From Leptolyngbya sp. FACHB-321 (GTDB lineage Bacteria; Cyanobacteriota; Cyanobacteriia; Leptolyngbyales; Leptolyngbyaceae): a stretch of DNA of 39,154 nt. Each line of letters opens with the position of its first letter. Positions within the stretch are counted from its first letter, which is position 1. This document shows, one piece after another, positions 1 to 39,154 of this stretch. The DNA lies in contig NZ_JACJPI010000057.1 in the NCBI RefSeq assembly GCF_014695975.1, forward strand, positions 1-39,154, given 5' to 3'. The notes beneath the pieces are model-generated. The model worked only from the letters and a program-made list of their open reading frames with translations, ran no database searches and had not been told where the DNA came from. The position numbers were made by a program, and so were the translations under genes.

Positions 1-514
1 CTATTTAATTCTCTAGGTTCAGGCGGCCTCGGCTCGCTTCACTTTCGCTGCGCTTGCCTCACCGCTTATCTAACATAACAACAGAAGAAGGAAACGTCAA
101 GCAGGAAAAAAAATATTTTTTCTGGTATCTCCTCCGCTCTCACATTCGTTCAGTAAATCCTGCTCGCTCATCACTCGCTCTACGATATTTTCTGTAGCTA
201 GACCTCGTAGACTTTAATCAGCCGTCTGACCATAATTTTCATCACTCGCTCTAAGATCTCTTCCGTGGCTAGACCTCCTGTAAGACTCTAGCGACAATAG
301 CGATTGAATTGGTATGTTTAATCTCAATCCCTTCACTTGGCGGTACGTGGTTCTTAGCTTTTTCGATAGCTCAGAGTCCCATCCTTGGGTTTCTTGATGA
401 GCTAACGGCTGTTGAATGTCTTGGTAGCTTATATATAGCGACAGCAAGCAATGCGCTGGGTTCTTTTCCCTCGCACGAATCCACTAGTCCTGCTTGCAGG
501 GGCATGGGTAACGT
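1..514. other. No intact gene; decayed coding remnant and imperfect direct repeat
   Basis: I see no intact gene here. On the minus strand, 201-370 gives two protein-like pieces in different frames: one containing AIEKAKNHVPPSEGIEIKHT and IAIVARVLQE, then one containing GGLATEEILERVMKIMVRR. This suggests a frameshifted gene of unknown family. A related piece (GLATENIVERVM) follows in the second copy of an imperfect direct repeat of about 50 bp (169-218 and 240-290). The remnant is an inference from reading quality only. Confidence 0.35.
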
Positions 515-901
515 TTACTCTGATCGATAGCGCACTAAGGAACGAACTCGATCGCGTGGTAAACCGAGTTCTCGACTAATTGCCGCTTCAATTTGTGCTG
601 GCTCCGTTGTCGGAAACTCGAACCTTAGTTGTTTAAGTGCTGAGTTTGCCGTTTCAATAGTGATGGTTGAAAGACTTTGCTGTGGTTTGATAATGACGGT
701 AATCGATTCTACAGTCCGCGGGGGTTGTTGCTGTTGCTGACGATCGCCTTGTAGATACACCGTTGTACGGTTGGATCGAACCAACATTCGATCTGTCAAA
801 AGCCCGCTAGATAGCCAAAAGCCCAGTCCTAGCAATGGCAGTGCTAGCCAAAACTCTAGTCCTAGAGAATGCCACACTTGAGTCCATCGTAGTCGGGTCA
901 T
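515..901 (-). CDS. Small membrane protein of unknown function
   Basis: This 128-residue protein has one clear hydrophobic segment at about residues 15-35 (FWLALPLLGLGFWLSSGLL), a glutamine run at about residues 55-60, and a soluble C-terminal part ending in basic residues. That layout suggests a single-pass inner-membrane or thylakoid protein with a soluble tail. The region after the membrane segment (TVESITVIIKPQQSLSTITI) looks like a beta-rich domain. I do not recognise the family and assign no function. The neighbour on the other strand is a GNAT acetyltransferase 116 bp away, so the two genes are divergently transcribed and probably not functionally linked. Confidence 0.6.
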   Translation of the reverse strand: MTRLRWTQVWHSLGLEFWLALPLLGLGFWLSSGLLTDRMLVRSNRTTVYLQGDRQQQQQPPRTVESITVIIKPQQSLSTITIETANSALKQLRFEFPTTEPAQIEAAISRELGLPRDRVRSLVRYRSE

Positions 902-1017
902 TGGTACTTAGCCTTCTATATTAAACACACTACAGCAAGCCTATTTACGTTGTGGACCTTGCGCTATGAACCTTGAGCCTATGTTATACCAACACTTGAA
1001 GCGTCAAGCACCTATGA

Positions 1018-1533
1018 ATGATTGAAATTATTGAAGCAGATTTGAATGTACCTGCTCATGCTAAGGCGATGGTTCAGTTGATGGATGAGTATGCGCTCGA
1101 CCCAATGGGTGGTGGTAATGGTCTGTCAGATTACGTTAAAGCACATCTCCCAGCAGAGCTTGCAAAGAGAAAAGCCGCTCATGTTATTCTCGCGTTTGTC
1201 GATACCCAACCTACAGGACTTGTTGTTTGCTTAGAAGGATTTTCGACGTTTGCATGCCAGCCACTGCTGAATATTCATGATGTCATGGTTGCTACACCCT
1301 ATCGTGGTATGGGTTTGTCTAAACTGCTGCTACAGAAAGCGGAGGCGATCGCGATCTCCCTGGGTTGCTGCAAGCTCACTCTAGAAGTACTGGAAGGAAA
1401 TCAGGTAGCTCAGGCAGCTTATAGGGCATGCGGCTTCAGTGGCTATGAGCTAAACCCCCAGATGGGCAAGGCATTGTTTTGGGAGAAAAAACTAGGGACA
1501 GTGATAGATGAGGCGAAACATTCAAACAGTTGA
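1018..1533 (+). CDS. GNAT-family N-acetyltransferase
   Basis: This 171-residue protein is a GNAT-fold acetyltransferase. It would transfer an acetyl group from acetyl-CoA to an amine; the substrate cannot be told from sequence. The acetyl-CoA pyrophosphate-binding motif A is visible as VATPYRGMGLSKLLLQKAE at about residues 91-109, with the R-G-M-G core. It is followed by the motif B region ending in NQVAQAAYRACGFSGYEL, the usual asparagine-alanine-tyrosine-GF pattern. Length fits a single-domain member. The stop nearly abuts the next gene, a MOSC protein, so the two may be co-transcribed. Start is the ATG at 1018; an ATG four bases earlier is out of frame. Confidence 0.85.
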   Translation: MIEIIEADLNVPAHAKAMVQLMDEYALDPMGGGNGLSDYVKAHLPAELAKRKAAHVILAFVDTQPTGLVVCLEGFSTFACQPLLNIHDVMVATPYRGMGLSKLLLQKAEAIAISLGCCKLTLEVLEGNQVAQAAYRACGFSGYELNPQMGKALFWEKKLGTVIDEAKHSNS

Positions 1534-1601
1534 GATGTGATTGTAGCAATCACTCTGTTTTAGCAGATCTAATGGATAACCATGCCGTGGGGTGCCAGTG
1601 G

Positions 1602-2405
1602 ATGCCGGAGCTAGCTCAAATTTTTGTTTATCCTATTAAAGCGTTGGATGGCGTTGCAATCCTCCAAACGACGGTGCTGCCCAGTGGCGCATTGCAGTAT
1701 GACCGTGAGTTTGCGATCGTAGATGCAGAGGGCAACGTGATCAACGGCAAACGGACTGCTGAGGTGCATCGTATTCGTTCGAGCTTTGACTTAGAAACTC
1801 GCACGATTGCTTTAAGGATAGAAGGTGAGCCTGGAGCCACAACCTTTCATCTTGATGTGGAACGATCGCCTGTAGAGCAATGGTTAAGTGCGTACTTTGG
1901 TTTTGCGGTGACGCTGCTTCAGAATACAGAAACAGGTTTTCCGGATGACACAAATTCGCCGGGCCCAACGGTGATTAGCACCGAGACACTGCGGACGATC
2001 GCCGACTGGTTTCCTAACCTAAGTCTAGAGGCAGTCCGACGGCGCTTTCGATCGAACCTCGAAATTACTGGTGTCGAGCCATTTTGGGAAGACTGCCTGT
2101 TTGGGTCAGCCGTTGGCGAAGCTTCTTTGAAAGCGGATCGCGTGGTGCCGTTTCATATTGGCAACGTGCAGTTTGCAGGTGTGAACCCCTGCCAGCGCTG
2201 CATTGTCGTTACCCGTGATGCGATGACTGGCGAGCCGTATCCCCATTTTCAAAAGGTGTTTGTTGCCAAGCGGAAGGAAACCTTACCAGAGTGGGTAGAG
2301 GCTTCGCGCTTTAACCACTTTTATCGCTTAGCGGCTAACACTCGTGTAGTGCAGCCCCAAGCGGGAGCGACCCTACGAGTTGGTGATACGATCGCGCTGG
2401 ATTAG
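1602..2405 (+). CDS. MOSC domain-containing protein
   Basis: This protein of about 267 residues has an N-terminal MOSC beta-barrel (LAQIFVYPIKALDGV) and a C-terminal MOSC domain. The conserved cysteine lies in FAGVNPCQRCIVVTRD. MOSC proteins are sulfur-carrier or molybdenum-cofactor-linked proteins; YiiM/YcbX and mARC are relatives that reduce N-hydroxylated compounds. I chose the ATG at 1602 because its product starts exactly where family members begin (MPELAQIFVYPIK). A TTG 72 bases upstream would add a non-conserved leader overlapping the stop of the acetyltransferase. The physiological substrate is unknown. Confidence 0.85.
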   Translation: MPELAQIFVYPIKALDGVAILQTTVLPSGALQYDREFAIVDAEGNVINGKRTAEVHRIRSSFDLETRTIALRIEGEPGATTFHLDVERSPVEQWLSAYFGFAVTLLQNTETGFPDDTNSPGPTVISTETLRTIADWFPNLSLEAVRRRFRSNLEITGVEPFWEDCLFGSAVGEASLKADRVVPFHIGNVQFAGVNPCQRCIVVTRDAMTGEPYPHFQKVFVAKRKETLPEWVEASRFNHFYRLAANTRVVQPQAGATLRVGDTIALD

Positions 2406-2428
2406 TGGCGGCAATAGCAACGCAAGCT

Positions 2429-2641
2429 CTACGGCAACGTGAACCCTGTGCGTTTTTCTACATAGTCCAAAATAGTTTGATAGGAATCAGGATCGCTTTG
2501 CTGAGTGACGATGATCGTTGTGTTGCCATCTAGTAAGGCAAAGGAAACTCTCGCATTAGGCACGTAGCAGAATGCAGTAACTCGATCAAGGTCGACCACG
2601 TAAGTATTTCGCTCAAAATTGAGTTTGATCCAGTAAGCCAC
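2429..2641 (-). CDS. Conserved small hypothetical protein
   Basis: This is a 70-residue protein starting at a GTG codon. Its sequence reads like a compact beta-rich domain: alternating strands such as YVVDLDRVTAFCYVP and ARVSFALLDGNTTIIV, then an amphipathic helix and the tail YVEKRTGFTLP. No catalytic motif or membrane segment is visible. It lies tail-to-tail with the MOSC gene, 23 bp away. Composition and layout suggest a real cyanobacterial gene of unknown function rather than a chance frame. Confidence 0.55.
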   Translation of the reverse strand: MAYWIKLNFERNTYVVDLDRVTAFCYVPNARVSFALLDGNTTIIVTQQSDPDSYQTILDYVEKRTGFTLP

Positions 2642-2737
2642 GCGAACTTATCCGCTCTAAGACCAGCCTCACCTTACCACCCCTCGGAATATGTAGCCAG
2701 TGGGAGGATATACCATACGATGGGCTGAGATACAGGG

Positions 2738-2787
2738 TTAAAGGCTAAAGGCTGAAAGCTAATGGCTGACGGCTAACCGTCGGCTAC
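2738..2787. repeat. Degenerate heptamer repeat (GGCTAAA type)
   Basis: The segment reads as successive imperfect copies of GGCTAAA/GGCTGAA and ends in a small hairpin (GACGG-ctaa-CCGTC). The same heptamer, read from the other strand as TTTAGCC, recurs at 12177-12197. Short tandem heptamer repeats of this kind are common between cyanobacterial genes. Confidence 0.6.
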
Positions 2788-2819
2788 CAACTTCGATCGC
2801 AGAAAGCTATCGTGAGAGT

Positions 2820-4658
2820 ATGAGGAATTTTCACCGAAATCGGCTGAGACAACGCTGGCAGAGTTTGCGGCAGTCGTTGTCGATGTATCAATACTGTGGA
2901 CGGGCGATCGCCTTGGTGTGGACAACCAATCGTGCGCTGACTATTGCTCTCATGGTGCTAACCTTGATTGCTGGTTTGCTTCCGGGGGCGATCGCCTATG
3001 TAGGCAAGCTTATTGTTGATGGTGTTGTGCAGGCAGCGCGATCGGGACTGGCGGACGATCGCTGGCAGACCCTGACATATCTAGGCATTGAAGCGGGACT
3101 GATCGCACTTCAGGCAGGCTGCAAACAGGGGTTAGCGCTCTGTCAATCGCTACTGCGTGCACTACTAGGTCACAAGGTCAACGTACTCATTCTTGAAAAG
3201 GCGCTCACTCTGGACATGGCGCACTTCGAGGACTCGGAGTTCTATGACAAAATGGCGCGGGCGCGGCGAGAAGCGTCTAGCCGTCCACTTAGTTTAGTAG
3301 GGCGCACCTTTGGGTTGGTACAAGACGCTCTCTCACTGCTGACCTACGGCAGCTTGCTGCTAAATTTCTCTGCTTGGGCAGTGCTGGTGCTGATGGTGGC
3401 AGCGATTCCTGTATTTATTGCTGAGACACGCTTTGCCGGAGCCGCCTTTCGTCTGTTCCGCTGGCGTGCTCCTGAAGTGCGGCAGCAAAACTATCTGGAA
3501 TGGCTACTTTCTAACGATACAGCGGCAATGGAAGTCAAGCTGTATCAGCTGGGCCCCATGCTGTTGCGTCGCTACCGCAACATTTTCCATCAGCTTTACG
3601 GCGAAGACCGAGATTTAACCATTCGTCGGGGGCTGTGGAGCTATCTACTGGGACTCTTAAGCACCACTGCTTTTTACGCCGCCTATGTGTGGATTGTGTG
3701 GGAGGCGATCGCTGGGGCGATTTCTCTCGGCGACCTGACGATGTATCTCGTTGTGTTCCGTCAGGGGCAAACAACCTTCGCTTCCATTTTGAGCGCGATC
3801 GGTGGCATGTATGAAGATAGTCTCTACCTGTCAAATCTCTATGAGTACCTGGAACAACCCATTGCAACACCCTTGGGTTATGCAGCTCACGGTCTATCAC
3901 CAGGCGATGGCTTGCGCTTTGAGGCCGTTACCTTTAGCTATCCCGGTAGCTCTGAGCCTGCGCTAGAGGCAGTATCGCTGCATTTGAAACCGGGCGAAAA
4001 GTTGGCGATCGTGGGCGAAAATGGCTCTGGCAAAACTACTCTTATCAAGCTACTGACACGTCTATATATTCCAGACAGTGGGCGCATTCTGTTAGACGGC
4101 TTGGATCTGCGTGAATGGAATCCTGCCGTACTTCAGCAGCGCATCGGTGTGATTTTTCAAAACTTTGTGCGGTATCAATTTACCGTCGGCGAGAATATTG
4201 GTGCAGGTGATGTGAACTTTATGGAAGATGAAATGCGTTGGCAAGCTGCCGCAGAAAAAGGCACGGCACAGCCTTTTATTGCCTCGCTGCCCGACAACTA
4301 TCACACTCAGCTCGGACGGTGGTTTAAGAGTGGTCGTGAGCTATCGGGCGGTCAGTGGCAAAAAATAGCCCTTTCGCGAGCCTTCATGCGAACCCAAGCC
4401 GACATTTTGGTGCTGGATGAACCGACTGCCGCCATGGATGCTGAAGCTGAAGTTCAAATTTTCGATCACTTTCGCGCCATGACGCAAAACCAGATGGCGA
4501 TTCTCATCTCTCATCGGTTTTCAACAGTGCGGATGGCAGACCAGATTGTAGTGCTACAAGGTGGCAAAGTGGTCGAACATGGCAACCATGACGAACTGCT
4601 GCGATCGGGCAAGCGCTACGCTCAACTGTTCTCGCTACAAGCAGCAGGGTATCGGTAG
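2820..4658 (+). CDS. ABC transporter, fused permease and ATPase
   Basis: This 612-residue half-transporter has an N-terminal transmembrane domain (about residues 35-330, several hydrophobic helices) and a C-terminal nucleotide-binding domain. Walker A is GENGSGKTT at about 399-407, the Q-loop glutamine is near 447, the ABC signature LSGGQ is at 508-512, Walker B with its glutamate is ILVLDEP at 529-535, and the H-loop histidine is in ILISHRFS near 565. The arrangement is that of an exporter of the lipid/peptide/drug type, working as a dimer in the plasma membrane. The substrate cannot be deduced. The gene stands alone between a small hypothetical gene and a phycobilisome-like gene. Confidence 0.9.
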   Translation: MRNFHRNRLRQRWQSLRQSLSMYQYCGRAIALVWTTNRALTIALMVLTLIAGLLPGAIAYVGKLIVDGVVQAARSGLADDRWQTLTYLGIEAGLIALQAGCKQGLALCQSLLRALLGHKVNVLILEKALTLDMAHFEDSEFYDKMARARREASSRPLSLVGRTFGLVQDALSLLTYGSLLLNFSAWAVLVLMVAAIPVFIAETRFAGAAFRLFRWRAPEVRQQNYLEWLLSNDTAAMEVKLYQLGPMLLRRYRNIFHQLYGEDRDLTIRRGLWSYLLGLLSTTAFYAAYVWIVWEAIAGAISLGDLTMYLVVFRQGQTTFASILSAIGGMYEDSLYLSNLYEYLEQPIATPLGYAAHGLSPGDGLRFEAVTFSYPGSSEPALEAVSLHLKPGEKLAIVGENGSGKTTLIKLLTRLYIPDSGRILLDGLDLREWNPAVLQQRIGVIFQNFVRYQFTVGENIGAGDVNFMEDEMRWQAAAEKGTAQPFIASLPDNYHTQLGRWFKSGRELSGGQWQKIALSRAFMRTQADILVLDEPTAAMDAEAEVQIFDHFRAMTQNQMAILISHRFSTVRMADQIVVLQGGKVVEHGNHDELLRSGKRYAQLFSLQAAGYR

Positions 4659-4753
4659 GAGGACAGTGAAAGGCAAAAGGCAAAAGGTACAAGTTTCCTA
4701 GCCTCTGGTGCTTGATGCTGGTATCTTGGCAGCCCGGAGTTCCATCAACAGAA

Positions 4754-5236
4754 TTATGTATTGCGGGGTTTCCCTAATGCCACCCGATTAAGCTCAAGGA
4801 TGGGGCAGAACATACTGGCTTGCTGTGGAGTCAAATGCTGTTTGACCACTTGCTGCATCACTTCGTAGGTGGCATTGCAGCTTTTTTCAGCGCCAAAGGC
4901 TTTCATAATAGTCTGAAACCACAAGAGAAACCGTTCGCGCAAGGTTTCAGGATCATCCATTAGCATGGCGATCGCAGAATAGCGGAGTACCCGCACGGTA
5001 TCGCGCTTCCATTTTGCACTTACGTCTTCCTTACCGCTGTGGAAGAGCATGGGGTCGAGCGATCGCATTTTTGCTTCTACCTGTTGCACGATCGCACTTT
5101 CTACCAACTGAAGCGTTTGATAGGTCTGCAACCGCAGGCTAAAGGACTGGACATAAGCATCGACAAAGGCTAGTTCTTCATCGCTGGCAAAGCGACCATC
5201 CGTATCCATACTTAACTTTTCTAACTGGCTCAACAT
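4754..5236 (-). CDS. Phycobilisome-family protein lacking the bilin cysteine
   Basis: This 160-residue protein fits the globin-fold phycobilisome family in length and pattern. Its central segment WKRDTVRVLRYSAIAMLMDD lines up with the chromophore-binding helix of allophycocyanin and phycocyanin, where the usual sequence is C-x-R-D followed by a Y/R-rich helix. Here the position of the bilin-attaching cysteine is tryptophan 76, while the R-D pair is kept. The C-terminal part (NATYEVMQQVVKQHL) also fits. Cysteines at 120 and 144 lie outside the usual attachment site. It is probably a chromophore-free paralogue, perhaps with a structural, assembly or regulatory role. No other phycobilisome gene is nearby. 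Confidence 0.75.
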   Translation of the reverse strand: MLSQLEKLSMDTDGRFASDEELAFVDAYVQSFSLRLQTYQTLQLVESAIVQQVEAKMRSLDPMLFHSGKEDVSAKWKRDTVRVLRYSAIAMLMDDPETLRERFLLWFQTIMKAFGAEKSCNATYEVMQQVVKQHLTPQQASMFCPILELNRVALGKPRNT

Positions 5237-5490
5237 TGGTAAGACCTCTTACAGGTTTCAGTTGGCTCAGTATACCCAGGGGCAAGTACTTTAGAACTCT
5301 TAATCTATTTTGAGCGTGTGTATACGGAGGTACCTTGCTGATATCCGGAAAGTTTCATGAAAACAACTTTCTTTGGTAGTAGTTTCACACAATGCTCTGA
5401 AAAAAAGTGGTGATAGTAGGAGAACTGTCCTGATTGCCAGGTAATCACTTAGAAATAAAGCGGCAGACCATTAGTTAGGGAACTTCTAAA

Positions 5491-6870
5491 ATGCTGGACG
5501 CGATCGCCCAGACGCTGGTAGAGCAAACTGCTAAGCCCGTTCCACCTGCCAATGTTGATACTCAAGCTGCCCTGGTCGCTCCCCAACAAATCACTGTTCC
5601 CGTCCTCAATCCGACTGTGAGCGCTCCGGAGTCAATGCCGCCCGTTTCTTTGACTCAAGCCGCGCCCATCGCTAGTACAAAATCAGTTGCGGTTCAAAGA
5701 AATAGTCAACCAGCTAACACCGAGACCGCTACTTCCAGGAGCACACAGCCTGCCTATTCTTCAGCAAATAAGCCTTTAGTAAATGAGGCTCAAGCGGATA
5801 AAGTTTTAGTAGACAAGGCGACGCAAAACGTTACGACGGCTCAAGCTGCGGAGTCCGATCGCAGTCAACTCTTTAAGCAAGCCACTGGCGATCAGCGGCT
5901 AGTGCTAAAGCAAAAACTGGCAGACATTGTTGCTAAAGACAAAGCTCTAAAAGAAGCAAAACTGCGGGCAAATCTGGAAGCAGAAGTGATCGCGCTTGCT
6001 CAAGCCAGACAGTTTGCTCAGGCACGGCAAATGGCTCAAAATGCAATGTTATCCCCCGAAACTCAGGCAGACCTACTGGCGCAAATTAATGCGATCGCGG
6101 CTAGGCGACCGTTTCGATCAACTATTGCAACAAAGCCAAGGCTGCCAAAAGTACCTTTAGTTAGAATCAAAACCAAAGCCCTGGAGCCAACAACATCAGG
6201 GCGATCGCTGCCCCAGGTGGTGCCATACACTTCGTCCCCCAACACGCCGCAGTACAGCTACATACCACCAGCGCCACCGAATTATGTCGGCTACTCCCTC
6301 AATGGAGTTGGGGGAAAGATCGGCGGAATCGGTGTGGTCGTGGACAATAGTGTACCTGACTTCAATGGGCAAAACTGGACGGCAACCGCTACGGGCACCC
6401 GTTCCAACGCTGATCTTTGGAATGGGTTGAGCTTCATTTTTCCCTTAGCATCACCAGCACCCATTACTTCTCGCTTTGGCTGGCGAGTCCATCCCATCAG
6501 GGGCAATCGGCGCTTTCACAGTGGCACGGACATTGGTGCGCCGATGGGTACACCCGTTTTAGCAGCAGCGTCTGGTAAGGTGGCGCTTTCTGATCAGTTG
6601 GGTGGCTATGGGCTAACAGTCATTTTGTCACACCAAGACAATACACGCGAAACTCTCTACGCACATCTTTCGGCACTAATGGTTAAACCGGGTCAATGGG
6701 TTGAAAAAGGTGATGTTATCGGGCGAGTGGGTAGCACTGGCTTATCGACAGGTCCCCACCTGCATTTTGAGCTGCGCCAGAAAACAGCTCGTGGCTGGCA
6801 GGCGATCGACCCTGGCGTACCGTTGAAAGCTGCTCTAGCACGTTTGGTGAAGGCAAGGCAAGCAGGCTAG
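5491..6870 (+). CDS. M23 (LytM-type) peptidoglycan peptidase
   Basis: This 459-residue protein has a C-terminal M23 zinc endopeptidase domain at about residues 320-440. Zinc ligands are His343 and Asp347 in HSGTDIG, and the second histidine of HLHFE near 423-425 completes the site, so catalytic residues are intact. Such enzymes cut peptide cross-links in peptidoglycan during growth or division. The N-terminal 150 residues are rich in Pro, Ala, Gln and Val (low complexity), followed by an alanine/lysine-rich probable coiled coil at about 140-200. No signal peptide or membrane segment is visible from the first ATG, and an in-frame stop lies four codons upstream. The export signal is therefore missing, or the annotated start hides a frameshift. 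Confidence 0.85.
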   Translation: MLDAIAQTLVEQTAKPVPPANVDTQAALVAPQQITVPVLNPTVSAPESMPPVSLTQAAPIASTKSVAVQRNSQPANTETATSRSTQPAYSSANKPLVNEAQADKVLVDKATQNVTTAQAAESDRSQLFKQATGDQRLVLKQKLADIVAKDKALKEAKLRANLEAEVIALAQARQFAQARQMAQNAMLSPETQADLLAQINAIAARRPFRSTIATKPRLPKVPLVRIKTKALEPTTSGRSLPQVVPYTSSPNTPQYSYIPPAPPNYVGYSLNGVGGKIGGIGVVVDNSVPDFNGQNWTATATGTRSNADLWNGLSFIFPLASPAPITSRFGWRVHPIRGNRRFHSGTDIGAPMGTPVLAAASGKVALSDQLGGYGLTVILSHQDNTRETLYAHLSALMVKPGQWVEKGDVIGRVGSTGLSTGPHLHFELRQKTARGWQAIDPGVPLKAALARLVKARQAG

Positions 6871-6889
6871 CTGTTGGAGCAACTTTAAA

Positions 6890-6966
6890 TGTGTGAAGTG
6901 GAGAAGAGGCGAAAGAGTGGAGGGGTGGAGAGGCGAAGGGGTAAAGGGGTGAGAAAGTGGAGAAGT
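6890..6966. repeat. Purine-rich intergenic repeat
   Basis: This is a run of near-repeats of GTGGAGAGGCGAAGGGG type with almost no pyrimidine tracts. Similar purine-rich stretches occur at 12055-12095 and 23318-23362, and in reverse at 16900-16935. They look like a dispersed low-complexity family between genes. Confidence 0.5.
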
Positions 6967-7080
6967 ATGTCTTCAAGCGAAATGGTTGTGAGTCATGCGG
7001 TGACGCTCATGGCTGTGTAATGATCCATTGAGGTAAGTGGGCGTAGTAGCAACGAAGGCTGTTTTTGGGATGCACTGGAG

Positions 7081-8457
7081 TTACTGCCATCCAGGAACCC
7101 AGGATGTTCCAGCAAGAGGTAACCGCGCCATTGCAGCGGCTTCAACGGTAAGGGCAACTAGATCTTCGCGCTCTAGATGGTGGACGTTTTGTTTACCGCA
7201 AGCACGGGCGATCGTGGTCAATTCCATATTCAACGTTTTGAGGTAGTTTTGCACCCGACGCGCACCGACTTCTGGTTCTAGCCGTTTTTCCAGAATAGCG
7301 TCCTGCGTGGTGACACCCACGGGGCACTTTCCAGTATGGCAATGGTGGCAGTAACCAGGAGCCGTGTTGATCGCCGCATAATCTTCCACTGCTGAGTGGT
7401 GTTCACCCTGTTGGATGTAGGTTTCACTATTGCAGCCTAATGCAATGAGAATGCCTTGCCCGATCGATACTGCATCCGCGCCCATCGCAATTGCTTTAGC
7501 CACATCAGCTCCGGTACGAATGCCACCAGACACAATGAGTTGCACCTTACCTTTCATATTCAGATCTTCGAGAGCATCGACTGCCTGACGCACGGCTGCC
7601 AGCGTGGGAATGCCCACGTGTTCGATAAAAACAGTTTGGGTTGCTGCCGTTCCGCCCTGCATTCCATCAACGACGATCACATCGGCACCGGCATGAACCG
7701 CAAGTTTGACATCATTGAACGTGCGTGAGGCTCCTACTTTCACGTAGATAGGCTTTTCCCAATCGGTGAGTTCTCGTAACTCCTGAATTTTAATGGTGAG
7801 GTCATCGGGACCTGTCCAGTCGGGGTGACGGCAGGCGGAGCGCTGATCCACCCCTTCAGGTAAGGTTCGCATTTCCGCGACTCGTGGATTGATTTTTTGC
7901 CCCAGCAGCATGCCGCCACCACCGGGTTTTGCGCCCTGCCCAATGACAATTTCGATCGCGTCTGCTTTTCGCACATCATCGGGATTAAACCCATAACGGG
8001 ACGGTAAGCATTGATAGATTAGGGTTTTGGATGACAGCCGTTCTTCGGGAGTCATGCCACCATCACCAGTCGTCGTCGAAGTGCCAACAGCCGTTGCCGC
8101 AAGCCCCAGTGCTTCTTTGACGTTGGCAGATAGGGAGCCAAAACTCATGCCGGCGATCGTGATGGGAATCTCTAACTCAATGGGTTTTGTGGCATATCGA
8201 GTCCCCAAAATGGTTTTGGTCGTACATTTCTCCCGATAGCCTTCTAGCGGATAGCGCGAGAGGGATGATCCCAAAAACATTAGATCATCAAAGTGAGGCA
8301 GCCGACGCTTGGCACCTAACCCACGGATTTCATAAAGACCATGTGCCGCTGCATTTTGAATGTAGCTAATCATGCGGCTGTCATAACCCCATGAAGCCTC
8401 ACGAGAGATAGGGTGATGTGATTGAGACGGATCAGCTTGAGAGTGAGGCATGTTCAT
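7081..8457 (-). CDS. mgsC: N-methylglutamate synthase subunit C (FMN-binding glutamate synthase domain)
   Basis: This 458-residue protein matches the FMN- and iron-sulfur-containing synthase domain of glutamate synthase as a stand-alone subunit (MgsC, also called GlxD). Visible are the glycine-rich loop GQGAKPGGGGML (173-184), VDGMQGGTAA (263-272), the phosphate-binding SGGIRTG (310-316) and cysteines 370, 373 and 378 in CHHCHTGKCPVGV. These cysteines fit the iron-sulfur site of the family. In NMG synthase this subunit forms N-methylglutamate from 2-oxoglutarate and the methylamine released from gamma-glutamylmethylamide. It begins two bases after the mgsB stop, so it is translationally linked. 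It is the last gene of the cluster. An ordinary GltB is much longer and fused. Confidence 0.85.
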   Translation of the reverse strand: MNMPHSQADPSQSHHPISREASWGYDSRMISYIQNAAAHGLYEIRGLGAKRRLPHFDDLMFLGSSLSRYPLEGYREKCTTKTILGTRYATKPIELEIPITIAGMSFGSLSANVKEALGLAATAVGTSTTTGDGGMTPEERLSSKTLIYQCLPSRYGFNPDDVRKADAIEIVIGQGAKPGGGGMLLGQKINPRVAEMRTLPEGVDQRSACRHPDWTGPDDLTIKIQELRELTDWEKPIYVKVGASRTFNDVKLAVHAGADVIVVDGMQGGTAATQTVFIEHVGIPTLAAVRQAVDALEDLNMKGKVQLIVSGGIRTGADVAKAIAMGADAVSIGQGILIALGCNSETYIQQGEHHSAVEDYAAINTAPGYCHHCHTGKCPVGVTTQDAILEKRLEPEVGARRVQNYLKTLNMELTTIARACGKQNVHHLEREDLVALTVEAAAMARLPLAGTSWVPGWQ

Positions 8458-8459
8458 TG

Positions 8460-9140
8460 TTAATACTCCTGATTGACATCTGCGTTCCAGTGGTAAAGCT
8501 GCTTGGCAGATGCAATGCGTTTAAATTCCTTCGGATCCTGAGAGAAACCTGCTTTGGCGAGGAGTTCGCCGACAGCTTCGTAGTCAGCATGAGTCATGGG
8601 TTCCATCTGGGCATCGGCACCGAGCGATTTGATGGTGCCGCGCACGTAGATGATGGCTTCATAGAGAGAATCGCCGAGGGCATCACCGGCATTGCCGCAA
8701 ATCACGATGCGTCCAGCTTGTGCCATGAAGGCAGAGAAACTGCCTACACTGCCACCCACCACAATATCAGCTCCTTTGAGGGAAATTCCACACCGTAAGC
8801 TGGCATCACCATCGATAACGAGTAAGCCACCCTGAGCAGAAGCGCCAGCGGAAACGGAGGCAAAGCCCTTGACGTGGACTCGTCCAGACATCATGTTTTC
8901 GGCAACACCGGGACCGACATTGCCGAGGATGGTGACGTTTGCTAGTTTGTTCATGCCAGCCGCGTAGTAGCCTGCATGTCCTGCAATTTCGACTTCCACA
9001 GGCGCATCTAAACCCACCGCAATGTTATGAGCACCGTCGGGATTGAGAATGCGGATGGTTTGCCCGTTCAGTGGTTGATGGAGGAAGCGGTTGACTTCGC
9101 GCAGGGGCGTTTGGGCAAGGTCGAAGGTTACACCGTCCAT
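8460..9140 (-). CDS. mgsB: N-methylglutamate synthase subunit B (GXGXG domain)
   Basis: This 226-residue protein corresponds to the GXGXG beta-helix domain found at the C-terminus of glutamate synthase, here as a separate subunit (MgsB/GlxC). The repeating turns are visible: NVGPGVAENMMSGRVHVKG, GGLLVIDGDASLRCGISLKG, and GRIVICGNAGDALGDSLYEA. Its role in the complex is structural and in coupling the amidotransferase to the synthase site. The start overlaps the end of mgsA by 13 bases, which indicates translational coupling and one transcription unit. The small C-terminal helical extension ends in NADVNQEY. Confidence 0.85.
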   Translation of the reverse strand: MDGVTFDLAQTPLREVNRFLHQPLNGQTIRILNPDGAHNIAVGLDAPVEVEIAGHAGYYAAGMNKLANVTILGNVGPGVAENMMSGRVHVKGFASVSAGASAQGGLLVIDGDASLRCGISLKGADIVVGGSVGSFSAFMAQAGRIVICGNAGDALGDSLYEAIIYVRGTIKSLGADAQMEPMTHADYEAVGELLAKAGFSQDPKEFKRIASAKQLYHWNADVNQEY

Positions 9141-10036
9141 ACGTACATTTCCTCTGGTGCAGGTTCGTAGATGTGGGCGTGATTGATGTTGGGGAGATGG
9201 GCGAGCGATCGAAATTCGGAGGCGATCGCCACGTAATCATCCGTTTCCGCTACTACGGCGGGTTTGCAGGCAAAGGCATCGCGCACCAGCGCTAATTTAT
9301 CGGCGGTGCCCATGAGAAAGGTATAGAAACCATCGAGCGCTTCAAACCCTTTTTGGATGGCAGCTTTCAAGTCATCCCCTTCTTGCATACGCCATTCTAA
9401 AAAGCGACAGGCAGCTTCGGTGTCGTTGTCGGTTTCAAAGTGAATGCCGTGATGTTCAAGCTTACGGCGAATTTCGTAGGGATTGGAAAGGGAGCCGTTG
9501 TGAACTAGGCAGAAGTCCTCGCCAGCGGTGAAGGGGTGGGCGTGGGCAGGTGTAACTGCTGATTCGGTTGCCATGCGAGTATGTCCCACCAGATGGGAAC
9601 CTTGCAGACCTTTGAACTGGTAGCGATCGACAATGCTCGTTGGACTTCCAGCATCCTTGTAAAGGTCGATCGCTCGTCCGGTAGACAAGAGATGGATTTG
9701 TGGATAGTTGTCTTGTAGCCATTGCTTCACCGCATTGGTCGCCAGATTAGCGGTTAGCACTGCTTGATTTTCGTGAATTTGAAGGTCGGGCGTCGCGTTG
9801 AAATGGGCTTGAAACGCCTGTGACAGTTCTGACCAATTAAAACTGCCACTCGTATGAATACTGCCAGAATAGAGGCTATATTTACGCTGGTTATCTGGTA
9901 GCGCTTCGGTGAAAACGGCAAGTCCAGCGGAATCGGGTCCGCGTTGGCTCATACCGATAAGCATGGGCACCATCAGTTCACCGAGAGACGATCGCATTGA
10001 TGGATTTTTGATGAGTAGTCCGACGATGCCACACAT
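9128..10036 (-). CDS. mgsA: N-methylglutamate synthase subunit A (class II glutamine amidotransferase)
   Basis: This 302-residue protein is a class II (Ntn-type) glutamine amidotransferase. The nucleophile is Cys2 in MCGIVGLL. Other conserved parts are QRGPDSAGLAVF (30s), the HTRMATESAVTPAHAHPF stretch, LVHNGSLSNPYEIR and the DNDTEA segment. In NMG synthase this subunit hydrolyses gamma-glutamylmethylamide and passes methylamine, instead of ammonia, to the synthase site. No clear Shine-Dalgarno sequence precedes the ATG. It is separated from gmaS upstream by a 600-bp region carrying an antiparallel broken gene, so it may have its own promoter. GlxB is the rhizobial name for the same family. 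Confidence 0.85.
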   Translation of the reverse strand: MCGIVGLLIKNPSMRSSLGELMVPMLIGMSQRGPDSAGLAVFTEALPDNQRKYSLYSGSIHTSGSFNWSELSQAFQAHFNATPDLQIHENQAVLTANLATNAVKQWLQDNYPQIHLLSTGRAIDLYKDAGSPTSIVDRYQFKGLQGSHLVGHTRMATESAVTPAHAHPFTAGEDFCLVHNGSLSNPYEIRRKLEHHGIHFETDNDTEAACRFLEWRMQEGDDLKAAIQKGFEALDGFYTFLMGTADKLALVRDAFACKPAVVAETDDYVAIASEFRSLAHLPNINHAHIYEPAPEEMYVWTV

Positions 10037-10114
10037 AGGGGGGAAATTTTTGAGTTGGGAGAGTGGTCATTAGCTAGTAATTTGTTGAACAGCTACCAGC
10101 TTAGGAATCCGAGT

Positions 10115-10530
10115 ATGAGTTATGAATTGTTTGTTTTCGATTCCGCTGTTTCACCGATAAAGTACGACGAGTTCCTATCTTGGTTTTGTGAACAAACTGA
10201 ATGGGAAAAGTCTCACAGCTATGACGATCCGGAGGTCTTGAGTGCCGCTCTTCGGGCATGGTTTTTGGACATAATAGTTGATTTTCCAGCCATGAACGGA
10301 GCATACGCAAATAACGACCTAGCAGACGACGAAGTGGCTGTAACAGACTACACCTAGGAAGCACTCTCATCTATGCTGTATTCGCCTGGTCAAAGAGGCA
10401 GGAGGCGTATGAAGCTACTTTCCGCCTTGCAGCAAAGCATCAATTAGGCTTTTTTGATGTAAGTTCCGAAACAAGTAAAGTGTGGCTACCAGACTCGAAT
10501 GGAAATCTCATTCTTGCTCACTCCAACTAA
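10115..10530 (+). pseudogene. Frameshifted conserved hypothetical gene inside the methylamine cluster
   Basis: From ATG 10115 the frame reads MSYELFVFDSAVSPIKYDEF and continues to VTDYT, then hits a TAG at 10355-10357. Re-reading one base back, the sequence continues as a convincing protein: GSTLIYAVFAWSKRQEAYEA, then TFRLAAKHQLGFFDVSSETS, ending at the TAA at 10528-10530. A single missing base near 10353 explains the break. The whole resembles a small uncharacterised bacterial family of about 135-140 residues beginning MSYELFVFD. It runs opposite to the surrounding operon, between gmaS and mgsA. It is either a recent pseudogene or a sequencing error. Confidence 0.7.
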
Positions 10531-10639
10531 TAACTGTACTTTAATTCATCGTCTAACAAGACTGATGGGTTAAAACCAAGTCTGTTTATCGTAGGTTGTC
10601 TAGGGCTTTCTCCTAAATACTGACTGCCAGCAACTGTCG

Positions 10640-11968
10640 CTAGAAAAACTCCAAGTAGCGTTGGACTTCCCATTCCGAGACGTGGCGCATGTATTCGACC
10701 CATTCCATCCGTTTGAGGTTGATGAATTCGGTAGCGAGAGGACCGAGAGCATCGGTGATAACGGGATCAGCTTCGAGAGCGTCGGTCGCTTCCTTTAAGC
10801 TCTGCGGTAGGGTTTGAATGCCTTTATCCTTGAGGTCGGCTTCGGAAAGGTCGTAGAGGTTAATGTTGTATGGATCGCCCGGATCGAGTTCTTTTTCGAT
10901 GCCATCAAGCCCAGCGGCGATCGCGACAGCAGCGGCCAAATAGGGGTTGCAGGAACCATCCGCCAGGCGAAATTCGAGTCGTCCACCGGGAATGCGTACC
11001 ATACTGGAGCGGTTGTTGTCGCCATAGGTGATGTAGGCAGGTGCCCAAGTTGCGCCACTGAGTGCGCGTCCCACAACCAGTCGCTTATAGGAATTGATGG
11101 AAGGGGCACAGATAGCGGTCAGTGCTGGTGCATGAGCCAACAAGCCACCGAGGAAGTAATATGCCAGTTTGGATAGCCCCAGATGGCGAGGATCGCTGTC
11201 ATCGGCAAAGAGATTGGCATTGCCATCAGACATGGACATATGCATGTGCATTCCAGTGCCCGTACGGTTCGCAAACGGTTTGGGCATGAAGGTGGCAATT
11301 AATCCCATCTCTTTGGCGATCTCAGATGCTGCCATCTTGAAGAAGATGTAGCGATCGGCAGAGGTCAAGCAATCGGTGTAGGTGTAATTGATTTCAAACT
11401 GCCCATTTGCATCTTCATGGTCAATTTGATAGACGTCAAAATCTGCGATTTGCAGGCTTTCCACCAGCTTTTCAATAAACGTGCGACTGCGGGACAGTCC
11501 TTTGTAGTCGTAGCAAGGTTTCTCTAGCGTATCGGTGGGATCAGCAGGAGCAATGCGACCTTGAGCATCTTTTTGCAGCAAGCCAAATTCAGGTTCCAGT
11601 CCCGTATAGAACGTCCACCCCTTTTGCTTCAGCCGTTCCAACTGCTGCATCAAGACAAAGCGAGAATCATAGGGATAGGGCTGACCATCCACATGTCCAA
11701 CGCAAACCATACGCGCAAAACCTGGCATCCAGGGCACGAGCGTTAAGGTTGATGGATCACCGATCGCCATGAAGTCGTGGCTATTCGGCTGCTGCGCTAA
11801 ACCCCAAACGGCAAACCCTGCAAACCCTGCACCTGGATCAAGAATGTCATCAAAATGGGATGCAGGCACAGCTTTCGTCTTGGCGGTACCGTGCATATCC
11901 ACAAACTGCGCTAGGACAAATTTAACGTGGTTGTCTGCTAAGAATTTCTTTGCCGTTTCTGGTGTCAT
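10640..11968 (-). CDS. gmaS: Gamma-glutamylmethylamide synthetase (glutamine synthetase type III/GlnT-like)
   Basis: This 442-residue protein has the full glutamine synthetase catalytic set: EPEFG (125-129), [12 protein letters not shown] (183-194), GTGMHMHMS (237-245), NSYKRL (292-297) and [10 protein letters not shown] (318-327). Length and motif spelling fit the GlnT/GmaS group, not the housekeeping type I enzyme: it lacks the C-terminal adenylylation-site region of GlnA and is shorter. GmaS makes gamma-glutamylmethylamide from glutamate, methylamine and ATP. Its place between mgdD and mgsA is what selects GmaS over an ammonia-using enzyme. A ribosome-binding site (AGGAA) lies seven bases before the ATG. 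Confidence 0.85.
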
Positions 11969-12054
11969 GGATGGTTCCTGCGGTTAGTTATTGTTGGCCG
12001 TTAGTTGTATAGCCCTTTGGGCATTCAAGAAAAGTTGTTAGAAGGAGTCAGGGA

Positions 12055-12200
12055 ACAGGGCAGGGGAAGCAAGGGGAGCAGGGGGAGCAAGAGATTTGAG
12101 ACACTTGGATTAACTCAGAACTTTTAGCCTTCATCCTCCATCCGTTAGCCTTTCTTCCAACTCAAAACTCAGAACTTTTAGCCTTTAGCCTTTAGCCTTT
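12055..12200. repeat. Low-complexity repeats between mgdD and gmaS
   Basis: This stretch holds a purine-rich run (12055-12095), an 18-bp direct repeat CTCAGAACTTTTAGCCTT at 12114-12131 and 12168-12185, and three perfect tandem copies of TTTAGCC at 12177-12197. The heptamer is the complement of the repeat at 2738-2787. It separates mgdD from gmaS, and I see no promoter in it that I would trust. Confidence 0.65.
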
Positions 12201-12842
12201 CATTCCTTCCTCCACTCCAACCACTCCACCACCTATCTCTGCCACGATCTCGCTTAGCGTTTGCCATAGGTACGCTCCAAACGTCCCATCACACCAAAGG
12301 CGGTAGAACGGCTGTCCGTTGCGATCGCCCGGAATGATGGTGACAGCAACACCGACCATCGATGTGAGAATGACGGGACGTTCCAGCAATGATAAAGCGC
12401 GAAAGTTAACGCTACAGGTTTGCAGTAGTACTTCGTTGACGGCGGAGCCACAAAGGATGATCGCCGCATCTTGACGCAAGACGGGATAAACCTTGGCGGG
12501 TGGTTGCTGGCAGGCTGCGGCTAGATTAATCGCAAAGTGGCTTTGCAGACTATCTTCGATAAAGAATTCTGTCAAACCAAGACGCGCAACGATGCCACCA
12601 TCGGAGAGAAGATTCCAGGTATTTGGGCGATCGGGTGTTGTGATGCCTTGGCTTGAGAGCCAATCGGCTGCGTTGGCTCCTTTGACACCAAAGCGAGTGA
12701 GGCAAGAGACATCAGCGATGCCTAAATAGGTGGCGATCACAGCTTCTTCAGGGACAGCCACTAGAGACGGCATTCCATTCAGATTCCGCCATGATCCATC
12801 AATGGATTGCAGTCGATCGTGCATGGGGCTGAAGCGAATCAT
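12192..12842 (-). CDS. mgdD: N-methylglutamate dehydrogenase subunit D (sarcosine oxidase gamma-like)
   Basis: This 216-residue protein corresponds to the gamma subunit of heterotetrameric sarcosine oxidase and NMG dehydrogenase. It has the aminomethyltransferase-like fold pattern (LGIADVSCLTRFGVKGANAA; ADWLSSQGI) and the middle segment containing RLGLTEFFIED. The subunit helps close the complex around the folate-binding part of the alpha subunit. Its ATG overlaps the mgdC stop by four bases (ATGA), so translation is coupled. The start at 12842 gives a short unconserved leader before the conserved domain. It is followed by repeats and then gmaS. Confidence 0.8.
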   Translation of the reverse strand: MIRFSPMHDRLQSIDGSWRNLNGMPSLVAVPEEAVIATYLGIADVSCLTRFGVKGANAADWLSSQGITTPDRPNTWNLLSDGGIVARLGLTEFFIEDSLQSHFAINLAAACQQPPAKVYPVLRQDAAIILCGSAVNEVLLQTCSVNFRALSLLERPVILTSMVGVAVTIIPGDRNGQPFYRLWCDGTFGAYLWQTLSEIVAEIGGGVVGVEEGMKG

Positions 12843-15800
12843 ACGGAAACCTCCTCACGTTTTGGCGTAGGGTCTTTCTGTCGAAGGTTTTCAGGGTCGT
12901 AGAAGGGCGTGGGATTGATAGTTGCAGTGACAAGAGAACCATCGGAGCGGCGAATGGAAATGCGATCGCCGACCGCTGCCAGTTCTGGTTTCACGTATGC
13001 CAAGCCAATAAAGCGGTTTAAAGCAGGACTGAAGGCAATGCTGGTGATGCGTCCGGCAATGTCATTGCGATCGATCACCAGATGACATTCTTGGGGTGGT
13101 AGCCCTTGAAATGGCTCCAGCATGAAGCCTACTAATGTATGTTTCACCGGACGTTTTGCCATACTTTGCAGACTGCGTTGACCAACGAAGAATGGTTTGT
13201 CTAGCTTAACTGCCCATCCCAAACCAGCTTCTCGCGGAGTGGTCAAACCGTCAGTATCCTGCCCGACAATCAGGTGTCCTTTCTCTAATCGCAAGAGCCG
13301 CTGTGCTTCCACACCAAAGGGAGTAAGGCCATATTCAGCACCTGCTTCCATCAGAGCATCCCAAAGGGCGATCGCGGAGTCTGCCGCGACATGAATCTCG
13401 TAACCCCATTCGCCAACAAACCCAACGCGCAGTAGCAGAGCTGGAATATTAGCAACGGTTGCCTGCCGTACGCCAAGGTAGGGGAAGGTAGCACTGGATA
13501 AATCTAGATCGGTGAGTTTGGCGAGCACTTCATGGGCGTAGGGACCAGCCAAATTGATGGCCGATCGTGCTCCTGTTGTGTTCACAATGCCACAATCTAA
13601 GCGCCACATTGTATTCAGTCGCGATAGCTCACGGTAGATGTTTGCTACGCCAGAGGTAGTGGTGGTGAAGTAGAAATGCTCGGCTCCAAAGCGGGCGATT
13701 ACGCCATCATCAATAATGACGCCTGTTTCGTCGAGCATCAGGGCGTAGCGGGACATCCCCACTTTCAGGTTGGTGTAACGTCCGGTGTACACTCGCTCTA
13801 GAAACTCAGCCGCATCAGGGCCACGGATTTCTAGCTTGCCTAATGTGCCGACGTCGATGATGCCAACCTGTGTGCGAACGGCGATCGCCTCTGCACGAAT
13901 ACAGTCCTCACGACTCTTTTCCGATTGGGTGTAGTATTCGGGTCGTCGCCAGTTGCCTGCCAGCATAAATTTGGCGTTTAAGGCGGCATGGCGACTATGC
14001 AAAGGCGTGTAGCGCTCTGGTGTAAAGCTACGTCCTGCAAGATGAGAGAGGGGCACGGGATGGAAAAATGGTCGGGCGGTTGTGGTGCCGACTTCACCGG
14101 GAGTTTTGCCTGTGATGCGTGCCAGAATTCGTAGGGCGTTCATGTTGGAATGTTTGCCCTGGCTGGGTCCCATGCCTACGGTGGTATAGCGTTTGAGGAG
14201 TTCAATGTTATCGAAGCCTTCTTGGGCGGCGTTGTAGAAATCTTTGAGTTGCAGGTCTTCATCGAAATCGACGAAGTTTTTGCTGTGGGGATGGGGGACG
14301 ATCGGCCAGGGATGGGAAACACCCTCAACTGTTCTCCCAGACTCAACTGTTCTCCCAGAAAAGTTGTCGTATATGAGTATCTGGGCTTCGTTTGTAGTTC
14401 TGACCAGGGGACTTCCCCCCGCCCCCCCGCCATGTGGGGTCCTAACTCCCTCACACCCCCCGAAAGGTGTTGTTTGTTCCGGTTTTAGTCCTTCGTAGAT
14501 CGATCTTTGGGTATGGGAGTTTTCAAACCCTAGGTAAGCGGCAGCGGTCATTCCAGCCCGATTGCCATCCGATATTTTCTGCTCAAACTCGAAGATGCCG
14601 TTGACTCGACCGCAGGCAAAAACACCTTCAGGTAAAACGTCTGGGACAAATTGCTGCAAGTGGTCATCAAAGCGCAGTTTAGCACCTGCTTGATAGAGCA
14701 AGTTTGCTGTCGGTGCCCAACCTACACTCACGACAATGCCATCACAGGCGATCGTGCGTTTTTGCTCCAATTGCGGTTCATTACCCTCGAAGGGACAGAT
14801 GACGGCACTGGAGATACCATCTCCTGCTGGATTTCGCTTCGCTTCGTAAACGCAATACCCTGTATGGATGGGAATGCCCTGTGATCGCACTGCTTGCGTG
14901 AGATCTGTTGCCACAGGAGTAGAGCGCAGATCGACGATCGCCATCACGGCAATTCCATGCGCTGCCAAATCCAGGGCGGCTCGATATCCATCACTATTCG
15001 CTACTAGAACTACAGCCCGTTGCATGGGCTTGACGGCATAGCGATAAATGAGCCGTTGTGCCGCCGATGCCAGCATTACACCTGGCAAATCGTTGTTGTG
15101 GAAGACGGCTGGCTGCTCGTAGGCACCGCTGGCAACAATGACAGCTTTTGCACGCATTTTGGAGAGCCGATCGCGATCGACTAGGGGAATCCAGTGATCG
15201 GCGTAATAGCCTGCTGCTTGAGTGCCGGTATATAGCCGGATGTTGGGATGGGAGGCGATCGCATCCATTAGTGCAGCCGTCTTCTCCGCACAAGATGAAT
15301 TTCCACCAAGTTGATAACGACCCGATCCACCAGCCTGTGCGTTCTCATCAACAATGACCACATCTGCACCCGTGTTTGCCGCTGACAGGGCTGCTGACAG
15401 CCCAGACACCCCAGCACCGATCACCAACACATCACAAAAGTCGTAGCGTTTGGGAGTGCGAATGTGAGGTGTGGATGGATCGCCTTCGCCCAACCCCGTC
15501 ATGCGGCGAATAAGACGCTCCCACATGGGAAAGAGCTTTTTATCTAAGAAGGCTTTGTAGTAGAAGCCAACGGGCAGGAAGGGTGAAAAGAAGTTGAGCA
15601 CGCTGGCACGATCTCCCATCACACCACCCACTGTATTAATGGCTGTGAGCGACATTCCGGTTTCTAACGGTGTGACATCTGCTCGGACATTTAACACCTG
15701 TCCGGATTGCATCAACGTATTCACATCATGATTTGCAAAGCTCAATAGCCCACGAGGTCGATGGTATTTGAAGCTACGTCCTAAGACTCGCTGTCCCGCT

Positions 15801-15925
15801 GCCCACAACGCGCTGCTGATGGTATCGCCTGCGTAGCCTTGAAAGGTCATGCCTTCAAACGTGAAGTCGATCGGCTGGGTGCGATCGATCCATTCACCCG
15901 GTATTGGTGGCAGTCGTTGACTCAT
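12839..15925 (-). CDS. mgdC: N-methylglutamate dehydrogenase subunit C (sarcosine oxidase alpha-like)
   Basis: This 1028-residue protein has the alpha-subunit layout: an N-terminal ferredoxin-like domain without cluster cysteines (residues 15-95, GYAGDTISSALWAAGQRVLG), a nucleotide-binding oxidoreductase domain (VLVIGAGVSGLSAAL at 166-180; second part near 300-450), and a C-terminal aminomethyltransferase (GcvT-like) domain from about 625. The GcvT part would bind tetrahydrofolate and capture the methyl carbon as methylene-H4F. Residues 477-538 look like an extra insertion with low-complexity sequence and a repeated SGRTVE/GRTVE unit; relatives are usually about 950-1000 residues. Both ends overlap neighbouring genes by ATGA. 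The NMG rather than sarcosine assignment rests on the adjacent gmaS and mgs genes. Confidence 0.85.
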   Translation of the reverse strand: MSQRLPPIPGEWIDRTQPIDFTFEGMTFQGYAGDTISSALWAAGQRVLGRSFKYHRPRGLLSFANHDVNTLMQSGQVLNVRADVTPLETGMSLTAINTVGGVMGDRASVLNFFSPFLPVGFYYKAFLDKKLFPMWERLIRRMTGLGEGDPSTPHIRTPKRYDFCDVLVIGAGVSGLSAALSAANTGADVVIVDENAQAGGSGRYQLGGNSSCAEKTAALMDAIASHPNIRLYTGTQAAGYYADHWIPLVDRDRLSKMRAKAVIVASGAYEQPAVFHNNDLPGVMLASAAQRLIYRYAVKPMQRAVVLVANSDGYRAALDLAAHGIAVMAIVDLRSTPVATDLTQAVRSQGIPIHTGYCVYEAKRNPAGDGISSAVICPFEGNEPQLEQKRTIACDGIVVSVGWAPTANLLYQAGAKLRFDDHLQQFVPDVLPEGVFACGRVNGIFEFEQKISDGNRAGMTAAAYLGFENSHTQRSIYEGLKPEQTTPFGGCEGVRTPHGGGAGGSPLVRTTNEAQILIYDNFSGRTVESGRTVEGVSHPWPIVPHPHSKNFVDFDEDLQLKDFYNAAQEGFDNIELLKRYTTVGMGPSQGKHSNMNALRILARITGKTPGEVGTTTARPFFHPVPLSHLAGRSFTPERYTPLHSRHAALNAKFMLAGNWRRPEYYTQSEKSREDCIRAEAIAVRTQVGIIDVGTLGKLEIRGPDAAEFLERVYTGRYTNLKVGMSRYALMLDETGVIIDDGVIARFGAEHFYFTTTTSGVANIYRELSRLNTMWRLDCGIVNTTGARSAINLAGPYAHEVLAKLTDLDLSSATFPYLGVRQATVANIPALLLRVGFVGEWGYEIHVAADSAIALWDALMEAGAEYGLTPFGVEAQRLLRLEKGHLIVGQDTDGLTTPREAGLGWAVKLDKPFFVGQRSLQSMAKRPVKHTLVGFMLEPFQGLPPQECHLVIDRNDIAGRITSIAFSPALNRFIGLAYVKPELAAVGDRISIRRSDGSLVTATINPTPFYDPENLRQKDPTPKREEVSV
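14312..14497 (-). repeat. In-frame low-complexity insertion in mgdC
   Basis: This segment of about 186 bp keeps the mgdC frame and encodes residues 477-538. It contains a tandem direct repeat of 17-18 bp (unit CTGGGAGAACAGTTGAG on the coding strand) and a very C/G-skewed run near 14409-14430. The encoded stretch (GGCEGVRTPHGGGAGGSPL) has no place in the sarcosine-oxidase alpha fold and falls in the linker before the C-terminal half. Its style resembles dispersed intergenic repeats that have entered a gene. Confidence 0.6.
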
Positions 15926-16182
15926 ACGACCGCCTCACCAACTAAATAGGTGCGTAAAATTTCATCGGTGATGGTATTGCGATCAACCAAAAACCAGGTA
16001 TTGCTCGGCGTGTGACACCACCATTCTTGCTTCACGCCTGCTGCACCGTTGCGGTTAAACACATAATCTGCCCACACCGCATCGTCCGTTGCTTGTGGAT
16101 CGGGCATGGGTCGAACTTCACCACCATAGACAAATTCGGAAATCGGTCGAGCACCGTTAATTGGACACACCATTAATTTCAT
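15922..16182 (-). CDS. mgdB: N-methylglutamate dehydrogenase subunit B (sarcosine oxidase delta-like)
   Basis: This 86-residue protein has the delta-subunit pattern: an N-terminal CPINGARPISEFVYGGEV, the WADYVFNRNGAAG segment, then WWCHTPSNTWFLVDRNTITDE. In classical sarcosine oxidase delta this subunit binds zinc through C-x2-C near the start and an H-x3-C pair near residue 60. Here Cys6 is kept, but the second cysteine is Asn and the last pair is not in register, so zinc binding is doubtful. A ribosome-binding site (AAGGA) precedes the ATG. The stop overlaps the mgdC start (ATGA), tying the two subunits together. Confidence 0.8.
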   Translation of the reverse strand: MKLMVCPINGARPISEFVYGGEVRPMPDPQATDDAVWADYVFNRNGAAGVKQEWWCHTPSNTWFLVDRNTITDEILRTYLVGEAVV

Positions 16183-16219
16183 CGTTCCTTCCCATCCACA
16201 CAGTCCATTTTTCTCAGCG

Positions 16220-16549
16220 CTAAAAGGTTCCTAGTAATGGCAGGACTTTCTTCTCAAGAAGAGCGACCAACGCTGGTTCCATATACTCATACTCATCACG
16301 AATATCCAAACAAACGATCCGTTTACCGTTGAGATAGGGCTGAAACTTTTTTGAGAGCTTACTGCGGTGTCCGTTCTCCATCACAAAGATGATATCTGCC
16401 CATTGGATTGCTTCGTTTGATAGCGGTGTGTCAGCGTCCCGGTCGATTCCTGCCGATGCAACCTCTAAACCCTCGTAGCGCGAAAAAAGCTCCTCGGCGG
16501 TTGGGCTACGCAGTCGATTTTTGCCGCATACAAAGAGCAATTTCTTCAT
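16220..16549 (-). CDS. Low-molecular-weight protein tyrosine phosphatase-like protein
   Basis: This protein of 109 residues starts MKKLLFVCGKNRLRSPTAEE. The phosphate loop C-x5-R-S is present as CGKNRLRS at residues 8-15, and a D-E-Y segment (CLDIRDEYEYMEPALV) sits where the general-acid aspartate loop is found. It is shorter than the standard LMW-PTP of about 150 residues, matching a compact subfamily. I chose the ATG at 16549 over one 15 bases upstream because the P-loop then sits at the usual distance from the N-terminus. It lies between mgdA and mgdB in the same direction, with no known role in methylamine metabolism. Confidence 0.75.
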   Translation of the reverse strand: MKKLLFVCGKNRLRSPTAEELFSRYEGLEVASAGIDRDADTPLSNEAIQWADIIFVMENGHRSKLSKKFQPYLNGKRIVCLDIRDEYEYMEPALVALLEKKVLPLLGTF

Positions 16550-16579
16550 AAGTTCCATCAACATCGAGATACCTCACCC

Positions 16580-16882
16580 CTACCGCTTACCACTAAAGAC
16601 TTCTGTAAAATGCTCGACGGTGGGAAACGGGTCATAAAAGTGATGGAGAAGTTGTTTCCATTTTTGATAAGTGGGCGATTCCCGAAAGCCAACAGTATGG
16701 TCTTCCAAGGTCTGCCATCGCACTAACAGTAAATATTTTCCCGGCACTTCTAAACATTGATGGAGTTCATGGGATTCATATCCAGGCATAGAGGAAATTA
16801 AGTTGGAAGCCTGCCTGAACGAAGTTTCAAACGCTTGCTCCAAACCACTTTTAACCATAAACATCGCCACCTCAAGCACCAT
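16580..16882 (-). CDS. Antibiotic biosynthesis monooxygenase (ABM)-domain protein
   Basis: This 100-residue protein has the dimeric alpha/beta-barrel pattern of ABM-domain proteins: VLEVAMFMVKSGLEQAFETS at the start, GYESHELHQCLEVPGKYLLL in the middle and SPTYQKWKQLLHHFYDPFPT near the end, including the conserved tryptophan and histidine positions. Members include small monooxygenases, heme-degrading enzymes and stress proteins, so function is open. It lies 54 bp after mgdA and 15 bp or more before the phosphatase-like gene, all in one direction. With that gene it interrupts what is normally a continuous mgdAB pair. Confidence 0.75.
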   Translation of the reverse strand: MVLEVAMFMVKSGLEQAFETSFRQASNLISSMPGYESHELHQCLEVPGKYLLLVRWQTLEDHTVGFRESPTYQKWKQLLHHFYDPFPTVEHFTEVFSGKR

Positions 16883-16936
16883 AGCCTTTATCCTTAATAT
16901 TTTCCGTCCTCTACCCTCTACCCTCCGCCTTCTGCC

Positions 16937-18178
16937 CTAATGTCCTACCGACGCTGCACCCTTCTCACCAACCAGGGCATAGTTGGCGAAGCGATCGAGG
17001 GAAAAGTCTTGAATCAGCTCATGGTTGCGATCGTTCGCTACGGTGTAGGCCATCGTTTTCCCTGCGACAGGTGTGGCTTTGAAACCCCAGGTGCCCCAAC
17101 CTGAATCGAGGTAGAAACCGTCGATCGAGGTTTTGCCCATAATGGGTGCAAAGTCTGGAGTCATGTCTGCCATCCCTGCCCATTGCCGCACTACCTTAAC
17201 GTGGGACAGAAAGGGAAAAAGCTCCAGCATATGGGCCGCTAAGCCTTCCACAAAATCAAGGGTCGATCGGGTGGAATGGAGTTCATACGGATCAAGTGAG
17301 GCACCCATTACCAGTTCTCCTCGCGCCGTTTGGCTTACATACACATGCAAACTACCGGAGACAATGATGGGATCGAGCCATGCTTTCATGGGTTCACTAA
17401 CCATTGCTTGGAGGGGATGGATATAAAGGGGCGATCGCAATCCCACCATATCCAGCAATCGTGGCGTTGATCCAGCCACTGCACAAAGGACTCGCGATGT
17501 GGAAATCTTGCCCCGCGAAGTTTCTACGCCTGTCACTCGACCTGCTTTGGTTGTAATACCCAACACTTCCGTTTGTTGATGGATTTCTACGCCTCGCTGG
17601 TCTGCCCCACGACCGTAGCCCCACGCCACCGCATCATGACGGGCAATGCTTCCCGGTGCATGGTAAAGAGCGCCGAGGATGGGAGTGTGTCCGCCACAGG
17701 TAATGTCTATATGGGGACAGGCAGCTTGCACCGCATCGGCATCTACCAGTTCGCTGTCGATGCTAAAGTGCTTGTTGACTTCCGATCGCCAGCGCATGGT
17801 TCGTACTGAAGCATCGGTATGTGCCAGCGTGAAGTGTCCCCGGGTGGAGTAGAACAGATTCAGGTCAAAATCCTGCGACAAGTCTTGCCACAAACGTACA
17901 GATTCGTCGTAGAACTTTACGCCTTCGGGCGTAAGGTAGTTAGAACGGATGATCGTCGTGTTGCGTCCCGTATTGCCGCCACCCATGTAGCCTTTCTCCA
18001 GCACCGCGACGTTGTGCATTCCATGATCGCGAGCCAGATAGTAGGCGGCTGCGAGTCCATGACCACCCCCACCAATGATCACCGCATCGTAGCTCGACTT
18101 CAGGCGATCGGGTTGTCGAAACATCCGCGGTTCGGGATGCTTCTTTGATAAACCAAATTTCAGGAGACGTAATGGCAT
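16937..18178 (-). CDS. mgdA: N-methylglutamate dehydrogenase subunit A (sarcosine oxidase beta-like)
   Basis: This 413-residue flavoprotein belongs to the DAO family and matches the beta subunit of heterotetrameric sarcosine oxidase. The dinucleotide-binding fingerprint is YDAVIIGGGGHGLAAAYYLA (residues 30-49). The GGGNTGRNTTIIRSNY segment follows, which in the family covers the covalent flavin region. The C-terminal part has MADMTPDFAPIMG and SGWGTWGFKATPVAG. This subunit oxidises the secondary amine, here most likely N-methylglutamate. A good ribosome-binding site (AGGAGAACGAC before ATG) is present, and purU ends nine bases upstream, so both are probably in one transcript. Confidence 0.85.
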   Translation of the reverse strand: MPLRLLKFGLSKKHPEPRMFRQPDRLKSSYDAVIIGGGGHGLAAAYYLARDHGMHNVAVLEKGYMGGGNTGRNTTIIRSNYLTPEGVKFYDESVRLWQDLSQDFDLNLFYSTRGHFTLAHTDASVRTMRWRSEVNKHFSIDSELVDADAVQAACPHIDITCGGHTPILGALYHAPGSIARHDAVAWGYGRGADQRGVEIHQQTEVLGITTKAGRVTGVETSRGKISTSRVLCAVAGSTPRLLDMVGLRSPLYIHPLQAMVSEPMKAWLDPIIVSGSLHVYVSQTARGELVMGASLDPYELHSTRSTLDFVEGLAAHMLELFPFLSHVKVVRQWAGMADMTPDFAPIMGKTSIDGFYLDSGWGTWGFKATPVAGKTMAYTVANDRNHELIQDFSLDRFANYALVGEKGAASVGH

Positions 18179-18187
18179 GTCGTTCTC

Positions 18188-19048
18188 CTAACGAAACACA
18201 ACGGTTTTGTTGCCATGCACCAGCACCCGATCCTCGACGTGATAGCGCAGCCCTCGTGCCAGCACCGCTTTTTCAATATCTTTGCCATAGCGCACTAGGT
18301 CGTCCACTGAATCGGAATGGTCAATGCGAATCACATCTTGCTCAATGATAGGACCTGCATCCAGATCAGCTGTCACGTAGTGGCACGTTGCACCCGTGAG
18401 TTTCACGCCTCGTTCATACGCCTGATGGTAGGGTTTGGCACCCACAAACGACGGCAAAAAGGAATGATGGATGTTAATAATGCGTCCAGAGTAGCGATCG
18501 CACATCTCCGGTGATAGCACCTGCATGTACCGCGCCAAAATCATCACATCTCCCTTTGCGTTATCAAACAAATGCATCACCTTATCAAAGGCATCTGCTT
18601 TTGTGTCGGGCATAACGGGCACATAATAGAAGGGAATTTCGTGCCATTCCACAAATTTGCGAAACACATCATGATTAGAAATGACGCAGGGAATTTCCAC
18701 ATCCAGTTCGCCACTTTGCCAGCGGGACAGCAAGTCATACAAGCAGTGCTCTAGTTTAGAAACCAGAATCACTACGCGCTTTTTCTGTGCAGAATCGGTG
18801 ATGTTCCATTCCATTTGAAAGGATTCTGCGATCGCTGCAAACTGCTCCCGAAAGACCTCAATGCCGAAGGGTAAAGACTCAGCAAGAATTTCTTGTCGCA
18901 TGAAGAACCGCTGTGCCACACGATCAGCATGATGCTGCGCTTCCACAATCCACCCCTGATGGTTGGCAACAAAGGTGCTCACAGCAGCCACAATACCCAC
19001 GCGATCAGGGCACGAAAGGGTGAGGGTGTAGTGTCTTGCAGAGGACAT
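18188..19048 (-). CDS. purU: Formyltetrahydrofolate deformylase
   Basis: This 286-residue protein has an N-terminal ACT domain (HYTLTLSCPDRVGIVAAVST) and a C-terminal formyl-H4F hydrolase domain. The catalytic region is INIHHSFLPSF at 191-201, and the aspartate of the transformylase triad fits D230 in TADLDAGPIIEQ. The enzyme hydrolyses 10-formyl-H4F to formate and free H4F. In this cluster it would regenerate H4F after the NMG dehydrogenase loads the methyl carbon onto folate, so carbon leaves as formate. It is the first gene of the minus-strand run, behind the promoter at 19084-19112. FolD, needed between methylene- and formyl-H4F, is not in the window. Confidence 0.9.
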   Translation of the reverse strand: MSSARHYTLTLSCPDRVGIVAAVSTFVANHQGWIVEAQHHADRVAQRFFMRQEILAESLPFGIEVFREQFAAIAESFQMEWNITDSAQKKRVVILVSKLEHCLYDLLSRWQSGELDVEIPCVISNHDVFRKFVEWHEIPFYYVPVMPDTKADAFDKVMHLFDNAKGDVMILARYMQVLSPEMCDRYSGRIINIHHSFLPSFVGAKPYHQAYERGVKLTGATCHYVTADLDAGPIIEQDVIRIDHSDSVDDLVRYGKDIEKAVLARGLRYHVEDRVLVHGNKTVVFR

Positions 19049-19079
19049 CGGATTCCCGTGGCGTTAGGAAACTATCAGT

Positions 19080-19112
19080 GACTATCATGCAGTTTTGATT
19101 CATGTATGTCAA
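19080..19112 (-). promoter_or_regulatory. Promoter of purU-mgd with overlapping dyad
   Basis: On the minus strand, a perfect TTGACA (19107-19112) is followed after exactly 17 bases by CATGAT (19084-19089, four of six matches to the -10 consensus). An imperfect dyad, GAC-N3-CAT...ATG-N3-GTC, covers 19080-19110 and so overlaps both boxes. This is a good candidate operator for the divergently encoded XRE-cupin regulator. On the plus strand the regulator has a likely -10 TATTAT at 19126-19131 with a poor -35 lying in the dyad. Confidence 0.55.
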
Positions 19113-19183
19113 CTAATTTTCCTGCTATTATGCAAAAGAGTTGTAAAAGTGATGTCTACAGACCGCAAATCGTGAGGTGAACG

Positions 19184-19807
19184 ATGGCAGAGACGACGAG
19201 CAACGGTGCACAAAGTGTCACCGATCATGCTCTAGAGCGGTACATCGGCAATACTATTCGTGAGTTGCGGCAGAAACACGGGCTGACGATCGCCGAAGTC
19301 GCTGAACAGGTGGGCATTTCGCGGGGAATGCTATCCAAAATTGAAAACGCACAAACCGCTACAAGTTTGGAAACCTTGGCTAAACTTGCTAGTGCTCTGG
19401 GCGTGTCATTAGCGACGCTGTTTCGCAACTACAACATTCCTGCCGGAAGTGCCCAACTGGTCAAACGGGATGAAGGGATGGAAGTGGTGCGCCGAGGGAC
19501 AAAGCGCGGTCATACCTATCATCTACTGGCTTACGATCAGGGTCCAACAAAACTCTTTGAGCCATTTCTCATTACAATGGATGACGCCTCAGAAGTGTTT
19601 CCGACCTTTGAGCATCCTGGCACCGAGTTTATTTATATGCTGGAAGGCGCAATCGAGTATCGTCATGGGCAATCAACCTATCGGCTCAATCCGGGCGACT
19701 CGCTCACCTTTCGCGGCGACATTCCCCACGGTCCCGAAAAGCTGGTTGCCTTGCCAATTCGCTTTCTTGCGATTATCTACTATTCCACGCTGCCCACGAT
19801 GGAATAA
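19184..19807 (+). CDS. XRE-family regulator with C-terminal cupin domain
   Basis: This 207-residue protein has an N-terminal helix-turn-helix of the XRE/Cro type at about residues 20-76 (LRQKHGLTIAEVAEQVGISR; GMLSKIENAQTATSLETLAK). The C-terminal cupin_2 domain at about 130-200 contains HPGTEFIYMLEGAIEY and LNPGDSLTFRGDIPHGPE. The cupin domain would sense a small molecule or metal-bound ligand. The gene is divergent from purU with 135 bp between starts, the usual position for a local regulator of the methylamine cluster. Direction of control (repression or activation) and the ligand are not known; methylamine or gamma-glutamylmethylamide are guesses. Confidence 0.85.
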   Translation: MAETTSNGAQSVTDHALERYIGNTIRELRQKHGLTIAEVAEQVGISRGMLSKIENAQTATSLETLAKLASALGVSLATLFRNYNIPAGSAQLVKRDEGMEVVRRGTKRGHTYHLLAYDQGPTKLFEPFLITMDDASEVFPTFEHPGTEFIYMLEGAIEYRHGQSTYRLNPGDSLTFRGDIPHGPEKLVALPIRFLAIIYYSTLPTME

Positions 19808-19914
19808 GAAACTCTAAGTGCTAACGATAAGTTTTGGTGCAGTTTGCGGAATACTCAATATATTGCCCTGCAAGCTAGGTACTGATATGGCTCAGACCAA
19901 CGGCTTGCCTTCGT

Positions 19915-21366
19915 ATGAGCCTCACTGCAATGGATTCTTCTCCTGGTGCAGCTTACCAAAAAGCGATCGATATTCGTGCCTCCCGTGGACGCGATCGACA
20001 CAAAATTCTTCGTGGGCGGTGGCACCGGATGGTGGTACTGCTGTTAGGCGATGTGTTGGCGCTGGCGATCGCGGGTCGCGTTGCATCACATCTCAATCAG
20101 TTCTACTCACCACTGCCACCGCCGCTTGTTTTAGGTAATTGGTTAGGGTTGCCAGGCTTGTTCTGGATTTTGATGCTGGTCACGCTGTTGCTGTTTGCAC
20201 ACAGTGGTTTGTACGGTTCGTCGAGCCAGTGGAAAAACTACGTGCGATCGGGTCAACTGGTGAGTGCAGTTTACCTGTTGGCACTGATTTTAGGTTACTT
20301 CTACGACCCAAAGCTGGCTCCACCTCGATCGCTCTTTATGACCGCCTGGTTTGGCAGTGTCGGTTTAGTCATTACCTTCCGGTTACTGGCAAGTCTGGCA
20401 CTAAAGCAGTTTGAACAAGCTCAGACCAATGTCTTTTTACTGGCACCTGCCGAACGGCTGCCAACGCTGGCACAAGTCCTGAAGCGGCGATCGCGCTACA
20501 ACATAGTTGGGGCAGCACTGGCATCTACTACCAGCACGGCTGCGACGATTCAAGCAATTTTTAACTCTGGCGCACAGGAAGTATTGGCAGAAAGCCTGCC
20601 GCAAACCGAACTAGCATCAGGGCTTTACTGGCAGTTGCGTCGTGCTGGTATTACACTGCGGCTTATTCCCTCTAGCGTCGAGATGCTGCATCGTCGCGGT
20701 GTACCAGAAGTCATTGCTGGCATTCCCACCTTGCGTGTAGAACCAACTTTGCTAGGCGGTTGGGACTACCGCTTGAAACGGTGGCTCGATTGGTTGGGTG
20801 CGTTTGTCGGCTTGGTTGTACTCTCGCCGCTCTTTTTAGTTGTCGCGATCGCCATTAAGCTCTCATCGCCGGGTGCCGTTTTCTTCTGCCAGGAACGGAT
20901 GGGACTGCACGGTCGCGTGTTTCAAATGTGGAAGTTTCGCACGATGATCCCCGAGGCTGAAGCTTTGCAGGCAGGGCTAGAACAGCAAAATGAAGCTGGT
21001 GATGGGGTGATGTTCAAAATCAGGCATGATCCACGCATTACGGCGATCGGGCGGTTTCTGCGGCAAACCAGCATTGATGAACTACCCCAACTGCTGAACG
21101 TACTACTGGGTCAAATGAGTCTGGTGGGTCCACGCCCATTACCATTACGAGATGTGGAGCGGTTCGATCCCTGGCATCATACTCGCCATCAAGTGCTACC
21201 TGGCATTACAGGGCTGTGGCAAGTGTCAGGGCGATCGTCTGTTGATGCGTTCAACGATGCTGCCCGACTTGATCTCTACTACATTGATAACTGGTCACTC
21301 AACCTGGATTTAGAAATTTTGCTTGAAACGTGCCGCATTGTCTTTTGCGGGAAAGGCGCGTACTAA
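19915..21366 (+). CDS. Exopolysaccharide polyprenyl-phosphate sugar-1-phosphate transferase
   Basis: This 483-residue membrane protein matches the polyprenyl glycosylphosphotransferase family that starts exopolysaccharide synthesis by placing the first sugar phosphate on undecaprenyl phosphate. The N-terminal half has four or so hydrophobic segments (about residues 40-155) and a nucleotide-binding-like middle region. The C-terminal catalytic part shows a membrane helix (LVVLSPLFLVVAIAIKLSSP), the WKFRTM motif, DELPQLLNVLLGQMSLVGPR and PGITGLWQVSGRSS. The start ATG at 19915 is chosen by reading frame; an ATG 15 bases later is equally possible. No other polysaccharide gene is next to it. Confidence 0.85.
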   Translation: MSLTAMDSSPGAAYQKAIDIRASRGRDRHKILRGRWHRMVVLLLGDVLALAIAGRVASHLNQFYSPLPPPLVLGNWLGLPGLFWILMLVTLLLFAHSGLYGSSSQWKNYVRSGQLVSAVYLLALILGYFYDPKLAPPRSLFMTAWFGSVGLVITFRLLASLALKQFEQAQTNVFLLAPAERLPTLAQVLKRRSRYNIVGAALASTTSTAATIQAIFNSGAQEVLAESLPQTELASGLYWQLRRAGITLRLIPSSVEMLHRRGVPEVIAGIPTLRVEPTLLGGWDYRLKRWLDWLGAFVGLVVLSPLFLVVAIAIKLSSPGAVFFCQERMGLHGRVFQMWKFRTMIPEAEALQAGLEQQNEAGDGVMFKIRHDPRITAIGRFLRQTSIDELPQLLNVLLGQMSLVGPRPLPLRDVERFDPWHHTRHQVLPGITGLWQVSGRSSVDAFNDAARLDLYYIDNWSLNLDLEILLETCRIVFCGKGAY

Positions 21367-21404
21367 AGCGGCTTCGTCTACCAGACTCATCAATCTAGGC
21401 TCAT

Positions 21405-21449
21405 AAAAATTGCTGCTAGGGTCACCAATCTGGTTCACACTAGCAGCAA
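21405..21449 (-). terminator. Rho-independent terminator after tRNA-Leu(CAA)
   Basis: A perfect 10-bp stem TTGCTGCTAG / CTAGCAGCAA (21410-21419 with 21440-21449) has a 20-base loop. On the minus strand it is followed directly by TTTTTAT. It lies 12 bases past the tRNA 3' end and can also form at the end of the sugar-transferase transcript from the other side, though without a T run there. Confidence 0.75.
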
Positions 21450-21460
21450 CCTATCAATCA

Positions 21461-21542
21461 TGGGCGGGGCGAGACTCGAACTCGCAAGCCTTTCGGCGCC
21501 GCATTTTGAGTGCGGTGCGTCTACCAATTCCGCCATCCGCCC
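21461..21542 (-). tRNA. tRNA-Leu (anticodon CAA)
   Basis: The minus strand folds as a class II tRNA. The D-arm is GCGGAATTGGTAGACGC, the anticodon stem CCGCA/TGCGG encloses CTCAAAA with anticodon CAA, a long variable arm follows, and the T-arm is GCGAG-TTCGAGT-CTCGC. The acceptor stem has six good pairs (GGGCGG with CCGCCC) and an A-C mismatch at pair 7-66. No CCA is encoded. The long variable arm and anticodon mark it as leucine tRNA reading UUG. Confidence 0.9.
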
Positions 21543-21649
21543 GTGGCTTTCGTTTCACTATTATACCGGATTAAGCGACTTTGGAGTAACAATCAATATT
21601 CCTTTATTGCTGACACTGACATACATGCGTGGAACTCAAAAGAACTCTC

Positions 21650-21688
21650 TATGCCCTTCCTTCACAAGCTCGTTACTGGAAGGGCATA
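21650..21688 (-). terminator. Hairpin downstream of the LEA-like gene
   Basis: There is a perfect 11-bp stem TATGCCCTTCC / GGAAGGGCATA with a 17-base loop. It begins 12 bases past the stop of the LEA-like gene and is followed on the minus strand by a weak T tract (TTCTTTT), so it is most likely that gene's terminator. Confidence 0.65.
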
Positions 21689-21699
21689 ACGCCTACTTC

Positions 21700-22146
21700 C
21701 TATTTGCCAAAGGCATCTTTAATGCCGTCAACTGCACTTTCAACAGCATTCTTCGTTTTGTTAATCGCTTTCTGAGTCTGAGCTGAGTCGTTATCCGCTC
21801 TGCGCTCAATGCGAGCAGCATCGTTCTTAGCTTTGCGTGCGATCGCACTATCATTATCTGTTGCGCGATCAACCTTAGCAGCATTCGTTTTTGCTGTTTT
21901 CTTCAGTTTGTCAGTTGTGTCGCGAACGAAACCTTTGGTGCGTCCAGCGTCTTTGCTCACTTTACCTTGAAGATCACTACCCGCATCAGATGTTGCGATC
22001 AAGTTTGTAGCAGGAGCAGCCATAGCGGTGGTGTTCGAGAGAAAAGCACCTTGCCAAGCAAAGGCAATTGCCGATACGCATAGCAACGCTGTCGTCAACC
22101 AACGTCCTAGAACTGATAAAGGTTTTGCAAAATAGTTCAGTTGCAT
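21700..22146 (-). CDS. Secreted LEA/CsbD-like charged repeat protein
   Basis: This protein of about 148 residues starts with a signal peptide: a basic N-terminus, a hydrophobic core (WLTTALLCVSAIAFAWQGAF) and a probable cleavage site near AMAAPA. The mature part is made of Lys/Ala/Asp-rich helical repeats such as DKLKKTAKTNAAKVDRATDN and DSAIARKAKNDAARIERRAD, with NDSA recurring. That composition resembles late-embryogenesis-abundant-like stress proteins; I claim only the resemblance. The ATG at 22146 is preferred over the one nine bases upstream because a GGAG lies ten bases before it, but only one base before the other. Confidence 0.7.
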   Translation of the reverse strand: MQLNYFAKPLSVLGRWLTTALLCVSAIAFAWQGAFLSNTTAMAAPATNLIATSDAGSDLQGKVSKDAGRTKGFVRDTTDKLKKTAKTNAAKVDRATDNDSAIARKAKNDAARIERRADNDSAQTQKAINKTKNAVESAVDGIKDAFGK

Positions 22147-22264
22147 AGAATACATTCTCCAATCGATTTAGCATCCTATTTCTAATTCATCTGACAGAGG
22201 CAGCATATCGTTCCCCGGACAGAAGTTCGTTTCAGCGCTAAATCAGCCAATATGAACAGTGGCT

Positions 22265-23140
22265 TTACCAATTCCGCCAGCCACCTGCAATTTTGGCATC
22301 CTTACCTTGCTGCGTTGGGCGCTCTTGGAGCAACGATTGGTACTCCTGGCTACTTGCCCAGCGATCGATTTCTCGCGCTCGTAAGACAGGTACTGGATGG
22401 GTAAGCTGTGCGGTCATTGCCTGCTTTAGCATTTCGCCTAGTTGATCGTTGCTAATGTCGTCATAGGCACGAGCCTGGGTCAAGAACGCCTCCAGGTTCA
22501 GTTGTCCTGAGAGCGTAGGCGAGCCGCCTGCCAGCTTCATCAGTACAGAACTCACAACTTTAGGATTTTGAATGGCAAGGAGTGCCGCCCGATCGCAAGT
22601 GAACTCAGCACAGCGTACCCATTCTAGAATCTGCGCCTGCAAGGTTTGCGCGATCGCTCCACCAAGAGTTGGCAACTGTCCAGCTGCCAGCACCAAAATA
22701 TTTGCCAGCGTGAGGTAAACGCCATGTTCACATTTAAGGTGCCCCAATTCGTGAGCAATGACTGCCTGGATTTCCTCTTGGGTCAGTAATTCCAGTAGGG
22801 ATGTATGCACCACGATGAATGGCTGCTTGCCCCGCATCGCAAAGGTGTACGCATTAGGAACGGGATGCTGCCGGATGTAGAGTTGCGGCGGCTCTAGATC
22901 CAGCACCTGGCAGGCATCAATCAGCAGCTTATGTAAATCGGGCAACTGCTGTTCGCCAACCAGAACACTAGAAGCGATGTTCTCTAAATAAAAAAACTGT
23001 TCGGCGATCGGTCCTAAAAGATTCCGAATGACAACATCAAGACCCGGTAACTGCTTCAGATTCGCTGTCGCTCTGAAGTCAAGAGGGTGGCGAAAATGGT
23101 CAGCTCGCAAGCCAATAAGGGGCGTTTTGAGGAAGGACAT
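22265..23140 (-). CDS. M48-family zinc metallopeptidase
   Basis: This 291-residue protein carries the M48 zinc site: HELGH at 130-134 in VIAHELGHLKCEHG, and the third ligand glutamate in CAEFTCDRAAL at about 179. The hydrophobic helix after the HExxH (LTLANILVLAAGQL) may be membrane-associated, but the long multi-pass N-terminal region of HtpX is absent. The role is probably turnover of membrane or envelope proteins. It lies about 120 bp upstream (in minus-strand order) of the LEA-like gene and 300 bp downstream of murA, with its own likely transcript. Confidence 0.85.
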   Translation of the reverse strand: MSFLKTPLIGLRADHFRHPLDFRATANLKQLPGLDVVIRNLLGPIAEQFFYLENIASSVLVGEQQLPDLHKLLIDACQVLDLEPPQLYIRQHPVPNAYTFAMRGKQPFIVVHTSLLELLTQEEIQAVIAHELGHLKCEHGVYLTLANILVLAAGQLPTLGGAIAQTLQAQILEWVRCAEFTCDRAALLAIQNPKVVSSVLMKLAGGSPTLSGQLNLEAFLTQARAYDDISNDQLGEMLKQAMTAQLTHPVPVLRAREIDRWASSQEYQSLLQERPTQQGKDAKIAGGWRNW

Positions 23141-23375
23141 ACGATGAGGAGACGAAGAATAAAGTTCAGCAAAAGGAGTAACGCTGCTGCCTACGTTTAG
23201 CTAGCATCCAGGTTCAGAGGCAACATCGAAGCGGTTTTCAAAAGAGTACTGAAGAGAGCAACCACCGATAGTATAGCGAGAAGCTCTTATGTCTTGTCGC
23301 AAACCACAGAGACACGGAGGGGAAAAGAGTGAAGGGGTAAGAAAGTGAGGGAGTGGAAGAGTGCGTATATGGGCA

Positions 23376-23419
23376 AACGGCTGTGAGAGGCATGGTCTGA
23401 CACACCTCTTACAGCCGTT
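23376..23419 (-). terminator. Long hairpin downstream of murA
   Basis: Arms AACGGCTGTGAGAGG (23376-23390) and CCTCTTACAGCCGTT (23405-23419) pair over 15 positions with a single G-T. The hairpin ends 20 bases past the murA stop. No T run follows on the minus strand, so it is a termination or RNA-end-protecting structure by position rather than a classical terminator. Confidence 0.55.
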
Positions 23420-23438
23420 CATCGCTCTCGACGTATTT

Positions 23439-24857
23439 TTAGGCTGGTTTGGTGACGCCTGGCTTAGTGACGGTAGGGACGGTCGTTGGATCAGGCAACA
23501 CTAATGGGCTATCTCCATCTGCTCCAAGCTGAGTTCGCTGTAAGTTGGCTCCTAGCTTTTGCAGCTTCGCTGTCAAGTTTTCGTAACCGCGATCAAGGTG
23601 ATGCAATCCCTGTACCGTTGTTTTGCCTTGCGCCGCTAATCCTGCCAGCACCAGTGATGCAGAAGCGCGTAGGTCGGTTGCTACAACAGGAGCACCCGAC
23701 AACATTGGTACACCTCGAACGATCGCGTGGGTGCCCTTGACACGGATATCTGCCCCCATACGGGTTAACTCTGCTACATGACCAAACCGATTCTCAAACA
23801 CTGTCTCGGTGATAACGCTATCGCCATCGCTAAGGGTTAGCAGTGCCATGAGTGGTGCCTGCATATCAGTCGGAAAGCCGGGATAGGGCAGCGTTTCAAT
23901 ATCCGTTGCAACATAGCGATGTCCGGGCACAATGCGGAGGCGGTTCGGCGCGTCTTCAATAATCTGTGCACCGATCGCCTGGAGCTTCGCAATTACTGCG
24001 GTTAAATGGTCTGGAACGACAGGAGACAGGCTGATTTCAGAATGGGTGATGGCTCCAGCAACTAAGAACGTGCCCGCCTCTACACGATCGGGAACGATCG
24101 CGTAGTCAGTTGTGTGCAAACTTGGCACGCCCAGGATTGTGATCGTGTTTGTCCCAGCACCGCGAATCTTGGCACCCATTGCCCGACAAAAATTTGCTAG
24201 ATCAGCAACTTCTGGTTCTTGAGCAGCGTTTTCGATTATCGTTTCACCCTCTGCCAGGGTTGCTGCCATCATCAGCGTCTCGGTAGCCCCAACGCTAGGA
24301 TAATCCAGATAGATCTTTGCTCCCTGAAGACGCTTATTTCTACCACTAAGGTAAGCATTGACGATGCCATGATCAATTTGTACATCGGCACCCATTGCCT
24401 GCAAACCGCGTACATGGAGGTCAACAGGTCGAGCACCGATCGCACAGCCGCCAGGTAGAGGAATTCTGGCAACGCCTAAACGCGCCAAAAGAGGACCAAT
24501 GACAAAAAAGCTAGCGCGCAGTTGGCTAACCAACTCGTAAGGTGCTTTTGACTGAGCAATGTGAGAGGCATTGACCAATAAGCTGTTTCCTTGCCGTTCT
24601 AGCTTCACTCCTAGTGCAGAGAGAATTTCCGCCATACGGGTGACATCTGCCAGCGCCGGAACGTTGCGGATGAGGCAATCTTGTGAGCAAAGCAGCGCTC
24701 CAGCCATGATCACGAGCGCAGAATTCTTGGCACCGCTAATGCCTACATGCCCATGCAAGGAGGCACCACCCCAGATTTCTAGGACGGTTTTATCTTCTTC
24801 CGATGAAGAATGAGTGTTTGAGAGGCTAGGCGAAAGAGTAATTGGTCTGTCCTCCAA
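23439..24857 (-). CDS. murA: UDP-N-acetylglucosamine 1-carboxyvinyltransferase
   Basis: This 472-residue protein is MurA, which transfers enolpyruvate from PEP to UDP-GlcNAc in the first committed step of peptidoglycan synthesis. Visible are GAKNSAL (K44, N45), [16 protein letters not shown] and the catalytic cysteine C138 in [14 protein letters not shown], which is also the fosfomycin target. [13 protein letters not shown] and [16 protein letters not shown] occur later. The length is about 50 residues above the usual 420. The N-terminus has a serine-rich leader, and the C-terminus a tail ending [10 protein letters not shown] with a short repeat. The start is TTG with AGGAC-like sequence near it; no in-frame ATG precedes the conserved region. 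Confidence 0.9.
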
Positions 24858-24900
24858 TAAATGCTGAGTCTAGGTCTAACGTAGCCATTTGTTTTGATGC

Positions 24901-24926
24901 CGTTTTTTAGTGAACCTAAAAAAACG
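24901..24926. other. AT-rich palindrome upstream of murA
   Basis: CGTTTTTTAG-tgaac-CTAAAAAAACG forms a short hairpin with T and A arms about 45 bases before the murA start. It could serve as a bidirectional terminator or a regulatory site; there is no gene nearby on the plus strand that would need it. Confidence 0.35.
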
Positions 24927-25096
24927 AACACCGAAATTCTACCGGAAAGATCCAGAATGTACAGTTTTTTATCGCCTGGGCGATCGCACCGTTTGCTAAA
25001 AGCATCACAGCAGTATGCTCTATTTCTGTACTAAAGTGATTGACAGATGTCGCCAAGTAATTCATGATTATGAATCGCGGCTGTGGCTGTGTACAA

Positions 25097-25180
25097 GCGG
25101 AACTGGCGGAATTGGTAGACGCGCTAGATTCAGGTTCTAGTGTTCGCAAGGACTTCCGGGTTCAAGTCCCGGGTTCCGCA
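25097..25180 (+). tRNA. tRNA-Leu (anticodon CAG)
   Basis: This is an 84-base class II tRNA with a perfect seven-pair acceptor stem (GCGGAAC/GTTCCGC), D-arm GGCGGAATTGGTAGACGC, anticodon stem CTAGA/TCTAG around TTCAGGT with anticodon CAG, a long variable arm (GTGTTCGCAAGGACT) and T-arm CCGGG-TTCAAGT-CCCGG. The discriminator is A and CCA is not encoded. It reads CUG leucine codons. Confidence 0.95.
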
Positions 25181-25208
25181 TTTGAGCAACATCAGGTAAG
25201 AGGAAAAA

Positions 25209-25240
25209 GCTGGGCAACCGAGGTATCGGATTTACCCAGC
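25209..25240 (+). terminator. Stem-loop downstream of tRNA-Leu(CAG)
   Basis: GCTGGG and CCCAGC form an outer stem around an inner CCGA-ggta-TCGG hairpin. It starts 28 bases after the tRNA and lacks a T run, so termination is a positional inference. Confidence 0.4.
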
Positions 25241-25306
25241 ATATGCCTCAGATCTACTTATATGTTTCGCAAGCTTTGTTACAAAATTTCAATTAATTGG
25301 TCTTAA

Positions 25307-26092
25307 GTGCTTACTAGCCTTCAAAATCCTCTGGTTAAACAGATAAAGAAGCTACACCAGACAAAGGAGCGACGGCAACAACAGCTCTTTTTACTGGAAG
25401 GTACTCACTTACTCGAAGCAGCAGTGACAGTTGATCGACCACTAGCGATTCTTTGTTACACGATCGCGTGGCAAACGAAACATGCTGCACTTTGCGAACA
25501 GGCGCATCAATTAGCCGCACGCGTTGAGCTAGTCAGTGCCGACGTGCTGCGATCAATCGCTACAACCGTTGAACCGGATGGCGTTGTTGCCATCATCGAG
25601 CGTACCTCAACGCCCGAACCCACGTTTAGCAGCCTCGGTTTAGTACTGGAGACCATCCAAGATCCAGGTAATCTGGGCACGATGATTCGTACCGCCGCTG
25701 CTGCTGGTGCCGAAGGTTTGCTGCTCAGTGCCGACAGTGTTGATTTCGATCATCCTAAAGTGTTGCGATCGTCCGCAGGGCAATGGTTTAGGCTACCTAT
25801 GGGAATGAATGCTGACTTGCAATCAGCGCTTCAACCTTATCAGCAGCAGGGTATGCAGATCATTGCGGCTGTGCCCACCGCACCCCTGACTTACTGGCAA
25901 GTAGACTTTCGGCAACCAACGCTTATTCTGTTAGGTAACGAGGGTGCTGGACTCTCGCCCACTTTAAGAGCACTTGCCGACAAGCAGGTTACTATTCCGT
26001 TGAATCCCGGCGTGGAATCTTTAAATGTGGCGATCGCTGCCGCACTGATTCTCTACGAAGCTAAGCGTCAGCGGAGGGCAGACAATTCTTAG
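25307..26092 (+). CDS. SpoU/TrmH-family RNA 2'-O-methyltransferase
   Basis: This 261-residue protein begins with an L30e-like substrate-binding domain (NPLVKQIKKLHQTKERRQQQ; LFLLEGTHLLEAAV) and has a SPOUT knotted methyltransferase domain with the three family motifs: QDPGNLGTMIRTAAAAG, ILLGNEGAGLS and IPLNPGVESLNVAIAAALIL. It would methylate a ribose 2'-OH in rRNA or tRNA using S-adenosylmethionine; the exact target cannot be read from sequence. The start is GTG 25307, where the conserved LTSLQNPLVK begins. It lies downstream of the tRNA-Leu gene on the same strand. Confidence 0.85.
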   Translation: MLTSLQNPLVKQIKKLHQTKERRQQQLFLLEGTHLLEAAVTVDRPLAILCYTIAWQTKHAALCEQAHQLAARVELVSADVLRSIATTVEPDGVVAIIERTSTPEPTFSSLGLVLETIQDPGNLGTMIRTAAAAGAEGLLLSADSVDFDHPKVLRSSAGQWFRLPMGMNADLQSALQPYQQQGMQIIAAVPTAPLTYWQVDFRQPTLILLGNEGAGLSPTLRALADKQVTIPLNPGVESLNVAIAAALILYEAKRQRRADNS

Positions 26093-26184
26093 GTAAACGG
26101 GTGAAAAATCATCCTGTGCATCCTTTGGCTTTCACCGTCTTGTCAAACCTGTCCCTACGAGTATTCGGTTTGCTAGAAATCTTT

Positions 26185-26424
26185 TTAGTGATCTTCTTCC
26201 TGCTGTTGCCGCATTGCCATAAATGCTTCAATATCGGCAACTGCTTGCTCAAAGCTACTTAAATCAAAGGAAGCAGAGTTGGCACTGTCAGGCTTGTTAT
26301 GGTCAGGCTTAATGGGCTGAACTGCTTTTGTATCGGCAGATTGCAGCGTCTTTTGCAGTTGGTTGAGCGACTCTGCGAAAGCTCGGTCTGCGGCATAGCG
26401 TGGGTCGTGCTGACGCTGATTCAT
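26185..26424 (-). CDS. Small conserved hypothetical protein
   Basis: This protein of about 79 residues is hydrophilic and helix-rich, starting MNQRQHDPRYAADRAFAESL and ending FEQAVADIEAFMAMRQQQEE. It has a polar, probably disordered middle rich in Asp, Lys and Ser. I prefer the ATG at 26424 to one 21 bases upstream because the conserved-looking part begins there. No motif suggests a function. It is convergent with the RNA methyltransferase gene. Confidence 0.55.
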   Translation of the reverse strand: MNQRQHDPRYAADRAFAESLNQLQKTLQSADTKAVQPIKPDHNKPDSANSASFDLSSFEQAVADIEAFMAMRQQQEEDH

Positions 26425-26556
26425 ATAGGCTGGCTCCCAAATCAAAGCTCAAAAAATACCGACGGCTGGACAAGTGCAAGACTGACTCTATATGCTTTAG
26501 CCTCAAGAACTTACTTGCTATGTGTTAGAGTGCCCAATCGAGCAGCGATGTTTCGT

Positions 26557-26586
26557 TGAAGCTCCAAGTTGTGAAGCTCCAAGTTT
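26557..26586. repeat. 15-bp tandem duplication
   Basis: TGAAGCTCCAAGTTG is followed at once by TGAAGCTCCAAGTTT in the intergenic region upstream of the small hypothetical gene, a simple slippage-type duplication. Confidence 0.7.
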
Positions 26587-26741
26587 GCAGCCTTTACTAT
26601 AGTTTCACTCTTCCTGTTAGACATTAGTTCAATGGTCGGTTTCACAAGCTGGTTGTGTCAACCGCTGGGTTCGCTACGAAGTGCAGCGATTGCGCAGACC
26701 GATCGCTTCTCTCCATTTAAGTAGAAAGAAGTAGAAACTTT

Positions 26742-27254
26742 TCAACCGTCTCTTAGCGCTTCTCCACCTGCCTCAATACGCGTAAGAATTTGCTCTAGCA
26801 ACACTGGTTCGATAGAAGAGACGAGCGTAGACGGGTAGACGGCTCCGCCCCAGAGAGGATGGATGACAACAGCGCAGCCGTGGCGATGAATGCTTTGATA
26901 GCCCAAGGCAGCTCGGACGATCGCCACATCATCTAATCGAAGTGCGCCAGGGCGAGACAAAAGCGGTAACCCAGTACGTGGATCAAAGATGGCAACTGTG
27001 TAGCCCAGTCGCTTGATCTGGGCAGCGATCGCATAACCAAATTGAAAAAACTGCCGACGCAGCTCACGTTTCTGTGCCTCAGTGATCAGCGTTCGTTCTA
27101 GCAGATCGCAGTTGCACGGCTGTAGCACAATGAGCATTGATCGTGCTGGGCAGGACCAGTCAGGCAGCAGTTTAGCTTGATGGCTAACAAGGAAACGGCT
27201 GGGTGGATGTACAGAGTATTGAATTCTTGCTTGCTGGTTGATGGCTCTGCTCAC
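26742..27254 (-). CDS. Possible MMADHC-like (cobalamin type D) protein
   Basis: This 170-residue protein has no classical enzyme motif. Its segments SMLIVLQPCNCDLLERT, VAIFDPRTGLPLLSRPGALR and DDVAIVRAALGYQSIHRHGC resemble a cyanobacterial family annotated as methylmalonic aciduria and homocystinuria type D protein. The human member, MMADHC, steers cobalamin between its enzymes. Cysteines occur in the PCNCD and HGCAVV segments and could matter for ligand binding. The start is GTG 27254. The assignment is from memory of the family's look and should be taken as tentative; otherwise the protein is a conserved hypothetical. Confidence 0.5.
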   Translation of the reverse strand: MSRAINQQARIQYSVHPPSRFLVSHQAKLLPDWSCPARSMLIVLQPCNCDLLERTLITEAQKRELRRQFFQFGYAIAAQIKRLGYTVAIFDPRTGLPLLSRPGALRLDDVAIVRAALGYQSIHRHGCAVVIHPLWGGAVYPSTLVSSIEPVLLEQILTRIEAGGEALRDG

Positions 27255-27696
27255 ACACGCTCCGGGCGATCGCTGTTTTCATTCTACGCAGTTGTGCCTG
27301 AGGTTGTTACGACTGCGACTGTTGCGCTTGAGCGTCCTTAGTTTACAGCGAAAGGAAGTGGACCTCTTAGCTTGAAAATCCCTGCTAGCAGCTTTTTCTG
27401 CTCTTCAATGCTGAGCTCTGCCGCTTGCGCTACTGGTGCGATCGTACGTCTGCCAAAAGCATCCGGACGCTAGTTCGCACCTGCGAAAGGTGGTAGTACC
27501 CCCACGGGTAGGTTCAAAGCGCTCCGCATGGGGTCTTGAAGTACCCATCAATTCTTTGTTCTGCAAGCACTAATCCGTTATGCCATTTTACCTGGGTTGC
27601 TTGACCGCGCAATCAGGTAGGGAACGTTTGGCAAATTTTCACCTGTTCGCTTTACCCGTCTGGCATCTCTACCACTCAATCTACGACGTTCAACCT
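27255..27696. other. Intergenic region with a short coding remnant
   Basis: No complete gene is present. On the minus strand, 27343-27469 gives an open stretch of about 41 codons ending in a stop. It reads RPDAFGRRTIAPVAQAAELS and then IEEQKKLLAGIFKLRGPLPF, with protein-like composition but no start codon, since an in-frame stop precedes it. It may be the tail of a lost gene. The rest, up to the first protease start at 27697, shows nothing I can support. Confidence 0.35.
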
Positions 27697-28788
27697 ATGA
27701 AGTTCAAATACCTGCTTCTACTTGCATCCTCCGTTTGGTTTGTCGGTGTCACCGCGTCTTTAGCGGCTCCTCTTCGAGCCGTTAATCAGTTAACAGCAAT
27801 TCGATTTACGCCTGAGGCTAGCGTTGCGCCAGAGACGTATCGCAACTGCCAAACGATTAGCCCAGCCGTTGTTACAGTGTATGCAGGCAACGAAACTGGC
27901 TCTGGCAGCATTGTTAGTCCAGAAGGCCTGATTATTACAAGCAACCACGTTGTGAGCGATCGAGCAGGCGGGCAACCGATCATGGCTCAAACCGCTGGTG
28001 GCGAGCAATACCAGGGACGGGTAGTTAAAGTTGATGTTCGCAATGATCTGGCGCTGATTCAACTGGAGACACAGGCACGGTTCCCGACCGTTCAGTTGGC
28101 AGATGTAAGCGGTATTCAGCCTGGTCAAGAGGTTTGCGCGATCGGCAGCCCCTATGGTCGTCCTGGGGTTTTAAGTGAAGGCACTCTTAGCCTGGTGAGA
28201 GGAAACGGTGACTTGCAGGCAAAGATTCGACTGTATCCCGGTAATTCGGGCGGACCATTGTTGAATCCTCAGGGCAAGATGATTGGGGTAAACAGGGCAA
28301 TTTTGGAGTCGCCAACGGGCAAAAATACTGGCATCAGTTTTGCTACTAGCGTGCAGGCAGTAAGAACCTTACTGGGTGCATCCACTCTGCAAACTCCGGC
28401 TACAGGTAATGCTCACCTTGCGCTGAATGGGCAACGCTCGCTTGTGCCAGCACCAAGAGTCAATGAAGGGGCATGGATAGTTCCTACTGCTCCGTCTGCT
28501 ATGAACTCCTTTCCTGCTGGGGTAGACACGCTAAGGTCACCAGCAAATAGTAATAGTAAGCGTTTGGGCATGACGATCGATGTCCGAAATTTAGTTGTAC
28601 AACAAGTTCAATCTGGCTCAGCAGCAGCAATGAGTGGTTTGCGATCAGGCGATCGTTTGATTGCCGTAAACGGTCAACGTCTCTGGGGTTTCAACACATT
28701 GCAGTCTTTTCTCGACCGCCAGCCTGATAGCGCCAGCTTTACAATCGCTCGTGGTCAGCAGCTAGCCAGGGTGCAGGTACGCTTTTAG
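27697..28788 (+). CDS. Secreted trypsin-like serine protease with PDZ domain (copy 1)
   Basis: This 363-residue HtrA-type protein starts with a signal peptide (MKFKYLLLLASSVWFVGVTA). The protease domain has the triad His84 (TSNHVV), Asp117 (RNDLALI) and Ser184 (GNSGGPL). A C-terminal PDZ domain follows a Ser/Asn/Pro-rich linker: GSAAAMSGLRSGDRLIAVNG, ending at the last residue. The ATG at 27697 is chosen because an upstream in-frame start would put 39 unrelated residues before the signal peptide. Cys51 and Cys147 are shared with both downstream paralogues and may form a disulfide. It is probably a periplasmic quality-control protease. Confidence 0.9.
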   Translation: MKFKYLLLLASSVWFVGVTASLAAPLRAVNQLTAIRFTPEASVAPETYRNCQTISPAVVTVYAGNETGSGSIVSPEGLIITSNHVVSDRAGGQPIMAQTAGGEQYQGRVVKVDVRNDLALIQLETQARFPTVQLADVSGIQPGQEVCAIGSPYGRPGVLSEGTLSLVRGNGDLQAKIRLYPGNSGGPLLNPQGKMIGVNRAILESPTGKNTGISFATSVQAVRTLLGASTLQTPATGNAHLALNGQRSLVPAPRVNEGAWIVPTAPSAMNSFPAGVDTLRSPANSNSKRLGMTIDVRNLVVQQVQSGSAAAMSGLRSGDRLIAVNGQRLWGFNTLQSFLDRQPDSASFTIARGQQLARVQVRF

Positions 28789-28914
28789 CAGGCTCTACTG
28801 GTTGAAATTTTTTAGTTAAGTAATTCTGCACTCCGAGTGATCGTGTTCGCATCTTGGAACGCTATGGTAACGCCATCGGTTGTGCGTCTCTTCATCCTTG
28901 ACCTAACCATCATC

Positions 28915-29970
28915 ATGAAATTTACGTCTTTGCTGCTTTGTTCTGTGTCTTGTGTGCTGCTTCAAAGTGTTCCAGCCCATAGTGCTCCCTCACCAACGAT
29001 CGCTCAGACGACTGTAGATGCATCAGCAACACCTGCTGATCGATCCCGCAGTTGTCAGCAAGCGGCGAATGCAGTGGTTACGCTTTACTCTGGTACTGAA
29101 ATTGGTGCTGGCAGCATTGTGGCGGGGGATGGCACCATTCTGACAGCTCATCATGTTGTGAAAGAAGCGGTTAGCAATCCTAGTAAGGTCAAAATTTACG
29201 TCAAGTTAGCGGATGGGCAGCGATACATCGGGCGAGCGATCGCTAGTGACAGCCGTAATGACTTGGCGCTAGTGCAAATTCCAGGACAAACTGCACTGTC
29301 AACTGTGCCCTTAGCCAGCACCAAGCTTCAACCAGGGCAAGCCGTTTGTGCAATCGGCAGCCCCTCTGGTCGCACAGGCGTACTTAGTCGAGGCGCTTTC
29401 ACTACTGTGCTAGCAAATGGTGATCTGCAATCTGCCGTGCGTCTGACCTACGGCAATTCGGGCGGTCCCTTACTCAACGCTCAGGGTGATTTGGTCGGCG
29501 TGAATAAGGCAATCTGGGTCTCTAATCGCGGTGAAAACACTGGTGTTAGCTATGCAACAAGTGTGCAAACGGCACAAACCTTCATTGCTAAACATCTTCG
29601 CCCTACGGCTGGTGTGGTGACGAAGCAACCCGCTCCAACTTCCTCGATCGCGTCGCTACCTGTCGCTGTGCCTGCACCGATCAGCACTTCACAGTCAAAA
29701 AACGGTCAGGCAGGCGGATCGCAAGCGTCTGTGGGTGCTGTAAGTAAGCTAGGAGTAAACGTGGATGCTCAAATGCTGATACAGCAGGTAGAGTCCGGTT
29801 CGCCAGCCGCGTTAGGTGGTTTGCAACCGGGCGATCGCCTGGTTGCGGTCAACGGCACTGAGTTAACTGGTTTAACACAACTACAAGCGTTTCTCAGCCG
29901 TCAGCCAAGCACTGCCGTCTTAACCATTCGTCACAAGCAGCAGACTGCCAATGTGCAGGTCTATTTTTAG
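28915..29970 (+). CDS. Secreted trypsin-like serine protease with PDZ domain (copy 2)
   Basis: This 351-residue paralogue of the preceding gene has a signal peptide (KFTSLLLCSVSCVLLQSVPA), the triad His80 (TAHHVV), Asp116 (RNDLALV) and Ser182 (GNSGGPL), a Gly/Ser/Pro linker and a C-terminal PDZ domain (GSPAALGGLQPGDRLVAVNG). Cys47 and Cys145 align with the cysteine pair of copy 1. The ATG at 28915 places the signal peptide at the start; an in-frame ORF extends 78 bases upstream. The gap to copy 1 is about 125 bp, so they could share a transcript or each have a promoter. Confidence 0.9.
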   Translation: MKFTSLLLCSVSCVLLQSVPAHSAPSPTIAQTTVDASATPADRSRSCQQAANAVVTLYSGTEIGAGSIVAGDGTILTAHHVVKEAVSNPSKVKIYVKLADGQRYIGRAIASDSRNDLALVQIPGQTALSTVPLASTKLQPGQAVCAIGSPSGRTGVLSRGAFTTVLANGDLQSAVRLTYGNSGGPLLNAQGDLVGVNKAIWVSNRGENTGVSYATSVQTAQTFIAKHLRPTAGVVTKQPAPTSSIASLPVAVPAPISTSQSKNGQAGGSQASVGAVSKLGVNVDAQMLIQQVESGSPAALGGLQPGDRLVAVNGTELTGLTQLQAFLSRQPSTAVLTIRHKQQTANVQVYF

Positions 29971-30063
29971 CGCAGACATACGACTATTGCTGAGGTTTGC
30001 GATCGATCTCTAGGAGACTACATAGGCTCGTGATGAAGTTCTGCCAACAGTTGAGGTGAGCCT

Positions 30064-30102
30064 TAAAGCTGTAGCTGCCCCTCCAGGTAACTTACAGCTT
30101 TA
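30064..30102 (+). terminator. Hairpin between protease copies 2 and 3
   Basis: A perfect 10-bp stem TAAAGCTGTA / TACAGCTTTA has a 19-base loop and is followed by GTTTATGA. It lies about 95 bases after the copy 2 stop and may end that transcript, although its T tract is short. Confidence 0.5.
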
Positions 30103-30209
30103 GTTTATGACCGTGCCTGCAAGAGTGACGTTTACAAATTGAAGTGGATTGCTATAGTAAGCAGGGGTAGCAGGCGTCTCTAAGTTTGAGTCTTCTGAAC
30201 GTTAACGCT

Positions 30210-31271
30210 ATGAAACTCAACCGCTGGTTATGGGCAGGGGTATTGCTGGTGTTAGCTTGTACTGCCGCTTCATGTATGCCCTTAAGGGAGCCTTTTCCAC
30301 TGTTGCAGCCGGATGCAGCTAGCAAAACTGAGCAAGGGCACACTCAGGCAGCTAGCGCCAGTGTTTGTCAAACAGCCCGTCCTGCCGTAGTAACTCTCTA
30401 CGCCAGCACCGAGTTTGGGTCTGGTAGTATTGTTAGCCCCCAAGGGTTAGTGCTGACGAACTACCATGTTGTTCAAGCAGCAGGCGACGGGCAAATAAGA
30501 GCACGAGGATGGAGTGGTAGCCTGTTTAAGGGACAGGTGATTGCTACTGATCCGGACAATGACCTGGCATTAGTACAGCTAGACACCAGAGAGCCGTTAC
30601 CAGAAATTCGCTTTGCTAAAGCAACAACCTTCCAAGCAGGGCAAGCTGTTTGCGCGATCGGCAGTCCGTTAGGGCGCACGGGCATTATTACGTGGGGAAC
30701 ATTGAAAGGCACTAATGAGAACGGCGATCTGCAATCGTCTATCCTGTTGCATCCGGGAAATTCGGGTGGACCGTTGCTTAACCAACAGGGTGAGATGATT
30801 GGTGTAAATAAGGCGATTTGGCTCTCAGAAACAGGTGAGAATGTGGGTATTGGGTTTGCAACTGCAACGGCGATCGCCCAAGCCTTTATTGAGCAAAATC
30901 GTCCGACAGCAACGGCGATCGCGCAACAATCTGGGTTTCCTGCGCAAGACACTCTGCCCCAAGCACCTGTAAGCTTTGGTCTCGATATACCGATTAAGCC
31001 ACCAAGCGCAGCCAATTTGTCGCCGAAAGCATCTATTACTACACAACTAGGCGCATTAATCAATGAACAATCGCTGGTCATTCAATTAGTCGAGCCTAAT
31101 TCCCCAGCCGAGAATGCTGGCTTAAGTGCAGGCGATCGTCTGGTTGCGGTCGATCGCCAACCCCTGTCTCGGCTTGAAGACCTAGAAACGTTTCTCAATC
31201 GCCGTCCTAGTAGTGCTGTGTTTACTATCAGTCGAGATCAACAGCAGCAAGAAATTTATCTCAATTTCTAA
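30210..31271 (+). CDS. Secreted trypsin-like serine protease with PDZ domain (copy 3)
   Basis: This 353-residue third paralogue has a hydrophobic leader (MKLNRWLWAGVLLVLACTAA) with cysteines at 17 and 22. A lipoprotein signal is possible, but the lipobox is poor. The triad is His86 (TNYHVV), Asp118 (DNDLALV) and Ser185 (GNSGGPL). Cys53 and Cys148 match the pair in the other copies. The C-terminal PDZ domain includes NSPAENAGLSAGDRLVAVDR. The start at 30210 is the only ATG that opens with the leader. The gene ends 36 bases before an IS630 element. Confidence 0.88.
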   Translation: MKLNRWLWAGVLLVLACTAASCMPLREPFPLLQPDAASKTEQGHTQAASASVCQTARPAVVTLYASTEFGSGSIVSPQGLVLTNYHVVQAAGDGQIRARGWSGSLFKGQVIATDPDNDLALVQLDTREPLPEIRFAKATTFQAGQAVCAIGSPLGRTGIITWGTLKGTNENGDLQSSILLHPGNSGGPLLNQQGEMIGVNKAIWLSETGENVGIGFATATAIAQAFIEQNRPTATAIAQQSGFPAQDTLPQAPVSFGLDIPIKPPSAANLSPKASITTQLGALINEQSLVIQLVEPNSPAENAGLSAGDRLVAVDRQPLSRLEDLETFLNRRPSSAVFTISRDQQQQEIYLNF

Positions 31272-31307
31272 GCGATCGCTAAAGAGTTGGAGCGCGATCG
31301 ACACTTA

Positions 31308-32344
31308 CAGCGGTTCTTAGACGAATAAGCCACAGTGAGCGAACCAACCCAGGGCATCATCCTCAGAAATGCACTCGTTAATAATCTTGCTTAAGGCTTG
31401 ATCGAGTGCTTCAGTCGTTCGAGCTTTAGCCGACCGCAACACTTGCTTGAGCTTTGACCAGCATAATTCAATCGGAGAAAGGTCCGGTGAATAAGGGGGC
31501 AAGCACACAACCTTCGCTCCTGCCGCTTCAATTGCCTCTGTCACCACCGAAGCATGATGAACGGGTAGATTATCCATTACCACAATCGCGCCTACCTACA
31601 ATTGAGGAATCAGAAGCTCTTGAATGTAGAACAAGAACACGTCGGTATTGACACTCCCGACCAGACTCAAGCTGGCAATCAACCCATTGATACTCATGCC
31701 ACCAATCAACGAGATGTTCTGACCCCCATTACCAGGAGCCTCGCTGTCATACAAGCGTTCGCCTCTAGGAGCGCGACCGTACAAGCGGGTCATGGCTAGA
31801 TGAATACCTGTTTCATCGATGAACACCAGGTTTCGGGGGTCGATGGTGAAACTCCACAAGCGATAAGCAAAGCGCCGGTCCTTGACCCGTTGCGTATCTT
31901 GCTCAGCCGCAAGTCGTGTTTTTTTTGACGCTGAGTCTGAGCCTGCACACCGCTTGTTGCATGGTCGATACGCTTACCTTTACCCCAGTTCGCTCGGCAA
32001 AGCGTTCACACAACTCTTTGAGCACCGCATCCGGTTGAGCCGTGACTAAGGCTGCGACGATGGGCAACTGCTCTTTGCCTAACTTCGCAACTGCCCCTCC
32101 CCCATGAGGTTTGGGTTGCACAGTTCCCGTTCCCCGATAGTGTCGCATCAAATCTCTGATGAACGATAGACTCACTTTGAATCGCTTTGCTAGTTGTCGT
32201 TGTGATCCTTCTTGTGCCTCATACGCAGTGATCATTCGTTGTCGTAAATCAATTGATAGAGGGGCAGGCATGAGTCGCGATTTCCTGAGCTTGCTAAACA
32301 CTCTTAGGCTATCAATGTGTGGCTTACTCAAGCAAGAACCGCTG
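31308..32344 (-). mobile_element. IS630-family insertion sequence, 1037 bp, inactive
   Basis: The ends are inverted repeats of 27 bp: CAGCGGTTCTT, then seven unmatched bases, then TAAGCCACA, at 31308-31334 and in reverse at 32318-32344. Both ends are flanked by TA (31306-31307 and 32345-32346), the target duplication typical of the Tc1/mariner-IS630 group. Length, the two-frame transposase and the DDE motifs agree with IS630. The transposase carries a stop, so the copy cannot move by itself. Confidence 0.9.
31317..32271 (-). pseudogene. IS630-family transposase, two-frame and interrupted by a stop
   Basis: The N-terminal part starts MPAPLSIDLRQRMITAYEAQ and has helix-turn-helix DNA-binding sequence (RQLAKRFKVSLSFIRDLMRH). 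It ends just after a run of eight A residues on the coding strand (at about 31917-31924). Losing one A, or slippage on the run, joins it to the catalytic part, which carries the first aspartate in VFIDETGIHLAM. That frame has a TAG at 31596-31598 (IPQL-stop-VGAIVV). The same frame then continues with the second aspartate in VVMDNLPVHH and the glutamate in LSPIELCWSKLK. The A8 step is probably programmed, as in other IS630 elements; the TAG is a true inactivating change. Confidence 0.85.
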
Positions 32345-33132
32345 TAATAGAATGAACAGCAGCGCATAATTTAATCTGTTGCGTCAAGTTTGCAAAGACG
32401 CTTGGTAGCTGAAGACACATCATTTCGTTTAAGAGCAGCACGAACGACAAAGCACTGCCTGAAGAAACAAAGCCAAAAGTTTTCTGAGAGAGATAGTCTT
32501 CACTCTTCACCATAAGGCTGCAATTACGCTTGCACATATTAAAAAACAACGCATAACTTAACAGAATTTTCTACTATTTTCCTCACCCTTACTGATTCAC
32601 CCTTACTGATGATTATTGAGCTAAATGTAGCGTTACTGCTTGGTTCCTTCTATATACTGTTGGCGTCTGTCAATCAGCCGCATGAGTGATTACAAATGAG
32701 CTTCCTGCTGCTTTATCGAACTATAAGTAGCCACTAGCAATGAGAATCGCTCACTCTTTATGAACGCTTAGACACTAGTTTAATTTGTTGCACCTAGCTC
32801 AGTTTCTAGACTTTACTACCACTGCTTTCTCTGATATTATTCCATCAGGGACATATACAATTCCGTTCTCTGATTCGAATTAGCTTGACTAAGATCTGAC
32901 GGAGCAAAAGCATAGCTGCTTTTTGATGATGCAATTGAGCAGTATTCGACCGTTCGATTTTGAAAGGGTTGAATTTCTTCAGGTGAATGTTCTAATGTAT
33001 GGCTAGTTGCGTGACGGCTAACTGCGTCAGTGCTGCATCCCTTGCCTCAAGTGGTATGGCAGTCACACTCTTATTGCAACACCATTTATTAAGTAGTTTG
33101 TCCCTCTTACCGTCTGTTTTACAGGTGCCCAT
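32345..33132. other. Long AT-rich intergenic region
   Basis: I see no convincing gene in these 788 bases. It contains a perfect 14-bp tandem duplication, TCACCCTTACTGAT, at 32583-32596 and 32597-32610. The lower GC content near 32560-32960 may mean that regulatory sequence for the downstream cell-wall protein lies here, but I could not place boxes with confidence. Confidence 0.5.
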
Positions 33133-33942
33133 ATGGAAACATTAGCCTTCCTTCATGCTGCTATTGCTCACGAAGATCCAACTCCTGATCCGACGATCGT
33201 AGCGTTTGAAAATATTGACTTAAAAGCGTCGACCTCCCTGGCAATGGGTTGCGTTGCTGCGGGGATTGTAGCCGCAACTCTATCTCACGCTGATCAGGCA
33301 GAAGCTGCTATCTACTACGGGCAGCGGGGTTCGGGAGTTTCTTCCCTTCAGTCAGCGCTTGGAGTTTCTCGTGATGGTATTTTTGGACCGCAAACGCTTT
33401 CAGCTGTGAGAACATTCCAAGCTAATAGAGGTTTGGCTGTTGATGGTATTGCAGGACCAGCAACTCTAAGTGCTCTGGGTTTGGTTGCGACTCTTGGTCC
33501 TGGCGGTAGCAATGGTGGTCCTGTACCTGTGTCTGGTGGTGCGTATGTGACTGCTGGCAGCGGGTTGATTGTTCGTAATAGCCCCGCTGGCTACCAGATT
33601 AGCAGTCTTGGCTATGGGGCGCGTGTCGGTCTGACTGGCGCACGGCAATATGCAGCAGGTCGCAACTGGTCTCAGCTTTCTAGTGGTGGTTGGGTTGCCA
33701 GTGCATATTTAAGCACCAGCGGTAACAATGGTGGTACGACTGTCCCTATCGGTAGTGGTGCTTACGTAAATGCTGGCAGTGGTCTGCTAGTACGCAATGC
33801 TCCAGGTGGTTATGTTATTAGCAGCCGTGGCTATGGGCAACGGGTGGCCTTAACAGGTGCAGAGCAGTTTGCTAACGGCTACACATGGGCACAGCTTTCT
33901 GGTGGCGGCTGGGTTGCTAAAGACTATCTCAGCTTTAACTAG
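33133..33942 (+). CDS. Peptidoglycan-binding protein with two SH3-like repeats
   Basis: This 269-residue secreted cell-wall protein has a polar leader of about 32 residues followed by a hydrophobic segment (STSLAMGCVAAGIVAATLSH), an extended signal peptide style I associate with cyanobacteria. After it comes a PG_binding_1 domain (GVSSLQSALGVSRDGIFGPQ; TFQANRGLAVDGIAGPATLS). Two SH3b repeats of about 65 residues follow, each with AGSGL(I/L)VRN(S/A)P(A/G)GY, separated by a Gly/Ser/Asn linker. It has no catalytic domain, so it likely anchors or tethers to peptidoglycan. A strong terminator follows. Confidence 0.88.
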   Translation: METLAFLHAAIAHEDPTPDPTIVAFENIDLKASTSLAMGCVAAGIVAATLSHADQAEAAIYYGQRGSGVSSLQSALGVSRDGIFGPQTLSAVRTFQANRGLAVDGIAGPATLSALGLVATLGPGGSNGGPVPVSGGAYVTAGSGLIVRNSPAGYQISSLGYGARVGLTGARQYAAGRNWSQLSSGGWVASAYLSTSGNNGGTTVPIGSGAYVNAGSGLLVRNAPGGYVISSRGYGQRVALTGAEQFANGYTWAQLSGGGWVAKDYLSFN

Positions 33943-33980
33943 TTGAACGCTTGTAGCTTTGTGCTCTAGCTTTACGTTCT

Positions 33981-34033
33981 AAAAAATCTGGCGCTCCTTT
34001 TTCGTCATACAATTAGGTAACGCCAGATTTTTT
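33981..34033 (+). terminator. Strong rho-independent terminator
   Basis: A perfect 13-bp stem AAAAAATCTGGCG / CGCCAGATTTTTT has a 27-base loop. It starts 39 bases after the SH3-repeat gene. The flanking A and T runs let it work in both directions. Confidence 0.85.
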
Positions 34034-34235
34034 GTATGTTTAGGTCTTATGCACTTAGCTGTGAACGATCGTGCTGTCATTGAGTCATGATCTGACGCAT
34101 TTAGCAAAGTAATAGTGCGGGAAATTCTGTGGCACTGTTTTTCTGCAAAGGTGAGAGGCATTTGAATGGAAAAGCACCTGCATTCGCTTCACTATCAACA
34201 TCGCGGCGAACCCCATCAAACAGTACAAGTAAATC
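34034..34235. other. Boundary between host sequence and Tn7-like element
   Basis: No gene is visible. The outer end of the Tn7-like element should lie in or near this stretch, but I could not identify a TGT...ACA terminus or a 5-bp duplication from sequence alone. Confidence 0.3.
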
Positions 34236-34432
34236 TTTAACAGCCAAAATGTCCATTAAAGTGATATTACCCAACCTTTAAAGCGAATTTGTCCAAAACC
34301 CAATGGAAGGAAAGAGCCTGAACTTCCTGCAAAAAGGGTTTTTCAGGCTCTTTCCTTAATTTTTTTATTATTTTTCAAGAATTAAAGCGAATGATGTCTT
34401 TTTCCTAAAAATTCTTTAAGGTGAATGATGTC
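34236..34432 (+). repeat. Five degenerate repeats, candidate transposon left-end TnsB sites
   Basis: Five copies of a motif close to TTTAAAGCGAATNNTGTCC occur at 34236-34254, 34255-34272, 34277-34294, 34381-34399 and 34415-34432. The clearest are TTTAAAGCGAATTTGTCC, ATTAAAGCGAATGATGTCT and TTTAAGGTGAATGATGTCC. All point the same way and stop right at the tnsB remnant. This is where Tn7-like elements of the type V-K kind place their left-end TnsB-binding sites. The second copy is weak. Confidence 0.6.
34307..34357 (+). terminator. Terminator hairpin inside the left-end repeats
   Basis: AAGGAAAGAGCCTG pairs with CAGGCTCTTTCCTT over 14 bp (34307-34320 with 34344-34357), followed by AATTTTTTTA. 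It sits between repeats 3 and 4 and would stop outside transcription before tnsB. Confidence 0.75.
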
Positions 34433-36450
34433 CTTTTTCTTTGTCGAAGCTAGGGATATGTATACTACGGTTGATTTGTCTGTGATTTCAGATACAATTT
34501 CGTTTAAAGATGTAGAAGCTCCTGAGGTTCTTCCAGTTGAGGATGATCAAGCGGATTATCTTTTACTCAATGAAACTACTCCTGAACTTCAGAGAGAAAT
34601 TGATTTTCTCGATGCCATTTGACAGGCTCCTGATAAAAGGAAAACGAGAGAGGCGATCGAGAATGCGGTTATCGGACTCAAGAAGAGTGAGAAGACCATC
34701 AAGCGGAAGCTAGAAAGATTGTTTCTTCTGGTGGTGTCGCAAGGCTTGGGGTCGGTCGAAAAAATAAGGGGCAGTTTGTAATTTCCAAGCAATGGTTCGA
34801 TTTCATCGTAGCTACATACAAATGGGGTCGGAAAGATAGTTCACGTGTGAATCGAAACCAGGTGTACAAACATTTAGTAGCCCTTGCCTCAGAGAGTGAG
34901 AAACTTCGAGGAAAGAAATACGCCGAAAAATTTAAGGACTACCCACAAGTACTTGAAGATCTGATCGCTTGCAAGCAACCTTCTTGTCCCACTGTCTATA
35001 AAGTAATTAAGTGTCACCTTGCTCAAGAAGAGCGAAGAGTTCGTCATCCAGGATTGCTAACAGAAGGGCAGATTATCCAGACAACAGGTGAAATTGTCGT
35101 CCTGCCCCACAGCAATCAGGTGTGGCAGGTTGACTATACAAAACTTGACACTTTGATCGTTGATGAGAACGGTGAAGTGATTGGTCGTCCCTACCTCATA
35201 TTGGTTATGGACAACTACTCAGGCTGCCTTGTTGGTTTCTACTTAGGTTTAGAGGCAGCAGGTTCACACGAAGTTTCTCTAGCTTTGCGTCATGCAATTC
35301 TGCACAAGGAGTACGGACCTGAGTACGGGTTGTTAGAGAAATGGTACGTTTGCGGCATTCCAGATTATTTAGTTACTGACCGTGCTAAGGAATTTAAATC
35401 TGAGCATTTAAAGCTGGTTTCGCTGCAACTAAAGTTTCAACGTCGCCTGCGTGCTTTTCCATCAGCAGGAGGATTAATCGAGACCATTTTCGACAAGATT
35501 AATAAGGAGCTTTTGTCCTTGCTGCCTGGCTATACAGGCTCATGTGTCGAAGAGCGCCCGCCGGAGGCAGAAAAAACGGCTTCCGTATTAATCCATGAAC
35601 TGGAAATACTTTTGGTAAGATATTTTGTTGATCATTACAACAGACACACCTATGGGCATGGTTTAGCCCAGCCGCGTATCGAGCGTTAGAAGACTTCACT
35701 GCTAGTAGAACCGGAAGAACTCAATGAGCGTGAGTTAGACATTTGTCTAATGAAAGTCGTCCGTCGTAAGGTTGAGAAGTACGGCTGTGTGTGCTTCAAG
35801 GGACTTGTGTACCAAGGGGAATGCTTAGCTGGGTACGAGGGCGATCGTATCTGCTTACGATACGATCAGCGAAACATCATTAGATTGCTTGCCTATACCT
35901 ACTCAAAGGATGGTCAGCCTAGTGAGTATATTGGCGTAGTGGAGGCTAGAGATGCAGAAGTCAAACAGCTTTCTCTCGCAGAATTACTTTGGAGATGTAA
36001 AAAATTCCGGGAACAGGAATTGGAGATTGACCAGACTGCGCTGTTACGGAACGGCTGAATTTGTTTGAATTTGTGGAGAAGAAGCGCCAATCAAAAAGAC
36101 GTCGCCGCAAGAAAGCTCATGAGGAGCAATCACAGAATTCTAATCAGTCCAAGGTGGTTGAACTGTTTCCCCAGAACGATAAGGCTGAAGATTCAACCGA
36201 ATGTTCCTCTGGTGAAGAAACAGAGCAGATGCAGCCAGAAACGCAGCAACCACCACAGCAAGACAGTAGTAATGAGGAGTTAACACCCCCAAGCTCTGAT
36301 TCGCCTGCTGCCGATCTATCAGATTCCCCTGAAAGTGCTGTAGACTCCACATCTAGCGAGGACAGTAGTAACATAATTACCAGAGCTAAACCAAAGCGCC
36401 CCAGGAGAGGCATTCAAAATTGGGGGGAGTTCATGAATTCTAACTGGTAA
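34425..36450 (+). pseudogene. tnsB: TnsB-like DDE transposase, broken in four places
   Basis: The pieces join into one TnsB of about 670 residues. They are interrupted by a TGA at 34620-34622, a one-base loss near 34712 (in AGATTGTTTC), a TAG at 35687-35689 where relatives have the Trp of E-R-W, and a one-base loss near 36052. The catalytic DDE triad is kept: Asp codons at 35132 (WQVDYT) and 35378 (VTDRAKEF), and Glu at 35480 (GGLIETIF). After these come the Mu-type C-terminal beta-barrel (LDICLMKVVRRKVEKYG), a basic patch (KKRQSKRRRRKK) and an acidic tail ending IQNWGEFMNSNW, which resembles the TnsC-contacting hook. Protein-level similarity to the V-K TnsB is plain by eye. Confidence 0.85.
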
Positions 36451-36454
36451 TTCC

Positions 36455-37375
36455 ATGGGGCAGACTAATCTAGCCTACGATGATTTGTCTCATTCTCAGC
36501 AGGTTTTTTCTCCTCAGCCTGCTGAGGAACTACGCCGATCGCCAGAACAACAAGCCGAGTTTGAACGGCTGGGAAGTGCAGACACCTATCTAGTTTTGGA
36601 TAGTGATGAGGAATTGTTTAAGTGGCTTGATGACCAGCGCGATCGCAAAATCTGTGGTTATGTGACAGCATCAGAAGGAGCTGGTTTACACAAAGTCTGT
36701 AAGTATTACCAAGTGGAACGCGTGAGACAGCGTAGGGGGAAATTTTTACTCCCTGTGTCTGTCATTTATTCAGAAGTTAAGCAGCATGGAGGTCCACTAG
36801 ACTTATACGGAGCAATTTTAGAAGTTTGCAGCCATCCACTCGCTCATGTGGACCCGTTAAAGGACAGGCGTAAGCGGACCAAACAAACGTTTAGAGATTA
36901 CGGAACAAAAAACCTCATTGTGGGTAACGCTGATTATTTAACCCTTGAATCCTTTAATGAACTCATTGATCTCTCAAAAGATCAACAGCTATCCGTAATC
37001 CTTGTAGGGACACCCTATTTAGAGCAAATTCTCGAACGCAATAGCCTCCCGTACCAGCGTGTTTATAACTCATTTTTAGAGTCTTACGAATTTCCTCTAT
37101 TATGGAAGAAAGATGTCACCGAAATTGTTGAGGATTGGGAAGAAGTTTTTCTACCAGAGGAGCGGCGGTTAAACCTAGCCTCCATTGCAGAGATGGTTGA
37201 TTTTCTGCTCCAGAAGTCTGGTAAGTTACGTGAACCTTTGTACGATATCATTCGCCACATCGCAACCTTGAGGTTAGACGAACCAGGTCTCGATTTAACC
37301 AAGAAAAACCTTACTAAGTGTTTGGCGAAACGCAAGGCACCAAAAACGCGATTGTTTAAGAAGGAAGCAAGTTAA
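36455..37375 (+). CDS. tnsC: TnsC-like AAA+ protein with degenerate ATPase motifs
   Basis: This 306-residue protein has an open frame that starts four bases after tnsB. Its layout follows TnsC: DEELFKWLDDQRDRKICGYV, then the Walker A place, then NLIV..AD, then SVILVGTPYLEQILERN (sensor I region). At the Walker A place it reads TASEGAGLHKVC instead of G-x4-GKT, with no lysine-threonine. Walker B reads NLIVGNADYL, with Gly-Asn replacing Asp-Glu. It therefore should not bind or hydrolyse ATP as TnsC does. The frame is free of stops although tnsB and tniQ are broken, so it may have been retained or diverged for another role. Alternatively, it is simply decaying. Confidence 0.75.
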   Translation: MGQTNLAYDDLSHSQQVFSPQPAEELRRSPEQQAEFERLGSADTYLVLDSDEELFKWLDDQRDRKICGYVTASEGAGLHKVCKYYQVERVRQRRGKFLLPVSVIYSEVKQHGGPLDLYGAILEVCSHPLAHVDPLKDRRKRTKQTFRDYGTKNLIVGNADYLTLESFNELIDLSKDQQLSVILVGTPYLEQILERNSLPYQRVYNSFLESYEFPLLWKKDVTEIVEDWEEVFLPEERRLNLASIAEMVDFLLQKSGKLREPLYDIIRHIATLRLDEPGLDLTKKNLTKCLAKRKAPKTRLFKKEAS

Positions 37376-37420
37376 ATTTTTCTCAATCTTCAATTTGAGT
37401 GTTGGATGGAGAGTTTGCCT

Positions 37421-37986
37421 ATGCCTGAATCAACACCTCAGAAAATTGGTTCAGCAGATGACACACCTTTAGCTGAATTGGAAGAGATTGATCAACCTAA
37501 CGTTTGGCAATCTGCTCTTCTTGAAGGTGAAGTATTGCTGGTTACCTCTATCGTCTACGTCTTCAAAATGCAGTTTCTGCCCCTAGTAGCCTGAGTGAAA
37601 GTTTAGGACTCGGTATTGCTTTAAACAGATGGGAAAAGTTTCGATTTAATCCGTTTCCAACAGAAGAAGAACTGGCTCTTCTAAGCGAATTTTGTGGTGA
37701 AACCGTGGAGCGCTTACTGGAATCGCTTCCACCGGAACACGAGCGAAAGCGATTCATGATTGATACGCTTCGACTTTGTGCTGCTTGCTGTGTCGAAGCA
37801 CCTTACCATCGATTAAAGTGGCAATTCAATTCTGTGGAAGGCTGCGATCGCTACAAAATTCGCTTACTTTCTCGTTGCCCTGGTTGTAAGAAGAAATTTG
37901 CGATCGTTTCCAAACTATGGACACAAGGGGAATGTAGTTGTGGAATGCTTTTAACAAGAATGGTAAAGTATCAAGCAAAATACTAA
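37421..37986 (+). pseudogene. tniQ: TniQ (short, V-K type), frameshifted
   Basis: The first frame runs MPESTPQKIGSADDTPLAEL to SALLEGEVLL. A one-base loss near 37543 then moves the gene into the frame reading YLYRLRLQNAVSAPSSLSES, ALNRWEKFRFNPFPTEEELA, then DTLRLCAACCVEAPYHRLKW and LSRCPGCKKKFAIVSKLWTQ. The cysteines CAAC, CPGC and CSC fit the TniQ zinc ribbons. The rebuilt protein is about 188 residues, close to the short TniQ of type V-K systems (around 165-170) and far below TnsD. Start ATG 37421 has GGAG nine bases upstream; ATG 37406 is also possible. TniQ normally links TnsC to the targeting complex. Confidence 0.8.
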
Positions 37987-38361
37987 GTTAGTGTTAGCGG
38001 AATAGTAGTTGCTGAAGAAAGTTGACGCTCTTAGCGTTGAACTCTTCTGGGCTGATTGAAATAGTGAATGTATGTGTTGCAGAAACGTCAAGTAGACAAT
38101 AGAACTAGCGGGGTACGAGATATGCTCAGAGACCAGGAGGATAACAGGTGTGACTGAGCAAAAGATTTTGCGCAATTTGCAAATAGGTAGCACAAGCTTA
38201 TAAAGTTGAAACCTGTGCGCGTTGCAGGGTTTAATTCACTTCCAATTGCTGTTCCTTCAATGCAGTTGGATGTCAACTTATCAGAAGCTAGAACACTAGA
38301 CTGGAGCTGCTCTCACTCGTTGCGCAACTCATTTGCAAATTGCGCTATATTTTCTGCTCAT
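37987..38361. other. Gene-free stretch with imperfect inverted repeat
   Basis: I see no gene here. GTGACTGAGCAAAAGATTTT followed by GCGCAATTTGCAAAT (38150-38185) recurs inverted at 38331-38365, with 15 identical bases at the core and a diverged flank. The right arm reaches the end of the IS1182-type transposase remnant. This may be a second, inverted piece of the same insertion sequence end. Confidence 0.5.
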
Positions 38362-38965
38362 TCACAGCAAGCGATAGTTCTCAGTGCGCCGATGATAGCG
38401 CTCAAACCAAGCTGTCTGTAAATGCACCTCTAGCCAATCTGGAGCCACAACCGCTAGGCTATTGAGCGCCGCTCGAAAGGTCTCTCCCAACGTTTAGAGG
38501 CGATTCAATACTCGAATGGCTGCGAGAACATGAGTAGAATCAGTGCGTTGCCGCTGATGTCCTTTGAGCAATCCCTTCTCGCGTAATTGTTCTAGCAACT
38601 TGTCTAGCAACAGTTGTTCGGTATTGCCTGCCATCAGGCGATCGCGAAACTCACTCAAAAGCGAGTAATTGAATCCTGGGTCGCCGAGTGGCATACTTCC
38701 AGTCGATGCGAGCTCGAACGGCATCAGCGGCTTGGCGGTCAGAGAGATTTTCAATGAACTGCATCACACAAACTAAAGCCAGCCGCCAGGGAGATTGTGC
38801 AGGTTGTCCTCGTCTGGAGAAGAGTGAGACAAAGGATTCGTCTTGATAGATGCTACCGAGAGTATCGCGGATTTGAAGGTAGAGGTTACCTTTGGGAAAA
38901 GCAGCTTGTGCCACTACTGCGGTATCGTCTGGAACTGGAGGAATGGGCTGGGGTTGCATGGACAT
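38362..38965 (-). pseudogene. IS1182-type transposase remnant
   Basis: The minus strand starts MSMQPQPIPPVPDDTAVVAQ and shows the N-terminal domain of IS1182-like transposases (WRLALVCVMQFIENLSDRQA; ADAVRARIDWKYA). A deletion/frameshift near 38690 moves the reading to LGDPGFNYSLLSEFRDRLMA and then RQRTDSTHVLAAIRVLNRL. A TAA follows at 38494-38496. The same frame then continues TLGETFRAALNSLAVVAPDW to a final stop at 38362-38364. The DDE catalytic part is missing, so it is a truncated, dead copy. Confidence 0.8.
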
Positions 38966-38966
38966 G

Positions 38967-39154
38967 CTACACCTCTGCTGAGCTGTAAAGCTTTACTCCC
39001 ATCTTAGGCAAGACAGCCTTGATTTTTCTCTGACGAATTCGCCAACAGCCCTCATGAACTGCGTCCACCAGCACGCATGAAAAAGTGGTAGCCTTTGCAC
39101 CAAGACTGGCAATGAGGTCGAGGATTCTTGGTGCTCCGAGCCTGTCCAACAGTC
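38967..39154 (-). other. Possible partial gene at the window end
   Basis: An open minus-strand frame runs in from the window edge: LGAPRILDLIASLGAKATTF and so on, ending RQRKIKAVLPKMGVKLYSSA, and stops just before the IS1182 remnant. It could be the tail of a gene beyond the window or chance; I recognise no family. Confidence 0.25.

Follow-up and report, generated by a model that had tools for sequence, protein, structure and literature searches.

A cyanobacterial gene cluster that probably encodes a complete N-methylglutamate pathway for methylamine nitrogen

The N-methylglutamate (NMG) pathway is known from Methylophilaceae, Methyloversatilis and other proteobacteria, and all eight of its subunits (GmaS, MgsABC and MgdABCD) have counterparts in the cyanobacterial locus described here. 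Mutants of Methyloversatilis in mgsC and mgdD lost the use of methylamine (excerpt of PMC5023235), and for Rhodobacteraceae it has been suggested that folD and purU handle the methyl group once it is bound to THF (excerpt of PMC7574528). The dehydrogenase has a further relative in heterotetrameric sarcosine oxidase (SoxBDAG), which shares the four-gene plan and has subunits homologous to MgdA, MgdB and MgdC. Unlike the sarcosine oxidase genes, those of Mgd are linked to gmaS-mgs.

The whole stretch of DNA that was analysed, 39,154 nt in length, is referred to as the window. The preliminary description had placed homologues of all eight subunits on one strand, with purU and a divergent regulator beside them, and this was borne out: the eight subunit genes are uninterrupted open reading frames within 7081-19048 of the minus strand, and both accompanying genes match the expected profiles. 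The regulator is presumably of the type labelled 'XRE-cupin'. The features and their predicted functions are as follows.

7081-8457, minus strand: mgsC, FMN/Glu_synthase-domain subunit of N-methylglutamate synthase (PF01645, 320 bits)
8460-9140, minus strand: mgsB, GXGXG-domain subunit (PF01493, 38 bits; synteny)
9128-10036, minus strand: mgsA, class II GATase domain subunit (PF13522; N-terminus MCGIVG)
10037-10639, no strand: gmaS-mgsA insert, 603 bp, 44% GC, with an apparent broken small ORF on the plus strand
10640-11968, minus strand: gmaS, gamma-glutamylmethylamide synthetase (TIGR03105, 637 bits against a cut-off of 470)
12192-12842, minus strand: mgdD, divergent gamma-like NMG dehydrogenase subunit (TIGR01375 soxG, weak, 25 bits against a cut-off of 144)
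12839-15925, minus strand: mgdC, subunit with FAD/NAD-type and GcvT-like folate domains (TIGR01372 soxA-like, 843 bits)
15922-16182, minus strand: mgdB, SoxD-like delta subunit, 86 aa (PF04267 SoxD, 100 bits)
16220-16564, minus strand: LMW-phosphatase-like small protein, 114 aa (PF01451, 28 bits)
16580-16882, minus strand: ABM-domain (antibiotic biosynthesis monooxygenase) protein, 100 aa (PF03992, 57 bits)
16937-18178, minus strand: mgdA, flavoprotein subunit of N-methylglutamate dehydrogenase (TIGR01373 soxB-like, 478 bits)
18188-19048, minus strand: purU, 10-formyl-H4F deformylase (TIGR00655, 373 bits)
19066-19123, minus strand: promoter/operator candidate, half-site AGGAAAATTA, TTGACA-17-CATGAT, half-site ATAGTTTCCT, half-site starts 48 bp apart
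19184-19807, plus strand: divergent HTH-cupin regulator (HTH_3 and Cupin_2 domains)

In the proposed route, methylammonium would enter the cell, whose genome holds two Amt genes, and GmaS would join it to glutamate with ATP. MgsABC would transfer the methylamino group to 2-oxoglutarate, yielding N-methylglutamate and glutamate, and MgdABCD would then oxidise the methyl group onto tetrahydrofolate and leave glutamate. The one-carbon unit could serve biosynthesis, or pass through a putative FolD and the cluster PurU to formate; this PurU is the sole protein above the family cut-off in a whole-genome search. Judged from the genes, the most likely outcome is that methylamine nitrogen ends in glutamate, while CH2-H4F and formate carry away the methyl carbon.

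GmaS and glutamine synthetase (GS) share a superfamily, and the best PF00120 match of the host (G000 C62, L001), taken as its GS, is 29% identical to the window GmaS by tblastn. The closest solved protein is PDB 9qur, named 'glutamate--methylamine ligase' (712 bits), and RhGmaS of Rhodovulum sp. 12E13 (PDB 7cql) is more distant at 370 bits. Based on the catalytic and methylamine-pocket positions of RhGmaS (excerpt of PMC7948447), the window GmaS agrees at 15 of 16 positions, the exception being position 189, which is Y as in 9qur and W in RhGmaS. With this W189 to Y replacement, the positions are kept in the window and in 14/14 other cyanobacterial cluster GmaS, as well as in 13/13 of a second, partly overlapping sample. 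The ammonium-binding Asp and the flap Glu of GS are replaced by A48 and W300 (RhGmaS numbering); the host GS has D where GmaS has Ala48. In the tree, GmaS sequences from proteobacterial and acidobacterial gmaS loci share the clade of the window GmaS, as does 9qur; this clade lies apart from the host's glutamine synthetases, and the rows nearest to the window GmaS are those of Stenomitos and Tildeniella. An ammonia-specific GS was rejected on these grounds, and the clade, Ala48 and Trp300 argue that the cluster's first gene encodes GmaS. It should be mentioned that conserved residues were not accepted as enough to establish function, since 31 of the 41 cyanobacterial TIGR03105 proteins encoded elsewhere than in the cluster are identical to RhGmaS at 16/16 positions, with no mgs or mgd genes in the 3-4 kb loci around them; matching residues by themselves are no proof of the pathway. 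TIGR03105 was likewise rejected as a pathway marker, as 24/386 phylum genomes match at E 1e-150 against 4/386 with MgsC, and the control Synechococcus elongatus lies above its cut-off.

The synthase and dehydrogenase subunits also carry the expected residues. MgsC is 83-96% identical across the canonical cyanobacterial clusters that hold mgsC, and its three cysteines, aligned with GOGAT cysteines, are kept in 13/13 rows including the window. In 15/15 named cyanobacterial loci, MgsA has the N-terminus MCGI(V/I)G, which includes the expected Cys2, and MgdA His181, aligned with a SoxB histidine, is kept in 14/14 rows including the window. For GmaS, MgdA and MgdC alike, the tree unites the copies from cyanobacterial clusters in a single supported clade, placed among gmaS-linked homologues mainly of proteobacteria; for MgdC the clade joins the window copy to 17 other cyanobacterial proteins. 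The corresponding MgsC clade has a support of 94, just below the starred level. Phylogenies of GmaS, MgsC and MgdC had been suggested as a check, and grouping with sarcosine oxidase and ammonia-specific GS was not seen. In the MgdA tree, the window copy is separated from two PDB sarcosine oxidases, and eight Pseudomonas rows, which stem from a sox-like operon linked to purU, fall inside the tree on a long branch of 2.14 with support 80. The scores of the window proteins with the NCBIfam models stay below the sarcosine oxidase cut-offs (MgdA 478 bits against 529 for TIGR01373, MgdC 843 against 1164 for TIGR01372). Given these scores and the grouping with gmaS-linked homologues, the cluster was not classed as a heterotetrameric sarcosine oxidase. 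Homology, synteny, the MgsC tree and the kept residues together indicate MgsABC, and the predicted MgdABCD is recognised by homology for A, B and C, with trees for A and C. MgdD gave no Pfam match in the profile search and is assigned mainly by position, together with its weak soxG match; across cyanobacterial clusters it shows 49-80% identity and synteny.

When cyanobacterial genomes were searched for the same gene set, as the preliminary description had advised, the cluster was found to recur. MgdA is 82-100% identical in 32/388 class genomes, and the four MgsC matches among the 386 evenly drawn phylum genomes comprise three at 89-100%, the own genome included, and one of a second type at 68%; at most four candidates were scored per genome for TIGR03105, MgsC and MgdA, so that these counts may be low. 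All eight subunits are present in 12/15 named cyanobacterial loci, the remaining three being truncated by contig ends, and all seven mgd/mgs genes in 15/22 further stretches around MgdA, the rest mostly contig-cut. The open-access full text, a scope with most subscription papers outside it, gave no account of the NMG route in cyanobacteria among the matches listed, in keeping with the earlier impression that it is undescribed.

We put the probability at about 0.85 that the cluster encodes a complete NMG pathway which cyanobacteria obtained from a source of proteobacterial type, in a single event so far as the trees can tell, and which they retain as a supply of nitrogen. The alternatives weighed here are not mutually exclusive. 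Contamination, or a recent proteobacterial passenger without a role, is very improbable. The nearest non-cyanobacterial GmaS proteins are mainly proteobacterial and 63-70% identical, and the distribution is patchy, as the three MgsC matches at 89-100% illustrate; however, the GmaS proteins of cyanobacterial clusters are already between 75 and 96% identical to that of the window, and a phycobilisome protein (4754-5236) lies on the same contig with other host genes. The cluster GC is like the host's, and region 7081-19807 holds 10 HIP1 sites against 0.5 expected under an order-2 model (0.79/kb), near the host density outside it (26 sites against 0.85 expected, 0.98/kb). The cluster also occurs in records without a MAG label (Stenomitos frigidus ULC18, Phormidesmis priestleyi ULC007 and Aliterella atlantica CENA595) and, in Kovacikia minuta, on a replicon of 1.2 Mb. 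The HIP1 density and the presence in many cyanobacterial genomes support the long residence in cyanobacterial DNA that had been suggested from the window. In four congener stretches (L224, L225, L226 and L229), the left-flank M23 peptidase, phycobilisome and ABC genes adjoin without the cluster, and no clean empty site was definable there because the search of these stretches did not recover the sugar transferase of the right-hand side. Decay of the cluster in this strain is improbable too, if less so than contamination: the insert between gmaS and mgsA holds the apparent broken ORF, other drafts (G398, G420 and G591) have split frames, and G398 lacks any MgsC match, but none of the eight subunit ORFs in the window is shortened, and their cofactor-type and active-site residues are intact.

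The other two alternatives concern what the enzymes do. Instead of feeding nitrogen nutrition, the same enzymes could serve to detoxify methylammonium or to build up gamma-glutamylmethylamide or N-methylglutamate, which we consider unlikely yet the most serious competitor. Amt-type carriers take methylammonium as a substrate and bacterial GS makes methylglutamine from it (excerpt of PMC10794816), and the purU-regulator gap has no canonical NtcA site (GTAN8TAC); the whole window has 8 such sites where 3.9 are expected, and one of these lies within mgdC. Against this, the folate-domain dehydrogenase stands beside the synthase in the 12/15 named loci and 15/22 stretches noted above, with purU in many, and its retention together with purU argues for release of glutamate and a C1 unit, not mere conjugation. 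Somewhat less probable still is that another small amine such as ethylamine is the substrate, or that the dehydrogenase oxidises a different N-methyl amino acid, for instance sarcosine. GmaS is not strictly specific, since it can make theanine from ethylamine (excerpt of PMC7677707), and MgdABC are homologous to sarcosine oxidase subunits; the sub-cut-off scores and gmaS-linked grouping of MgdA and MgdC, the name of the closest solved GmaS relative and the presence of MgsABC in the same operon point instead to methylamine.

The promoter candidate upstream of purU is conserved and lies between the two halves of an inverted repeat, which is the probable site from which the divergent HTH-cupin protein regulates the operon. 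The assignment rests on conservation and not on the promoter scan, because the scan gave fewer promoter-like matches in the window (2) than in shuffles (11.4). A comparison with 31 intergenic regions of proteobacteria did not show the element there, and an Rfam search returned no matches. The 603-bp insert, for which no match was found in 19 other genomes searched, could weaken co-transcription of gmaS and mgsA.

Nine cyanobacterial clusters have no gmaS. A type-B GmaS, from a branch distinct from the cluster GmaS and with the methylamine pocket kept, is encoded elsewhere in 8/9 of these genomes against 0/18 with a cluster gmaS; the comparison covers 27 genomes, and its Fisher values ignore relatedness. 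Left out were G420 (split gmaS, mgsC on another contig), G591 (split gmaS), G389, G579, G582 and G585 (contig ends) and G392 (contig end, with the cluster gmaS as its sole TIGR03105 match). The best tree of five concatenated proteins has 7 gmaS changes, of which the starred branches force just 2; with two independent pairs on starred branches, a test of independence was not feasible, and independence of the pattern is weakly supported. Two genomes count against the pattern. G398, the gmaS-less genome without type B, is 87% complete, and its cluster may be decaying, given the split frames and the missing MgsC match. G418, a draft of 1150 contigs, has type B although MgsC gave no match there at E 1e-60. 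A promiscuous GS may also have replaced the lost gmaS. Type B occurs with a second, divergent cyanobacterial NMG-synthase operon (mgsA 36-38%, mgsB 42-49% and mgsC 65-68% identical to the window's), which has an Amt-family transporter or DAO-type oxidase nearby. No MgdC or MgdD subunits were recognisable beside it in the three stretches read, one of which has short 32-33% MgdC-like pieces. We see an even chance that cyanobacteria own and keep remodelling the pathway: a proteobacterial-type cluster would have entered once, gained purU and a new promoter element, and lost gmaS several times, in 8/9 genomes with type B in trans, type B otherwise partnering a second, differently assembled methylamine system. 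New here are the pairing of gmaS-less clusters with type-B GmaS and the conserved promoter flanked by an inverted repeat.

Microalgae produce and release methylamines and are usually unable to metabolise them (excerpt of PMC7574528), and methylammonium is widely used as an ammonium stand-in for uptake assays (excerpt of PMC10794816). If cyanobacteria take methylamine nitrogen, they would compete with methylotrophs for methylamine, and methylammonium would be no inert tracer in those carrying the cluster. Clusters occur in named strains, and methylamine use is therefore testable; the swap of one GmaS for another would be a natural test of the required step.

Compared with the proteobacterial NMG loci, the window keeps the order regulator / mgdABCD-gmaS-mgsABC of betaproteobacterial loci (L092, L094, L099 and L106), a resemblance already remarked on in the preliminary description, and a homologue of the divergent regulator stands beside many proteobacterial gmaS/mgd loci as well. 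Unlike the known proteobacterial systems, the window and many other cyanobacterial clusters have purU joined to the operon. The window cluster further differs in its inserted ABM and LMW-phosphatase-like genes, the former a recurrent accessory at two different positions in clusters of several genera and the latter held by few clusters (homologues in loci L050-L052 and L145), and in its host, an oxygenic phototroph.

The minus strand of the window carries, in this order, purU, mgdA, an ABM-domain gene, an LMW-phosphatase-like gene, mgdB, mgdC, mgdD, gmaS, mgsA, mgsB and mgsC, and an HTH-cupin regulator gene is divergent from this cluster. The preliminary description of an apparently complete N-methylglutamate (NMG) pathway gene set on one strand, with all eight subunits, purU and a divergent regulator, is borne out. 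The host genome (6.7 Mb, 97% complete, 0.4% contaminated) is cyanobacterial, and the neighbours of the cluster include genes for a phycobilisome protein, an M23 peptidase, an ABC transporter and EPSP synthase, as well as two tRNA-Leu. The GC content is 51% in the cluster versus 49% in its flanks. The HIP1 sites noted earlier inside the cluster have a density of 0.79 per kb, compared to 0.98 per kb outside, both far above expectation. HIP1 is also abundant in the 11 other cyanobacterial loci examined, and is little or not enriched in five proteobacterial loci (observed vs expected: L066, 4 vs 3.6; L087, 2 vs 1.4; L092, 0 vs 2.1; L099, 6 vs 2.5; L106, 2 vs 2.3). The cluster is long settled in cyanobacteria.

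One insert in the window cluster found no match among the 19 other genomes searched:
10037-10639 (603 bp), between gmaS and mgsA; 44% GC, with an apparent broken small ORF on the plus strand

An ABM-domain gene is a recurrent part of the cyanobacterial NMG clusters in several genera, at the mgdA-mgdB or the mgdD-gmaS joint:
window 16580-16882
locus L057 1658-1945
locus L199 3226-3525
locus L204 5262-5552
locus L206 1436-1735
locus L211 4610-4888

In different strains, the mgsB-mgsC or the gmaS-mgsA joint is interrupted by a single unrelated gene (PIN-domain proteins, Mrr endonuclease, LysE-type translocator, GNAT):
locus L050 13328-13762
locus L053 13401-13859
locus L145 11165-12043
locus L060 8260-8895
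locus L054 11286-11792

The window GmaS scores above the cut-off of the GmaS profile TIGR03105, and its closest solved relative is a glutamate--methylamine ligase (PDB 9qur). For GmaS of Rhodovulum sp. 12E13 (RhGmaS), the published account gives positions for ATP or methylamine binding or catalysis, including Asp177, Glu186 and Arg312, and names Ala48 and Trp300 as the two replacements distinguishing GmaS from glutamine synthetase, GS (PMC7948447). The window protein is identical to RhGmaS at 15 of 16 checked positions, with W189 replaced by tyrosine as in 9qur. The same pattern is seen in all 14 other cyanobacterial cluster GmaS (L058, too short, was omitted) and in 13/13 of a second sample partly overlapping the first; several RhGmaS positions are changed in the two remaining full-length GS-family proteins of the host. 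A 78-row tree was built after thinning, with 34 of the 65 non-cyanobacterial loci and, from cyanobacteria, 22 proteins encoded outside the cluster. All 18 GmaS from cyanobacterial clusters group together in it (SH-aLRT 99), nested in a proteobacterial and acidobacterial GmaS clade that contains 9qur (support 97). A careful 69-row tree is concordant, placing 14 cluster GmaS in one clade (100/98). Cyanobacterial MgsC (17 rows, support 94), MgdC (18 rows, support 100, FastTree) and MgdA (16 rows, support 95) each form a single clade as well, and the phylogenies of GmaS, MgsC and MgdC proposed in the preliminary description agree with its assignment. Eight MgdA-like rows from a Pseudomonas sox-like operon with purU are placed within the MgdA tree by a long branch, so the border between MgdA and sarcosine oxidase is not sharp there. 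In Pseudomonas loci L101, L104, L113 and L126, such an operon is the divergent neighbour of gmaS-mgsABC, and a second mgdBCD set was not seen in the locus.

The N-terminus of MgsA reads MCGI(V/I)G in 15/15 proteins, three MgsC cysteines aligned to those of GOGAT are conserved in 13/13, and an MgdA histidine aligned to one in SoxB in 14/14; in the solved enzymes, these cysteine and histidine positions hold the iron-sulphur cluster and the flavin. The main interpretation, that the window cluster encodes the NMG pathway, holds.

A pattern scan over 84,980 species genomes, with the best 80 of 139 relatives retained, yielded 15 cyanobacterial loci (GmaS identity 79-96%) and 65 others (63-70%). The same gene set, for which a search of cyanobacterial genomes had been suggested, was found in several genera: all eight subunits are present in 12 of the 15 loci, in the order mgdABCD-gmaS-mgsABC, and the other three end at contig edges. 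Among the matches listed, the hosts include Stenomitos, Tildeniella, Lyngbya, Chroococcus, Chlorogloea, Aliterella, Leptolyngbya, Microcoleus, Phormidesmis, Hydrococcus and others. Within the family, 10 of 42 genomes have MgsC, with identities of 88-100% in nine and 68% in one. With at most four candidates scored per genome, MgsC was found in at least 4 of 386 genomes drawn evenly across the phylum and MgdA in at least 33 of 388 genomes of the class (32 at 82-100%, one at 52%), a gap that we think reflects the different draws and the four-candidate limit. Of 22 stretches around MgdA (L199-L220), 15 have all seven mgd/mgs genes and five reach contig ends; genome G398 is without mgsC, and G420 has it on a separate contig. 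In Kovacikia minuta CCNUW1, the cluster lies on a 1.2-Mb sequence listed in the plasmid collection (NZ_CP083583.1). MgsC-type genes travel elsewhere, as homologues at 60-90% are carried by 240 plasmid records, Rhizobium accounting for 136. Within the genus of the window, the left flank seen here is also found without the cluster, and cluster copies there are on other contigs.

In eight genomes (G060, G394, G417, G437, G451, G491, G530, G545), mgsA follows mgdD at a distance of at most about 200 bp, with no gmaS between; G398 also lacks a cluster gmaS, with a gap of 509 bp. All TIGR03105 candidates in 30 chosen genomes were scored, and the proteins were then typed by tree. A clade encoded outside the cluster, type B (10 rows, 100/99), is present in eight of these nine genomes, G398 being the exception, as well as in G005 and in G388, a member of the window's genus with no canonical MgdA. 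Type B is found in 0 of 18 genomes with gmaS in the cluster, whose 11 further TIGR03105 proteins all belong to another clade, type C. Fisher's exact test, which ignores relatedness, gives p = 4.1e-6 by genome and p = 2.6e-4 by genus (6/7 vs 0/12), and only two independent pairs are firmly countable on the tree. Nine of ten type-B proteins are identical to RhGmaS at all 16 positions, the remaining one having S48. Later-added proteins of G427 and G418 are also type B, and no MgsC match was found in the G418 genome. Read most simply, the pattern means that these cells need GmaS activity and can obtain it from either cluster GmaS or type B, which points indirectly to a working pathway in them.

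Type B adjoins a second kind of mgsABC in G388 and G427; G005 has both on separate contigs, and G496 carries the second mgsC. An Amt-family gene adjoins type B in G417, G437 and G451; in G427 and G005 such a gene is 1-5 kb away from the second mgsABC or its gmaS. Near the second mgsABC or type B, G388 and G005 encode a DAO-domain protein or an MgdA-like one (23-24%). The loci with this divergent cyanobacterial mgsABC, some with Amt or DAO-like genes near, are:
L147 2934-8511, type-B GmaS adjoining
L222 8370-11441
L274 5883-10610, type-B GmaS adjoining
L280

In type C, five pocket positions are changed in 19/19 proteins (T48, S175, D188, F189, N237), suggesting from sequence that another amine is likely bound. 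Type-C genes next to creatininase genes probably mark a different amine pathway:
L151 8173-14921, also near a DUF1989-GcvT fusion
L149 5654-7806

The cluster PurU is the sole one above the family cut-off in the genome, and purU is located between the regulator and mgdA in the window, in L050-L053 and in several other genera. In Rhodobacteraceae, the products of folD and purU have been proposed to process THF-bound methyl groups (PMC7574528). The regulator-operon gap in the window contains TTGACA-17-CATGAT, flanked by half-sites like AGGAAACTTT and AAAGTTTCCT, one per side. Of 31 distinct cyanobacterial gaps, 19 contain the pair, spaced 46-49 bp with up to two mismatches each, and 12 lack it; this count is not an independent test since the motif was discovered in those same gaps. 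The pair occurs four times in 569 kb elsewhere, and no pair 20-80 bp apart was found in 31 proteobacterial gaps. The HTH-cupin protein would be the natural candidate to bind it.

In the open-access full-text literature, which leaves most subscription papers outside its scope, no description of the NMG pathway in a cyanobacterium was found among the matches listed, as judged on titles and the starts of abstracts. The NMG pathway itself is already known; what is apparently new, relative to the literature searched, is its complete, long-settled and apparently remodelled form in cyanobacteria.
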